DNA from: Punctularia strigosozonata HHB-11173 SS5
Taxonomy: Eukaryota; Basidiomycota; Agaricomycetes; Corticiales; Punctulariaceae
Reading direction: 5' to 3'
DNA length: 64,000 bases
NCBI RefSeq assembly: GCF_000264995.1
Contig: NW_006767435.1
Coordinates: forward strand, 1-64,000
In this document: positions 1-64,000 of the stretch, piece after piece
Numbering within the stretch: the first letter of the stretch is position 1
Layout: every line of letters begins with the position of its first letter
Translations under genes and position numbers: made by a program
The notes under the pieces: model-generated
Database searches by the model: none
The model's input: only the letters and a program-made list of their open reading frames with translations
Told to the model about the DNA's origin: nothing

Positions 1-891
1 CTGCACACTGTTTGATATTACAACATTTACACTTATACTCGGGTGTCTGAATGCACAAATTTAGTTTGGTTTTTTTCACTGATTTTGAAAGAGGTATTTT
101 ATTGTCTGGAGAGTCAAACCTTGCTGTGTGGCTGTGCAGCCTAGTGTCCATTGATTCTATAGCCTGGATGGATTTTTGGAGGATGATAATGACCCAAGTT
201 GATAGACCCACTCTGTCCAATCCTCAATTCCATGTATTCAGTAAATCGGCCGTAGCGGCCGAAGGAACATTCCCACGGTCGTGGCAGTGCGATTTTCGGA
301 TTCCCACGATAATTCTGCACAGATTTAGGTACCCGACGGAATTGAGCCTCAATTCCGTCCGAACACAAGGATAGGGTTCCCACGATAAGGTACGTGGGTC
401 AGTTTGCTTACGTAAGCTGATGGTGGCTGTCCATAGAAGTCTTCGGCTTCCTCGGGCCGGTCGGCCCGGTCGGCATCTCCGCAGTGGGAATGTCTTGGCA
501 GCGGCACGGCGGCATCTCGGCCGGCTTGTCCTTTCTTAGTACGCCGAGCTTCGGCTCGGAGTGGAACGGATCGGAACGGGCTCGTCGGGGTTCTGCTGTC
601 CCTGTTGGGATGTTTCTTCCTACGGTGCATGTTCTGCCGTGTCTCGGCTCCCGTGCGGCTCTCCGTGCGGGATTCTTTGTTCCCGATTAGGTGCGTAACC
701 CCGTTCCGTCGTCTTGGCGTTGATATTTTTGTTGTCGCCGTGTCGGCCTCTCGGCCGGCACGGTGTCGCTCGGTCATCTCGGGCAGAACCCTGATGAGCC
801 TATAAAGGCGAAACAGGGCTGGCTGGGGATCCCCTCAGCCACTGTCGGTTCTGCTTTCGCCCCTGCTCCTCTCTCTGTTGCGACCATCCCT
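1..891. other. Gene-free left end
   Basis: I see no supported gene here. The open frames are short, arginine-rich products of GC-rich sequence and overlap one another on both strands. From about 400 onward the base composition shifts to GC-rich. The motif CCCACGRT, which recurs in the tandem repeat further right, already appears near 270, 303 and 380. A TATA-like CTATAAAG lies near 798, but nothing downstream of it can be read as a gene. Confidence 0.6.
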
Positions 892-939
892 GCGCCAAAA
901 AACGCTCGGTCGCTTCGCTCCCTCGCGTTTTTTGGGCGC
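892..939. repeat. Hairpin-forming inverted repeat
   Basis: Arms GCGCCAAAAAACGC (left) and GCGTTTTTTGGGCGC (right, one extra G) enclose a loop of about 19 bases. The hairpin ends exactly where the telomere-type repeats begin. It could be a cruciform or a replication-pause structure, but nothing shows a function. Confidence 0.75.
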
Positions 940-956
940 CCTAACCCTAACCCTAA
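939..956. repeat. Interstitial telomere-type repeat, three CCCTAA units
   Basis: Three perfect tandem CCCTAA units (TTAGGG on the other strand), the usual telomere repeat of filamentous fungi. They lie between the hairpin and the 30-bp tandem array rather than at a contig end. This could mark an old subtelomeric junction, a healed break or an inversion point. Three units can also arise by chance or slippage. Confidence 0.8.
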
Positions 957-961
957 AGAAC

Positions 962-1380
962 CCACGGTCACCGTGGCAGTGTCGCGACGCGCGTGGCTCA
1001 CCGTGGCGGTGTCGCGACGCGCGTGGCTCACCGTGGCAGTGTCGCGACGCGCGTGGCTCACCGTGGCAGTGTCGCGACGCGCGTGGCTCACCGTGGCGAT
1101 ACGGCACGTGCCTCGCATGGCTCACCGTGGCGGTGTAACGACGCGCGTTTGCCGAGCGGGCCGGGTCCCACGATCACCGTGGCAGTGTCACGACGCGCGT
1201 CGCTCACCGTGGCAGTGCCATGCCCCGTGTGGCGCCGAACAGACCGGGTCCCACGATCACCGTGGCGGTGCTACGACGCGCGTTTGCCGAGCAGGCCGTG
1301 TCCCACGTTCACCGTGGCAGTGTCACGACGCGCGTTCTGACCCCCTGCCGAGCTCGCCGAAGTCCCACGATCACCGTGGC
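962..1380. repeat. Minisatellite with 30-bp unit and CACCGTGGC core
   Basis: The left half holds near-identical 30-bp units built on TCACCGTGGCRGTGTCGCGA plus an ACGCGCGT tail. The right half holds longer, diverged units joined by linkers such as GTCCCACGATCACCGTGGC. About a dozen copies of the CACCGTGGC core are present. Because 30 is a multiple of three, every frame stays open, which explains the long low-complexity frames on both strands. The unit carries a near-palindrome, CCACGGTCACCGTGG. There are no unique spacers, so this is not a CRISPR array. Confidence 0.9.
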
Positions 1381-2002
1381 GGCCAGCAATCCTCCTGGCA
1401 ACATCCCCACCAAAATATTGGTGGGGTAATGCCCACAGCGCGTTAAATCGCCGAAATATTCAGGACGGTACCCATCACAGTTACGAAGAGGCGTTGTCAG
1501 ACGGTGAGTAGCGATTTAGTTGGAAACCGTCGAGGAAAACGGACGGTGAATTATGAGCATCATTTCTTTCGATTTAAAAAACCGATTGTTCGGTGAATAC
1601 TGCAATATATGAAGCTTCTAAAACCTTGAAAAAATGGCCAGTGGGAGGGGATTGGCGAACATGATTTTTTGACATACTAACCGTGGGAATGTGATCGCTG
1701 GATAATCCTCCAGGCCCTTCTCACCGTTTTAGGAGGATATGATGAATTACGGAATGACTACCAATATAAAGTGAGGTGCGAGAACAGTTCTGGATTCAGT
1801 ACTTCTGGGGCTATGCACTGACACCCCAAACATCCAAAACTGAGACGCCCGGAGGTCAGCCTGACCTCCTGGCTGGGACAGGGGTAGGTGGTTAGATGTC
1901 CCTGATTTGGTCACGCTCGGGGCATCGACTGAATTGCGTATCACATATTCACGTGAGTGTCACTGCAATGTCACTAGTAGCTATGTATGAATGAGCCCTA
2001 CC
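1381..2002. other. Gene-free stretch
   Basis: No supported gene. The sequence is moderately AT-rich with isolated short frames and no recognisable protein similarity. It lies downstream (in minus-strand sense) of the aspartic-protease relic, so it could contain further decayed 3' sequence of that gene that I cannot recognise. Confidence 0.5.
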
Positions 2003-2330
2003 TTATACTGTCGTGAGCGCGGGGTACGCGAGGCCTAACGGGCCTCCCTCGATGCCGACACCATTCCACGCGGGCATATTCGGCACGCAAAAGTCCTGCG
2101 CGGTGAGCGCTAATCCGTTCATCGTATCGGTGCCAACGGGGCCGACTGCGAACGTGCCATCTCCATATGTGCCAATAAGAGGAACGAACGTCGACGATTG
2201 CGATGGGTCAAATCCCGCAGCCCCGAAACCGCATTCATCTTCGGTTTCCGGACTGCGAAGCCGTTCTGGACAAGCCATGTGTCGGCGCTGTGGACAACGT
2301 TGGAGCCTCGTCGTGGACGAACAGCAAGGG
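2003..2330 (-). pseudogene. Aspartic protease (pepsin-like, A1) relic
   Basis: The minus strand reads NVVHSADTWLVQNGF and then, in another frame, CGFGAAGFDPSQSSTFVPL followed by TYGDGTFAVGPVGTDTMNG and GIEGGPLGLAYPALTTV. This is the order of the N-terminal lobe of a fungal A1 aspartic protease: DTGS-type active-site region, FDPS..SSTF, Y.DGT..G flap and GLAY. The catalytic DTGS is replaced by HSAD. The two blocks need a frame change between them, and neither a signal peptide nor the C-terminal lobe with the second catalytic Asp can be found. I therefore call it a decayed fragment of a host gene. Family assignment is fairly sure; boundaries are approximate. Confidence 0.65.
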
Positions 2331-2920
2331 TGGTTCTCTAGGCGAATCAGGCGTCAATCCCTCCGTTGATAGCGAGCCACTCAAGAAACTGAATGACCAG
2401 ATACCTCTCAGAGGCCATTTCAACGTGGACTGCCATCGCAATGCGTTGGAGCATTATCTGGGAAGGGGGAAAAGAGCGGGAAAAAGTGATCGTGATTTGC
2501 AAATACCCAGGCAAGGCCAGAGGCTCCGTGGTCTTGCCGTTGGTTTCTGTAGTCGCATTGATGGAACGATGTTTAATGAACGCCCGATGTGACGTGCGCG
2601 CCAAACGTGCGCGCAGACTTGCGCCAGGACATGGGATACACCACTGCGTTGTCCAAAGTATGGTTAGCCGATGCGTGGACGGCGCTATAGGGCCATTGAG
2701 TTCATGGAGCTATCGCCCATGCACGCGCAAACGAAGTGATCAAGACATCGATGACCAAGCATGGTCATCGGATTGAGAGCAAAGGGCAAGCACAATACGG
2801 AGTGCACCATCCACATCAGCGCGCTGGCATCATCATGCCTTCATCGATATCACAAACATACAGATTCCGAATTTAAACCAAGCGGATTGAGAAGGACACC
2901 AGGGGCATGGCCACAAGCGT
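2331..2920. other. Gene-free stretch
   Basis: Nothing recognisable. It lies upstream of the protease relic and downstream of the Sec2 stop, so it probably combines degraded protease sequence and the Sec2 3' untranslated region. Confidence 0.5.
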
Positions 2921-4726
2921 TCACCGTATAAGCGCTCCAACCTCATACGCGCTCATCGACCTCGTCGGCCCCGGCCGTTCCCCCACCGCCTCCGCCTTCA
3001 ACCTCTCCACATCCCTATTCCCCTTCTCCTCGAAGCTCTTCCTGCTCCCGGCCGTGCTCCGACTCGCGCTCCGCTCCCTACCCACCTCCCTCGGCGTGAC
3101 TGCCCGCTTCCCAAACGCCGCACCGAGCGGACGGGGGCTCATACTCCGCGCATCTGCCCAAGGGCTCGTGCCATCGTCGCCGGTCGCATCGGGGAAGATG
3201 GAGGAAAGGTTGAGGGAGGGCAGCGACGGCGACGCGGGGCGCGACGCGGCGAGCGCACTGGCGGACTGGATGATGGTGCTGCTCATGCGGGAGAGCAGCG
3301 GCGGACGTGCGACCGCGGCCGCGTCGGGCGTGGTCACCGCGGAGGTGGACACGAGAGGCGTGGCCGCTTGGACGCGCATGAACGGGTTCAGCACCAGATC
3401 GGCGTCGGGATGGGTCGGCGGTTTGTCGGCGGAGTCCAGGGCGGAAGGTAACGCGACGCTGGAGGGCGCACCCTCTTCGCCGTACGAGCGGGTGGAGGAT
3501 ATCGACGAACGGTTCGACGACGGAAGCGCAATCGAGGCTGGACTCGCGGATCGTACTGGTGGGGACTTCAGAGCAATCTCAGATGACGAGCGCGAGTGCG
3601 ACGCGTGCGAGTTGGGATCCCGAGCGCTGCGGTTCTCCTCCTCCATGAGCCGGATGACCGAGCGGAGGGCCTCGCGCTCGCGCTTGGCCTCGCGCAGCTC
3701 TTCCTCGGCCTCGCTACGTTTTATGCGTTCGGTCGCTACCATCTTGTTCGCCTGGAGAGGAGGACGATCAATAACAGGTAACACGAGCATAATGCAAGAT
3801 CCAGACCTCTTCGAACAGAGCCTGACTCAAGCTTTCCAACTCCTCTTCCAGCGCCTTCTTGTCCCTCATCGCTTTCTGCAGCTCCTCGTGCTCCTTGTCA
3901 AGCCTCCGCTTCGCCTCGTCCACCTCCTGCCTCGCCACCTTCAGCGCCGCGTCCTTCTCCTCTTGTGCTCGCCTCAACATCTCGCTATGGTCCACCTCAG
4001 GGGCTAGCGACGGTAGACTTGCAGATGTAAGGTGAGAGCGCGTGATGGAATTAGACCGCGAGGGCGGCCCGCTGAAGGGGAGCTTGAAGCCCGAGAACCG
4101 GCCTTCCGTCGCCGTGGTCGGGCTTGCGTTCGTCACGACCGGGGAACCGCTGGGGCCTGCCGAGGGGAGAGGAGGTGATCCCCCCGGCGTCGCTGAGGTG
4201 ATTTGGGGCGACGCGTTCGCCGATTTCGTCCCGTCGGGCGAAGCTTCGGTTTTCGTGCGCTGTTGCGCTGCTTGCTCGCTGGCCATGCGTTGCGGAGCGG
4301 AGAGCCGGCGCCAGCCCACGTCTTTCCCGGACCCATTCTGCTTGAGAGCATCCTCGAGCATCTCGTTGTTCAGCAATGCGACTTGTAGGTTGGACTTGGC
4401 CAGCGTGAGAGCTGTGTCGAGTTCGGATTGAGCTGCAAGTGATGCCTTCAGGAGAGAGGTCTGTAGGAGGATACCATCAGCTTCGTCCCCGTTCACGCGA
4501 AATGGGAATGGATTCGACGGTGATGGATAATTACCAGCTCCTCGACACGCTTGATCATACGTTCGAGTCCATACTTCAGATCCTCCTCTTGGCCGTGCGT
4601 GAGGACCCTCCTCGCATCGCGCAGATCATCCTCAGTGGCGAGGAAGATCTGCGAATTGGACCCTTGCGAACCTTGGGCTAGGATCAAGATGGCAATCTCG
4701 TCAGATGAACGGCATCCATCTGGCAC
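2921..4726 (-). CDS. SEC2: Sec2-type Rab guanine nucleotide exchange factor
   Basis: Three exons on the minus strand: 4535-4726, 3807-4460 and 2921-3751 (558 residues). Joining exons 2 and 3 across the 55-base intron gives LEEELESLSQALFEE|ANKMVATERIKRSEAEEEL, the hallmark of the Sec2/Rabin8 coiled-coil exchange domain. The parallel coiled coil runs from about residue 190 (MLRRAQEEKDAALKVARQEV) to about 325. The remainder is serine/proline-rich and probably disordered, as in other fungal Sec2 proteins. In the family, Sec2 loads GTP onto Sec4/Rab8 on secretory vesicles for polarised exocytosis. The first ATG is the only in-frame one before the coding signal, but a further 5' exon is possible. 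The gene is divergently arranged with the GH71 gene. Function by family is secure; the N-terminus is uncertain. Confidence 0.85.
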
Positions 4727-5140
4727 GCGGATGCCACTTGCACCAACCTAGCTGAGACTTCTGGATGGAGTCCGTTCGTTTGGGCAAAGGTTGGGTGGTG
4801 GATGCGCGAGAGGTCGGTCGACTAGGCGGTTGATGCATGTACATCGCATGGGGGGCGAACATGTCTCGCTGCTATCCGGTGTTTTCCAACGCAAGAGTCA
4901 GGTATGTGTCTTGGTCCGGTGCAGCGATACGCTAAGAAGGAGATGCTGGATTCGGTCGAGCGGTCGTAGCGGGCCCAAAGTCGTCAAGACGGGAACAAGG
5001 GCGTGCGCCGTCTATGACGTTCGCGCGCCCTGCGCAGCCATGGCGTCGATCACTGATCGAGCACTGAATCCAGATATTCGGCACCTCTCCCGACGCCGGC
5101 AGTTGCTGCGCGCGCCCCCAATTGCGGATGACCGCTGACA
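4727..5140. promoter_or_regulatory. Divergent intergenic region, Sec2 / GH71
   Basis: About 410 bases separate two divergent start codons, so the promoters and 5' leaders of both genes must lie here unless Sec2 has an extra 5' exon. I see no convincing TATA box or repeated motif. Open frames on both strands have no recognisable similarity. Confidence 0.5.
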
Positions 5141-6712
5141 ATGTCGTCCGCCCCCGATACAAAGTATGTCGTGGCACAGTGAGTATGGAATCCATACTAT
5201 CGCCGCACATGCGCTTATATCGTCAACACTGGCAGCCACATGGTCGGAAATACCTACGTCGGTTAACGCACCACTTGATCACGCCGATCTTTCATACTGT
5301 CTCGTAGCCGTACACTGTCAGGGAATGGCTAGAAGATATCAAGTTGGCTCATCAACATGGAATTGATGGTAGGGACCCCTTCGCGACTTTGAACCTTTTT
5401 TGATCCGACTTACATTAATCCAGCGTTCGCCTTGAATATCGGACGAGACGAATGGCAGGAAGCAAGGGTGTCAGACGCGTACATTGCCGCGGCAACGTCT
5501 GCAACTGACTTCAAGCTCTTCATCTCGCTTGATATGACGTCTCTCGGAGGGTTGAGAGCCACTGATGCAGCAATGATACGCAAGTACCTGAACGCTTACG
5601 CGGAACACCCAAATCAGCTCCGCGTTCGCGGCAAACCGCTAGTCTCTACATTTGCTGGGGAACAATGCACCTTCGATCAGCCTAGCATGGATGCGGGGTG
5701 GAACTTTGCGATCCGAACAGAAGTCTCTGCGGACTACCTCTTCGTCCCCGCGTTCTTTGTCGACCCACGAACTCTGCCTTCGTGCTCGGTTATTGACGGG
5801 ATATTTGGTGTACGAAGAGCGAGCGTCAGTTTCTCGATTTCTTCCCTCTGACGACTCTTCGCAGTGGAATGGCGGGTGGCCGATGGGAAACCATGACGTT
5901 GATTTTGACGGCGACCGTAAACATATCAAGCACGTCAAGGGAAGGGCCTACATGGCTGCGGTCTCGCCTTGGTTCTTCACGCACTACGGCCCAGACACAT
6001 ATAACAAGAATTGGATCTATCGCCCCGATAACTGGCTCTATAATGCTCGGTGGGAACAATTGAACGCGCACCGGGATGAGATAGACATAGTCCAGATCAT
6101 CAGCTGGAATGGTGAGATCTACTCATCTTCGCTAGCAGTCCCCAGAGCTCAACGACCAACGAGATTATGGAGAGAGTCACTATGTAGGGCCGATAAAAGG
6201 TGCACAGCCAAATGCGCGTGCGTGGGTGGACGGTTTTCCCCACTTAGGTGCGTCCTGTAGCAAGGTGATAGTTCGTCTGTTCACCAGAACTCGTCATCCC
6301 AGGATGGTTAAACATGTCGTCGTATTATATTCACGCTTTCAAAACCGGCCACTGGCCGATAGTCACGGCCGATCACGTCTTCATCTGGAGTCGGCCACAT
6401 CCCGCCCGCGCGTCAGCATCCGAGGATGCCGTGCCTAGGCCGGACAACTGGCGATGGACATCTGATCACCTTTGGGCGGTCGTCTTTGCCCGTGCGCCCT
6501 CTCGGATCGAGGTACAGTCCGGAAATAACGAGGAGACCTTCCTCGTTCAGACTGGTGTCACCAAACTAAAGCTCGCCAATGCTCCGGGGCATGTTCGAGC
6601 CCGCATGTTCAGGAATGACGAACTAGTCCTGGACGTGGACCCAGGCGACGCCTTCATCTTCACGTCGACGCCGAGGGTGCATAATTTTAACGCCTTCGTC
6701 GCTTGGGCATAA
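5141..6712 (+). CDS. GH71 glucan endo-1,3-alpha-glucosidase, intracellular form
   Basis: Seven exons: 5141-5178, 5236-5257, 5308-5368, 5424-5809, 5865-6111, 6164-6247 and 6303-6712, summing to 1248 bases (415 residues). The spliced protein starts MSSAPDTKYVVAHHMVGNTY and continues with DAFALNIGRDEWQ, STFA.GE, DGIFGWNGGWPMGN, IISWNDYGESHYVGP and GWLNMSSYYIHAFKTG. These are characteristic blocks of glycoside hydrolase family 71 (mutanase), which cleaves alpha-1,3-glucan of fungal walls. No signal peptide precedes the catalytic domain and no dockerin or carbohydrate-binding module follows, so this looks like a cytosolic or unconventionally secreted form. The C-terminal 100 residues form the beta-rich tail usual for the family. 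The start was chosen because it joins in frame to VVAH and gives the normal N-terminus. Confidence 0.93.
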
Positions 6713-7062
6713 CGTATCTCCAGGCGCTCGCATTTCGCCTCCTTTGTTCCATGGAAAAGAATAAGTACTTATCGCAAACTCCTCTGATGATCAAAGCCTT
6801 GCTACATAGACCATACCGGAAATCATATCTCCGGGAATCCTCGGAGCGACTGCGATCCGTTGCGTAGGGTCTCTCCCCTTGCTCAACATCGAAGTCCGCA
6901 GCTTGATGCTACGCCGATCGTCGCCCGTTACCTCAAGTCCCATGGACAGGCAGTCGTAGCCGACGCCGAGGAGCACGCATCCAAGTTGGCGGCTCATATC
7001 CCGTGAGAACGATATCAGATGTTCTGGAGGGTGCAGTATTTACGATGGCACATCGGCGTCAC
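6713..7062. other. Gene-free stretch
   Basis: Presumed 3' region of the GH71 gene. A 68-codon minus-strand frame (6791-6997) reads as plausible protein, but I do not recognise it and find no partner exon. Nothing else is seen. Confidence 0.5.
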
Positions 7063-7064
7063 TA

Positions 7065-7747
7065 CTATGGATGCACCATAAATGCAATAGTGTACCATCA
7101 ATGCAATCGGTCTGAAATCTCGTTACTGCGGGGCTCCCTCTCATCCTAATCCCTACATATTAAATTGAGTGCATATACAGTACTATTCAATGATAAGTGC
7201 CAAAGGAACAGAGCGAAGCATTAGGGGATGGGCCTCCAGAAAATGCGCAACGTCGTTTGGGGAACCATCCAAGCGTGCTCTAGCATGAAGACACGGCTCG
7301 GCTGAAGGGATCTGAGCTGATAAAAATCTGAATATATTCAAGTGTACTCTATACTATACAGAAGGTACGTCTGTCAATCCCGATACGTAATATCTGCAAC
7401 TTTGTGCTTGCTATGCAAGGATTACTGGCGGAGGTGCCATGAATGCAATTGAAGCTCCGCTTTAAATGCTGACAAAGCAGGGTCAGATTGCAGGAGCTCC
7501 CCGCCAGAAGGTCGCGGCCTCGGCTTCTCGGCCTTGGGGGACCCATTGTGCAATCTGCAGAGTCATCGACACGTCCTACCGGCATCGCTCTGGCAAGGCA
7601 TCTCGCGTACCAAAATATTTGAGGCTTGACATACAGCTGCTGCATGATTTTGGCTACCATATGATTTAGTTTCTGGGTGGATTAGCAATGAAATGACGAT
7701 TTTGAACCATCAATGCAATCGAAATTGCATTGATGGTACATCCATAG
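7065..7747. mobile_element. MITE-like element, 683 bp, TA-flanked, no transposase
   Basis: The left end begins CTATGGATGCACCATAAATG. The right end, read on the minus strand, begins CTATGGATGTACCATCAATG, so about 24 bp of near-perfect terminal inverted repeat is visible. Both ends are flanked directly by TA (7063-7064 and 7748-7749), the target-site duplication of Tc1/mariner-type elements. Subterminal copies of ACCATCAATGCAAT follow each end. No frame inside could encode a transposase, so the element would be non-autonomous. Ends agreeing to within about two mismatches suggest it is not very old. Confidence 0.72.
7706..7737. repeat. Perfect 14-bp palindrome arms within the MITE right end
   Basis: ACCATCAATGCAAT and its exact complement ATTGCATTGATGGT are separated by CGAA. 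The same 14-mer occurs in the left end near 7092. It looks like a subterminal repeat inverted against the terminal one, a common transposase-binding arrangement. Confidence 0.9.
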
Positions 7748-7749
7748 TA

Positions 7750-8089
7750 TTCTGCATCTGCAAGTACGGCTGTGGCTTCTTTCTTATCAGAAGGCACACG
7801 CTTCGATTTGGTGTCGGAACCATTTCTGTGTCCGTGAATGCCGGATCCGGCGAGGGCCTAAAGGGGTTCCGGAGGAAAATACCCTATAGTGCCATGAACC
7901 TCAGGCCGGCAGGGAACAGACTCAAAGGCTGACAACACAATTCGAATCCACTATGAACATGGATTTCACTACTGTACTGCGATATGGAAAGCATTGCAAA
8001 CAACGACAACAAACTCGTGCAAAGAGCGCGTACAGGTCACAAAGCAGTGCTACACACAACGTTAAATATTCGTCAGAGACCGTCAGCAT
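7750..8089. other. Gene-free stretch
   Basis: Downstream of the CFA synthase stop and next to the MITE. It probably holds the 3' untranslated region of the synthase; nothing else is seen. Confidence 0.5.
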
Positions 8090-10063
8090 TCATGCGAACG
8101 GCTGATTGCCAAACTTGACGTAGCCTTCTCGCGCGAATGTGAAGATATGGTCTCCAAGGCTGCGAGTGGCAAAGCCGGCCTCGCAATAGTCGCTGTCATG
8201 ACGGTCGTCAGCACCGTGAGCGCGATGACGACGCGCGACCGTCAGCTCACAAGTAGTATATCCATTTTCTTCTGAAGACGTCCAAGTCGTCAGCGGTAAG
8301 CGAGTATTCTTCCACGAGTGCTTGGGCGATTTTCTCATCCCAGTTGCGCAGGAATTTGCGTTTCCACTCTCGGAGGGTACGGGCATAGTGGGGCCCTATA
8401 TTTCGGACCGTGTCGACCGTGAGTCGACCTCCAGAACCCTTCGCCAACGTCGACACGAGGAATTCGAAGGACGGAATGTAGCATCCGGGGAAGACTGCGG
8501 GCACCACCATTCAGTTTTTAGCTCCAACGCTGCAAATAAGAAGGACGTACTCCACTTCTGTATGAAATCCACGCCCTGGTCATACGCCGGGATGCCTGTA
8601 CCGCACAATCAGCTGCCGATACTCCGTCGCAATAGACGCATCATGTACGCACGTGATTCAGGCATTGTGATGACCTGCACGCAGCCCGCCGAGTCCCTCG
8701 GCTTCATGGCCCAGTCGACGACGCCCCAGTACTCGGCGATAAACTCGCGCCCGACGTTCTCGATCATCTCGACGCTGACGAACCGGTCGAACGCGCCCGC
8801 CCACTCGGACTTCTGCAGGCACTGGCGGTAGTCCATGAGGTGAACGGTTATCCGGTCAGAGAGGCCCGCGTCGGCGATGCGCCGCCGTGCGAGCGTCGCC
8901 TGGTGTACGGAGAGCGTGACGGTGTCGATGATGCAGTCGACCGTCTGCGCCAGCAGGATGGAGAGCGAGGCCCAGCCCGTGCCTGTCCGCGACAGAATTA
9001 GCTGCTGTCTCGTGACTGAGGGAAGCGAAGCGGGGCGTACCGAACTCGAGCACGCGGTGGCCAGGCTTGACTTCCGTCAACTCGATAATGTATCTGTATG
9101 GTCAGCGGATTCGATAGGCGCGTCGTTGCTTGGAAGCAGGTACGTGAAAGCTTACCGCATTTTGCGCATCTGGGCGTCTTCCAAGCTTTCGAGAGCGCCA
9201 GGTTTGGGCGAAAGATCTTCGGTGAAGTCCTTGAATATCGCCGACGAATAGCACATGTCCTCGCTGAGGAACGCCTCGAACCTGAAGAGCAATGTCTAGA
9301 GCACTTCACAATGAGAGTTTGCTGTGATCTTACATGTCGTTGCTCAAGTCATAGTGAGCCGAGATGTTAGCTCTTGAGTTGGTGAGATTTCCCAGGAAAC
9401 GGGTCGCAGTCAGATTCCGGCCGCGAGCCAATATTGTCGAAAGGATGTTATCCGTGTCGAGCTCCGATCGATTTGCAATGATTATCTGCGTTTAGGGAGC
9501 CATGAGAAGCCCGCTCCTACGGACGATACCGAAACCCTAAGAAGTCCCGGACGCACTTGGATGAGAGCGGATATGTCGTCACATTCGACTGGGACCGAGA
9601 CTCCCGTCAGCGTGTTCTCCGTTCTCGCCATTCAGTGACGAGGCATTACTCACAGTCGCCGTCCATATACCCCTCCGCTAGACCGAGGTCGGAGAAGAGC
9701 GCGATTCGCATCCAGAATCCGTCTCTGACGACGCGGATAGTCGCGCAAAGCCTTGAATCGGGGCTTTTGCGGCCAAAGACGTGCGACCGGCCCCCGTGCT
9801 GGATAGTCAACTCGCCCTTCGTGATGCGCGCCAGTGCACTGCATGAACAGAGGATGATCAACGTCTCTTCGGTTTGCCCATGTTTCTTCGCGAACGGGAT
9901 TGACGCACCTCAAGATCGAATCGCGGGCCAGGCGGGACAGAGGACTCCATGTCAGTGCGCTCACCGTCTCTCCGAACCGGGCCCAGGCAGCATCGGCGAC
10001 GTGGGACAGTGACGAGCGATGGGTCGCTGGCGTCTTGAGAACCTGGGTGTGATACAACGACAT
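8090..10063 (-). CDS. Cyclopropane-fatty-acyl-phospholipid synthase family methyltransferase
   Basis: Ten exons on the minus strand: 9909-10063, 9654-9838, 9557-9588, 9334-9485, 9156-9281, 9041-9093, 8653-8982, 8551-8595, 8251-8494 and 8090-8192. They sum to 1425 bases (474 residues). The assembled protein has RITKGELTIQHGG in the N-terminal lipid-binding part, then ANISAHYDLSNDMFEAFLSE, MCYSSAIF, the SAM-binding motif VLEFGTGWASL, LMDYR, SVEMIENVG and the C-terminal FDYCEAGFATRSLGD. All are typical of CFA/mycolic-acid cyclopropane synthases, which transfer a methylene from S-adenosylmethionine to unsaturated phospholipid acyl chains. The length fits fungal members. Exon 3 is only 32 bases. 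No membrane segment is obvious. Confidence 0.93.
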
Positions 10064-11725
10064 GGAGGCGCCAGAGAAGAAGCCGGTGGCGAAAGGCGCA
10101 ACGTGGTGGGTTTAAATGCATGCCGGCAATTAGGCTTGATGATCACCGCGAGCACGACGCCGCGTGTTGTTGTCGGCCGTTGAGCCCATCCCAGTTTCTC
10201 GTTGAAATTGAAGCAGCAGTGCACGAGCAGATTACGTGGGTGTTCGCATCGAAAGAACCAGGGAGGTCAGGTGCCGTCGGAGGTTGACGTGAGAAGGAGG
10301 GGGTCAGTGGGTGGAAACGCGGGGGTTCCGTCGAAGACGATGAGCGTGAGCTGTCGGCGATATCCTCTTGCGCCGCGGCGAGGCGGCGGCGCGGCTGCCT
10401 GTCCTGTTGTGCCACAGCGAAAAAAGTGGACGAAACGGACAGGCGTCGGAAGCGACGATAACGTGGCAAGGCCAGAAACGCCAAAACGGGCCCGTCTTGC
10501 CTAAAATGGCTAAAGGCGGAAGAGCATCCTCGCAAAACTCATGCTGGAAGCCGCCAATGCCGAGGTGGGTCCGACGCCTTCGTTGCCTCCGTTGACGCCA
10601 CAAATCGGGTAAGAAGCTTCCGCGCATCGTCGTCAGTGGAGAAACGGCCAAGCCATTCCATCTGGATGCTGGTGTCGTATCTCGAGCCCCTGTATCGCCA
10701 GCACATCGAATTGTCCCACGGCTGTCCGCAACACGCTGACTCAGACGCCAACCTTCGGCCCGTCGCCCTGGTGTCGCCCTTGTGGTGCCTTTGTCCACGT
10801 TCGCGAAGAGAAGTCGAGAAGCCGGAACGAACCTCAAAATCCGGATTTGACGAACGTCAGACCGCATTACCATACCGAGACGCCCTTCCCGCGGAGCTGC
10901 CATTATCGAACTCGGGCACGATCGGATCGTGCGCAACCAGCGCATCATTCAAGGTCGCTCTCCCCCGGAGCTCGAGAGGCTAAGGCGAGAGTACTTACGT
11001 CCCTACACACTTTCCGATTCACTGATGTTGGCCCTTTACTACATCGTGACATGAGTCTTCCCGAACGACTTATCGCAGTCGGAAGGGCGCCATAAGGCGG
11101 CGGCACACGCTCAAGAAAATTCCGGATATATCAAACATCGTGTCTGCTCCACACCTCATACGCCTACAGGTTTTGGTATCAACACTCTCATGAACGATGT
11201 CAGAAGCCGGGTTAGCGTACCCTCGCAATCACGGCGACCTCCTTCGTGGCGGCAGCGGAGCCCCACGGGCGTATTCTAGAGGTCCCGTCGTCATAATCAG
11301 AAAGCAGTCCGCAACGGGATAGGCAAACGAAGTGCGCGCTGCGAACAGGAGTCCAGACTCATATAGAGTTCGATGTCCGAAACCCTAAGCATGATTCTGA
11401 CTGATGGAGACGACGGCGCACGTCTTCGCGATCGTTCGTGGACAGTTCCTTTGCGCATTTCCAGTCATGCGCACATTTCGCGGTTGTGGCGATGGGAGGC
11501 GGGCTACATAGGTTCAAGTGTGCGGACATGTGCCTGAGAACTTGAACCCAGGCTCGAACGCAACGTATTTGATCGTTTCATTGATCAAGACGACCTCAAG
11601 GTGATGTAAGAGTCACTTGCAGCCAACATACATGTACCTGGAGACGTCCCGAAACTTTCGCCCGGCAATGCCCCACAGATTGTCCCAGGCTTGACATTCA
11701 AAATCTCCTCGTGTTAGAAAGGAAC
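10064..11725. other. Gene-free stretch with unrecognised frames
   Basis: About 1.7 kb without a gene I can support. Minus-strand frames at 10539-10751 (WDNSMCWRYRGSRYD...) and around 10900 (LNDALVAHDPIVPEFDNGSS) read like protein. They do not join into a gene by splice signals I trust and match no family I know. A small or decayed minus-strand gene between 10540 and 11000 cannot be excluded. Confidence 0.4.
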
Positions 11726-12005
11726 TCATGCCTTCTTGACAGGCTCGCATTGGAATGGCTAAATGAAAGATAAATTTGCAAGAAGCTTCGCATAAGCGCA
11801 AACATGGGATGAAACGCACCTGTCCAGGAAGACCGATTTGCTGGACGCAGGAGAGTCCTGCACAACATGTGGGGAATATGTTTGGAGAGCATCCCGCGTC
11901 TTGTCCGAAGCAGATGGGGGTCACCGGAGCGGGAGTTGCCTCGACCAGTACAAGTGCTACCGCCATGGCCACGGCGTAAGCAGAGACGGTGGAGAGGAAG
12001 TGCAT
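11726..12005 (-). CDS. Small secreted cysteine-rich protein, knottin-like (paralogue 1)
   Basis: Two exons, 11820-12005 and 11726-11758, separated by a 61-base GTGCGT...TTTAG intron (72 residues). Residues 1 to about 25 are a clear signal peptide ending EATPA. The mature part has six cysteines: C-x6-C-x7-CC-x4-C-x12-C, ending CEPVKKA. The first five follow the inhibitor-cystine-knot pattern. The sixth is supplied only by exon 2, which strongly supports the splice. The protein has the same intron position and cysteine spacing as the gene at 13078. Such proteins in basidiomycetes are usually secreted effectors, antimicrobial peptides or inhibitors; the sequence does not say which. Confidence 0.78.
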
Positions 12006-13077
12006 GATGAACTGGCTTGTATTTTGATAGGTGGATGCGTCCCTTGCAATGGAATCCTATCGAAGTTAAGTTGAATTTATACAAGCTTGAAGCTGCCTCT
12101 CCTCGTTCTAGGGCATATACCCAAGCACAGGAAAATACTGCAATAACGGACAACTGGACGAATTCGCAATGAGTGCGGAGCGAAGTTACCGCTGCAATGC
12201 TGACTTGTGCGCGCTGATTTACTTCGACGACAGTCACTCTAGGCATGCCGTCCGTGCACCCGCAACGTTGAATGACAGCGATGACACGTGTCGTAAGTCG
12301 AGGACTTTAGATGATCCTCGTGCGAGCCGTCCAGCGTCTTTAAATGAAAAATTGTCTATGAACGGAATCAACACTGAATCAGCGCGCGGCTTTCTCTGTC
12401 ATCTTGAAACGGAGCGAACCAGCGGGCGATACCCTGCAGAGATAGACAAGGAGGCCGAGATCTTTCGCCGTCGTGTCGGGCTCGTGATGTGCATTGCAGT
12501 AACGTGAGCAGCCGTGAGCAGCGGAACACGGGGGTACCATGGTGCCCTGAATTCATTTTAAGCCGGGGAATGCGGAGGAAGGCTGCGGCGAACTGCTGCC
12601 GTTGGGTATTGCAGGCGCGGGCGGATCCGAATACCAATGGCACTGTAGATCGCAGACGGGAAGATTCAAGCAACTCGTTGAAGGTATACATGGCATGCCG
12701 CCACCCACAAAAATTCGCGATGTCAAGCATGTAGGAGTGTACGCCAAAGACAGCGATCCATGTTCCTCCACATAAAAAAGGCCTTATGTTCCCGATGTCC
12801 GCTCTGCTCTGCGAGCGATGTAGACGGTGCTTGCGTCCTCCTCTGGTCTCCTGACGGCTCCGATGAGGTAAAACACAGTCCAGTCTCTTCTCAACACTTG
12901 GCGTTGAGCCTTGGCAAGCAGCGAGACCGCATATAAGTTCGGCGAGACCGCATTGTCGTACTTCAGCCAAGTGACCCTACAAAGAACATCCAAAACATTA
13001 GCATAAACATGTAGGTCGAAACATTTTTCTGAGAAGCCGGACATTGTCTCACCTGGTGCCATTGGGTAGCAGCACAG
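12006..13077. other. Divergent region between the two knottin-like genes
   Basis: The two paralogues point away from each other across about 1.07 kb, so both promoters lie here. Minus-strand frames of 200 codons (12368-12970) and 92 codons (12784-13062) overlap each other in different frames. The latter contains WLKYDNAVSPNLYAVSLLAK, which looks protein-like, but I recognise neither and neither has convincing partner exons. Confidence 0.45.
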
Positions 13078-13334
13078 ATGTATCGCCCGTCCATCTCCAC
13101 CCTGATTGTCGTCCTCGCCGCTATCGCTTCGATGGCGTCAGCCGCTCCTCAGGACGACGACACGCAGTGCAAGAAAATCAACGACGTCTGTGGTGACAGC
13201 TCCGGCATACCCTGCTGCCGCGGTTTGGTCTGTTACGGCGCTCCTGGCTCGTTCAACGCGGTAAAGTGAACTATAGGCTTGATAGAGCGTTCGGCTGATT
13301 CCGTATTCAGAACTGTGTACCGGATCACAAGTAA
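13078..13334 (+). CDS. Small secreted cysteine-rich protein, knottin-like (paralogue 2)
   Basis: Two exons, 13078-13260 and 13311-13334, with a 50-base GTAAAG...TTCAG intron (68 residues). A signal peptide of about 22 residues ends MASAAP. The mature part has six cysteines: C-x6-C-x7-CC-x4-C, then a sixth in NCVPDHK supplied by exon 2. Without splicing the frame stops just after the intron boundary and loses the sixth cysteine, which is why I prefer the spliced form. The order CC-RGL-VC matches CC-AGL-SC of the divergent neighbour, so the pair is a local duplication. Function is unknown; a secreted, disulfide-locked peptide is the safe description. Confidence 0.78.
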
Positions 13335-14025
13335 CCAAATGGCATACTAGTGATCGTCCCCAGCGCGCTACCAAACAGTGGCAGGCACTAGTTTCGGCTC
13401 TGTTGTGTATCTGCATGGTGTTCTACGAGTTATGTCAGCTATTTTAAGTGAATATCGGGATGTCTTGCTCCAGAAGACGGGAAAGCAAGCTCAGGAATGA
13501 AGAATTTGAGTGATGATCGACGGTTCAGCAATTTTAACCACGCCCCCCAGAGCAAGTCGAAGACAGAGGCCAGATACATTCAGTGTAAAGTTGATCTGAG
13601 TACCGGTTCGCTCCACACTCCCGTTGTAGCAGGACATCGGGGAACAAGGGACTCCAGTGTCGACCATGCATACTCGAACGATAACTTCAGGATTCATGCA
13701 GGACTCGGTGATCTAGCGAGTCCGCGGTTTGCAGACCATAGTGGCTCAAGTCGCATTGGTTATAATTCTTCCAAAAGTGCATCTTCCACGACGTGAGGGA
13801 GCATTCTGTTGAGTTGGTGAAAAAGACGGCCAAGACTACTTTTTTCGGATGACAGAATGCACGTGCTCGTTCATCCGCATCCAATCTCGCGGGGGTCGCG
13901 CGTCGTCGACCTGTTCTGACTCTGAGCTCTGGAGTCTGGTTGTTGAGTTCATCGTTGACGGAGTCAGAACGCAACGTGCAAGCCCTCTGCATACCCGCGG
14001 TGCATACCGAAAGGGAATACGCCCG
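13335..14025. other. Gene-free stretch
   Basis: 3' region of the second knottin-like gene and 5' region of the membrane protein. The frame open from 13849 into the next gene has no coding character before its internal ATG at 14026. Nothing else is seen. Confidence 0.5.
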
Positions 14026-14562
14026 ATGTCCACTACCGACAAAGCGGGGGCAACTGAGGCTCATTTCAATGACCTGCTTCGTTTCGCCGGCATCGCTCTC
14101 GTCCAGTCGTTCACCGTCATCTCTACCTGCGCTAGGTTCCTCTTCTCCTTCCTATGGTTCCTCCTCAAAACGACCGCACACTCTCTCAGGAGCATCTCTC
14201 AACACCTTTTATGGATCTTGCGCCCCGTAATCCTCGTTCTCTCGCTGCTCCTCGATACATTTATCCTCAAGCCGTACCACGCCGTGGTCTACTTCGCGAC
14301 GGAGATGCAGGATGTATGGACTTTGGTTGTCGCGGCTCTGGCCGTGGGCGTTGTGTTTGGTCTTTGCGCGCAGAAGCTCAGCAGCGCGCTCGTCGCGCTC
14401 GTCATCGGAGCGGGGCGTCCAAGCAACTGTATGCCGCAATCGCCGACAGATCCCCCGAACGTCTCAGATGGTATCCCGTCCAAGAAAGTGAAGAAAAGCG
14501 GTCGGGCGAGTGCGGGATCGAAGTCGGCAGGCAAGAAACGTGCCGAGTGGAGGGAGCTCTGA
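14026..14562 (+). CDS. Small multi-span membrane protein, unknown function
   Basis: A single exon of 178 residues starting MSTTDKAGATEAHFNDLLRF. Hydrophobic stretches at about residues 20-50 (ALVQSFTVISTCARFLFSFL), 65-90 (LLWILRPVILVLSLLLDTFI) and 100-130 (LVVAALAVGVVFGLC) suggest three to four membrane helices. A Ser/Lys-rich soluble tail follows (SKKVKKSGRASAGSKSAGKK). The open frame extends 59 codons further upstream, but that part is low-quality and lacks the hydrophobic character, so I start at 14026. The topology resembles small ER or Golgi membrane proteins of basidiomycetes, but I do not recognise the family. Confidence 0.6.
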   Translation: MSTTDKAGATEAHFNDLLRFAGIALVQSFTVISTCARFLFSFLWFLLKTTAHSLRSISQHLLWILRPVILVLSLLLDTFILKPYHAVVYFATEMQDVWTLVVAALAVGVVFGLCAQKLSSALVALVIGAGRPSNCMPQSPTDPPNVSDGIPSKKVKKSGRASAGSKSAGKKRAEWREL

Positions 14563-15265
14563 CGTGGTGTCGAAGGGACGTAGCAGGACTCGATGTGGAA
14601 TAGGTGAAGGCGAGTCTTCTCATGTGTTGTGGATCTAGGTCGTTTCGATCATCTACTTACTGACATGTGCATCGATTCCAGCTCCAGCTCGATATAGAGC
14701 GTTTTGGACCTTTCACGTTGAGCTTTCGAAGCTCGGGTCCTTCAATGATGTTCTTCCCTCATATCCGACGGCTCCCGAGACGACACGAAGCTTCATCCTT
14801 ATAATGGCTCCCTCTGGTCAACCCGCGGAAATGATCGAGCGCTCGTTGTCGAATTGCGTGTTCTCATCGGACAGAGGCGTCACCTGGTTTCGAACCCTCC
14901 GCAGATATTACCAACTCGTTGCATAGCAGAAGCCGTGTCGCGACCAGAAATGGGCGCGGCGCTGAATCAAATGGAAATGGCCTTGTTCTCCGCGGGCCAG
15001 TGTCACCTGCACTCGTTTGTCGTACGCGCAGGAGCAGCGCCCCCCCCCAGCGCTCGTACAACGTATTTATCTTACACGCAGCCATCTCTCGGACCAGCGG
15101 CAAGCAGGATCGCGCTCGCACGCATCACCCTTAATAGCGATCGCGCCATCGCGAACCCAACGGGCGTCATCCCGCCCACATGCGGTATCTTTCTCCCAGC
15201 CCAAGCAGATATCTATCCCGGCTCCAGAGGGATCGACGACCTTCTCTATCGCCAGGATTTTGACG
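14563..15265. other. Gene-free stretch upstream of the CmcJ-like gene
   Basis: Two frames are open through part of this region in front of the next gene. They have no recognisable content and lack the conserved start, so I treat the region as 5' flank. It contains the small palindrome AGCTTTCGAAGCT near 14720. Confidence 0.5.
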
Positions 15266-16311
15266 ATGACAGAGCCTCGCACCGTCACAGCCGAGCTTAC
15301 CTACATTGCCCGCCCGAGCCACGAAGACCGGCTCTTTCGCTTCCGGCACCAGCCCGGCGTTTCTGCCACGCGCGAACGCAACTTTGGGTACGAGACGCGC
15401 CAGGCAGAGGTCGAGAATCTACGTGGCAGGGAGGACGTCCTGGGGCGGTGGTCGCTCGACGAGCACGGATTCCGGTTTTTCAAGAGGGCGACGAGGTGTG
15501 AGAGGTTTACGAGCGAAGAGGAGATTAGGGGGAGTTACTATGAGGAGTGCGAAGGGCTGATGAGGGAGTTAACGGGGGCGAAGAGGGTGGTGTTCTTTGA
15601 TCATAGTCCGTGCTTTCTCGTATTAGTCTGCGATGGCAATCCTTTGAGGCGTCGTTGCGTGTTGCGCTAGCTGTGAGGAGGAGGATCCCGGGTATCACCG
15701 AGGACGTGCCAGGGAAGAGGCAGCCGGCGGCGCAGGTGCATATCGACCAGACGCCGGGCGCAGCGCTCGCGCGGCTCAGGAGGCATCTGGACCCCGAAGA
15801 GGCGGACGAGGTGATCCAGCAAGGGAAGAGGTGGCAGATCGTGAACTTGTGGAGGCCGATCGGACATGCGGCGTACGATTGGCCGTTGGCGCTATGCGCG
15901 TATGGGTCGGTCGACCGCGAGCGGGATTTGCTGCCGATCACGCTCAAGGTGCGTCACTGCGGCATGGAATGAGAGGGAGGTGGAGGTTGACTAAGGTGGT
16001 GGGCTGTATAGTATCCGGATAGGGACGGGGAAACGTTCGGGATTGTGTTCAACGCGAAGCACGAGTGGAAGTACATGAGAGGGATGACGCCGGAGGAGGG
16101 CGTGTTGATCAAGTGGTGCGTTCATCTGTGTATCCCCTCGTAGGATATATCGTCGTGTGCTAACTCGTGCTCGTCGTGTAGCTTCGATTCAATCCAGGAT
16201 GGGACTGTCGCCGCGTTTACACCCCATACGGCGTTCGACGATCCATCGATGCCCCCGGACGCGCCGCCGAGAGAGTCGATCGAGCTCCGAGCGCTGGTGT
16301 TCTATGACTGA
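15266..16311 (+). CDS. GA4-desaturase / CmcJ-like (AsaB-type) oxidoreductase
   Basis: Four exons: 15266-15605, 15671-15948, 16012-16115 and 16182-16311, summing to 852 bases (283 residues). The protein has the family blocks: N-terminal beta-strand region RTVTAELTYIA, the motif VVFFDHTVRRRIPG, the HxD motif VHIDQTPGAALARLRRHL, QIVNLWRPIGHAAYDWPLAL, and C-terminal FNAKHEWKYMRGMTPEE and LIKCFDS. Family members are fungal hydroxylase/desaturases related to CmcJ and AsaB, often found in secondary-metabolite pathways. There is no metabolite cluster around it here, so the substrate is unknown. The first intron starts GTCCGT and is the least standard. The start codon is the first ATG before the conserved N-terminus. 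Confidence 0.88.
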
Positions 16312-18125
16312 TCTCAGTATTAGTTGAGTCGAGAGCCCAGGCCGATTGATGGAAGGAGTCACTACTGTACTCGGGTAATCGCCTCGAGGCTCTTTGCCAT
16401 TCAAGCTGTGTAAACATATAAACGGCACTTCATGGGTGTCCTGTTGCGCCGGATAACAAACATAAGGACGATGCAAATGCAGAAAGAGGAATTGGGCGAT
16501 GCGCGCACTACAAATACAGATTGGAAGGCTTGGATCTGTTGATGGTCCCCGCGACTTTGATAGCACGGCGAGCCGATGTTCCCACGATAAAGTAACTGGC
16601 GTGTTGCAGAATCACGGATTGTTGTCCCGAAGTGTTTTTTTTCTCGACCTCACTTTGCTCTGCTCTGCTGGATCTCGACGACGATTGCGATGCTCCTGGG
16701 CTGCTCTGAACTGGTATTTCTCGCATACAGACTCACGTGTACTCGATGGCTGTCCACGACGGCCGTCGCGCTCTATCCTATTGGTCACCAACGAGACGGT
16801 CTTATAGGTCACCTGCACGCCCAAGGTCAGATCCACACGATCCACCGGTTTCGGGGTTCTAGTTCCCTGGCGGAGGTGCTGGGGACGCGGTTTTTCACTT
16901 GGACCTTGGTCGGCAACCCAATCTGCATACACGCTCGCTGTATGCATGGTGGAGACAGGGAGGAGATCCGGAGGTGGACGGCGAGGTTCTGTTGTCCTAG
17001 GGTATGGAAGTGTATATGTACGTGCGCCGTGAATCGATATCGGGACTTACGAGGGTGCATAACGACCTGGGCTCCGTCCACGAAGTGAATGGCTTATTGT
17101 GCTCTGCGAAGCTGATGGTCTGGCGACTAGGTTTGTGTTCCATTTACGACCCTTGATATCGCACGGGGAGGGCGCGTCGCCGCCCGCATAGCGCAGTCGC
17201 AGATGCAGCCGCGCCCTATCTGGTCGAGCATCTACGCGCCGAAGACGGTCGAAGGCGACATAATTGGCCTCAGAACGTGCCCTCCGTGATGGGCGGAAGC
17301 TGCGGCGCGTCTATCTGGGCCGATCGGAGGGCGCTAAGCGCCCGCGGGACGTGGACTCCGTCATCGTATGAGAGGAAGGGTACCGGTCGTCTCTGCTCGA
17401 TGCCGAATCTGCCCGCAAGGTTCATTCTCCGTCCCGTGTGGCATGGGAACGCCAATATCGCCTCTGGTGGATGCGGGAAGCTAGGCTGGAGAACGCGGTT
17501 CGCCCCCGCCGTCTCGCGCGACAGCCACAGGCTCCGACAGACGGTGGACATCGACGCGCGCATCGTGGACGCACCGACCTGCGGAAGTTCGGAGGAGGGC
17601 GAGGTGCGGGTGTGGCGAGGACGCGTCGGCTAAGGGGGCGTGGGAAGACCCGTAACGGCATTCGAGTTGCCTGATAGAGATAGGGGCGCCGCACACGAGG
17701 CACGCATCCGCTGGGCTATAAGCTGACGCGTTCCGCGCCCCCGGGGTCGGTCGTCGCTTGGGCACCTCCCTCGTCGAGCGTCGAGTTCTCCAGCGCCTCT
17801 CCGTCGCACATCTCCCGCACCCTCGTCTACACGTTGCACGCAGTCAGCGCACAGCTTGTACAGCTCGGACCCGGCCTCGTCATCTCCTCGAGTCACAGCT
17901 TTCAGCGCTCTCCGCCTCCGCCCACTACTTAGTGTCCCACCATCACCCGTCTGAGGATTGCATCCTCATCCTCTCCTCCCTCCTTCCCCGCCCTCCCACA
18001 GGTCTGCGCGCCAACCCGCTCGCCCACCCTGTCCGTGCCATACCCGATAGCCTACCCGCAACAGCCGTTGCCCACCCCCGCCTCACACGTCGCAGTGTGG
18101 CTCATCAAGCCCGCCTATATCTGCC
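16312..18125. other. Gene-free stretch
   Basis: About 1.8 kb with only short overlapping frames. A copy of the motif TTCCCACGATAA lies near 16577, like those near 303 and 376 at the left end. From about 17750 to 18125 the plus strand is pyrimidine-rich, as expected of a basidiomycete promoter/leader upstream of the BCS1-like gene. No gene is supported. Confidence 0.5.
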
Positions 18126-20650
18126 ATGGACGCTCTCCGTTCTCTCGTCCAGCCGCTCGTCGGCGGCGGAGGGGGAAATAACATCATCGACGGCATGAAG
18201 CTCGTCGTCCTCGGCACCACCGTCGAAACCGCCCGGAGGGTCGCCAGCTCCGGCTGGAACCACTTCGTGAATTGTACGAGTCACTTGTATGCGCGCTTAT
18301 CGTGAACGCGTGTGCTGACCTGCGTGCGTCTGATCGTCAGCCTTCTTCCTCACCGCGCACTTCAGCGAGGAAGACTACCCGTACGACTGGCTCATGCTGT
18401 GGCTCAGCCGTCGCCCCGAGTGGCAGCGCTCGCGCGAGTTCGAGACGACCACGCGCACCGCCGCCCGCAGCCCGAACCCGAACTCGACCGTCCCCGACAA
18501 CTCGTTCGGCGACGACGACGACAACGATAACGACGAGGACGGCGACGACGGCCGCGTCCGCACCCGCGTCGTCTTCCAGCCCACGTTCGACACCACGCAC
18601 ACCATCTACTACCGCGGTCACTGGCTGCGCGTTCGCCGCAGCCGCAGCCAGAGCAGCTACAACGAGATGCTGTCCATCTCGTCAGTCGTTGTCCCCCTAT
18701 TTCGCCGAGTATACTCCGTCCCTGATGTATTTCCCGCTTTTGCAGGGTCGTGGCGAGGAACAACTCGATCCTGAAGCAGCTCGTACTCCAGGCTAAACGC
18801 GAGTACGAGGCCGAGTCGGTGCACAGGATACAGATCTATTTCGCCGACTCGCACGGATCGTGGAGGTGGACCGACTCGAGACATAAGCGCCCGATGTCGA
18901 GCATTGTCCTCAATCCTGGCGTGAAGGAGATGCTCCTCGCTGATGCCAAGGACTTCCTGAAGAGCGAGAAGGTGAATCAAAAAACGACGCATATATACTT
19001 GATCGCAGCTCATTGACGCAACGTCCCACAGTGGTATGCCGACCGCGGCATCCCGTTCCGCCGTGGCTACCTGCTCTACGGCGTGCCCGGCTCCGGCAAG
19101 TCGTCGCTGATCCACGCCATTGCCGGAGAGCTTCTCCTGGACGTCTACGTCGTTTCGCTCTCATCGTCCTGGATCAACGACGCGACGCTTACCGCGCTCA
19201 TGGGTCGTGTGCCCTCGCGCTGCATCGTCCTCCTCGAGGACCTCGACGCCGCCTTCACCCGAAGCACGAGCCGCGAAGAGGAGGGCGCGAACAAGGACAA
19301 GGCCGCCGGCCCGGATAACCAGAATTCGGGATCCGGCAGCTCGAGGAGGAGGAATAAGGAGCAGTTGAGCGATGTGAACACGCTCAGCTTGAGCGGCTTG
19401 TTGAACGCGCTCGATGGCGTCGCCGCGAGCGAGGGTCGGTTACTGTTCGCGTGCGTTTCAGCGCTGGCTTTACGTCACCGTCTTCGTTTGTGCTCACCTC
19501 TCCTCTAGCACCACGAACCACCTGGAGAAGCTCGATCCGGCGCTGTCGCGCCCGGGCCGGATGGACGTCTGGATCGAGTTCAAGAACGCGTCGCGCTGGC
19601 AGGCGGAGCAGCTGTTCCGCAACTTCTTCCCGTCTTCCGACCCCGCGCCGGAGGAGGCGGAGATGAACCTCCCGACGGACGAAGCCGCGCTCGACGCCGA
19701 GCTGGGCGATATCAAGCTGAACGCGCGGAGGGAGGCTGTCCCGGAGACGCCGACGAAGGAGGGAGAGATCCCGTTGCCGCCGACGCCGTCGGCCGAGGTG
19801 TTGTCCGCCAGCGGGGCGTCGTCGGCGTCGTTAGCCAGTCTGCCGTCGACGACGGCGACGAAGGTTGAGGCGGAGACGCATGAGGCGGAGGAGGAGGAGG
19901 AGGAGGAGGAGAAGTTGAGCCCGGAGGAGAGGGCGAGGCGTGATGAGGAGGAGAGGGCGCGGATCGCGAGGTTGGAGAAGGAGCATGCGATTAGGCACGT
20001 GGCGACGCCGCTGTCGAACGCGCGGTTGGCGGCGCTGGCGCGTAAGTTTGCCGAGTCGATACCGGACGAGGAGTTTTCGGTCGCAGCGCTGCAAGGATGT
20101 GAGTTGCGGATTGCCACTAGTTGCGAGTGTTTTTTTCATGAAATGATGCTAATCACGATCGGTGATGTTAGATTTGTTGAAGAATAAGACGAGGCCTGAG
20201 GAGGCCGCCAACGGTGCTGCGGCGTGGGTTATATCCGAGCGGGAGATGAAGGTGAAGCTAAAGAAGGAGAAGGAGGCGCGTGAGGCCAAGGAGAAGGCCG
20301 AGGTCAGTCTAGATCGCCGTTTATCGACGACTTCGTTCCTGACGATGACCCCGCAGCGCGAGAAGCGTCGTAAGGAGAAGGCGGAGGAAGAGAAGAAGAA
20401 GGTGGAAGAGGACAAGACCAAGACGGAGGAGCAGAAGAAGAAGGATGCAGAGGAGGCGGCGGAGAAGGCGAAGGCCGAGGAGGCGAAGAAGGAAGATGAG
20501 AAGAAGGAGAACGACGCGGAGGAGAGCGGCAGCCAGAGCAGCAGCAGCGACGACGAGGGCGAGAACGTGCCCGCGACGCCGGCGGAGAACAGCACGGGCA
20601 CGTCGTGGAACGTCGTGTCGACCGAGAACGGCGGCTCGGGCTGGGATTGA
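18126..20650 (+). CDS. BCS1-like AAA ATPase with long charged C-terminal tail
   Basis: Seven exons: 18126-18273, 18341-18680, 18746-18971, 19032-19450, 19509-20098, 20172-20302 and 20357-20650, summing to 2148 bases (715 residues). The N-terminal BCS1 domain includes SEEDYPYDWLMLWLSRRPEW. The AAA core has Walker A YGVPGSGKSS, Walker B CIVLLEDLDAAF, and the sensor/SRH block LLFATTNHLEKLDPALSRPG followed by RMDVWIEF. BCS1 itself threads the Rieske protein through the inner mitochondrial membrane. Fungi carry several BCS1-like paralogues whose clients are unknown, and this one has a long acidic/lysine-rich insert and tail (residues about 480-715) not found in classical BCS1. That tail makes a paralogue more likely than true BCS1. 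A decayed second copy of its 3' half lies at about 22430-23054. Confidence 0.9.
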
Positions 20651-21469
20651 CTTGATGTTCATCCCGGCGGGGATGAGGAAGACGACTGTCAACAAGATCC
20701 TCCCGCCATCCCAACACATACCCGGAGCGACCTCAACACTGCAGCAGCGACGGCAACGGCGCCGGCTCTGGTCGCTAGCGCGCCGCGCACGATGGCGGTC
20801 CTCCACGCACTGTATCCTATCACCCAACTCTACATCCGCCTCTTCAATTTGTACGCAATACTCCTGCAACTCTTCGGCCTCGCCAGCCGATAAACCACCA
20901 CCAACCACCAAAGGAACCTCCCCACCGGTCAATCTCAACTACGAATATTTCACCTGCAACGCAATGGACCTCTCTCCAAATATGATATAGATTCTTCGGG
21001 CGGTTGTCGTGTATGACTAGAATGTGCTCGTGGTTGCTGTTACCTCCAGCAAAGGGGGTGGAGTGACCAGACGGCTTTCTCATGTGTTTATAGTTGTCTT
21101 GTCGTTATGCTTCTGCAACATGCTTCATTCTCTCTCTCAGTCGATGTCTTCCCATCGTGTTTTGTACATACATAGCTCACTGGATACAATTTGCTCGAAT
21201 GATTGCGACTTGCGTGCTGAGGCACGCGGGTTTCATTGTCAAGACGCGCGGGGATTAGCTCGTCAACGTCGCGTCCTGGGTCGCAATACTTGCACTATAC
21301 AATCCATTCCTCAGGATCGCCCGCTGGGGCAGGGAAGCGACCATAGGTTCACATACAAGGCATGCCTTACGTCCGACGACATACCACCGAATCATCATAA
21401 TAGAACAAAAAGGCAAAGAGAATCGATCTGAAGTGCTAGCTGAAGTCCACGTCGTAGGTGCGCTCGTCC
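20651..21469. other. Gene-free stretch
   Basis: 3' flank of the BCS1-like gene and 3' side of the CHAT relic. The open frames here are antisense or frame shadows of the lysine-rich 3' exon. Nothing else is recognised. Confidence 0.5.
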
Positions 21470-22190
21470 CGGATCTGACTAATGCGATTCTTACCGTCAG
21501 TCCTAACGCGTTGATGATAGGTTGAACAATCTTGAACCATAGGTTTTCCAGAATGTCGGCTCCTACCACGCGAGTGGCCTTGGGTGGCTTCACAATGCTC
21601 TGTCTGCCCCGGTTCACAGCCAATCTGGCTTCTTCCATGGTCGATTTCCATCGTGCGCTTGACTCCGTCGACCATGACTCGGTCAAATCATCCAGCGGAC
21701 CGTGGACAGGCACCATATTGTACTGCACGATTATCGCATGAGACCCGATTGGGCTGGCTATCAATATGACGACCGGACCTTCTCTGGCGGCTTAGGAAAG
21801 TGTCGGATACTTATCGTACAACATGAAGCGGTCGAAGCCGGGGAGAGAGCGAATGAGGGCCAAAAGTGCATTGAAATCCTCGCTTTGCTTCCGGCGGAGG
21901 GGGGATGCCTATTCCACGTGCCGTGGGTCCGCAAATGCTTCTGAAATGTCTGCGTTCCTCTCCAGGTGTTGAGCCAACTCCAGCATCTGGACACGATATT
22001 GCTCCGGGACATCATCGAAGTGAGAGCGCATTCGGAGGGGAATGTGCCCAAAACATGGCACGCCCTTGTTCCAGTATCTCTACAGCCCTTTCGGATTGCG
22101 AGAGTTGTAGAGCAAGGGAGGTGCATGTCGGTGTGAGACGCTGGCCTGCCTTCAAAGACTAGACTTGAGACGTGAGTCGAGGTTCCGGCC
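21470..22190 (-). pseudogene. TPR-CHAT protein relic
   Basis: Reading the minus strand gives QLSQSERAVEILEQGRAMFW, then RMRSHFDDVPEQYRVQMLEL, SEDFNALLALIRSLPGFDRF, GPVVILIASPIGSHAIIVQY and ILENLWFKIVQPIINALGLT. This is the order of the TPR end and early CHAT (caspase-like) domain in the large TPR-CHAT families of Agaricomycetes. The reading needs one frame change after the FWAHS segment and passes two in-frame stops. The catalytic part of the CHAT domain is missing, so this is a decayed host gene. Boundaries are approximate because both ends fade into unrecognised sequence. Confidence 0.7.
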
Positions 22191-22429
22191 AAAATATGCC
22201 TCGCGAGGTAGCAGTGATAACAACGTCGAGTAAATGTTCAAGAGCTTGTTTTTTCACCGAGATTTCATCGATCGACCGCGTCTCGATAGACTGCACTATC
22301 TTCATGGAGCCTTGAAGGCGGGATCGTACATCACGACATCGTCGGATATCGCTTCGAAAAGGTGATCCGGAGAAACATGGATGTTGTGGAAGGGCGCTCC
22401 TGTCTGAAGATATAGCTCGGAAACGTGGA

Positions 22430-23054
22430 GGACAGTTTCGAAACGGGCAGCGACAAGGCGTGGCGAAGGCGTATTCGATGCACAACGAGGAGGGGGAAAT
22501 GTTGCACCCGGGTGAGGCGCGAGGAGGTGAAGACACATCTTGATGCCAGAGAAGGAGCATGAGATCGTATACGTAGTGACGCCGTTATCCAATGCGTGTA
22601 AATTTTCATAGGCGATACCAGACTGACAGCGACCTTGTAATGATATGCGTTCTGATTGCGTAGGTGCGAGTACCGTCGACAAACCCAGTTAAGAAGGTGT
22701 GATAGACCTGATAAAAAACAACACCAAGTACGAGACCGCGAACAGTGCTGAGACGATCCACCATTGCCGAAGGGGAGGTGAAGGAGAAGAATGAGCGTGA
22801 GGCTAAGAAAAAGGCCGATGTCGGTAGAGTACATTGGCGCGAGGAGCAGGGGGTCAAGGAGGCGACGCAGAGGACCGAGGAGGCGAAGAACGACACGGGA
22901 GAGAAAAGTAGTCAGAACAGCGGCAGCAGCGATGCTCGTGAAAAACAGCAGGGAAACATCGTAAGACGTCGTGCCCTCAGAGAGCCCGGTTATGGAAATG
23001 GGAAGGTGGCAATTATAGAGAGTTCTGCCGGACATGGAGAAAGTGATGATTGAC
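22430..23054 (+). pseudogene. Decayed duplicate of the BCS1-like gene, 3' half
   Basis: EEGEMLHPGEARR, then in a shifted frame EKEHEIVYVVTPLSNA, matches EEEEEKLSPEERARR and EKEHAIRHVATPLSNA of the intact gene. Further on, LIKNNTKYETANSAET matches LLKNKTRPEEAANGAA. From 22745 TIAEGEVKEKNEREAKKKAD matches the parent's VISEREMKVKLKKEKEAREA. The tail SSQNSGSSDAREKQQGNIV matches GSQSSSSDDEGENV. Order and strand agree with the parent throughout, but frameshifts and loss of the AAA core show that it is a relic. It lies about 2 kb downstream of the parent. Confidence 0.8.
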
Positions 23055-23647
23055 AATAGTGGAGACATTTCCCCGTGAGGTGCAGCGGTTGTTGCATGAG
23101 GTCGAGGTTGAGTCCACAGCGGGGACGAATCCCGGCGAAGTCCAGGTGCAGCGCTAGCGCGTACTTAAACACTGTGCGAAGCTATGCGACTCGTGCATTC
23201 GTGAAACCATTCACATCGGTATTTTCGTTCAGAGGAAAACAAAGCCGCCTGTTACTGAGAAGATCAGGTCATAACTTGCTCTTGTTCACCCTGGAATGAG
23301 GCAAGAAGAGTAATCGCAATAGGACGGAAAGCGCCGGATTGTTGCGCCTGGCGCCACGTGGCTGTCGTATATGGCGCGGCATTTTTGCGTTCCACTCATT
23401 CTTTCCGTCGTCCTGTGAGCAATCGCGGCTTCATCATTTGCCCTGCGTCGACTTTGGCCAACGCTCTAGATTCCTGGCGCACACATTGGGCTTTGGGACG
23501 CCTTACTGCTTGGGAACGATCCGACGTAGCTGCGACCTCGCCACTGTGATCTCTCCGCTAAGCCGCAGATCGGATATACACCTGGGCAGTGACTATCAAT
23601 CTGATTCCCGCTTGCGTGCTAGCGTACAGTCGGTGAAGTGAAACTCA
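23055..23647. other. Gene-free stretch between two relics
   Basis: No gene is supported. It separates the BCS1-like relic from the K+-channel relic and may be further decayed sequence of the same duplicated segment. Confidence 0.5.
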
Positions 23648-24140
23648 ACAGACATGGAGCATGAAAAACAGGAATTCGTAACCGGGCCTGAAGACTTCGC
23701 TTGTACGGTCTGCGATTGAAGTATCATTCGACGTCTTTGCTAATGGCTTCCTTGTACCTAGACGCGATCTGTCTGGTACGCGACGCTCATTCTTTGAAGA
23801 TCATACCGGTTTCCTGCGCTGAAAGCCACGGAGGATCACGACGCGAATGAGCACCGAATGTTTGGGCGTGAAGGTATGTGTATCATAGAGCCTGTGTTAC
23901 CACATATACAGGCAAACTGAGTTATAATATCACCCGCTAGCCTCATCACACTCGGAATGCTCATCGGCAAGCGACCGGGCGTTCTCCCGCAACGAACGTT
24001 TCTGGTGCACCCACGCCCTTCTTGTGGCTCGTGCATCTCATATGCCCGTCCCGATGCCTTGCACGAAACTTACTGTCCGCGCTTCACCACTGGGTAGAGC
24101 TCCGTGCCCGCACCAAGAAGGTAGCAGCGCACGATCGCAC
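23648..24140 (+). pseudogene. Decayed duplicate of the K+ channel gene, exons 2-5
   Basis: Nucleotide blocks match the intact channel at 27900-28440 in order, including intron sequence. They are GACATGGAGCATGAAAAACA, then CGACGTCTTTGCTAA, GGTACGCGACGCTCA, CCACGGAGGATCACGACGCG, GGCGTGAAGGTATGTG, TTTCTGGTGCACCC and CCCGCACCAAGAAGGTAGCA. Retained introns show duplication at the DNA level rather than retrocopying. Many substitutions and indels break the frame, and no pore-coding segment remains. Confidence 0.85.
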
Positions 24141-25276
24141 TCACCACATCTCTCCTAAAGGGATTATCGAATGTTCCGGAGAACGCCAATCCTGATGATT
24201 TAGCAGGCTATGCCAGGGTCCCTGGTTTGAGGTACCCCAGGATCCCTGAGCTGGACGACGTTCTCGGGATGAGGCGCTAGCGGAAGCAACTGGCGCTGAC
24301 CGAAGCAACTGCGAATATGCCGCTATGGTGAACGTGCGTCGACAAGCGCGGGACTTAGCCTATGGACAAGGATGGGCTAGCGAAGCCGCCCATCTATCTT
24401 TCCAAGGGGTCTGAGAAGCGCGCACGAGGGCTGTTGATCATGCGTGCGCCGAGGTTATGCTGGAGCGGAGGGCCATGGTACGTGGCAGCTATAGACGGGA
24501 CCTGTACTGGGTCGGTGCGGATTCACTCTGATCATCCTCATTTGAATAGGGCGCTTGTCATATCATAAAGCCTCACCAAGTCATGGCGATTGGTGGAAAA
24601 CTGGACGCGCGAGCATGCGTGATGCGCCGCCGGGACCGTAGGATATGCTACGAGGGACCGACCGAGCTCCGACGACCTTCGTGTTGGGTACTTCCTGTCG
24701 TACTTTGTTGCAGTTGGGATTAAAAAAGTCAAACTCGATAGCGTGAACTCGGGATTGAACGGAGGGCATAAGGAGGAGGGCTGTGGCGCGGCCCGGAAGA
24801 CCGGTCAGTCTTGATGGAACCACTGATCCGAGCTCACGCTGAATTTTTCGGCTGCATACAGGTACACCGCGTCGTCTTCAAGTCAGAATCAGATTCGTGA
24901 CGCTCGCAAATCACAATACCACGTTCAATGCTTTGCCGGCTTGAAATCATGGCGAACGCGCATAAAACCTGAGTCCAAACGAATTCCCACGCGCTCATGG
25001 TGCACCATTGGGTGAACATTAGAAGAGCAGTGTTGCCAGCGCTTCCTCAAACGGGCCAACTCTTTCCAGGTCGATCCCAGGCAAGAAAATCGTAACGACA
25101 AATATAGATCAAGATCGCCGGGCAAGCCCCTTGGGACGTGGTGAGTATCGTCCACTGGGCTGTCGAGTCGAGACCGGTCACCTGATACCTTGTAGTGATT
25201 GAGATTCAGCAGAATATGTCAACAAGCACGTTTTCCTCCGCAAGAGTATCCGTTGTCCGCATTTTCCCTTCTCGTC
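24141..25276. other. Gene-free stretch
   Basis: About 1.1 kb with short frames only and none recognised. It includes the promoter region of the MFS transporter. No further channel-derived sequence could be traced after about 24140. Confidence 0.5.
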
Positions 25277-27279
25277 ATGTCAATCCAACCTTCCCCTAGG
25301 ATCGAGGACCACAAGACCAACACGCCCTCCGATGACGAGAAGCTCCCCGTTGAAGAAAAAGAGGGGGGAACACAGTCCGAGGTTGCCCAAGATGGTCTAA
25401 GGAAGGTCGAGGCCGTCACCGTCGTCTGGAGCAGCAACGCCATCAAAGCTGCTTATGGGTGGTACGTTCTTTGTCCTTGCATTCCTGGCTGCACCTAACA
25501 TGGCCGATTACCTCCTCAGCATCTACCTCGTTTTCTTCGTCAATTCCCTGCAACAACAGACGAGTAACAACCTTACCGTATACGTCACGAGCGCCTTTGC
25601 CTCACATCCACTGGTCGCTACGACATCCATCGTATCGTCCATCATTGGGGGCGTCAGCGCGCTCCCCGTCGCTAGGATGATGGATGTGTGGGGTCGTGCT
25701 GAAGGCTTTCTCGTGATGACCGCGATCGCTACTATCGGTGAGGTTTTGTGACCCTTTGGATAACATACTATGACTGATGAAGCGTAGGGCTGATCATGAT
25801 GGCGGCCTGTAAAAACGTCGAGACTTACGCTGCTGCTCAAGTCTTCTACTGGGTGGGAATGAATGGCATGAACGGCGTGCTCGAGATTTTCATCGCCGAT
25901 ACGTCCAAGCTGAAGAACAGAGGTTTGATGTGGGGGTTTTCAACGACCCCGTTCATTGCTACCACCTTCGCTGGGCCGGCGATCGCGGAAAGGTTCCTCG
26001 AGTATGGTTCCTGGAGGTGGTCATTCGGCGTTTTCGCCATCATCACCCCGATCATCGCCGTGCCAATCGCCGGTCTCCTGCTTTGGCACCAGCGAAAGGC
26101 GACAAATCTGAGACTCTTGAGTCTTGAGCGGACTAGGAAGCCACTTGCCGAGTCGCTGAAGCATTATCTCGTTGAATGGGATGGTGAGTCTTCTTCATGA
26201 CAATATCTGCCCTAAAGGCTGAATATCCTTACTCAGTCTTCGGCATGATCCTCGTCTGCGCCGGCTTTTCGCTCTTTCTTCTGCCATTTAGTCTCGCGAC
26301 TGCTCAGGCGCGTACATGGCAGAGCGGCGACATCATCGCCATGATCGTGATCGGAGTTCTTCTGCTCGTTGCCTTTGCCTTCTATGAGAAGTATTGGTCG
26401 CCGAGATCGTTTATACCCTTCGCCCTCCTCAAGGACAGGACGGTCGCCGGGGCCTGTATTCTGTCAGGCCTCTTTTGGTTTAGCTTCTAGTAAGTGCAGG
26501 GTCGGATAGAAATACCGCTTGGATCTGACCACCTATCTTCAGCTGCTGGGATGGATATTTCTATTCCTACGTCCAGGTTGTCTGGGGCCTCAGTGTCAAG
26601 GATACAGGATATGTGAGCAACGCAAACAGCATTGTCTCCTGCTTCTGGGCGGTCGTCGTCGGATAGTGAGCGTTCGATGTTTTCGTCGGTCCGAGATTCG
26701 CTTACTCATGCTGATTACAGCATCATCCGGCGTACTGGTCGTTTCAAGTACCTGGCGCTCGCCGCCGTTCCGCTCAACATCCTCGCCGCCGGTCTCATGA
26801 TTTATTTTCGCCAACCAAGCGTTGCCATCGGCTACGTCGTCATGTGCCAAGTCCTCGTCGCACTGGCGGGCGGGACCCTCACCATCTGCGAGCAGATCGC
26901 CGTCATGGCTGCAGACTCGGCGAGCCACGGGACGTACGCGGTATCCATCGCTCTCCTGACGCTCGCGTCGTACATTGGATCCGCGATCGGCTCTTCGGTG
27001 TCCGGCGCGATCTGGACGAACACGTTTCCGAAGGCGCTACGCGACGCCCTCCCGGTCGACGAGAAAGATCTGACGGACACCATCTATGGCAGCATCGTCA
27101 CCCAGCTGTCTTTTCCCCTAGGGACCCCTGAACGGGACGCCATCATTGAAGCGTATGGCGTAGCCCAGAAGCGTATGTGCATTGCTGCTGCAGTTTCTCT
27201 CGTGGGCGCGTTCGGTGCCGTGCTCATGTGGCGCGACATTCGATTGCACGACATTGAGGCGAAAGGGAGGGTGGTCTAA
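25277..27279 (+). CDS. MFS transporter, siderophore-iron (ARN/Str1) type
   Basis: Six exons: 25277-25461, 25520-25737, 25788-26183, 26237-26489, 26543-26665 and 26721-27279, summing to 1734 bases (577 residues). A soluble N-terminus of about 60 residues is followed by about fourteen predicted membrane segments. Diagnostic blocks are IYLVFFVNSLQQQTSNNLT, the MFS motif ARMMDVWGRAEGF, FIADTSKLKNRGLMWGFS, YGSWRWSFGVFAIITPI, SFYCWDGYFYSYVQVV and YVSNANSIVSCFWAVVVGY. This pattern is that of fungal siderophore-iron:H+ symporters of the plasma membrane, which import ferric-siderophore complexes. No siderophore biosynthesis gene is near, consistent with uptake of xenosiderophores. No regulatory site (such as GATA-type) was confirmed. 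Confidence 0.9.
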
Positions 27280-27700
27280 GTTGAGTTTATGTATTGTGGT
27301 GGTAGTGCGCGTCCATTTTTCTCTCTTGAGTCGTCGGGCTTCTTCAGTTCGCCCGTGGGCTAGTATATGCTCAGTCGTAAATTGAAGTCTTATTGGATGA
27401 CCGCGCTGCGTTGTCTCTCTGGCTCGGATGTTCATAATGAGACTTTTGGACAAGCGCATATCTTCAAGTTTGCGACGAATGCACGAAAGAGTCAAAAGGA
27501 CGTAACGCACGAGACTTCCGTTCACCTGGGCAAGTTACTGCTTGTCCACGAGGCGGTGCCTTGGCGCAATTGGCGGAACTACTGACCCTACGTCATCCTC
27601 CACATTGTTCACTAGCTTACCAGCACAAGAACGTCGAGTGCTTAAAGATGCTCTCCTCCGGTGCCTCGCAACAACATCCAAGTCATCTAGCTAGTCAATT
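27280..27700. other. Intergenic region, MFS transporter to K+ channel
   Basis: About 420 bases between two genes on the same strand. It must hold the transporter's 3' end and the channel's promoter. Nothing distinctive is seen. Confidence 0.5.
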
Positions 27701-30467
27701 ATGACTGCGCTCCGGCCATTCGATTACCTCCGACCGTCAGGATGGCGCCAACGTATTCACGACCTCGCGACTGTCGCTCCCCTATTAGCCGCCGTTATCG
27801 CCCCACTGAGCGTCCTGCTCGATATACCCGCTTTGAGCGTGAGTGACTATCTCATATTCTTGTTTACATGTTGGCGAGCCCTGTACTGAAGTTGAGCCTG
27901 CAGCAAACATGGTACCTGAAGAACGGGGTCCCGCAACCAGACCCGAAGGCATCGCTCGTACTCTCGGCGATCGGATTGTCTTTCAACGTCTTTGCTAACA
28001 GCCTCCTTGTACGTTATCATCTGTCTATACCTGGTACGCGATGCTCACTCTGCGCAGATCATCCGCTTTTCGCTCGCAGAAAAGCCGTGGAGGATCGCGA
28101 CGCGAGTAAGCACCGCATGTTGGGGCGTCAAGGTATGTGTACCATGGCGTTCGTTCTGCTGCCCACCAGGATGGACTGGATTATCGCCAGGTCTCGATAT
28201 CTCTCGCCAATCTCATCACCTTCGGAATCGTTACCCGTAACAAACCGGCATTCTCCTATAACGAAGGGTTCTGGTGCGCGTACGTCATTTTCATCACCCG
28301 TTGAGCTCAGCATGCAGTACTGAACATGAGGCTAGAGTCGTCTCCTGCATATTGTCCGGCATCATATTCATCCTGCTCGCGCTGCACTGGTGCATAGAAC
28401 TGCGTACCCGCACCAAGAAGGTAGCAGTGCACGATCTATTTCTACTAGCCACCAACCATCCTCATATAAATATTGTCTTAGATTAATCAGAACGTTAGGG
28501 TCTCAGGCCGCCACTTCATGCTTCAGATCACGCTGTTCCTGTCCCTCATCGGGCTCGGCGCCCTTATATTCTCCCGGATCGTAGGTAGCGAGTGATTCTG
28601 TTCAGCGGGGCACCGATCTGATTCATCTGGACAACAGGAACACTGGACCTATCTTCAAGGCATCTATTTTATGACGGTGTGCTTCACGACGGTCGGGTTC
28701 GGAGATTTCTTTCCGACGACAACAGCGGGCCGCATTCTGCTTTTCCCGTTTACCCTCCTAGGTCTACTCCTCGTTATTACCCGTACCGTGTTAATGATAC
28801 TTAAGGCGATGTTGATCTGACAGGTATCGCTCTCCTTGGATCCATAATCGAAATGCTCGTGAGATTCTTTTCCTCGCGGAGCGCGGAACGCAAGGTTGGT
28901 TATCCCCATACATGATCCTTCACAGACGTCGACTTTCAACGTCTTCACTACAGGCTAAGTCACGCGCACTGTACGAGAAACGCAGACAGGAGGAAGAAGA
29001 CAAGAAGCAGACCCCGACTGACTTCGCGCGCGAGATCGAATTTTTGCAACGACTCAACGAGCGACAGGACGTCGTCGACCAGGCTAGCGAATTCGCGCTG
29101 AGCCTAGGAGGATTCTTGGTGTTCTGGTTCATCGGTGCCGTGATCTTCTGGGCCATCGAAGTCAGTTCCTCTGGCCCTCCGTTTCTTAGTGCGTTTGAAC
29201 ATTATTCGTCGCAGGGATGGACATACGGGATCAGCATGTACTTCTGCTATGTGTTCTTTCTGTCTATTGGCTTCGGAGACGTGGCACCCACCAGTCCCGG
29301 CGGTCGTGGTATGTAAGTCATTTGTTGCAGTTCGCTCACTCCTCAAATGTCCCATACGATGATTTAGTCGTGTTCATTATCTACTCGCTGCTCGCCGTTC
29401 CCATCATGGCGTCCTTCGCGGTTCAGGCAGTCACCTCGATCATGACCAAGTTCTCCAGCTATCGCCTTGACAAACGCAAAGCCGAGCTTGGTGTGGAGAC
29501 GATGAGCGCGCGTAACGAGGAACGAGTCATTGTGCGTACCCACTTCTCTCCTTGTCTTGTCCAGTTCTAGTTCAGCGGCTAAGGTATCTCTGTGTAGAGC
29601 CATGCGGAGTTCGTCGAGCGATTCGAGAAAAAGTGGGTACGGCGGAAACATGAACAGCGTGCAGAAGACGGAGTCCCGCATTTGAAGCGCGTCGCCGCCG
29701 CTGTCCGGGACGAGAAGCGGGTGGAGGATGCTGCTGCGCGCAATGAGGCCGAGCGCGTCGCGTTAGCGGGAGACTTGCCCGAGGACAAGGAGGAGCTAGC
29801 GGCGAGGGTGATCGATTTGGCGGTAGAGCTGGAGATGCACGCGCGACGGTTGCTGATCACGCATCTGCCCAACGGGAGCAAGGCTCAAGTTGTATTGAAG
29901 GCCGATCGAAATGTGCAACTACGGGTGAGGACCGAGTTGATTACTTCTTAACGTGCGCCTAGACTTACATGCTTGATAAAGGATGTCAGGGCCTTGAAGC
30001 GCGCCGCCCAAGGCAAGGCTTCTTCGTCAGTCGAAGAGAACGCCGCATACGGCGCGCAGAAGGCCGGTGCTCATCCTGCAAAGACTATGAGGGGTACCGA
30101 CGGGGACAGCGGCAGCCACGAGCGCGGATCGCCTCAAGGCAAGCTTACGCGTGCAGATAGCAATACGCCGCTCCACGAGGAAAGGGCGGAAGAAGCGGTG
30201 GAGGAGGCAGCGGAAAGCGACGCGGAGGACATGGACCCGGACCTAGTCGCGCGCCCGCTCGACGACGACGCGACGATGGAGGAGGTGCGGAGGTACCGCG
30301 AGAGCTTCGCCGCGCTGCTCGTGGCGGGGAGCCGGCTGAGGGGGCTGGAAGGGCATGCGAAGTACATGTTGGAGAGGAGGAAGGTGAAGGAGGAGATGTT
30401 GAACGAGGATATGGATCATGCCGGGAAGCCGCACAAGGCTGAAGGCGATGAGGATAATACACTCTGA
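27701..30467 (+). CDS. TOK-type two-pore outward-rectifier K+ channel
   Basis: Thirteen exons: 27701-27838, 27904-28008, 28058-28132, 28191-28279, 28318-28420, 28491-28580, 28638-28761, 28824-28894, 28954-29160, 29215-29308, 29368-29531, 29598-29924 and 29982-30467 (690 residues). Two selectivity filters are visible: TTVGFGDFFP in exon 7 and SIGFGDVAP in exon 10. Four membrane segments precede the first pore and two flank the second, giving the 8TM/2P layout specific to fungal TOK channels. These pass outward K+ current at the plasma membrane. The roughly 300-residue C-terminal tail is charged and coiled-coil-like, much longer than in yeast Tok1. A decayed partial copy lies at 23648-24140. 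Confidence 0.93.
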
Positions 30468-30519
30468 TGAGTTTGGGATTGAGTGTGTATTGTGATGAGC
30501 TTAGTATTGAGTGTGTATG
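30465..30519. repeat. Tandem 27/28-bp direct repeat starting at the channel stop codon
   Basis: TGATGAGTTTGGGATTGAG and TGATGAGCTTAGTATTGAG each continue with TGTGTAT. The first copy begins with the TGA stop of the K+ channel, so the second supplies a back-up in-line TGATGA. It looks like slippage duplication in the 3' UTR. Confidence 0.8.
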
Positions 30520-31011
30520 GATGAACAACAAGCCCAGGGATTCTTGGATTTCCTCGCGATATTGCCGCCCAAGATCGCGGCGTGTTGGACGGAGAAGGTG
30601 CGCATACGTTCCCTTTGATCCGTGCGACTGAATCAAGAGCGTGCAACGTTCATAGTTCCTACCAGAGTATGCTGCCGTGACGGATGCCATAATTGGACCA
30701 GGCCTATCGATTGCGGAGAGGGTCAGTTTACGAGACATGGATTTGCCAGGACATGTCTGCCTGTCTTGGCGTGACTCCATAATTTTCTGTGCTGCATGAG
30801 TTCATGGAGAACATCAAGGGGCTTTATGCATACGGTCGTGAAGTGCGCTGACAAGGACCAACACAGATACACGCACTCATAGCCGTTCCCTCCGTTGGGG
30901 ATCGCTGGGCAACATATGACAAGTACGTGATTGTAGTTCGAGCGATAGGTATCTGCAAGCATTGACTTGTTCTCCGTTCATGCATATGCGAAATGGCTGA
31001 TACGATCAAAA
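30520..31011. other. Convergent 3' intergenic region
   Basis: About 490 bases between two convergent stop codons (K+ channel and the HAD-nucleotidase gene). Nothing is recognised beyond the direct repeat at its left edge. Confidence 0.5.
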
Positions 31012-34000
31012 TTACTTGGTCGCAGCGACATCCTGCAGCCTCCCATCTACAACAGGGTGAATGACAGGGAGTGTCTTCTTCGCGTCAGCCTCCGCAGCAT
31101 TCACTTGCGCATCCTCCTTTTCTGCCAGCGCAGCCGGATCGTCAGAAACACTCAATGCGCGAAGGTTCATTCGCAAGTTGATGTTGACGGTCGAGCTCCG
31201 GAGGAGATTGGCCAGCCCACGAGCTCTATTTCGCTCGTATGAGTCCAGAAGTCCCATGTCCTCCTGGTCAGCCACGGCGAGTGCGGCGGCGAAGAGCAGA
31301 CTAGAGGCTATCCACCGAATACCGACCACGGCGTCTTGAACGGCATCCTTGGCTGCCTGCGTCGTGGACTGTACATAATCGCCTGCGCCCGACAGCAGAT
31401 CGCGACTTGGACTCAGGGACGGCAGAGACGGGCGCGAACGATTTGAACCGAACGACGATATGGACGACAGCGAAGGCGACTTGACGCTACCCTTGACGCT
31501 ACCCCACACGTTCGATATCTGCGCCGGGCTTGATGGGAGTGAGGGAATGTTAACGGGGCTTGTTGGAAGGGATGGCATCTTCAGTTTTCCGAGATAGTCC
31601 TGCACCAAAGGCCGTCAGGGACGATTCTGAGACCAATGCGGAGGCAATGAGAATGACCTTCAGAGGTACGTCCGGCAGCTGCAGCGAAAGCTGAGGCAGC
31701 TCGACTTTCAACTGGGTTTCGAACCCGCCGATGATATCGCGCGTCTTGGATCCGAGGTTCTCGAAGCGCGCATTGGGACCTTCGCTGACCTTTTTGTTGA
31801 GGAATTGAGCACCTGAAGTGAGGATGCCTTCAATGTTGGCTTTTTCGACAGGAAGTGCAAGTTGATTTCACCCACCCAAGAGGAACTTCCTGATCAGCGC
31901 ACTCTTCGATTGACCGTTCTCCGCAGGAATAGGTAGCGGTCTGCCCTTCAGAACATCATATCCGTCTCCTCCTTGGACCATATATTCTCCGCACATGATG
32001 AGATACTTCCGTTTGCTTGTACGCAGCACTTCTTCCTTGTCGACGAGTTCAGGTGTGCCATCTGCTCTGACCTTGTTCTCTGCCAGGAGCCATACACCGA
32101 GCACTCGCTGACCAGCAGGCTTTCTGCTGTCGAAGGTAACGCGAAGTCCGGATAGCGCGGGGAAACGCCTGAACAGCATCAGTCAGGTTCCAGCCCGAGG
32201 GTGGAACATCGACTACTCACCCCTCCTGGGCTGGCCAGCGCGATAGGCCCGACTCGAGCGCATCCCACAGCGTGTTCGCATCGAGCTCTACCACAACCGT
32301 GGGATCCAGGTACGGGAGGATGGTCAAGAGATCTCCGAACGTAAGTGGCCCTGAAGTGGTGTTCGATGTGTATCCCGGGTACTAGGTGATAGATAAATGC
32401 TCACCTGGCTCATATACTCTATCACCACGGAAATCGCCTGTGCACACCATCACAGCATCCGTTTTGCTGTAGCCGAGTTTGACAAGTGCTTCGTCGTAAG
32501 CTTGCCTGAGGCAGTCCGCGATCCAATTGCCGATAGCGGACTACATATCCCATGATTGAGAGCCGTAGACTCAAGCATTTTGCGAAAGTCACAAACCTCG
32601 TTCAAACGAATAAACGAGGAACGAACGTCTAGCTGTACCTCTGTGAAACATATCGGCTCTTTCATGGCGGTTTTGATGGTCGAAAGCTCGTTATCGACGA
32701 CCTCCTTCAGAGCTTCGTTCACCGCAGTACCTCCCCTTGTGACATGTCGGCGTCCTTGGACACAGTGAGAAACGATTGCTACGCTTGACAACCGCAACGC
32801 TCTGCTCACCCTTGATTTCGTGGATGATTTGCCTCCTTACGCTACCCGCAGGCGTCTCCTTGAGGGTGAGAACAACTTCACTGAGATCTTGGTAGTCCGT
32901 GCCGCTCTTTACGATCAATACATCACCCTGGTCGTCTGCGGCGTCCGGTTGCAACGTATTCAGGTCGAAGCCATCCCACCCCGAGACACCTTTGGATATC
33001 CAGTAGACATGATCGTGGCCACCCAAAAGCAAATCGACGCCGTGCTCGGAGGCGATGTTCTTAGCTGCTTGACCTGCCGGCGAAAGCGCGAAGAGCTCGC
33101 GGGCAAGTTTGATGTCCTTGAGATATCTCGGTGAGTACGTTATAGCGCAAGTCCTAGCTCGCAACTGACGTTCGGAATTCTGTACGACGATTAGCACTGG
33201 TCATGAGATAGCTGAATGATACTATATGGACGTACCGTGAATGAGTTAGCGCAATGATGATGTCACACTTGTACTGCCCAGCTGAGTCCCGAAGTTTGAC
33301 GGATAAGTCCCTTCCGACTTCAGCCATGTCCTTGTACTTGAAGTTCTCGGGCCATCCAGTGATCGTGGCGATCCATTCTCTGTCAAAGTTCGTATGAAGC
33401 ACCACGAAAGCTATCAATGAAGGTCCTTTACTTCTCGACCAAACCAATGAGGCCGATGCGGAGACCGGCTCGCTCGAGGACGTGAATTTCTTTCATAGGC
33501 TCCGGTACTTTCCCTGTGTTCGTATCGACAATATTGCTGAGAAGCCATGGCTAGAAGATGCTACTTGAGTTTAACGAACTAAGGGGGTAGGACGATCCTT
33601 ACGAAATTTGTATTGTTGATCAGCTCTTTGAGCCTAGGATAACCTAGCGAGAGAGCTCGTAAGCCTATGCAGTATTAGTACTAACCATTTCCCACCGAAG
33701 TCGAATTCGTGGTTGCCTGTTACAATATCAGTTTCTAATGTCATCTTATACGTCATCGGACCCACCAGCGACGCTGATATCGATGCTCAAACCATTGGCA
33801 ATCGCTGGCTGTTGCCTATGCGTCAGCATCATGTTTGAAAGGAGACGTTGTGAGCGTTGCGTACCATATGTTTCCCTCGAGTGACAGAGCTCTCGATCGA
33901 GGGAGAGAACATATCACCGGAAAAGACTATTAACCCGTTTCTGCCGTTGCCTTTGTCCTCCCACTTTGCGGTGATGTCGGTCAGAAGCGTCGCGAACTTG

Positions 34001-34986
34001 GTGACGTCGATGGTCTCTTCCTTGCCGTCGACGTGAATCTTCTGATCTGAAACCTGATAGACGTCGTTGAAGTGTGCAATGTTCAGAGTCGTTGTCGTTG
34101 GCTGATCAACAGGTTGTTTCGCCCGTTCTCGCCAGCGCTCAATCCCTGCCGCGTAAATCTCCCACGTCAAAGCTGTTTGTGAAGGGCAATTCTGAACGGT
34201 GATTCCTGAGCGAGGTAAGTTCATTGGTGGAGAAAGGATGTGATCGGTCATACCGAGCTCCTTCTCCAGCGATTTCGCGGACGGGTCGTCGTCGAACAGG
34301 ATCTGAGCCTAGGTTGAGTTGTATTCGGTATGCGCAATGTTTACCGCGTACCATGTCAGAGTGGTTGTATTTGCTCCATCCATGGATGCGCTTGAAATGC
34401 GCAGTTTTTGGCTCTGTTCAACGGATGCATTAACATGGGAAGGCAAGCTGCTGACTGTCTAGTTACCATCGACGACTTCGTCGTATCTGACCAACTTTAT
34501 GATCGACGTATCGGTGCCGGTCTTGGGATCCTTCGCTTTGTAGTAATACAAGGCTCGGTCGCATCTGCCAATCCGCATCAGCTGACAAAGTAAATCTACG
34601 AGTACACAAGGCTTACAAGGCCTTGCTGGTATTGCGAGAGACGATCGCTAGTGATGCACCATGCTCAAGGATGTCAGTGACGATTCGAGGAATGTCTTTG
34701 TTGAGGTGGATCTTGTTGGCGGGGTTGCTGGAAAGAATGCGCAGGTTAGGTGAAGAGTACGAGCAAAATAAGACGTTGAACGGACGATTTGTCTTCAAGG
34801 GTGAGGTCGTCGATGCGCTTGATGTTGTCCGCGAGTTTAGAAGCTGCCCTAGGGCCCTTCCCCCATACGCTCTGATCAAGTTTGCCGGTAAAGATGGTTC
34901 CGCTATGCGCCTCGATTCAGTCACCATTATTCATCATCAGATGCAAGGACCGACTCCGTATCCAATGCAACGAGCTTGGGATACAT
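31012..34986 (-). CDS. Fusion: MDP1-type HAD phosphatase + 5'-nucleotidase-type metallophosphoesterase
   Basis: The minus-strand gene begins MYPKLVALDTDGTIFTGK. Its first exons are 34955-34986, 34786-34902, 34617-34727, 34467-34564, 34352-34413, 34254-34302 and 33865-34205. Residues 1 to about 165 form a MDP1-type HAD domain: nucleophile motif DTDGT, motif II LAIVSRNTSK, and motif IV ILFDDD. Exon 7 runs without interruption from the HAD end (GITVQNCPSQTALTWEIY) into the metallophosphatase start (LNIAHFNDVYQV), so the fusion is seen directly. Later motifs are FSGDMFSPS, NHEFDFG, ALTHSR and LLGGHDHVYW. The 5'-nucleotidase C-terminal domain and a Ser/Pro-rich tail ending at 31012 follow. Total is about 1,000 residues; exons after the seventh were read but not all fixed to the base. 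Family enzymes dephosphorylate nucleotides or nucleotide sugars. No signal peptide is present. Confidence 0.85.
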
Positions 34987-35571
34987 GGTAGAGCGCTGTA
35001 GGTATGGGTTCGATGCTCCAGTCCGGTGGGAGCATAGCTCCACGTTGAGTCGAGTTGATGAAGATATCATGCGCGTCTACGAGAACGCTTCTCAGCGCGT
35101 CCCCAGCTTCCTTCAACGTGACTTATCCCCTTGCAGATCCTGTTGCTATCAAAGCCGACACTTGGGGTGAACCCCCGGCGAAGTTCTGTCACCGCTGGTT
35201 GCCGCTGTCAAACGTGAGTATGTATGCGCAGCAGCAAGAAAACGAGGCACTTTACCCATATTGTGACATGGATGCTTCTGAACCCAAATCCTCGCCGATA
35301 ATTGTGATGAAACAACTGATCTCCCCACCCTGATTGTCGCTGATCATCGCATATCCGATTTGTACCCTACAGTAGCATCGCCTGAGCCTTTTGGGGCAAT
35401 CGATTTCCGAACGAATGGTCATGGTTGGCATGCGCGTGTTACGCGAGGTCGAGGCTCTCTTTGTGTCCTCTGCTACGTCGCGTTTGCCATGGTGTGCAGA
35501 GTTACACCGGATATGCCGAATCGATAGATTAGCGGGGGAGCGAGGGGACAAAGCAATAGCAACTTTGCCCT
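34987..35571. other. Intergenic region between two HAD-fusion genes
   Basis: About 585 bases holding the promoter of the HAD-nucleotidase gene and the 3' end of the HAD-kinase gene, both on the minus strand. Frames on either strand are short and unrecognised. Confidence 0.5.
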
Positions 35572-37451
35572 CCTAGCTCCGCACGAACCACCAATCCAAA
35601 TCTTTCAGGAACTCCCGCCCTTCCTTTTCCGTAATAGCCCCCCTCTTCATGTTCGCTTCGTATTCCGTCTGCACCATCCACGCAATCCAATAACGGCGCT
35701 GTGCGGGGTATCGTCACGCATGGTGAGGGTACGGAGAGGGTGGTGCCGAACTCACGAATTCCTCAGGCGTGTATTTTCGGCCGGCTTCACTAGCTTGCCA
35801 AACCAAAACGTCGTCGCCACGGACGTATCTGCTCCCGTCGAAGGTCATTCGAACGGCGATCCCCCTAAACTAAAATCAAAAACAGCCCACCCACGCATAA
35901 AGAACTTTATACCAATCGAGGAGATGCGCCTTCACAGGCTGATCATTGCTCATCGTGAACTGTACGTTCGCCAGGTGGGCATCGCTGCGAGAATCGTAAG
36001 ACACAAAGTTGTTGCATTAAGAATGGTAGCGACGCACCGGTGCTCGATGCCGTGCTTCTTGACGTGATACTCGATTTCGTCTACGGCCAGGTGAAAAGCG
36101 GTCTTGACAAACCTTTGGAAGGTGACGCTGAACGGATGCTTCCGGTACAGGGGCGTCTTCCAGAGGGGCGTTCCTCCGATCTTGACCATGGAAAACCACC
36201 CCGACATGTTCGCCGGTTTGGGCGCTTTGAGCTGCCCGACCAAGTCAAGGTTCCGTAGTTCCAAGGCGATCATGAGGAGGTATTGATCGTCGTTGCTGCT
36301 TCCGGGCTTGAATGGGCGGCCGTCTTTGATGACGTTGTAGATCTCGAGAAATCGGTGGCGTTGTTCCTTTGACCAGAACTTCATCACTTTGATAACTGCT
36401 CCCGGATCGCCCGCGGCGTTGTAAGCCTTGGCAAATTTGCCTTGACCCAGTAGCTCGCCAAGTGCGGGTTGGCCATCTAATATCAACGATCAGTGACGGG
36501 ATTGGACGTGCATGATTGAGCAGTCCGTACAGTACGGGGTGTCGTAGCGACTGTCATCCTGAGATGGATTGTCTAGTCCGAGTGCTTGCTGGTATATGCC
36601 CCAGCTGACGCCGCTACGTTTGCTAACGAGCTGAAGTCGTACGCCTATTCGTATCATTCGTCAACGTAGGAGGTGACGGCGGTAATGGGTAGACCGACCG
36701 AGTCTTGTGTGGACGTCTTTACTCGACGAATCGCTGGAGAAATAGACCTAAAGATATATCATTAGTGTTGCGATTTTGATATCCTATATCGGAGCGCACC
36801 ATTTCGTTGTAATTAGCTTGGCTCCATTCTCGTATCTGGCCGAAAGTTTTGACAATATCGCCTGGGAGATGCGCAGGTTAGATTGAAGTCTGACAATACC
36901 AAGGCGCAATAAACCCGCCTACGCCGACTTCGTCATACAACACGAAGGATATTATAGGCTTCCTATCGCGGTTTGCATCTTCAGCCTTGTAGAGGTACAG
37001 AGCTCTGTCGCATCTACGACACTAGTGAGGAACCGCGCAAAATATAACGTTCACCAAAGGCGTACAGCTCTTTACTGGAATTCCGAGACACGATGGCGAG
37101 CTTGATGCCACGCTTGACTATATCATGTATGATGTTTGGCACGTCCGGGAAAAGGCTGATGTAGTTTGAATGTTGACTGCGGATCAAATTTTAGGTATTA
37201 TCAGCACCAGTGAGCCTTCCTTGTACGATGGGTACGTACGATCTATCCCGGATCGACCACGCGTCGACGCGTTCCAAGTTATCCTGGATTTTTGGGGCCG
37301 CATTCGGACCGCTCCCAAACTTGTGCTTATCCAAAGTGCCGGACCACAAAGTGTCGCTAATAAAACACTTCTAAGCATCGATCGCATCGAAAGACAGAAG
37401 AGATGGGCATGCAACTTACTCGACCTCGAATGCAACCACCTTGATAGTCAT
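35572..37451 (-). CDS. Fusion: degenerate MDP1-type HAD module + protein-kinase-like domain
   Basis: Eleven exons: 37420-37451, 37240-37356, 37066-37176, 36919-37013, 36800-36861, 36699-36747, 36552-36644, 36038-36476, 35913-35984, 35757-35864 and 35572-35698, summing to 1305 bases (434 residues). The first six have exactly the lengths 32/117/111/95/62/49 seen in the three paralogues at 37967, 41555 and 44196. The HAD nucleophile motif reads EVDDT (first Asp replaced by Glu) and motif IV reads VYFSSD instead of ILFDDD, so catalysis is unlikely. The C-terminal part has a glycine loop LGQGKFAKAYN, a candidate lysine in AVIKVM, the catalytic loop HRDAHLANVQFT and a DWG in place of DFG, so the kinase-like part keeps its key residues. 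Intron 4 appears to be GC-AG. The donor after exon 7 is the least certain junction. Confidence 0.8.
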
Positions 37452-37966
37452 GTGTTCCTCCTAGTGCAAGATGCGTCTTCAGATATGTTCGACTGAAGCG
37501 AGCTCCGCCCAATGTCGACGGCATTACATCAGTTCATATACCATCGCCAAGTCGCGGGTACGTTCAGGCTGCCCCGTGTGACGCGTCGCGTCGCGCGAGA
37601 AAGGGGCAGGAAACAAAGCGGGGGCCATTATGTAAGAATGGCACAGCCCTTCAGGAAGGTTTTGCTTCCGACGACATCCGTGAGGAAGCGTCCAAGACAC
37701 AAGGGGATAAAGTCGTGCTTCCTCGGAGCCAGATATCCTCCGCTACTTCATGCCCATCACCGAGGACAACATGCATATGGTGCGTGTTGGGCTCCACAGC
37801 CATGTCGAGCTGACTAGAACCATTGGACTCAGCGCCTCCGCTACCACGGGATCCCACTAGTATTCAATCTCGTTCCGAATTCCGAGGCGCCGGGACGAGA
37901 CTCACAGTAATAGTTGAACTTGTAAGTGGTTTACACACTTCGTTGCCGTTTTCATATCCCTGCGCG
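37452..37966. promoter_or_regulatory. Divergent intergenic region, HAD-kinase / HAD paralogue A
   Basis: About 515 bases separate two divergent start codons, so both promoters lie here. It does not resemble the upstream regions of paralogues B and C as far as I can see. No clear TATA box or repeat was found. Confidence 0.5.
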
Positions 37967-39634
37967 ATGTACCCAAAGCTCGTCGCAATAGACACGGAGT
38001 CGGTTTCCAAATCCCACAAAGAGTTCATGGTATGCATTCTGACTCAGACGTACATATGTAGCTGGACCATATTCTGGGGCTGGCTCGATGCCAAGACGTG
38101 GGGTAAAGGGCGCAATGCCAGGTCCCAGGTTGAAGATAACATCGCGAAAGTCAATGAGCGAGAAATTCATGATCGGTCGTAGGTCACGTCAAGTCCTCAG
38201 CCTTATCGAGATGGTGTTGAATTTCAATCGCAGAAATCATAGCCTGAAGTGCGTGATGTATTCGGACATTCCCCGCATCATCCAGGATATCAAGAAGCAC
38301 GGCGCTAAACTCGCCATCGTCTCTCGTAACACGGACAAGGCCATGTAAGTTGACGAAGTCCGTGATGTGATTTCTCCTCTCAGATTACTGTTAGGTGCGA
38401 CCGTGCTCTATGGTACTTTCACGTTCCTGACGAAAATGGGCATGAGCGTCCTCTCATTGACCTCGTCGACTTCGACGAAGTCTACAATTGTAAGTATCCG
38501 AGTAGCCTGTGTCATTGTGGCTTCTCATGTCCAGAACGTAGTGGATAAGGTACATCATTTCAGCAAGATCAAAGGCTGGACTCAGTACCACTACTCGGAC
38601 ATGGTAATCATATAATCTTAGTGCGTGACGCGATTCTGACCTTGCGTATGAAAGATTCTATATGATGACAAGGCTATCAACAATACCGTCGAGATGATGC
38701 TTGGTACGCTCCTATTGCCAGTCTTGTTCCTGCTAACTTATTGCATGTCTAGGAGTTACGTTTCAAGTCTCGCGCGACCAGAAGGGCTTGACATGGAAAA
38801 ACTATCAAGACGGGCTCGCGACGTGGCGCCGTAACAAAGCGATCCATAGTCCGTGGCACGGGCTAGACGTCCACCTGTATCCCAAGCGGAAGCTCATAGG
38901 ATACTCGGGGATGGACCTCGACACTATCAAGCTCCTCGAGGCTGGAGGACGACGGCAGGATCGTAAGGAAGCTGCTCGATGGGGCTACGCGATGTACGTC
39001 GCGGACAACCCAGCAATGTAAGCCAACTCGTGTTTGACGCTGTGGTTCTGACTCGCGACTACAGTGCAAAGTACTTTTCCGACTGGATCAAGAAGACTGC
39101 ATTCGGTCCTTCAGCACAGACCATCGTCTGCGCTATATACGCACGCGATGGCGAGATCTTCGAGCGCATGAACAAGGTCGCGTACTCCATCCTCATTCAT
39201 CGTATTTGTGTATCATCTCAACGTTCTTGCAGATCTGGGTTCCGGATAAGCAGTCTTTGAAGATAAATGTGACGAAGGCCAGCGCCTTCCAAATCGCTTG
39301 GAGCCAGGAAGACAGAGACCGTCAGGTGGCAGCCTGGGGCGTTCAAAAGCCGTACATCCTGTTCGCGAGGCATCCGAACATGAATGACCACAAGGGCCTC
39401 AAGTTCCCCGTTCCTAATAACAAGCGATGGAACGAGATGGTCGTGTACGGTCAGGTTCAGGAGAACCTAATTCTCACCGTGCGCATGTCGGACAAGGAAC
39501 TGGATCATGCGATCAAGAACATAGACACGTCCCACATTCGTTACGGGAAGAAATTTAGAGCATGGAATATCACCGTGCCGGAGGAGACGCGACGAGGTTT
39601 CGAAAAGCACGGCGAAAAGTTCCCATTGCCTTGA
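37967..39634 (+). CDS. MDP1-type HAD phosphatase fused to an ART-like/unassigned domain (paralogue A)
   Basis: Nine exons: 37967-37998, 38062-38178, 38234-38344, 38395-38489, 38542-38603, 38655-38703, 38753-39017, 39065-39176 and 39233-39634, summing to 1245 bases (414 residues). The N-terminal 155 residues are a MDP1-type HAD domain: DTDWTIFWG, LAIVSRNTDKAM, ILYDDK. The HAD ends in exon 7 at GVTFQVSRDQKGLTW. The same exon then enters the second domain: WRRNKAIHSPW, KRKLIGYSGMDLDTIKLLE, WGYAMYVADNPA, AKYFSDWIKKTAFG, QTIVCAIYARDG and, near the end, RWNEMVVYGQVQEN. The pattern GY.G...LL..G, G+A.YVADDP..A.YF and a late NE motif is reminiscent of ADP-ribosyltransferase folds. I offer that as inference only. 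No signal peptide is present. Confidence 0.82.
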
Positions 39635-39935
39635 GATATCTGCCGTCGCTCTCCGTTTGTTCTTACCACAGCAGATAAAGTTCGTGTTCTTGGCTGTATC
39701 CTGTACTATGCTTAGCGTATGCGACACAATGGACCAAGCCCTACCCCTGATTGATGATACATTCCGCAATGCGCTTGACGACGGCGTGTTTCCTCACAGA
39801 TCTTTCCCGTCCAACCTTGCTCAACAGACTGAGACCGGCAAGGGAAGCGAATCCACCACGGATAAGTGACGATCAAAGGCACTGGGGACCGCTTTTTTAT
39901 ATTAATTAAGCAAGTCATCGTGGGATGTTTAGGGG
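39635..39935. other. Convergent 3' intergenic region
   Basis: About 300 bases between the stop of paralogue A (+) and the stop of the nicotinamide riboside kinase gene (-). Nothing is recognised. Confidence 0.5.
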
Positions 39936-40999
39936 CTACTTCGCCGCCGAAACCTCCACCACTCGTTTCATCACCGTATTCACCATGTCGGTCATCGAGG
40001 TGCTCGTGCTCTCGAACAGCATCAAACCTTCCACCTTGCCACTCACGCCGCCATTCACAACGTCTTCATTCTCGAACAGGTGTTTATGGGCGCGGATATA
40101 CGCCGGCCAGACGATCTTCTCCCAGTAGTGAGGAGGGTCGGTCCATGTCTCGCCCTCTGAGTTCGAGTTCAATGATCCGAATAAGGGATCATCAAAGTCT
40201 TGCACGCTCACCGGGTGTGTAGTACGAGCGAGCTTCGCGTCTGGCCCTCGCTATTTCTTCAGGAACGCGGATAACGGCGCGGACGTCGAGATCAGACACG
40301 ATGCGCTATAACGTCGACGATAATCAGGTAATGAATGCAATAAAACAACTGTCGCGCTCGCCTTGTCCCAATAGAGCAGGAAACCGTCAATGATAGCCCA
40401 GACGAGCTGCTCCCCGTGCTTCTCCAAATGTTCGGCGGCCAACTTTTCGCTTTGAGCCTTCCAATCTGCGATGACCTTTTCATCTACGGCCACGTTCGCC
40501 GTCTGGTTAAAGCTGTCGAAGGATTGGTGATCGGCGGGGAGTGTACCGGTCTTCTTCAGGTCGGCGACGAACGCTGCCATGCGATCCCACTCAATAGCGC
40601 CCTCCGGGTCGTCCCAGTTTTCAAATCCATATTCAGGGTCGATTGGGAGTTTCTCAGCAGGCTGAAATACGTGAAGATATGGATGAGCAGCGAGCCAAAC
40701 CGCGTCTCGAGTGACGACGGACCGGCACAAAGTCCTGTTGGGGAGACGGGTGGAGTATTCTATGAGCCAAGCGCAAAGCAACGGTGAAGCCAGTCGGAAC
40801 GCACGTCCTGGTGGACAGTGAAGCTATTTGGCAAACAGTTTCTGAGGTGCTTTGCCAAGGTCGTCTTCCCAGAAGATGTGGCCCCACTGCACAGCCGGCG
40901 TGAGCAAGCGATGTGGCCCGACTCCCGCGTCAACGTCGCTACTCACCCAACGCCGATGGTTATGATCCGTGTCGGTTTCTCACTGGTGCTCGTCGACAT
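39936..40999 (-). CDS. NRK1: Nicotinamide riboside kinase
   Basis: Six exons: 40947-40999, 40805-40886, 40723-40734 (12 bases), 40362-40661, 40212-40305 and 39936-40156, summing to 762 bases (253 residues). The spliced N-terminus gives IITIGVGGATSSGKTTLAKH with the Walker A motif split across intron 1, then HQDDFVPPAEKLPIDPEYGF and ENWDDPEGAIEWDRM. VWAIIDGFLLYWDK, SDLDVRAVIRVPEEIARARR, YYTPEGETWTDPPHYWEKIV and WPAYIRAHKHLFE follow. All blocks match eukaryotic NRK, which phosphorylates nicotinamide riboside to NMN for NAD+ salvage. The 12-base microexon encodes DFVP and restores the conserved DDFVP motif exactly. The intron after WDK uses a GC donor. The gene lies on the opposite strand inside the HAD-fusion array. 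Confidence 0.88.
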
Positions 41000-41554
41000 C
41001 GCTAGCAGTGTCCGGCGAGAAATCGATAATGCGAATGAAGATCGTAATCAGGAGAGTATCGGGAGGGCGCCCGGCGCTGCAGCTTGCGCACCGCGTTACG
41101 TCGCCGCACAGGTTCTTCATTGCGTCTCAAAGCTCGTGTTCTTGCAGCCACGGTTTGACATGCATGGGTAGTTGAACTCTATATCGCGCATCTCCGTCGG
41201 AGATATACGCGCTCCGTCTTAGTGACTCAGATTGACACGAGCTTGTACAACAGGATGGAAGCACGGTGAGCATAATGCGGGCGATTTGGGGGCATGCATG
41301 TTCCGTGTACATCTCGTTCCCAGCGCTTATATGTCTGACATAGAAGCGAGCATCGACTGTAATGTGCATGGGGTAAACGGTAGCGCGGTCCTTGACCGAT
41401 CCGCCGATATCGTATACCATGATGATATCAGCACCTTGCGGCAACCGAATTCGGGACAATACAAAATCTTCTTGCCAATGATGCGAAATGCGTTTTCTGA
41501 CGCGACAGACTTCGCTTCATCCCCTCTGTGCTTGTCTAACCGCAGGTTTGCGTC
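41000..41554. promoter_or_regulatory. Upstream region of paralogue B, shared with paralogue C
   Basis: The part from about 41195 to 41370 resembles the part from about 43785 to 43960 in front of paralogue C: TCCGTCGGAGATATACGC against TCCGTCGGGGATATGCAC, then AACAGGATGGAAGC against AACAGGCTGGAAGC, and TATGTCTGACATAGAAGC against TATGTCTGACACGGAAGC. The duplicated unit therefore includes 5' flanking DNA. The region also holds the promoter of the divergent NRK gene near 41000. Confidence 0.7.
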
Positions 41555-43219
41555 ATGTATCCAAAGCTCGTTGCGTTGGACACCGAGTATGTCTCTCCAC
41601 AGGATATCTCCGCGGCTGCTGAAAAACCTCTATAGTTGGACCATCTTCTGGGGCTGGCTCAACGCCAATCAGTGGGGCAAGGGACCTGGCGCCTCAGGGA
41701 CAATCGAGGACAACATCATCAAGGTCAACTACTGGGAAATACAGGATAGAAGGTTAGCCTTCGATGACTGTTCGCTTGCGGCGCGCCGAGGATTGCTGAT
41801 ACCGTCGAGTATAGTAACTGTAATCTCAAATGCGGCATGTACGCAGATATCCCGCGCATCATCAAGGACATCAAGAAGAACGGCGCGAAGCTTGCGATTG
41901 TCTCTCGAAACACGAGCAAGGCACTGTGAGTAGACGATCGCGCTAGTTGGCGTCACCGGTCCAATGCTCATGCTACAAACAGGTGTGACCGCGCATTATG
42001 GCACTGGCAAGTAGAGGATACGCACGGCAACATGAAGTCCATTATCGACCTCGTCGACTTCGACGAAGTATACAATTGTGAGCAACGATGCACCGTTTGT
42101 CTTCTCCTGTGGTTCTAATCGGAGATGAAAAGCGGACAAAGTCAATCACTTCCAGAAGATTAAAGGCTGGACGAAATTCGACTATTCTGACATGGTCGCG
42201 TTGTTTTTGTGTTAAGCTTATCTATTCCTTGACACGAAACACAGATTCTGTATGACGACGAAGCCATCAACAATCCGGTTGAAATGATGCTCGGCATGTC
42301 CTCTGCCTCGTTTATGCCTAGTCGGAAGACTGATATCTCGTTCAGGTGTGACATTCCAAGTGTCGAGGGACCAAAAGGGTCTGACTTGGGATAACTATCA
42401 GGAGGGGTTGGCGACGTGGCGCCGCAACAAAAGCATACATAGTCCTTGGAAGGGGCTTGACCTCGGGAATTACCCGAAGCGGAAGTTCATTGGGTACTCG
42501 GGTATGGACCTCGATACCATCAAACTGCTCGAGGCAGGGGGTCGGCGGCACGACCGAAAGGAAGCGGCGCGATGGGGATTCGCGATGTACGTCGCAGATG
42601 ATCCAGCTGTGTAAGCTCCGGTGTTTCGCGTGCTCTCTCATGTGCTCATTCTCGGTTCAACCACCAGCGCGCAGTACTTCTCGGAGTGGATCAAGCGCAC
42701 GGCCTTCGGGCCAGCAGCACAGACGATTGTATGTGCTATATATGCAAGAGACGGTGATATCTTTGACCGCATGAACAAGGTCATAGCTATTGTCTTCATC
42801 TCTGCAATGGAAGCAGCTGACGTTGAAGATAGGTCTGGATGCCAGATTGGGTGGACCGCTGGACTAATGTTCAATCGAACGAGTTCGTTCTCGGATGGAG
42901 TCAAGAAGACCGTGACCGTCTCATCGCGGGTTGGGGCGTGCAGAAGCCATATGTACTCTTCGCACGGCATCCGAACATGGGAGCCGGTTTCCCTGTCCCT
43001 AACGGCCAGCGGTTCAACGAGATGGTCATCTATCCGCAGGTACAGGAGAACTTGATCGTCATCCAACGAATGTCGGACCAGGAGCTGGCTCAGGCGGTCC
43101 GATTCCCGAGCCAACGCTACCCCCATCTTCACTACGAACAGCAATTTCGAGCTTGGAACATCACTGTGCCGCAGGAAGCTCGCGATGACTTCGCCAGGCA
43201 TGGCGAGCGCTTCATGTGA
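41555..43219 (+). CDS. MDP1-type HAD phosphatase fused to an ART-like/unassigned domain (paralogue B)
   Basis: Nine exons: 41555-41586, 41636-41752, 41815-41925, 41983-42077, 42133-42194, 42245-42293, 42346-42610, 42668-42779 and 42833-43219, summing to 1230 bases (409 residues). HAD motifs are intact: DTDWTIFWG, LAIVSRNTSKAL, ILYDDE. The C-terminal domain carries WRRNKSIHSPW, KRKFIGYSGMDLDTIKLLE, WGFAMYVADDPAV, AQYFSEWIKRTAFG, WSQEDRDRLIAGWGVQKPYV, LFARHPNMG and RFNEMVIYPQVQEN. The first eight exons have the same lengths as in A and C. The intron after exon 6 starts GC rather than GT at a site where A and C use GT. Sequence is closer to paralogue C than to A, fitting a recent local duplication. 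No signal peptide; probably cytosolic. Confidence 0.85.
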
Positions 43220-44195
43220 GATACTTGTAGGGCGACTACATGCAGGCTTTTCCTATAACATGCCCTTAACATTCACTGTCTCCGCGTGCGCTGGCTATGG
43301 ATATATGAGATTGTATCATCGACACTATGCATCATTGAGGGTGGCTAGCTGACCCACATGAAGATATACTGTAGGTTTTCGACCGTAATTTCGTCCCCTG
43401 CACCTACCTGCGAACCAAACCTATTCGCCCATTTGTTCCCTGGCCCCTTCCGATTTTTTTGCGCAATTAATGACCGTGGGAGACTCATAGTCTGACCGTC
43501 GAAGTGTTTGAACTGATCGAGGATCACTTCGCGAACTTCCCACGGGCCCGAACTTGGAGGGTGTCTCCAGGGGCCAAGGATGTACTATTTTAACACGTCC
43601 ATTGTCGTTCTACTACGTCGTCCACTTCGCCGCTTCGACCGATACCGCGTCGAAGATCCAATTAGGCTACACCTCTACGCTGCAGGCGGGAATAACCATG
43701 GCCTTGACTTCGAAGCACGCTGAGAAACATGCCACTTTTCGAACGTTCATGAATCGTGGACGTGTGCTCCATGATAAGACGTTGTGAATTTCCGTCGGGG
43801 ATATGCACACTCGGTCTTTGTGGCTAGGCTCAAGTGAGCATGATAACAGGCTGGAAGCTTGGCGAATGGTGAGCCGAAATGGATTAGGGCCATGCATGCT
43901 CCTTGTGTCTCTGCTTCCCAGGGTTTGTATGTCTGACACGGAAGCATGCACAGCCATTTAAATATGGACCTTTATAGCAGCGTTCGGCATCGGTCTTGAA
44001 TATTGGCCGCGATCCGCAAGGGGTAACCAAACGCACCGAAGACTACAGAATACCACGGGACTATCAACATACTGCGTCAAATGGATGGACAAAGTACCGC
44101 TCCGACGCGGTACAAATTGTGCTCGCCGGACGTAGCTGGTTCAACATTCCGTTCCAACATCGTCCCCATCGACTTCTCGACTGTGGACTTGCGCC
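43220..44195. other. Intergenic region between paralogues B and C
   Basis: About 980 bases. The right half repeats the upstream region of paralogue B (see 41000-41554). A 60-codon minus-strand frame near 43345-43527 and a 77-codon plus frame near 43554-43787 read partly protein-like but match nothing I know. Confidence 0.5.
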
Positions 44196-45867
44196 ATGTA
44201 TCCAAAGCTCGTTGCTCTCGACACTGAGTGGGTCCAAATCTTTGTGGGTATATACGTCTACTGACTTGTTTCAATAGTTGGACCATCTTCTGGGGTTGGC
44301 TCAGGTCGAACGAATGGGGGAAGGGACCCTGCGCCTCAAGGACAATCGAAGACAACATAATCAAGGTCAACTACTGGGAGATCCAGGACAAAACGTTGGT
44401 GATCGTTCACTCCAGCTTTGTAGGAGAGCGAAACGCTGATGACTCCGGCGAGCATAGTAACCCTAATCACAAGTGCGGCATGTTCGAGGACATTCCGCGT
44501 ATCATCAAGGACATCAAGAAGAATGGCGCGAAGCTTGCCATTGTTTCTCGCAACACGAGTAAAGCATTGTGAGTCGACGATTCCCAGGCCGCCAACATGC
44601 GCTCATGCACGGGTAATTATAGGTGCGATCGCGCGTTATGGCATTGGCAAGTGGAGGACGAGCACGGCAAGATGAAATCAATTATCGACCTCGTTGAATT
44701 CGACGAAGTTTACAACTGTGAGTATTGGTTGTGCACCCCGCCCCGCCGCGTAACTCATGAAGGTGAAAAGCGGACAAGATAAACCACTTCCGAAAGATCA
44801 AGGGCTGGACGAACTTCGAGTACTCAGATATGGTTGGGTCGTTCTCGGTTGTTGTAATGTCACCGCTTTGACGGATCAACAGATTCTGTTCGACGATGAG
44901 GCTTTCAACAACACGGTTGAGATGATGCTCGGTAAGTATGCTCGTTCGATCACACCTCTTTCAAGTGCTTGATCCCCTTTCAGGCGTTACTTTCCAGGTT
45001 TCAAGGGATTCGAAGGGCCTTACATGGGACAACTACCAAGCTGGACTAGCAATGTGGCGCCGCAACAAGAGTATCCATAGCCCATGGCATGGACTTGATC
45101 TTGCGAAGTACCCCAAGAGGAAGCTCCTTGGATACTCCGGAATGGATCTTGATACTATAAGGTTACTTGAGAAGGGAGGGAGACGACACGACCGAAAGGA
45201 AGCTGCGCGATGGGGATTCGCGGTGTATGTCGCAGATGACCCGGCGGTGTGAGTACCTGCCTTCCTCGACGATCAGTTACGTGCTCATTTGGGCCTACAC
45301 CAGCGCAGAGTATTTCTCTGAGTGGATCAAACGCACTGCTTTCGGGGCAGCAGCTCAGACTATCGTCTGTGCCATATATGCCAGAGACGGAGATGTCTGG
45401 GATCGCATGAACAAGGTCATCGTTGATCCGATGTCCATCTGGGAACGGACAACTAACGTCAATCACAGATCTGGATGCCAGACTGGCAGGATCGTTGGAC
45501 AAACGTCCAGGCCAATGAATTCGACCTCGGCTGGAGCCAAGAAGACCGCGACCGTATTATTGCGGGTTGGGGCGTACAAAAGCCATACGTCCTCTTCGCG
45601 CGGCACCCGAACATGGGGACGAATGCCGGTCTCCGGTTTCCCATTCCCGGCAACCAGCGGTTCAACGAGCTGGTCATCTACCCGCAGGTGCAGGAGAACT
45701 TGATTGTCATTCAACAGATGTCCAATCAGGAGCTCCGTGATGCGATCAGGAACCAGAGCCAGCGCTACCCGCGTCTTCACTACGAACAGCTGTTCCGCTC
45801 CTGGAACATCACGGTACCAAGGGAAGCTCGCGAGGATTTTGCGCGGCACGGCGAGCGTTTCGCGTGA
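44196..45867 (+). CDS. MDP1-type HAD phosphatase fused to an ART-like/unassigned domain (paralogue C)
   Basis: Nine exons: 44196-44227, 44278-44394, 44458-44568, 44623-44717, 44771-44832, 44883-44931, 44984-45248, 45304-45415 and 45469-45867, summing to 1242 bases (413 residues). HAD motifs DTDWTIFWG, LAIVSRNTSKAL and ILFDDE are intact. The second domain shows LGYSGMDLDTIRLLEKGGRR, WGFAVYVADDPAV, AEYFSEWIKRTAFG, IWMPDWQDRW, LGWSQEDRDRIIAGWGVQ, RFNELVIYPQVQEN and a conserved tail FRSWNITVPREAREDFARHG. Conservation between B and C is as strong in the second domain as in the HAD part, so the second domain appears to be under selection. MDP1 is a Mg2+-dependent phosphatase of the HAD superfamily; its substrate here is unknown. 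Confidence 0.85.
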
Positions 45868-46558
45868 ATCACTCGTAGTAAGTTGGCACACCGGTCCACT
45901 TCTCCGCGTCAACTGGATATGCATCTTTGTGTATATTATTTAGTCTGTATTACGAATCCACTACCTGGTTTCACTCTGGCCACATTTTAGGGTTCCGACT
46001 TCTTTCAACAACCTTGCTCCTGGACACCGCCGTCTTTGAATGCCATCCTGTGCGAAATGGCATTCTTCGTCCTATAACTGTCGCCGCAGCAAGCCTGTAG
46101 CAATGGCTGCTGTACGACTCTATATATAGTCGCCGCTGTGAAGCCCCCTGCCATCAAATCTGCGTATTGGCGTACGGTACGGGCACGGCTGCAGCTCGAG
46201 ATCCGACTAGATGCGTATGCCTCAACTTTCCTGGAGCATTAATCATGCAGGGGAGCATAGTACCGCTCCTGAGCTGAAGATGTCCGCTCCATAGATCCGT
46301 TATCCCGGTCCGCGATGCATTCATTTCCCAAGCATCCCTTGGTTATACTCGACACAATTGAAGCCCTGCCCGCAATGGATACAAGCTTACATATGTGCGA
46401 CCGAAAGTGGGACTCCCTGCGACGTCGTCCGGTCACGCTGAGGCGGCCCTGCGCACCTTGGATGGACAGGTGACCCCCCACCGGGCTGTATTACTCGGTC
46501 TCCAGGACAGCTGGCCCTGAGGGACATTGCTTCCACCCTCGCGGGCTACGCTCCTCTA
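45868..46558. other. Intergenic region upstream of the carboxylesterase
   Basis: About 690 bases with no gene. A TATATATA-like stretch near 46120 could be a promoter or chance AT content. The esterase start codon is immediately at the right edge. Confidence 0.5.
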
Positions 46559-48954
46559 ATGCGCTTGGCTACGACGTTTATCGCCCTCCCTCTTCTCTTT
46601 GCTGGCGTGATGGTTGGCGCAGCGTCACCCGCTTCGCTGTCAAGCTCTCTCACCTTTCTGTACCAGAATGACTTGGACTGTGCGAAACTCTCTCCCATCT
46701 CCGATTTGGGGACTAATCGTGATATAGGGCCAACAGCGCCGGACCATTCAGGAGCGATCTTACTCGAACCTCGGAACAACCGTGCAGCAGTGTCGAGCTG
46801 CGAGGCTCTCGGAGAGACCCTACTGGTGCCCAACGGAACTTTCTTCAAGAGTGACGTGAATTCTTTACTTTCATATCTTAACTTTGAAGGCCTCTTTCCC
46901 ACCAGCCAAGAGTTCTGGATCGCGACGAAGTCGGGAGGAGGTTCTTGCCAGACCATCTCGAAGGGAGCCGACATTCGAGATACGTCATGCGAACGCGTCC
47001 TCCCTGCGCTTTGCTCTCAGAGTGCGCCTTTCCGTCCATCAGGGGATCAGGTACTGTCCACTCGCCGGCGTTCTCGTGCATCTTCGCTCATCTACTCTCG
47101 TCACGGGTCCGCAGGACAAGGATCCGAGGTTCGAGTTGACCATCTCCGCTCAAGACCTAACGGTGACAGGGTATGTGTCAGTCAGTCGTACCGGCTGTCT
47201 GACTATTAATCTATCTTCAGATATCGCGATCATCTTTCGTTCCGCTTTCTTGGCCTGCCCTACGGCAATCCACCGGAACGCTTCACATACTCCACACTCT
47301 TCTCCGGTGCTCAGAAAGTCTTCAATGCCACAAACTTCGGTTCTCAATGCGTTCAGACCGGAGGTGGAGGAAGCGAGGATTGCCTTTTCTTGAACATTTT
47401 CACGCCCTTCGTTCCCGGCCCGGGAACACCCAAATCGGCCCTGAAACCGGTCATGTTTCACATCCACGGCGGCTCCTTCACGAGCGGAAGCGCCAACGAC
47501 GCGACGTTCGATGGCGGCAACCTGGCCTCGCGTGGCGACGTAGTGGTGGTTGACATTAACTATCGATTGTCGACCCTGGGTTTCCTTGCGCTGGAAGACG
47601 GGGTTACCAACGGCAACTTCGGTATCGCCGATATGACTGTGGCCCTCGCTTGGGTCCAGAAGTACATAACCTCGTTTGGAGGCGACCCAGATCGCGTCAC
47701 GATCTTCGGACAGTCTGCTGGCGCCGCCGCGGTGAGAGCGTTGCTGGCCAGTCCGGAGGCCATCGGCAACTTCTCTGCCGCGATACCGATGAGCAACCTG
47801 GCGGGAGAGAACTTTGCGACCTCATTCTCTCTGTACTTCACCATCTCTCAGCTGCAACCCGTTGCTGTGGATCCGATTCTCACAGAAACAGGATGTAACA
47901 GGACAGATCTTGCCGACGTGCTCGCTTGTCTCCGTTCGGTCGATGCCGAGACTCTGGTCAACCTGCCGGACGTCGCGAGGTACCTTTTCTCCTCTGGCCG
48001 CGCGAGCATCTCATTCTGACCTGTGACACAGATTCATCGTCATCGATGGCAAGTTCGTCACCTCAGAGCAACTTCCTGTCGACGGGTCGAGCCCGGTCGC
48101 CCACGTACCTGTGGTCATGGGCTTCATGCGCGACGACGGAGCAGCGTTCATCGGCTTTCCCCCAAACTCTGATGTCACTACCAACATCGCGGGCGTACTG
48201 TGCGCTATCATCACATATCTATACCACGCATCCTTGCTGACGAGTCGTGGTGCAGTTCAAGCCCATCGGCGGCGGACGTTGAGGCATCCGGCCTGTTTCC
48301 GACCCCTGCCGGACCCAACTCCACGCTGGACGTGTTCAACGTGACCGCACGCATCACGACCGACGTCGAGTTCCGATGCCTGGATCAAGCCGCCGCGATC
48401 TCGGCCCTGAACCACAGCGTCTTCCCCGACATCTGGTTCTACCAGTTCAACAAGTCGTACCAGACGCCCGGGTTCGATCCGAACGCGCCGGTGTGCGACG
48501 CCCCGATCGACGCCGCCCATCCGCACGGCGACCCTTCGCAGGAGTATTTCAAGTACGTTTTTTTTTATTATCGCCCACCCCGCTTTGTCGTCCCTTCGTC
48601 GCTCATCACCGCCCCCGCAGATGCCACTCCGGCGAGCTGTTCTTCGTGTGGGGCAACCTGGGCCAGTTCCAGCTCCCGTTCCGAGACGAGAACGACCTGC
48701 TGTTCTCGCAGCTCGCGTCGGACACCTGGACGTCCTTCGCGCGGACGCACGATCCCAATCCGAGCCACGCGTTCCTGACCGCGCGCGGGTACACCGGCAC
48801 GCTTGCCCTCGTCAAAGAGGGCGGGATCTGGGAACCGCTTGGCGGGCAGAACGAGAGGGCTTTGAGACTGCTGGATATGCCGCTGCGCATGTCGACGTTC
48901 GAGGAGGTGGCGCAGTGCGATTTCCTGGGGTTGCCGTTCGACACTTTCGGTTGA
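46559..48954 (+). CDS. Secreted type-B carboxylesterase/lipase
   Basis: Six exons: 46559-47050, 47115-47170, 47221-47979, 48032-48199, 48256-48552 and 48621-48954, summing to 2106 bases (701 residues). A signal peptide (FIALPLLFAGVMVGAAS) opens the protein. A cysteine-containing N-terminal region of about 160 residues precedes the alpha/beta-hydrolase core. Core motifs are FRFLGLPYGNPPERF, SEDCLFLNIFTP, the oxyanion HIHGGSF, DINYRLSTLGFL, and the nucleophile elbow GQSAGAAA. Several N-glycosylation sites are visible. The N-terminal extension (SSCEALGETLLVPNGTFF, then LLSYLNFEG) is shared by a group of large basidiomycete esterases rather than by classical lipases. The likely role is extracellular ester hydrolysis; the substrate cannot be told from sequence. 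Confidence 0.9.
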
Positions 48955-49162
48955 TGACGAGGTTCAGCAAGCGCATCGGTACATATACGTCTGCGGTTGT
49001 TGTGGAGCACGCAGTTTCCTATGTCAAGTACAGTTGTCTCTGTTCCAATCGCGTTGGCAAGCATCAAGCCGGCGTGGCACACGAGTGTCCGATACTACTC
49101 TACAGTCCGCTGAGGTTGCTCTATGCACATCGTTTGCGATGAAGTCCCCCCACGCGACGTGC

Positions 49163-50531
49163 TCAGATCCAGAGCCAGAGGAGACGCATCCGCCTGCGCG
49201 CACCGCTCGTCACCGCTCCCAACGCCGTCTGTTCACAGCCAGAGCGATAAATGAGCGTCAAAAACACACTTGAAAAACCAGGGGCGAGGATAAACGTACG
49301 GCAGCACTCTGAGGCTCGGCGGTGGACGTCGAGAACACGGTGACCATCTTCTGGGAGCCGACGACGGCGACGGAGGTGATCGGAGCGGCCGTCGCGTCTG
49401 CGGCGGAGGTGGCGGCGGCATCGGGGGTCGGGCTGGCGGTGACGATGACGGTGGCTACGCCGGCGTCGGGGTTTGCGGAAGAAGAGGGGGCTACGACGAC
49501 GACCGAAGTGGAGCTGCTTGCGGGAGCGGGAGCGGCGGCAGACGAGGCGATAGCGATGGTGGTCGCGGGGGCGGAGCTGGACGCGACGGCGGCAGAGCTT
49601 GAGGCGGCTACGGCGGAGCTGGACACCGCGGCTGCTGTGCTGGAAGGAGCGGACGCAGCGTTGTTCATCGCGACATCGACGCCTGATTCGAGATCCTCAG
49701 TTTATCGATCTTATCGAGAGGAAGCCTGGCGAACGCACAGTAGTAGTAGTTCTGGCTGAAATCGGGGGTGGCCCAGAAGAGCTGGACGACGCAGTCTCCC
49801 GCGTTCTGGCACTTGGTGCCGACCTCGGAGGCCGAGGGGAGGTTAAATTGCAGGTTGGACTCTGCGAAGAGGTTAGCCGATCTGCATCGAGAGGGGGGCA
49901 CTCGTTGTCGGAATACGCACGATCGGGCGGGGTGCCTCCGGACGTGGGGCAGAAGTTGTCAAAGGTCTTGAGGAAGGAACCGATGACGGCGCCGGAGCCG
50001 CCGGCGGTGGTGTCGATGAGGGAGACGTTGGCGGGGCCGCTGAGAACGACATTGGGAACTGGGATGAAGGAAGGTCATGGAGCCTGCTTACCCGTGAGGG
50101 ATGGTGCAGTCCACGCCCATGGTCATCTGTTGGCCCGGGGTGACCTTTTGCACGTTGGAAGCGGGCTGGTCTTGGAACAGCTATACATGTTGACAAGTTG
50201 GACCTCCGAATGTCTTTCGGTAAACAGAAGACAGACGCACCATTCCGCGGCAAAGGGTGAGGTCACATCCTGCGTTGACGGGCTCCTGTTCCTCGATGTG
50301 GCCGGTAGGATCGCCCTTGACGGAGTTGAAGGACGTCTGGCCGCATTTCTGCAAGAAGGCGTTGCCCGGCTACGTGATGATCCAAGGTCAACAACCCCTT
50401 CGCTGTCAAAACCCATGCTCGAACCCATCCCGGCGTACCTGGCGAATCGGGGGACTCGTGATCCCGGCATGGCCCAGGACAGCGGGGATCGCTGCTGCCG
50501 CCGCAAGAATAATGGTCACGGTCGAACGCAT
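49163..50531 (-). CDS. Egh16/Cas1-like secreted protein with Ser/Ala-rich tail
   Basis: Minus-strand exons 50439-50531, 50241-50369, 50092-50180, 49921-50039, 49739-49861 and 49300-49682 splice in frame; a last small exon ending at 49163 is probable but not certain. A signal peptide (TIILAAAAAIPAVLG) would leave His21 as the mature N-terminus in HAGITSPPIRQPGNAF. Further blocks are CGQTSF, GHIEEQEPVNAGCDLTLCRG, SNVQKVTPGQQMTMGVDCTI, GPANVSLID, SEVGTKCQNAGDCVVQLFW and YYYCVDVAMN. This is the layout of the Egh16/Cas1 family, first known from appressoria of plant and insect pathogens and related in architecture to copper-binding LPMO-like proteins. About 100 residues of Ser/Ala/Val repeats follow the domain, typical of wall-linked or GPI-anchored proteins. 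The stop could also lie at 49258. Confidence 0.8.
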
Positions 50532-51713
50532 CGTTGCTCAGATCGAAAAAGAACGCAAGTAGGGGAGGCGCTGCCTAGAGAGAAAGTCGAGACCGAAGAG
50601 GACGCAGTCCTTGAAGGATGAAGGAGAACAGAAGGGGAGAACGAGAACGAGCGCGAACGACGACACCGGGCGGCGCGCAAGTGAGCAGGGCAGGTTCGGA
50701 CACAACCGCAGTGCCTTGGTAACGCCATATCATCCGCGCCCATTCCACCGAGGGTGGAAGCAAACCACGGCTGCTTCAGGAGCCAATCAGGTGGCGGCCT
50801 CAGATGTTCCCACGTTCTTCCTCGTTCATGGTTTGCGACCGTTTCGAGGACACCCTCCTCAATCGCTCGTGCTCATAGTTCGTCTCCCATGTACTTAGTC
50901 TCGGCACGGCTGGCTTCGAGTTGCATCATTACTATCGACGATATAACCCATGGGTCTAGCGGGTCTCGTTCCGTTTTGTCCAACGAGCCCGGACCTCTGT
51001 TATTGAACTCTCCGGAGCACCAACAACTCTCAGGGACAGCCTCGCCGTGATAGCGCAGCTCGAGTGAGAGGTGCTTCTCTCATTTCGAACCTCTCTTGCT
51101 GGCTCGATCTCCTGCTCGATAGTCATCACGTCCTTGTCATCTGTAGCTCTGCCCCGCCTAATCGAACCCCACAGTCTTGATCTGGGTACTTGCTGTTCAA
51201 CTACGGATTCTAACCACCGATGTGCCTTTCACATGCTCCAACACCCACAAAATCCGCAATGGGGGCAGTGGGAGTCATATACATACACACCGACATGAGA
51301 ATTCGAGCTATGCTGCTCCGCGCTCGCGAGTCAATGGAACTGTCGATCAATCATCTATGTCCTCCTTATCTTGGGCAGCTGAGCGAGTCATAGTTCATTT
51401 ACTTTCGGCGACAGCTGCTACGGCACCGCGAACCGATTGACTCCCCAATACGGCGGGCTGCATCGGCATATAAGCCCCCCTTCGACGATGCACCGTCGCA
51501 ACCAGAACACACTGTCCACCTTTGCACTCCGTCCGATTTTCGAGGATGGGTGAGCCAGCACACGTAGACGAACGGCTCTCTCTCAAGGACCACCGTGCCT
51601 ATCACTGCAGCTGCCAGCGCGTGCTGAAACAGGTACGAAACCTCTATCACTCGAACGCCAGACATCGCGCTCATCTGTACGTTCTTTCAAAGAAAGATAG
51701 GCGAAAGAGCAAG
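50532..51713. other. Gene-free stretch
   Basis: About 1.2 kb containing the promoter of the Egh16-like gene at its left and of the small orphan at its right. Frames are short and unrecognised. Confidence 0.5.
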
Positions 51714-52265
51714 ATGCCCACGAGGGTCGGCGCGTGCAGGCACGTCGAGCACGCGGGCTGGCGGTACTGGGCCCGCGCGGACATGAAGACGCATTCCGGA
51801 CGGCGGCGGCACGTGGCGCCGCAGTGGATCAGCGCGCGCGTCGCGGAAGCGGCGGTCTGGGGTGCGGACTCGGAGCTCGAGGCGGACGTGGAGACCGCGA
51901 GCCGGAGCATGGAGTCCATCTGGGCGGCCTGCCTCGGAGACGGAGAGGAGCCTGCGAGTCCGCGTTGGGACGCGGTCGGAGATGATACGTGGGCGTCCGA
52001 TTCGGAGCACGAGGTGAACGGCTACGGGAGATACGCGTGGCGGAAGGGAAAAGGTGCGTCCTGTGCCTGTGCATGAACAAGATACTAACGTGTTCCATGA
52101 CCATGGTCCTCCGGCACAGGCGTGGCGAAAGATTTCGACATCATACGACGCCCGAGGGCGGTGATCGCTCTGTCGGACGACGAAGAGGATGACTGGGAAT
52201 GGGTGGACAAGACTGCTCAACGGAAGCGGTCGTATGCGAAGGTTGTTAAGGGTGGAGGTGGTTGA
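51714..52265 (+). CDS. Small acidic protein, unknown
   Basis: Two exons, 51714-52053 and 52120-52265, with a 66-base GTGCGT...CACAG intron (161 residues). The protein is rich in Trp, Arg and acidic residues, with a repetitive W-A.DSE.E pattern (VWGADSELEADVE, WASDSEHEVNG). It ends VIALSDDEEDDWEWVDK followed by a basic SYAKVVKGGGG tail. No signal peptide, membrane segment or known domain is visible. The acidic cluster near the C-terminus is preserved only when the intron is removed, which supports the model. It could be a lineage-restricted nuclear or regulatory protein, but that is a guess. Confidence 0.6.
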
Positions 52266-54191
52266 TCTGCAAGGAGCATGCCTATGTGCGGTGTTGGCCA
52301 TCCTCGCTGCGCGATAAGCACGTTCATGATGGATTTTGTACATCAACGTAACGGAACGTAGGCACTGGATCTCGGCCTTGGCGATCCGAGTTGGAGGGGT
52401 GCAGATTATGTGCCTGTCGACGTGTACGGTCAAGGTTCGAACAATGCGGAATTCAGTCTGACACTACAAGTTCGTCTGACCACTGGAGAAGGATAGAGAA
52501 GGATATCGATTGAACAGGCAGCTGTAGTTGATAGTGGAGTTCGGCGTGTTCATGAGCAGATACGGATCGCGAGCGTTGTACGAGTTCGATGCATGGCATA
52601 CGTTGCAATCGAAAGGCTGCCCACAAGTGGGTCGTATCGAGTAGGCAATAGCAGTTACTTCAGACCAGGACGACAAGGCGCTGAACTGGGCTAACGAACC
52701 GGGGTCTGAAAGGGGATGATATCAGGTTATCGTCAATGCGCGATGAAGCGAGTTCCCGGTGCTTTGGAGTAGCTTGGAGCAGCAACAATTCATGCTCATC
52801 CGGATGTGCAATGGGTGCAGAACCCGTCCTCGTCGACGTGTACGTTCAGACTAGGGTGCATGAAGTCGCGACGATTAGCGTTCCGCTGAACCCTGCCTCG
52901 ACCGTGGATCGTGCTCACCGAGACGGTCTCCAGTCCATCGTAATAGCGCTTCCCGGGGCAATAACGCGATGCTCGTGCGGCAGATCCTGTTTGGAGAAGC
53001 CCTGGATGGCTGACAGTCAACTGCGCTCTAGTCTGTTGAAATCGCTCGGTCGCGTACAGAGGTATTTCCTGGCGCGTCGACAATCTTCTTTCCCTTCAAC
53101 TTGCTTTCCCACTCTTCTGCGCTCACGGATGCCATGCAGGGCGACCTGTGGTAGGTATACGGAATGCTACGAGAAGGGAGGAACCGGCGATGGAAGTAGG
53201 AGGTTGGCTCATCCGAAGGGGGTTCCGACTCCCCCGAAGGGAAGGAGTTGGTTCTTTTTCCGACCACTTCGGTCACAGTGACAAGTCCGTGACCCTCAGC
53301 CAAAGCGTGATGAAGGCGTGATAGAGCGTGATTTTGACTCTGGCGTGGGAGCGTGACAGCTGTAGGTGTGGGACTGCTTACATAAATATGGAGATCAGTT
53401 CAGGGATGAAACGGCCTTAGCCGCGGCAGTTTCCCATGGTCCTTTGCCACTGATCGTGGGAGAAACAAGACTATTTACGTAATCATAGTCTCTCAAGGTT
53501 TGGCCAGTGGCTATACGTCGAAGCACCATGACACTTGCCTATTGGGGTACAGTGTACAGGCACTGCTTGGTGCCGCCGCACTCCTTGATACAAACATTAA
53601 TCCCGTATGAAGGACAAACCTGAAAGCCTTGATATAATACTGGGTGGTAGATTCACGCTTGAATATCCTAGATCCGAGTTATCCAGTGAATCAAAGGAGT
53701 TGCTGATTTTGAAGAAATTGTTCACTTTTGCAGAGACCATGTTTTACCACAAGATGTGCAGCCTGACTCGCTTCCAGTCCCGATCAGATAATCTCTAGAG
53801 AGCACTAATACATTTCTTCATATCTCAAGTACATTTTTCATCAGTGATGTGGGATCATCTGTGGTGCGTCGCAATTAAGAGACCATGCTGAAGAGTGGAA
53901 GGTGATGCACCAGCGCACGACATGCCTTGGGAGCGTGTGAGATGCTCAATTCTGCCCAGATTTAATCCGAAGAAAAATGTACAGTATGGTAGTAGTTAGT
54001 AGTTACTGAAGTACTAGTGGGTGGTCAAAAGAAGATGTGGTGTGCACACAGCGCAGGAGCCTGTCGGTTTTGAGTACATCAGCCAGTGCCTTTCCACTGT
54101 GGACCGGCGTTGTCTCCTGCCCGGGATCCTTTTCATGGGGGAGTCAGACGCGGCGCTTGGCGCCCCCTTACTCACGTACAGTCGAACACCT
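52266..54191. other. Gene-poor, relatively AT-rich stretch
   Basis: About 1.9 kb with no supported gene. From about 53,300 the base composition drops and short simple repeats such as AGTAGTTAGTAGTTAC (near 53,993) appear. Nothing resembles a transposase. Confidence 0.5.
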
Positions 54192-54304
54192 CATAATGCA
54201 TAGCCACATAATGCATAATTCTCATAATGCATAGGGTTTGGGCTCGAACCACCGTGGTTTGCGGGGAGCTAGGGAGATACTGCATAAACGCATAATGCAT
54301 AGCC
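54192..54304. repeat. Four copies of CATAATGCATA
   Basis: Copies begin at 54192, 54207, 54223 and 54291. The first three are spaced 15-16 bases apart; the fourth sits about 68 bases on. Each contains the palindrome ATGCAT. It may be the edge of a decayed repeat element, a protein-binding array or simple slippage. Confidence 0.85.
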
Positions 54305-55568
54305 GTCAGGCCAAATTTATGCAGTTTCTAGAGAGCAAATGTGGGAATAATTAACCATATATACAAGTATACAATGCGATAGCCCTCATAATCTACATGA
54401 GGCTATGCCCAGCAGTGGTTGCCAACGATAGCTTGTATTTGATCGTATGTTGGCTATTTTCGCCTCACTTTCGGGCGAATCCATTTCACCTGCGCTCCAC
54501 ACTGTTCACCTGATTTGCGGGTGAAAGGCGACTTTCACCTCATGCGCTGGGGAATTTCCCCCGAAACGAACGCCACCGTGAAACGTAAGCCCTACAAGCG
54601 ACTACGGAGAGCGCGAGATGACAGCGGGGAGCGCGTCCTGCAGGCGACCCGCTCTATTAGATTAAGCGTACGTTGAGGAAAGGGGGGAAGGGTATCGCGA
54701 TCAAATTTGGATCTTCGGTAACGATATACTTGAGGGTCAGGCAATGGAAACACTGAATTGCGCTGAAATACAGCTGAAACACAGCAGAAAATCAGTGCCC
54801 ATGAGGCATCTGCATTACCGAAGCACGTCGGTTGCAGAGCTTCGTGGGGGACAGGATTTTTCGAGCGCTCTATCGATATGGAACTTGCTGTAAGTAATCC
54901 AACGGTTGTCCGAGGGGTGTCAAGAGGGATGCGACCAGACTGGTCTCGACAAGTGGTCGGTTGTCCAAGCGCGAACATCGGGTCGTCACAAACCGGAACC
55001 GCTAGAGTCGCCGCGTCCGGCTTTATTGCAGCCAAGAAGAGATGGAAACGCCCACCGTCATGTTGCACGGTTGATCTGAACATCCAGGCCCTTGATTTGT
55101 GGTGCGCGGTCCGCGCGGATTCGCAGATTCTAGAGGATCTGATGGTGATTACGAGACGACAGGAGTGTCAAAGTGCTGTTCGGCGACTTTCCGCCAATCA
55201 TACACGGTACACCGGCAATGAGAGACGCTGTGTACATTGTCGATTGTAGCTTCAAAAGTCTCGCAGAGTCGTTATTTTTTGCAGGAGGCGATGAGCGATG
55301 CACAGTGGGGGTATTTTGTTAGCAGCGGCACCATCGGGAACCTGAGCGGAAACAGAAAAAACGCGGGCCGCAACCGAAGTCGCACGGTCGAGTGTGGGAA
55401 GAAAGTATTACATAACGATTCGGTTCAAGGTCGGTTTTGGCAAGGGATTCCCCATCACCACCGCCGCCGTCGACGCTCTCCTCCTCCTCCTCCTCCATCC
55501 TACGCCTGTGCTACCCACCTTTTGCCCCAGTCCATTCCTTTTGCAGTTTGTAATATCACCAGCACACC
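54305..55568. other. Gene-free stretch upstream of the G-alpha gene
   Basis: About 1.26 kb. Near 54470-54540 the octamer-like TTTCACCT occurs repeatedly (for example near 54484 and 54533, and inverted as GGGTGAAAGG). The last 150 bases before the G-alpha start contain pyrimidine-rich CTCCTCCTCC, typical of basidiomycete promoters. Confidence 0.5.
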
Positions 55569-56995
55569 ATGGGTTGCGTCCAGTCCGCCGGCGTCGACGA
55601 TGAGGCCAAAGCCCGTCAGTTTTCCGCTTCCGCTTCTGGCGACGTTGTGGCTCACCGCGTTATGTGCGACAGGCAACGACGAGATTGAGAGCCAGCTCAA
55701 GCGGGACAGGATGATGGCCAAGAATGAGATCAAGATGCTGTTACTCGGGGCCGGAGAGTCGGGCAAGGTGCGGAGACGCGGCGCTGTTGCCGTCGTTTGT
55801 CAGCGCTGACAACTGCAACAGTCGACAGTGCTCAAGCAGATGAAGTTGATCCACCATGGCGGATACAACGATCAAGAGCGGGATTCATACAAGGAGATCA
55901 TATTTTCCAACACTATCCAGTCTATGCGGTACGTGGTCGCAACGTCGGCCCGAGTGGCGTCGCTGACGGGTTCGCAGTGCGATACTTGAGGCCATGCCTC
56001 ATCTCGACATCCCCCTCCAGCCTCAAAATGACGCTCGTCGCTCCGTCATCCTCTCTCTCCCTCCGCAAATTGAAGGCGACATACTTCCGCGAGATGTCAT
56101 AGATGCTGTCCGCGGTCTCTGGCGCGACCCTGGCGTCAAGGAAGCCGTCCGTCGTTCGCGCGAGTTCCAGCTCAATGACTCGGCCGTCTACTACTTCAAC
56201 GCGATCGACCGCATGTCCCAGCCCAGCTACCTCCCCACGGACCAGGACATCCTCCGATCTCGTGTCAAGACGACCGGCATCACCGAAACCACCTTCAAGG
56301 TCGGCGAGCTCACCTACCGGTTGTTCGACGTGGGCGGTCAGCGGTCGGAGCGGAAGAAGTGGATACACTGCTTTGAGAACGTCACCGCGCTCGTGTTCTT
56401 GGTGTCTCTCAGCGAGTACGACCAGATGCTGTACGAGGACGAGAGTGTGGTGAGTCAGCTTCGCATTTGCACCTTGATCTCCGTTCACGTCGGCCGCAGA
56501 ACCGTATGCAAGAAGCCCTCACGCTGTTCGACTCGATATGTAACTCGCGCTGGTTCGTCAAGACGTCAATCGTACGTGATGTCACTTGATACACCTCGCG
56601 TCGCAACCGGCTGATTCGTGGTTCTTTGTCGCTGCAGATTCTCTTCCTGAACAAAATCGACCTGTTCGCGGAGAAACTTCCGCGCTCGCCTCTGGGCGAT
56701 TACTTCCCCGACTACACCGGTGGCGACAACTACGACGCGGCCTGCGACTACCTCCTCCACCGCTTTGTTTCGCTCAACCAGTCGGCCGCGACTAAGCAGA
56801 TCTACGCCCACTACACGTGCGCGACTGATACGCAGCAGATCAAGTGTGAGTAGTTTTGTCATCATCACACCCTGCCTTCCAGGGCAACGGACGTGAGAAC
56901 GGTTTCTAACGCGATGACCTTTCCCCGCAGTCGTCCTTAGCGCCATCCAGGACATCTTGCTTCAGCTCCACCTACGGGAATGCGGTCTGTTGTAA
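55569..56995 (+). CDS. Heterotrimeric G protein alpha subunit
   Basis: Seven exons: 55569-55614, 55673-55767, 55822-55928, 55978-56449, 56500-56571, 56638-56845 and 56931-56995, summing to 1065 bases (354 residues). The start MGCVQS offers Gly2 for myristoylation and Cys3 for palmitoylation. GTP-binding motifs are all present: P-loop [11 protein letters not shown] (split by intron 2), switch [11 protein letters not shown], switch [23 protein letters not shown] and TCATDTQQI. The protein ends ECGLL, so the Cys at -4 that pertussis toxin modifies in Gi-type subunits is conserved. Fungi use several G-alpha subunits for pheromone, nutrient and cAMP signalling. I cannot say which paralogue this is. 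Confidence 0.95.
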
Positions 56996-58564
56996 AGGAT
57001 TTCGTACGGTGACCACCGCGGTCGTCGTACGCATGCATCATCTTATATCTATGTCGCCTCACATATTTTCTGTTCCGACCTTTCCTCAACACATAGCTTG
57101 GTTCTTGGAGATACTATCTTCTCATCGTATACTTTACCCCTTTTCTCTTGCATCGACCTTGTCGCCTTACTTTTACAGTATCGCATTCACGAAAGGTGCC
57201 GTCCGTCTGTGGACTTCTGGTCTGTTTACTTTCTGCGGCTTCATGAGGATGGACGGCGTGTGTTTCAATATAATACCCATGTTTCGTCGAGTGGATAGCC
57301 AACTGAGCCCTGGGTCAGGACAGGTGTGCCACATTGTGATGGAGATGTGGCGCCATTTGGTGCCATACGCGGGATGTTCGGACCTGAATGAGGCGCTGGA
57401 CCTGAGATGTAACACGTTCTTCTCAGCGTTCGCCTTCTTAACTTATCAAAGCCCCTCCTGAATCAGGGCGCTGTGTTGCATCCAGAGCTGAAATACAGGC
57501 CGCGTGGTATAGGTCGTCCGGCTTGCGCAGAGTCTGCGCCGACTTGGTACGGATGTTCCCATCGTACGGCGATATCGCCAGGGAGCATGTGCAACATGCG
57601 GTGCGAAGAAGATTGGCAATATGAATGCCATACATAACTCGGAACCTTCAATGTGGGTTATCCCGCACAGGCTGAACGAGGAGCTGTATAGATCTTGGGT
57701 AGGTTTCCGTCTTTATTTTTGCATGCTATGAGCCGGAACTATGGATATTTTCCAAAATTACATTCTCGGATGGGTGTGTCTGTGATCCGGTGATTCTCTG
57801 TGAGTGCAGGTCTTCATGTTATAACTGGATTCCGCTTGATGTTTAGATCATCCACGCAAACGTTTTGTCTTGGTTGCGTCAAGCCAATTATCAATCCACA
57901 AGGAATACTGCTCTACAATCGTGATGGGGAACTAGCTACCGGTACCTTGGCGTTCTGGCGGATTCATTTTCGATTTGCAGGATCCGGAGCCAGGAACGGA
58001 GATATCTTGAGTAGCTCAGTGAGCATATGAGGCGTTGTGGTTTCTTTTGTCGAGCACCATCGTCCACGGGCGTGAGGAGCACTCGTCGAGAAGAGGGAAA
58101 GGGCTGGGGCCCTTGTGGTCCGAACTTACTACGTACAAACGATAAGGGACCCAAGGTAAGCCGCGATACGAGCATATTGGCTCCCAGAGACTTTCTGTTG
58201 ACACCGTGATCAGCAGTGGCTGCCTGCGAACCCCCAGGCGAAGACATGGACTTACATATATAGCTCGGGGTCGTCCAAGCCCTTATTGATCACCCTTCGA
58301 ACCTCGCCGCGCTTGTAGCACGCCCGAATGTGTGGAGGACAGATATTTCAACGAAGTTCCATACCTTGCTTACGAAGTATTTTTCCGGTAGCAATCGGAG
58401 CCGCACATTCAAATCAGCTGTGATGGTCTTATTATACACCGCGATAGAGAAAGGGCCTGTATCAAGGCGCAGTGAGTACTACATATACCAGAAGTTACCG
58501 CCTGGGAACGGTCCACACTCGGGGAGACCTGAGCCTCGTTCCGCTGAATGCAACTCAATCATCA
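56996..58564. other. Gene-free stretch
   Basis: About 1.6 kb between the G-alpha stop and the Costars stop. Short overlapping frames only. Nothing is recognised. Confidence 0.5.
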
Positions 58565-58982
58565 TTATTGTAGAAGAACAATGTCAATGTCATCGTGTAC
58601 TCCCTGCGGGACTGTCTTCAGTCCTGATATGTCTCCCACACGGTCAGCTCTGGCGTACCTGCAACAACATCTCGGTGTTGTACGTGATGACCTTCTTGCG
58701 CTTCGCCGCACGCAGGGTACCCACGAGGGCTTCGACTGGATGGATTCATGGCATTTTTGAAAGCAAGCTGGACGCTCGTGGTAGAATTACGAACATATGT
58801 TGGAGCATCGGTCGTCTCTGACGATCTTGCCGAACTTCACCGTTATCTTGTCATCGTATGCGGGATTGGGCCCTCCGAGTCTCTGGATCTCGCCCTTGAC
58901 AGATATTTGATACAAGAAGGCTGTAATAGATGGTACCAATGCTTGCCTTGAGCAGCTCGATCTCTTCATCGGTATTGGCCAT
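58565..58982 (-). CDS. Costars family protein
   Basis: Four exons on the minus strand: 58947-58982, 58795-58894, 58659-58735 and 58565-58603, summing to 252 bases (83 residues), the usual length of stand-alone Costars proteins. The assembled protein reads MANTDEEIELLKGEIQRLGG, KITVKFGKIVRDDRCSNIFE, ALVGTLRAAKRKKVITY and LLLQ..GVHDDIDIVLLQ in order (blocks quoted, not the whole). These match the Costars domain also found at the C-terminus of ABRA/STARS actin regulators. Costars proteins influence actin dynamics in Dictyostelium; the role in fungi is little known. Intron 1 starts GCAAGC after AAG, a standard GC-AG intron. No single frame here is long enough to reveal the gene unspliced. Confidence 0.9.
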
Positions 58983-59504
58983 GACCAGCCTGCGGAGGGG
59001 CGTTCGGTGCCCGGTAGTGCGGATGGTAGGTATAGGCCCTTCAGTACACCCTGAAGTGGAGTTCAAAGACTCGGGTAGATGCGAAGCGTTAAAAAGTGGT
59101 CGGAGAGCTTTGTACAGTGCCTAGGATATCGTAGATGGTTGAGAAGAGCGGTAGCGATTAGATGGGCTATCTCAATTGCTGGACCCACGAGCACCCTCAG
59201 AAGAACGCCCACGTGATCGCGAGGTTGACTGCCGGACACGGGGAGGCCAGCGACGTTGCGGGTATTTTACCTACTCTACACGACCGTCTATGGGCCTTTG
59301 TTCCATTTCTCCTCCTTCACGACGACGGTGACCTCCGTCTCTGCTGTACTTTACCCGCCCACGTCGAGGCTCAGCCCAAAGAGAACGAACGTACAAGTCA
59401 CGACTTGACGACCACGCCTCCTGCACGACATCCGGCCGATTTGGACACGGGATTACCGACGACCACTATCTCAACCAGAATACTGTCATTATACTTGGGG
59501 CGTC
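58983..59504. promoter_or_regulatory. Divergent intergenic region, Costars / NIMA kinase
   Basis: About 520 bases between two divergent start codons, so both promoters are expected here. A 158-codon frame entering the kinase start region is not coding in that frame. No clear motif was found. Confidence 0.5.
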
Positions 59505-62500
59505 ATGTCCTGGCTAGATCAATTCGAATGCTTGGACGTGATCGGCAACGGTTCGTTTGGCATAATACGAAAAGTACGCAGGAAGACGGATGGCGTGGTG
59601 CGTGCTCCTTTGATGGCTTCATCCGTATCTTGCTGTGAAACATACCCGGAGCTGAGTTCTTGACGTGTTTACCTACTAGATCTTTGCTCGCAAAGACTTG
59701 AACTTCGAACGAATGTCGGAGCGAGACCGCAAGCAAATTGTTGCCGAAGTCAACATCCTCAAGGACCTTCACCATACCCACATAGTTCGCTATCACGACC
59801 GTTATGTCGACAGAGATGCTGGGATCTTATATATCCTTATGGAGTACTGTGGTGGAGGTGAGTAGACTCCGTTGTGTCGCGTTGACGGGGTGCCGACCTT
59901 TTCGGACTAGGCGACCTCTCCACAATCATCAAGCAAGCAACGAAGCTTAATCGTCCTATACCCGAAGACACCATATGGAACTACTTCATGCAGATTCTCC
60001 TCGCCCTCGTATACTGCCACCATCCGAATGGGCATGCAAGACGAGAAAGCGCCGGTACGGCGGAGGTACGCCAAACTAGTCGCATTTTGTTGATCTTCAT
60101 CCAGGCTAATCGGCCCGGTAACTCCTCGCAGGATCTTACACAAATCAGCTCTAGTCATAACCGCCGGCCGCAGATCCTTCATCGCGACCTGAAACCGGAC
60201 AACGTCTTCCTGTCGGACGCTGGCGAGGTTAAGCTGGGCGACTTTGGCTTGAGCAAGGCCCTGAGTGCGGCGGGCCCCGCCAGTTTCGCTAGCACCTATG
60301 TCGGGGTACGTGTACACCTCAACACGTCACACGAAGACGACCTGATCTCCGGCACGCGACCGTCATCAGACACCATATTACATGTCCCCAGAGCTTATGC
60401 AGGAGAAGGCGTACGACTCGAAATCCGACATCTGGTCCTTAGGTTGCCTTATATACGAGCTGTGCGCTCTCAAGCCTCCTTTTCACGAGGCGAAGACCCA
60501 CGCGGAGCTGAGCGTGTTCATCCGTAACGGCCGGATACCCCCGCTACCGAGAGGCTACAGCGAGAACCTCACCAGGGTCATCAAAGCGATGCTCAACTTG
60601 AACGTCTGTCGTCTTCTACCTATTACTGACGTTCAGAGATAACCGTTGTATGGATAGCCCGCGATGCGACCATCAGCCATCCAGCTGTTACAGCACGAAC
60701 GCTTGGAACTGGCTCAGAAGGTCACCGAAACGTCTAAAATGTGAGGTGTGCTCTTGCCCCGCACTCGAATTGCTCACCCATCGGTCACATAATACAGGAT
60801 CGCGGAAGTGAGGCTTCACAAGCAGAACGTCTCCGCGCGCGAGAAGGAGGTCCATGCACGGGAACTGGCCCTCCTTGACCGGGAGTCGCGTCTGCAAGCG
60901 ATCCTCGCGGAGAAGGACGCGGAGATCGCGAACCTGCGGACGCATGGCCTAGGGGCGTCGGAGGCGCAGGTCCAGGCGCGTGTGGCGATCGCGGTGCAAG
61001 AGGTGACGATGGAGGCGGAGGTGCGGATACAGCAGCTGAGGCAGGAAGTGGCGAACCTGAACGTAGCGGCCGAGTCGAGAATACGGGAGGCAGTAGCCAG
61101 GAGAGAGGAGGAGTTGAGGCTGCTCGTTTTGAAGCACGAGGAAGGCGTAAAGGTTGCTATGCAAAGAAGAGAGGACGAGTTGATGGAAGCGGTGCGGAAA
61201 CGGGAGGAGCAGGTCAACCAAGCATGGATCGATAGGGAGCGGGATCTGCAGGAGGAGTGGTTAGCCAAATGGAAGCATGCTGAAGGTGAATGGGAGAAAG
61301 AGCGGGCAGGCTTCGATAAGCGATGGGAAGATGGGGTCAATGAGCTTAAGGAACGTGTCGCGGAGTTGGAGGCCCGAGAGCGAGAAGTGGACGAGGAATG
61401 GGAAAGGCTGTTCGTCATGAGGAGGGAGCTGAAGGAGAAGATGAAGGGTATGCTGAGCTATGGCCCGCTTGATTGCATTCTGACCGTTCTTGGATAGGGA
61501 AAAAGGACAAGAATCCCCTCGAGGAAGTGATCAACGTCTTACCGTCATCAAGGAAATCTGAAGACGCGGGCGAGACTTCGGATACGGAGAGTAGTCGACC
61601 TCGTGAGAGGGATACGCCCAGGAAACTTGTCGAAGGCTTGGAGACACCTGTCCCGAAGGACTTAACCCACAGGCACCATGTCTTCGGGGCCATGCTGGAA
61701 CCTCCCGCTTCTGCAATGAAGGGTAAGCCCGCGTCGTTATTCTCGCTCATCGTCCCCCTGATCGTAGCCATATCAGGTGTCGTTCTGACGGCAACGGGCG
61801 AGCCTATCGCGACGCCAGCTCCCGCAGAATTCGCGAAGATATTCGACAAGAGCCCGAAGGTTGACCTCAAATTTGGCCAAATCTTCAATTTCGACGAGCA
61901 CGAGGTAGTGCATTAGCGTTTCACAGTCTCATCGCACTAGCTCAACGATGCTCAGACAGATGTCGAGACGGAGAAGGAGGAGGAGGAGGAACAGACACGG
62001 ACTACTCGTATACGACAGGTCACCGAGTCTCCCTCAAAACGGGCCAGCGAGAGGGCTAAGCAATCTGTGCGCCGTGCCGATAGCGGGCCAACCAGCCCGG
62101 CGAAACCACCCGCTTCGCGGACCAGAAGAGCGCCGTCTGCCTCGACCAGCAGCACCGAGGAGAAGAAGAGCACGCCTTCGACGTCCAAGGCCGCTACCAG
62201 GACAGCAGTTCCTACAGCGCGCTTGCGTAGGCCTTCCACCACCCGTAGAACAGCAACTGTTCCAGCATCGCAGGCGCTGTTCGGCGACGCCGCTTCGAAA
62301 CAACCATCGACTTCCGCTGCCTCCTCGTCGTCATCCGCTGCCACCTTAGTCCCGCCTAGGCCCGCCGCCGGGAACTTGCCCAGGTCGAAATCGGCTTCTT
62401 CGTTGCCGCTAGGGCCGCCTCCTTCGTACGATCTGAACGACGAGGACAACCTGCCCAGTCCCTTCCTGAAAAAGATCGACCGCGACCGAATATCAATGTC

Positions 62501-62690
62501 CAATACCGCGCCTACAACAAAAGCTACTGCACCATCCGCCGTAAACGGCGCGACTAGGCGGAGGAGTGACGTGAATCGCTTGAGAAGCGTGGCAGCTGCG
62601 AACATTGTCAAGGCGGACCGCGACCGATCTTCGGTGGCGAGCGCGAGGAAGGCAGCGGAAGACGGCCGAAAAGCGTTGCTTAGGACATGA
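59505..62690 (+). CDS. NIMA-related (NEK) mitotic kinase
   Basis: Ten exons: 59505-59597, 59680-59857, 59911-60065, 60132-60305, 60370-60603, 60658-60740, 60798-61447, 61498-61722, 61777-61904 and 61956-62690 (884 residues). The start MSWLDQFECLDVIGNGSFG gives the glycine loop. The kinase core continues with IFARKDLNFERMSERDRKQI (Lys in ARK), ILYILMEYCGGGDL, ILHRDLKPDNVFL, DFGLSK, GTPYYMSPE and SDIWSLGCLIYEL. A roughly 40-residue insert separates YCHHPNGH from HRDLKPDN, as in NIMA of other fungi. A coiled coil of about 220 residues follows (EREKEVHARELALLDRES and on), then a basic Ser/Thr/Pro-rich tail with PEST-like stretches. NIMA drives mitotic entry together with Cdk1. The hydrophobic stretch in the frame near 61735-61776 is intron, not a membrane segment. 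Confidence 0.93.
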
Positions 62691-63316
62691 CCGTGCTATT
62701 CGTCCATCATAATCCTTGTTTACTAGACTGTTTTCTTCCATCATGGTTCACTATCCATTAATGCAGTGTACAAGTGCAACAAATTTTTCGTAGTATTCCA
62801 CGTTTTAGTCACGGCGACAATACTTTGGTAGGATGGGGTGTCCGGTGGTCTTTGAATATACCAGATGTAATCTGATAAATTGGGACACAAACTCAGATGG
62901 CCTCGAGAAAGACTGGTCGCTGATAGTGTGCTAAATATGTTGGTTGAATGTTACATTTGCTCTAGGCTGGCCATACGTATGGTCGCGCCCAGAGATATGG
63001 TTCCGTCTGACCCGTGTATACAGACAGAAACTGCGGGTATAAGCGACTCTAAAAACGCGTGATGGGAACAGTACAGATGTGAGGGTATAAGCTATGAGTA
63101 AAAGATTGAGCATGTCGGCCAACAGCGACAAGATGATGATACATGACATATGCTACACAATCGATATGCCGAAGGGGAACGGGAGCGCCAGTAGGTTGAT
63201 GGGGAACGGTAGGTGGAGCAAGTAGCAGCGAGTGGAAACTTTGAATGAACCTCAGAGAACAAGGGTATCGGGGTGTCACGCTGAGTGACGAATACTGTCG
63301 ATCAACGAGTGTGTTG
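62691..63316. other. Convergent 3' intergenic region
   Basis: About 625 bases between the NIMA-kinase stop (+) and the stop of the partial gene (-). Nothing is recognised. Confidence 0.5.
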
Positions 63317-63953
63317 TTATAGAGAGCGGCCGGCCGTTGGATGATAACGAAGGTCAGTTGCGTACAACGCGTAATACAGGAGGGAGCGAGAAGTCTGGGG
63401 GAAGCGGCGGCGCGATTCGAGCGACCAAACAAGCTTCGTTGAGTTTTTCACGCAGGTCGGCGCAGCGACCGCGTTGAGCTGCAGCGCCTTGTGCGTGAGC
63501 ATTTCCCAATCACTCAGTGGTGTGCGGATAAACGTACCAGGGCAAGGCCACAGGGCATTCAGAATGTCCAGGGGTCCGAGATACATTTTTGCAAGATCCA
63601 AAGCGCCGGTGAGCGTCCGATCGTGGTCCCAAAGACTTAAGCACCTATGGCAGGATTTAAAACGCTGAAAAAGGATTTGGCGCTTGCATTCGGAGACTTA
63701 CGTGGCGATCTGAACGGCGAACCAAGTAAGCTGCCACGGCTGCCTGGTCAAGAGATAGCCCTCCGGTTCTCCGAGATGGTGCGCCGTCGCCTTGACGCGT
63801 TTCACGGTTTGCTCGTTATGGGCAACTGCAGATCATCGGACAACGTCAGCGAGCTCACTATAATGTGAATCAAATGGAAACAGACTCCATTGCTCTGCTT
63901 GGCGACGAGGCAGCACTATCTTTGGACCACCATCGGCCCTGTGGCTTTGGGAC
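63317..63953 (-). CDS. 3' part of an unrecognised gene running off the right edge
   Basis: Minus-strand exons 63859-63953, 63702-63825 and 63317-63644 join at plausible splice sites and end in TAA. The assembled part reads GGPKIVLPRRQAEQWSLF, HNEQTVKRVKATAHHLGEPE, QPWQLTWFAVQIATCLSLWD, RTLTGALDLAKMYLGPLDIL and DWEMLTHKALQLNAVAAP. It reads as a soluble protein with no signal or membrane segment. The upstream intron (63826-63858) would be only 33 bases, which is short, so that junction may be wrong. The 5' end lies beyond the window. I do not recognise the family. Confidence 0.5.
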
Positions 63954-64000
63954 CTGGATAGACAGTCGGATCAGTACTCCACAAGAGACAATACCGACGC

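What the first reader, a model, noticed from the sequence alone, without database searches (positions are those of the whole stretch)
31012..45867. One HAD module, three different C-terminal partners: a module-swapping gene array
Five genes within 15 kb share the same MDP1-type HAD N-terminus. It is followed by a 5'-nucleotidase-type metallophosphoesterase (1 gene), a kinase-like domain (1 gene) or an unassigned domain (3 genes). The fixed N-terminus with variable C-terminus recalls polymorphic effector families in bacteria, which is rarely described in fungi. The fusions are seen directly in uninterrupted exons; the idea of a system is inference.
Basis: partly seen in the sequence, partly recalled or inferred. 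Interest (0 to 1): 0.92.

Follow-up and report, generated by a model that had tools for sequence, protein, structure and literature searches.

The report
HAD-tagged enzyme cluster of mushroom fungi
A wood-inhabiting fungus carries a gene cluster in which one phosphatase-like module is joined to three different enzymes, one of them with the fold of ADP-ribosylating proteins; the same cluster recurs in other mushrooms and its job is unknown.

Summary
Five genes at 31012-45867 share an MDP1-type HAD N-terminus with all six introns at identical positions; four of these coincide exactly with introns of the fungus's stand-alone MDP1 gene, so the module is a duplicated host gene. Two genes are 100% identical to Punctularia strigosozonata proteins. 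Partners: a 5'-nucleotidase (E), a kinase-like domain (D), and in A-C the 'unassigned' domain, which is confidently modelled and whose 50 listed structural matches are ADP-ribosyltransferase (ART) folds, led by exotoxin A and cholix. The active-site Tyr and Glu are kept; the usual His is not. A nicotinamide riboside kinase gene lies inside the array. Two or more fusion types share a contig in 22 further contigs. Trees contradict recent module swapping: HADs group by partner, and the nucleotidase type probably came from a HAD-ART-nucleotidase fusion still seen in two sequences. The kinase-type HAD lacks its nucleophile in 25 of 26 rows. Best reading, inferred: an intracellular NAD-linked enzyme set held together by a HAD module.

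The parts
31012..34986 (-). Gene E: HAD (about 34986-34110) fused to metallophosphoesterase / 5'-nucleotidase (about 34089-31012), 20 exons
   Evidence: model; Pfam Acid_PPase, Metallophos and 5_nucleotid_C over cut-off. One exon edge near 33690 is probably 10 nt off: the deposited protein and relatives read FDFGYPRL
35573..37451 (-). Gene D: HAD without its nucleophile Asp (37451-36531) fused to a kinase-like domain (36476-35573), 11 exons
   Evidence: model; Acid_PPase 3.8e-20; residue counts. Its fourth intron needs a GC donor; the deposited model uses a 33-nt intron instead
37967..39634 (+). Gene A: HAD fused to an ART-fold domain (about 38884-39634)
   Evidence: 100% identical to P0003
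39936..40999 (-). Nicotinamide riboside kinase 1-like gene inside the array, 253 aa as read by eye
   Evidence: DNA; PDB 2p0e E 1e-15; AAA_18 31.1 bits, cut-off 29.4
41555..43219 (+). Gene B: HAD fused to an ART-fold domain (about 42477-43219); one GC-AG intron
   Evidence: 100% identical to P0001, which was modelled
44196..45867 (+). Gene C: HAD fused to an ART-fold domain (about 45115-45867)
   Evidence: Acid_PPase 1.8e-28; 86% identical to B
43788..43945 (+). Stretch upstream of C that is 70% identical over 166 columns to a stretch upstream of B: the tandem duplication took promoter DNA along

Best explanation
A duplicated copy of the fungus's own MDP1 gene became the N-terminal half of a family of fusion enzymes that are kept on the same stretch of chromosome in many Agaricomycetes: HAD-ART, HAD-kinase and HAD-5'-nucleotidase, in this genome together with a nicotinamide riboside kinase. 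Shown by sequence or model: the fusions, their common origin, the ART fold, the repeated co-occurrence, and the loss of the HAD nucleophile in the kinase type. Inferred: the proteins act inside the cell; the ART-fold domain uses or senses NAD+; the nucleotidase breaks down nucleotide products; NRK1 returns nicotinamide riboside to the NAD pool; and the HAD module is a shared docking or ligand-binding part that brings the enzymes together or hands on phosphorylated intermediates, surviving in the kinase as a pseudo-enzyme.
Against: No activity is known for any member. The ART His position is Ser, Ala, Thr or Val in 89 of 89 rows with a residue, so NAD+ use may be altered or absent. ART structure matches are moderate: Foldseek TM-scores by query length are 0.33-0.42 in the first 23 rows and one GNAT acetyltransferase stands at rank 34. 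Sequence alone did not establish ART: hhalign against the fungus's own PARP gave 0.8% probability, no better than two controls at 1.2% and 0.9%. NRK1 linkage was seen in this genome only; neighbours in other fungi could not be read. The motif I Asp is lost in 9 of 82 ART-type rows with a residue and motif IV is altered in several nucleotidase-type rows, which argues against one shared HAD chemistry. On the long contigs of Mycena and Favolaschia only co-presence is known, not closeness.
Confidence: 0.4

Rival explanations
1. A conflict or self-recognition system: the HAD-ART proteins are intracellular effectors that stop growth of a fungal cell, a virus or a grazer by acting on NAD+ or a host protein, and the kinase and nucleotidase control or complement them. 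The HAD is a regulatory or sensor part.
For: The nearest ART folds are toxins; tandem copies, 18 contigs with two or more HAD-ART genes; B and C duplicated with upstream DNA.
Against: No secretion signal, no recognised immunity gene, old and stable fusions rather than fast exchange, His position not kept.
Confidence: 0.27
2. A polymorphic effector family with C-terminal module swapping.
For: Constant N-terminus with three C-termini; P0063 and P0067 show a rearranged architecture.
Against: HAD tree groups by partner and HAD and ART distances agree.
Confidence: 0.06
3. Ordinary neofunctionalised duplicates: three unrelated fusion events that stayed neighbours after tandem duplication, with no common pathway.
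For: Shared origin and tandem layout explain proximity within a genome; HAD motifs decay in part of the family.
Against: Co-occurrence of types on 22 further contigs and triple fusions point to a functional link.
Confidence: 0.22

Closest known systems
MDP-1 (magnesium-dependent phosphatase 1), PF12689 / TIGR01685
   Different: N-terminal half of larger proteins; below the MDP-1 equivalog cut-off (C 33.8, D 25.6 of 53.75 bits); D lacks the nucleophile
Exotoxin A / cholix / diphtheria-type ADP-ribosyltransferase catalytic domains
   Same: ART fold; weak profile match puts the Tyr in register
   Different: 10-15% identity in the top 25 rows; His position is Ser, Ala, Thr or Val; no delivery domains; joined to a HAD
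PARP family
   Different: Weaker match than the exotoxin A type; profile comparison with the own PARP not significant
5'-nucleotidase family (Metallophos + 5_nucleotid_C)
   Same: Both Pfam domains over cut-off in E; unfused paralogue at C8
   Different: N-terminal HAD instead of a hydrophobic N-terminus; hydrophobic stretch at residues 878-896
Eukaryotic-like and atypical kinases (Pkinase, APH, ABC1, YrbL)
   Same: Glycine-rich loop, Lys, Glu, HxDxHxxN and Asp kept
   Different: D scores 13.4 of 31.7 bits for Pkinase; joined to a pseudo-HAD
Bacterial polymorphic toxin systems (PMC3482391, passages seen)
   Same: Constant N-terminus, variable C-terminus, tandem genes, an ART-fold C-terminus
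   Different: No C-terminal exchange in the trees, no secretion module, no immunity gene recognised

Membership tests
MDP-1-type HAD (PF12689) | Pfam curated score | tested here: met
   C 100, D 72.9, E 62.7 bits against 27; P0001 = B 103.7; A not scanned
MDP-1-type HAD (PF12689) | Fold | tested here: met
MDP-1-type HAD (PF12689) | Nucleophile Asp of DxDxT in gene D | tested here: not met
   FEVDDTLW in D; of 26 kinase-type rows with a residue Glu 22, Ala, Gly, Arg and Asp 1 each, D and its copy P0106 both counted
MDP-1 equivalog (TIGR01685) | Curated equivalog score | tested here: not met
   33.8 (C) and 25.6 (D) bits against 53.75
ADP-ribosyltransferase fold | Fold | tested here: met
ADP-ribosyltransferase, exotoxin A group | Sequence family score | tested here: not met
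   Exotox-A_cataly 12.5 of 25.9 bits in 1 of 16 members, the other 15 no match
ADP-ribosyltransferase, exotoxin A group | Active-site His | tested here: not met
   Ser 67, Ala 12, Thr 5, Val 5, gap 1 of 90 rows; register from the weak profile match
ADP-ribosyltransferase, exotoxin A group | Active-site Tyr and Glu | tested here: met
   Tyr 87 of 87 and Glu 89 of 89 rows with a residue; Tyr register, Glu assigned from strand order and recalled fold knowledge
ADP-ribosyltransferase, exotoxin A group | NAD+ dependent activity | not testable with these tools
   needs purified protein
DUF5910 (PF19287) | Pfam curated score | tested here: inconclusive
   C 18.3 of 23.2 bits; 31 of 66 members at E up to 0.1, best 1.4e-5; precomputed for one relative, P0097
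5'-nucleotidase | Metallophos and 5_nucleotid_C domains | tested here: met
   38.1 of 21.5 and 72.6 of 23.6 bits
Protein kinase | Pfam Pkinase score | tested here: not met
   D 13.4 of 31.7 bits; 14 of 26 relatives match at E up to 0.1, best 1e-5; profile of the family against PDB finds CK2 at E 8.8e-5
Protein kinase | Catalytic residues | tested here: met
   Lys221 and Glu264 in 27 of 27 rows; Asp339, His341, Asn344 and Asp361 in 26 of 26 rows with a residue
Nicotinamide riboside kinase 1 | Homology to NRK1 with the P-loop | tested here: met
   2 distinct PDB sequences, both NRK1, best E 1e-15, P-loop aligned
Polymorphic toxin system | Exchange of C-termini on a constant N-terminus | tested here: not met
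   HADs group by partner: kinase type 100/98, nucleotidase plus triple 100/99
Polymorphic toxin system | Secretion or trafficking N-terminus | tested here: not met
   Proteins begin with the HAD; highest N-terminal 19-residue hydropathy 0.38-0.66
Polymorphic toxin system | Adjacent immunity gene | tested here: inconclusive
   Only NRK1 was recognised between the HAD genes; small unknown genes were not searched for

The most novel reading that the evidence does not exclude
A previously undescribed fungal NAD-linked system in which a duplicated housekeeping phosphatase became a protein tag, in part as a pseudo-enzyme, that assembles an ADP-ribosyltransferase-fold enzyme, a kinase and a nucleotidase into one machine, used by mushrooms for immunity, self-recognition or nucleotide signalling.
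Probability: 0.3. Interest if true: 0.9.

Novelty: new variant of a known kind. Interest (0 to 1): 0.74.

Why it matters
If true, about a hundred mushroom proteins now labelled hypothetical or acid phosphatase are HAD-ART fusions with an unrecognised ADP-ribosyltransferase fold. They sit with HAD-kinases and HAD-nucleotidases in a recurring cluster, a rare case of one module on three unrelated enzymes in a eukaryote. The pseudo-HAD kept on the kinase predicts a testable shared binding role, and the surviving triple fusions show how the HAD-nucleotidase probably arose. Deposited gene models hide part of the picture.

Tried and rejected
Ongoing module swapping: contradicted by trees. Gene-model error as source of the fusions: rejected for A and B (identical to deposited proteins) and, for the types in general, by relatives on contigs too short for introns (P0139 949 aa on 3193 nt, P0144 1024 aa on 3327 nt, P0148 967 aa on 3311 nt, P0109 442 aa on 1398 nt); that these contigs are transcripts is inferred. 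Sequence-only proof of ART: weak. Profile against PDB E 0.17-1.7 (12 sequences: nine exotoxin A, two pertussis toxin S3, one exotoxin A-like); an earlier profile listed an unrelated inhibitor (E 0.78) ahead of the exotoxin (0.96); hhalign with the own PARP was not significant. Bacterial or archaeal relatives of the ART part: one scan, 14 pattern matches, none confirmed. DUF5910 in the own genome: no match, but that search rang nowhere. The first fold comparison listed only HADs and left the ART part untested, hence the second model. Literature, nine searches of open-access papers: DUF5910 0 papers, PF12689 0, magnesium-dependent phosphatase with basidiomycete 0; the listings showed no title or abstract on such an array. 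Passages only were seen of PMC3482391 and PMC13324453; the latter says that the C-terminal domain of its mushroom toxin does not resemble ART effector domains.

Full report
What is there. The window is the first 64 kb of contig C3 (2,824,611 bases) of a 33.6-Mb genome. Genes A and B are 100% identical to proteins of Punctularia strigosozonata HHB-11173 SS5 that are listed on a contig of the same length. I spliced five genes. From left to right: E (-), D (-), A (+), an NRK1 gene (-), B (+), C (+). A-C have nine exons with one layout, D has 11 and E 20. A small exon edge in E is probably 10 nt off, since the deposited protein and relatives read FDFGYPRL there.

The kinase partner. The glycine-rich loop, Lys, Glu, HxDxHxxN and Asp are kept in all 27 rows or in all 26 with a residue, and a family profile finds CK2 at E 8.8e-5, while D alone stays under the Pkinase cut-off. 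Its HAD lacks the nucleophile: of 26 rows with a residue Glu 22, Ala, Gly, Arg and Asp 1 each. The rows are 26 of the 31 hits plus D, and D also counts as P0106. This pseudo-HAD averages 46% identity between relatives against 60% for the kinase part. A non-catalytic role that keeps the fold is the simplest reading.

The nucleotidase partner. E has both 5'-nucleotidase domains over cut-off. An unfused paralogue lies at C8:430212-432307; tblastn with E, C and MDP1 found no HAD in the 5 kb fetched there.

Relatives and clustering. Three protein searches gave 105, 31 and 17 proteins. The named ones are, as far as I recall their taxonomy, Agaricomycetes apart from the ascomycete Lasiosphaeria and one labelled willow that is probably contamination; others come from unnamed contigs. 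I matched proteins to contigs by equal contig length: 24 of 89 contig lengths hold two or more types. One (1398 nt) joins two different short contigs and was dropped; in the other 23 the species names agree, Punctularia included, and five hold all three types. One of the 23 (Phlebia, 14221 nt) counts a chimeric model with only a kinase tail. Locus tags are close in many, for example Collybiopsis D9757_006404, 006406, 006409 and 006410, and Marasmius oreades E1B28_005022 to 005030; for Mycena and Favolaschia only presence on one long contig is known. Distances in bases were not available.

History. The HAD tree of 144 of 156 rows (12 with short HADs dropped) needs 4 changes of partner, the least possible being 3 and the shuffled mean 43.5. 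With MDP1 as outgroup, kinase types branch first and nucleotidase types nest inside ART types. A careful tree of 76 rows (31 ART rows, 28 of them drawn at random; 23 of 27 kinase rows; 19 nucleotidase rows; two triple rows; MDP1; long-branched rows P0100, P0088, P0044, P0128, P0134 and P0131 left out) gives 100/98 for the kinase type and 100/99 for nucleotidase plus triple. With all rows the kinase clade has only 88 and 75 SH-aLRT. P0063 (584 aa, unnamed source) and P0067 (Paxillus ammoniavirescens) read HAD-ART-nucleotidase and lie near the base of the nucleotidase clade, P0067 as sister of the HAD-nucleotidase P0143 of another Paxillus; their ART parts are sisters (99). The likely path is HAD-ART, then fusion with a neighbouring nucleotidase, then loss of the ART part. 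Both proteins break off within the nucleotidase, so a complete triple protein was not seen.

Function. None of the five has a hydrophobic N-terminus; E has one hydrophobic stretch at 878-896. NRK1 in the array is one of two copies; the other lies at C3:2804317-2805244 (40-69% identical in the matched exon pieces, 33-39% in longer tblastn pieces). NRK1 makes NMN from nicotinamide riboside, 5'-nucleotidases can make nicotinamide riboside from NMN, and ART-fold enzymes use NAD+ (established knowledge, recalled). This is why I favour an NAD-linked pathway, at 0.4, with a conflict system as main rival at 0.27. Third codon positions differ at 0.42-0.54 against 0.09-0.21 for the first two between A, B and C, so the copies are kept by selection. 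B and C also share upstream DNA (70% over 166 columns).

Novelty. Every domain belongs to a known superfamily, which is why I rate it a new variant of a known kind. The set, one HAD on three enzymes in a recurring fungal cluster, did not appear in nine literature searches limited to open-access papers.

Noticed in passing
window 39936-40999 (-): A nicotinamide riboside kinase gene lies inside the array, divergent from B; a second copy lies about 20 kb from the other end of the same contig.
   Followed up: partly
G000 C3:2253991-2255546 (L041): Sixth HAD-ART gene 2.2 Mb away; its exons match to the C-terminus although the deposited protein P0048 is cut at 304 aa.
   Followed up: partly
window 939-1335: Three CCCTAA units followed by copies of a 30-bp repeat near the contig start; possibly subtelomeric, but no longer telomere array in the window.
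   Followed up: partly
P0063 (unnamed contig) and P0067 (Paxillus ammoniavirescens): HAD-ART-nucleotidase triple fusions whose ART part differs from the family in the otherwise conserved GYSG stretch.
   Followed up: partly
window 24073-24136 and 28373-28436: 64-nt direct repeat, 81% identical, 4.3 kb apart, perhaps part of two related genes.
   Followed up: no
window 28816-29316 (+) and 47210-48019 (+): Flanking ORFs: an ion-channel domain (Ion_trans_2) to the left and a carboxylesterase to the right of the array.
   Followed up: partly
G000 C3:847872-848288 (-): The fungus also has an ordinary PARP gene, apart from this array.
   Followed up: partly
P0100, Lasiosphaeria ovina: A HAD-ART protein in an ascomycete, the only one I recognised among the named hits; lateral transfer or an old origin.
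   Followed up: no
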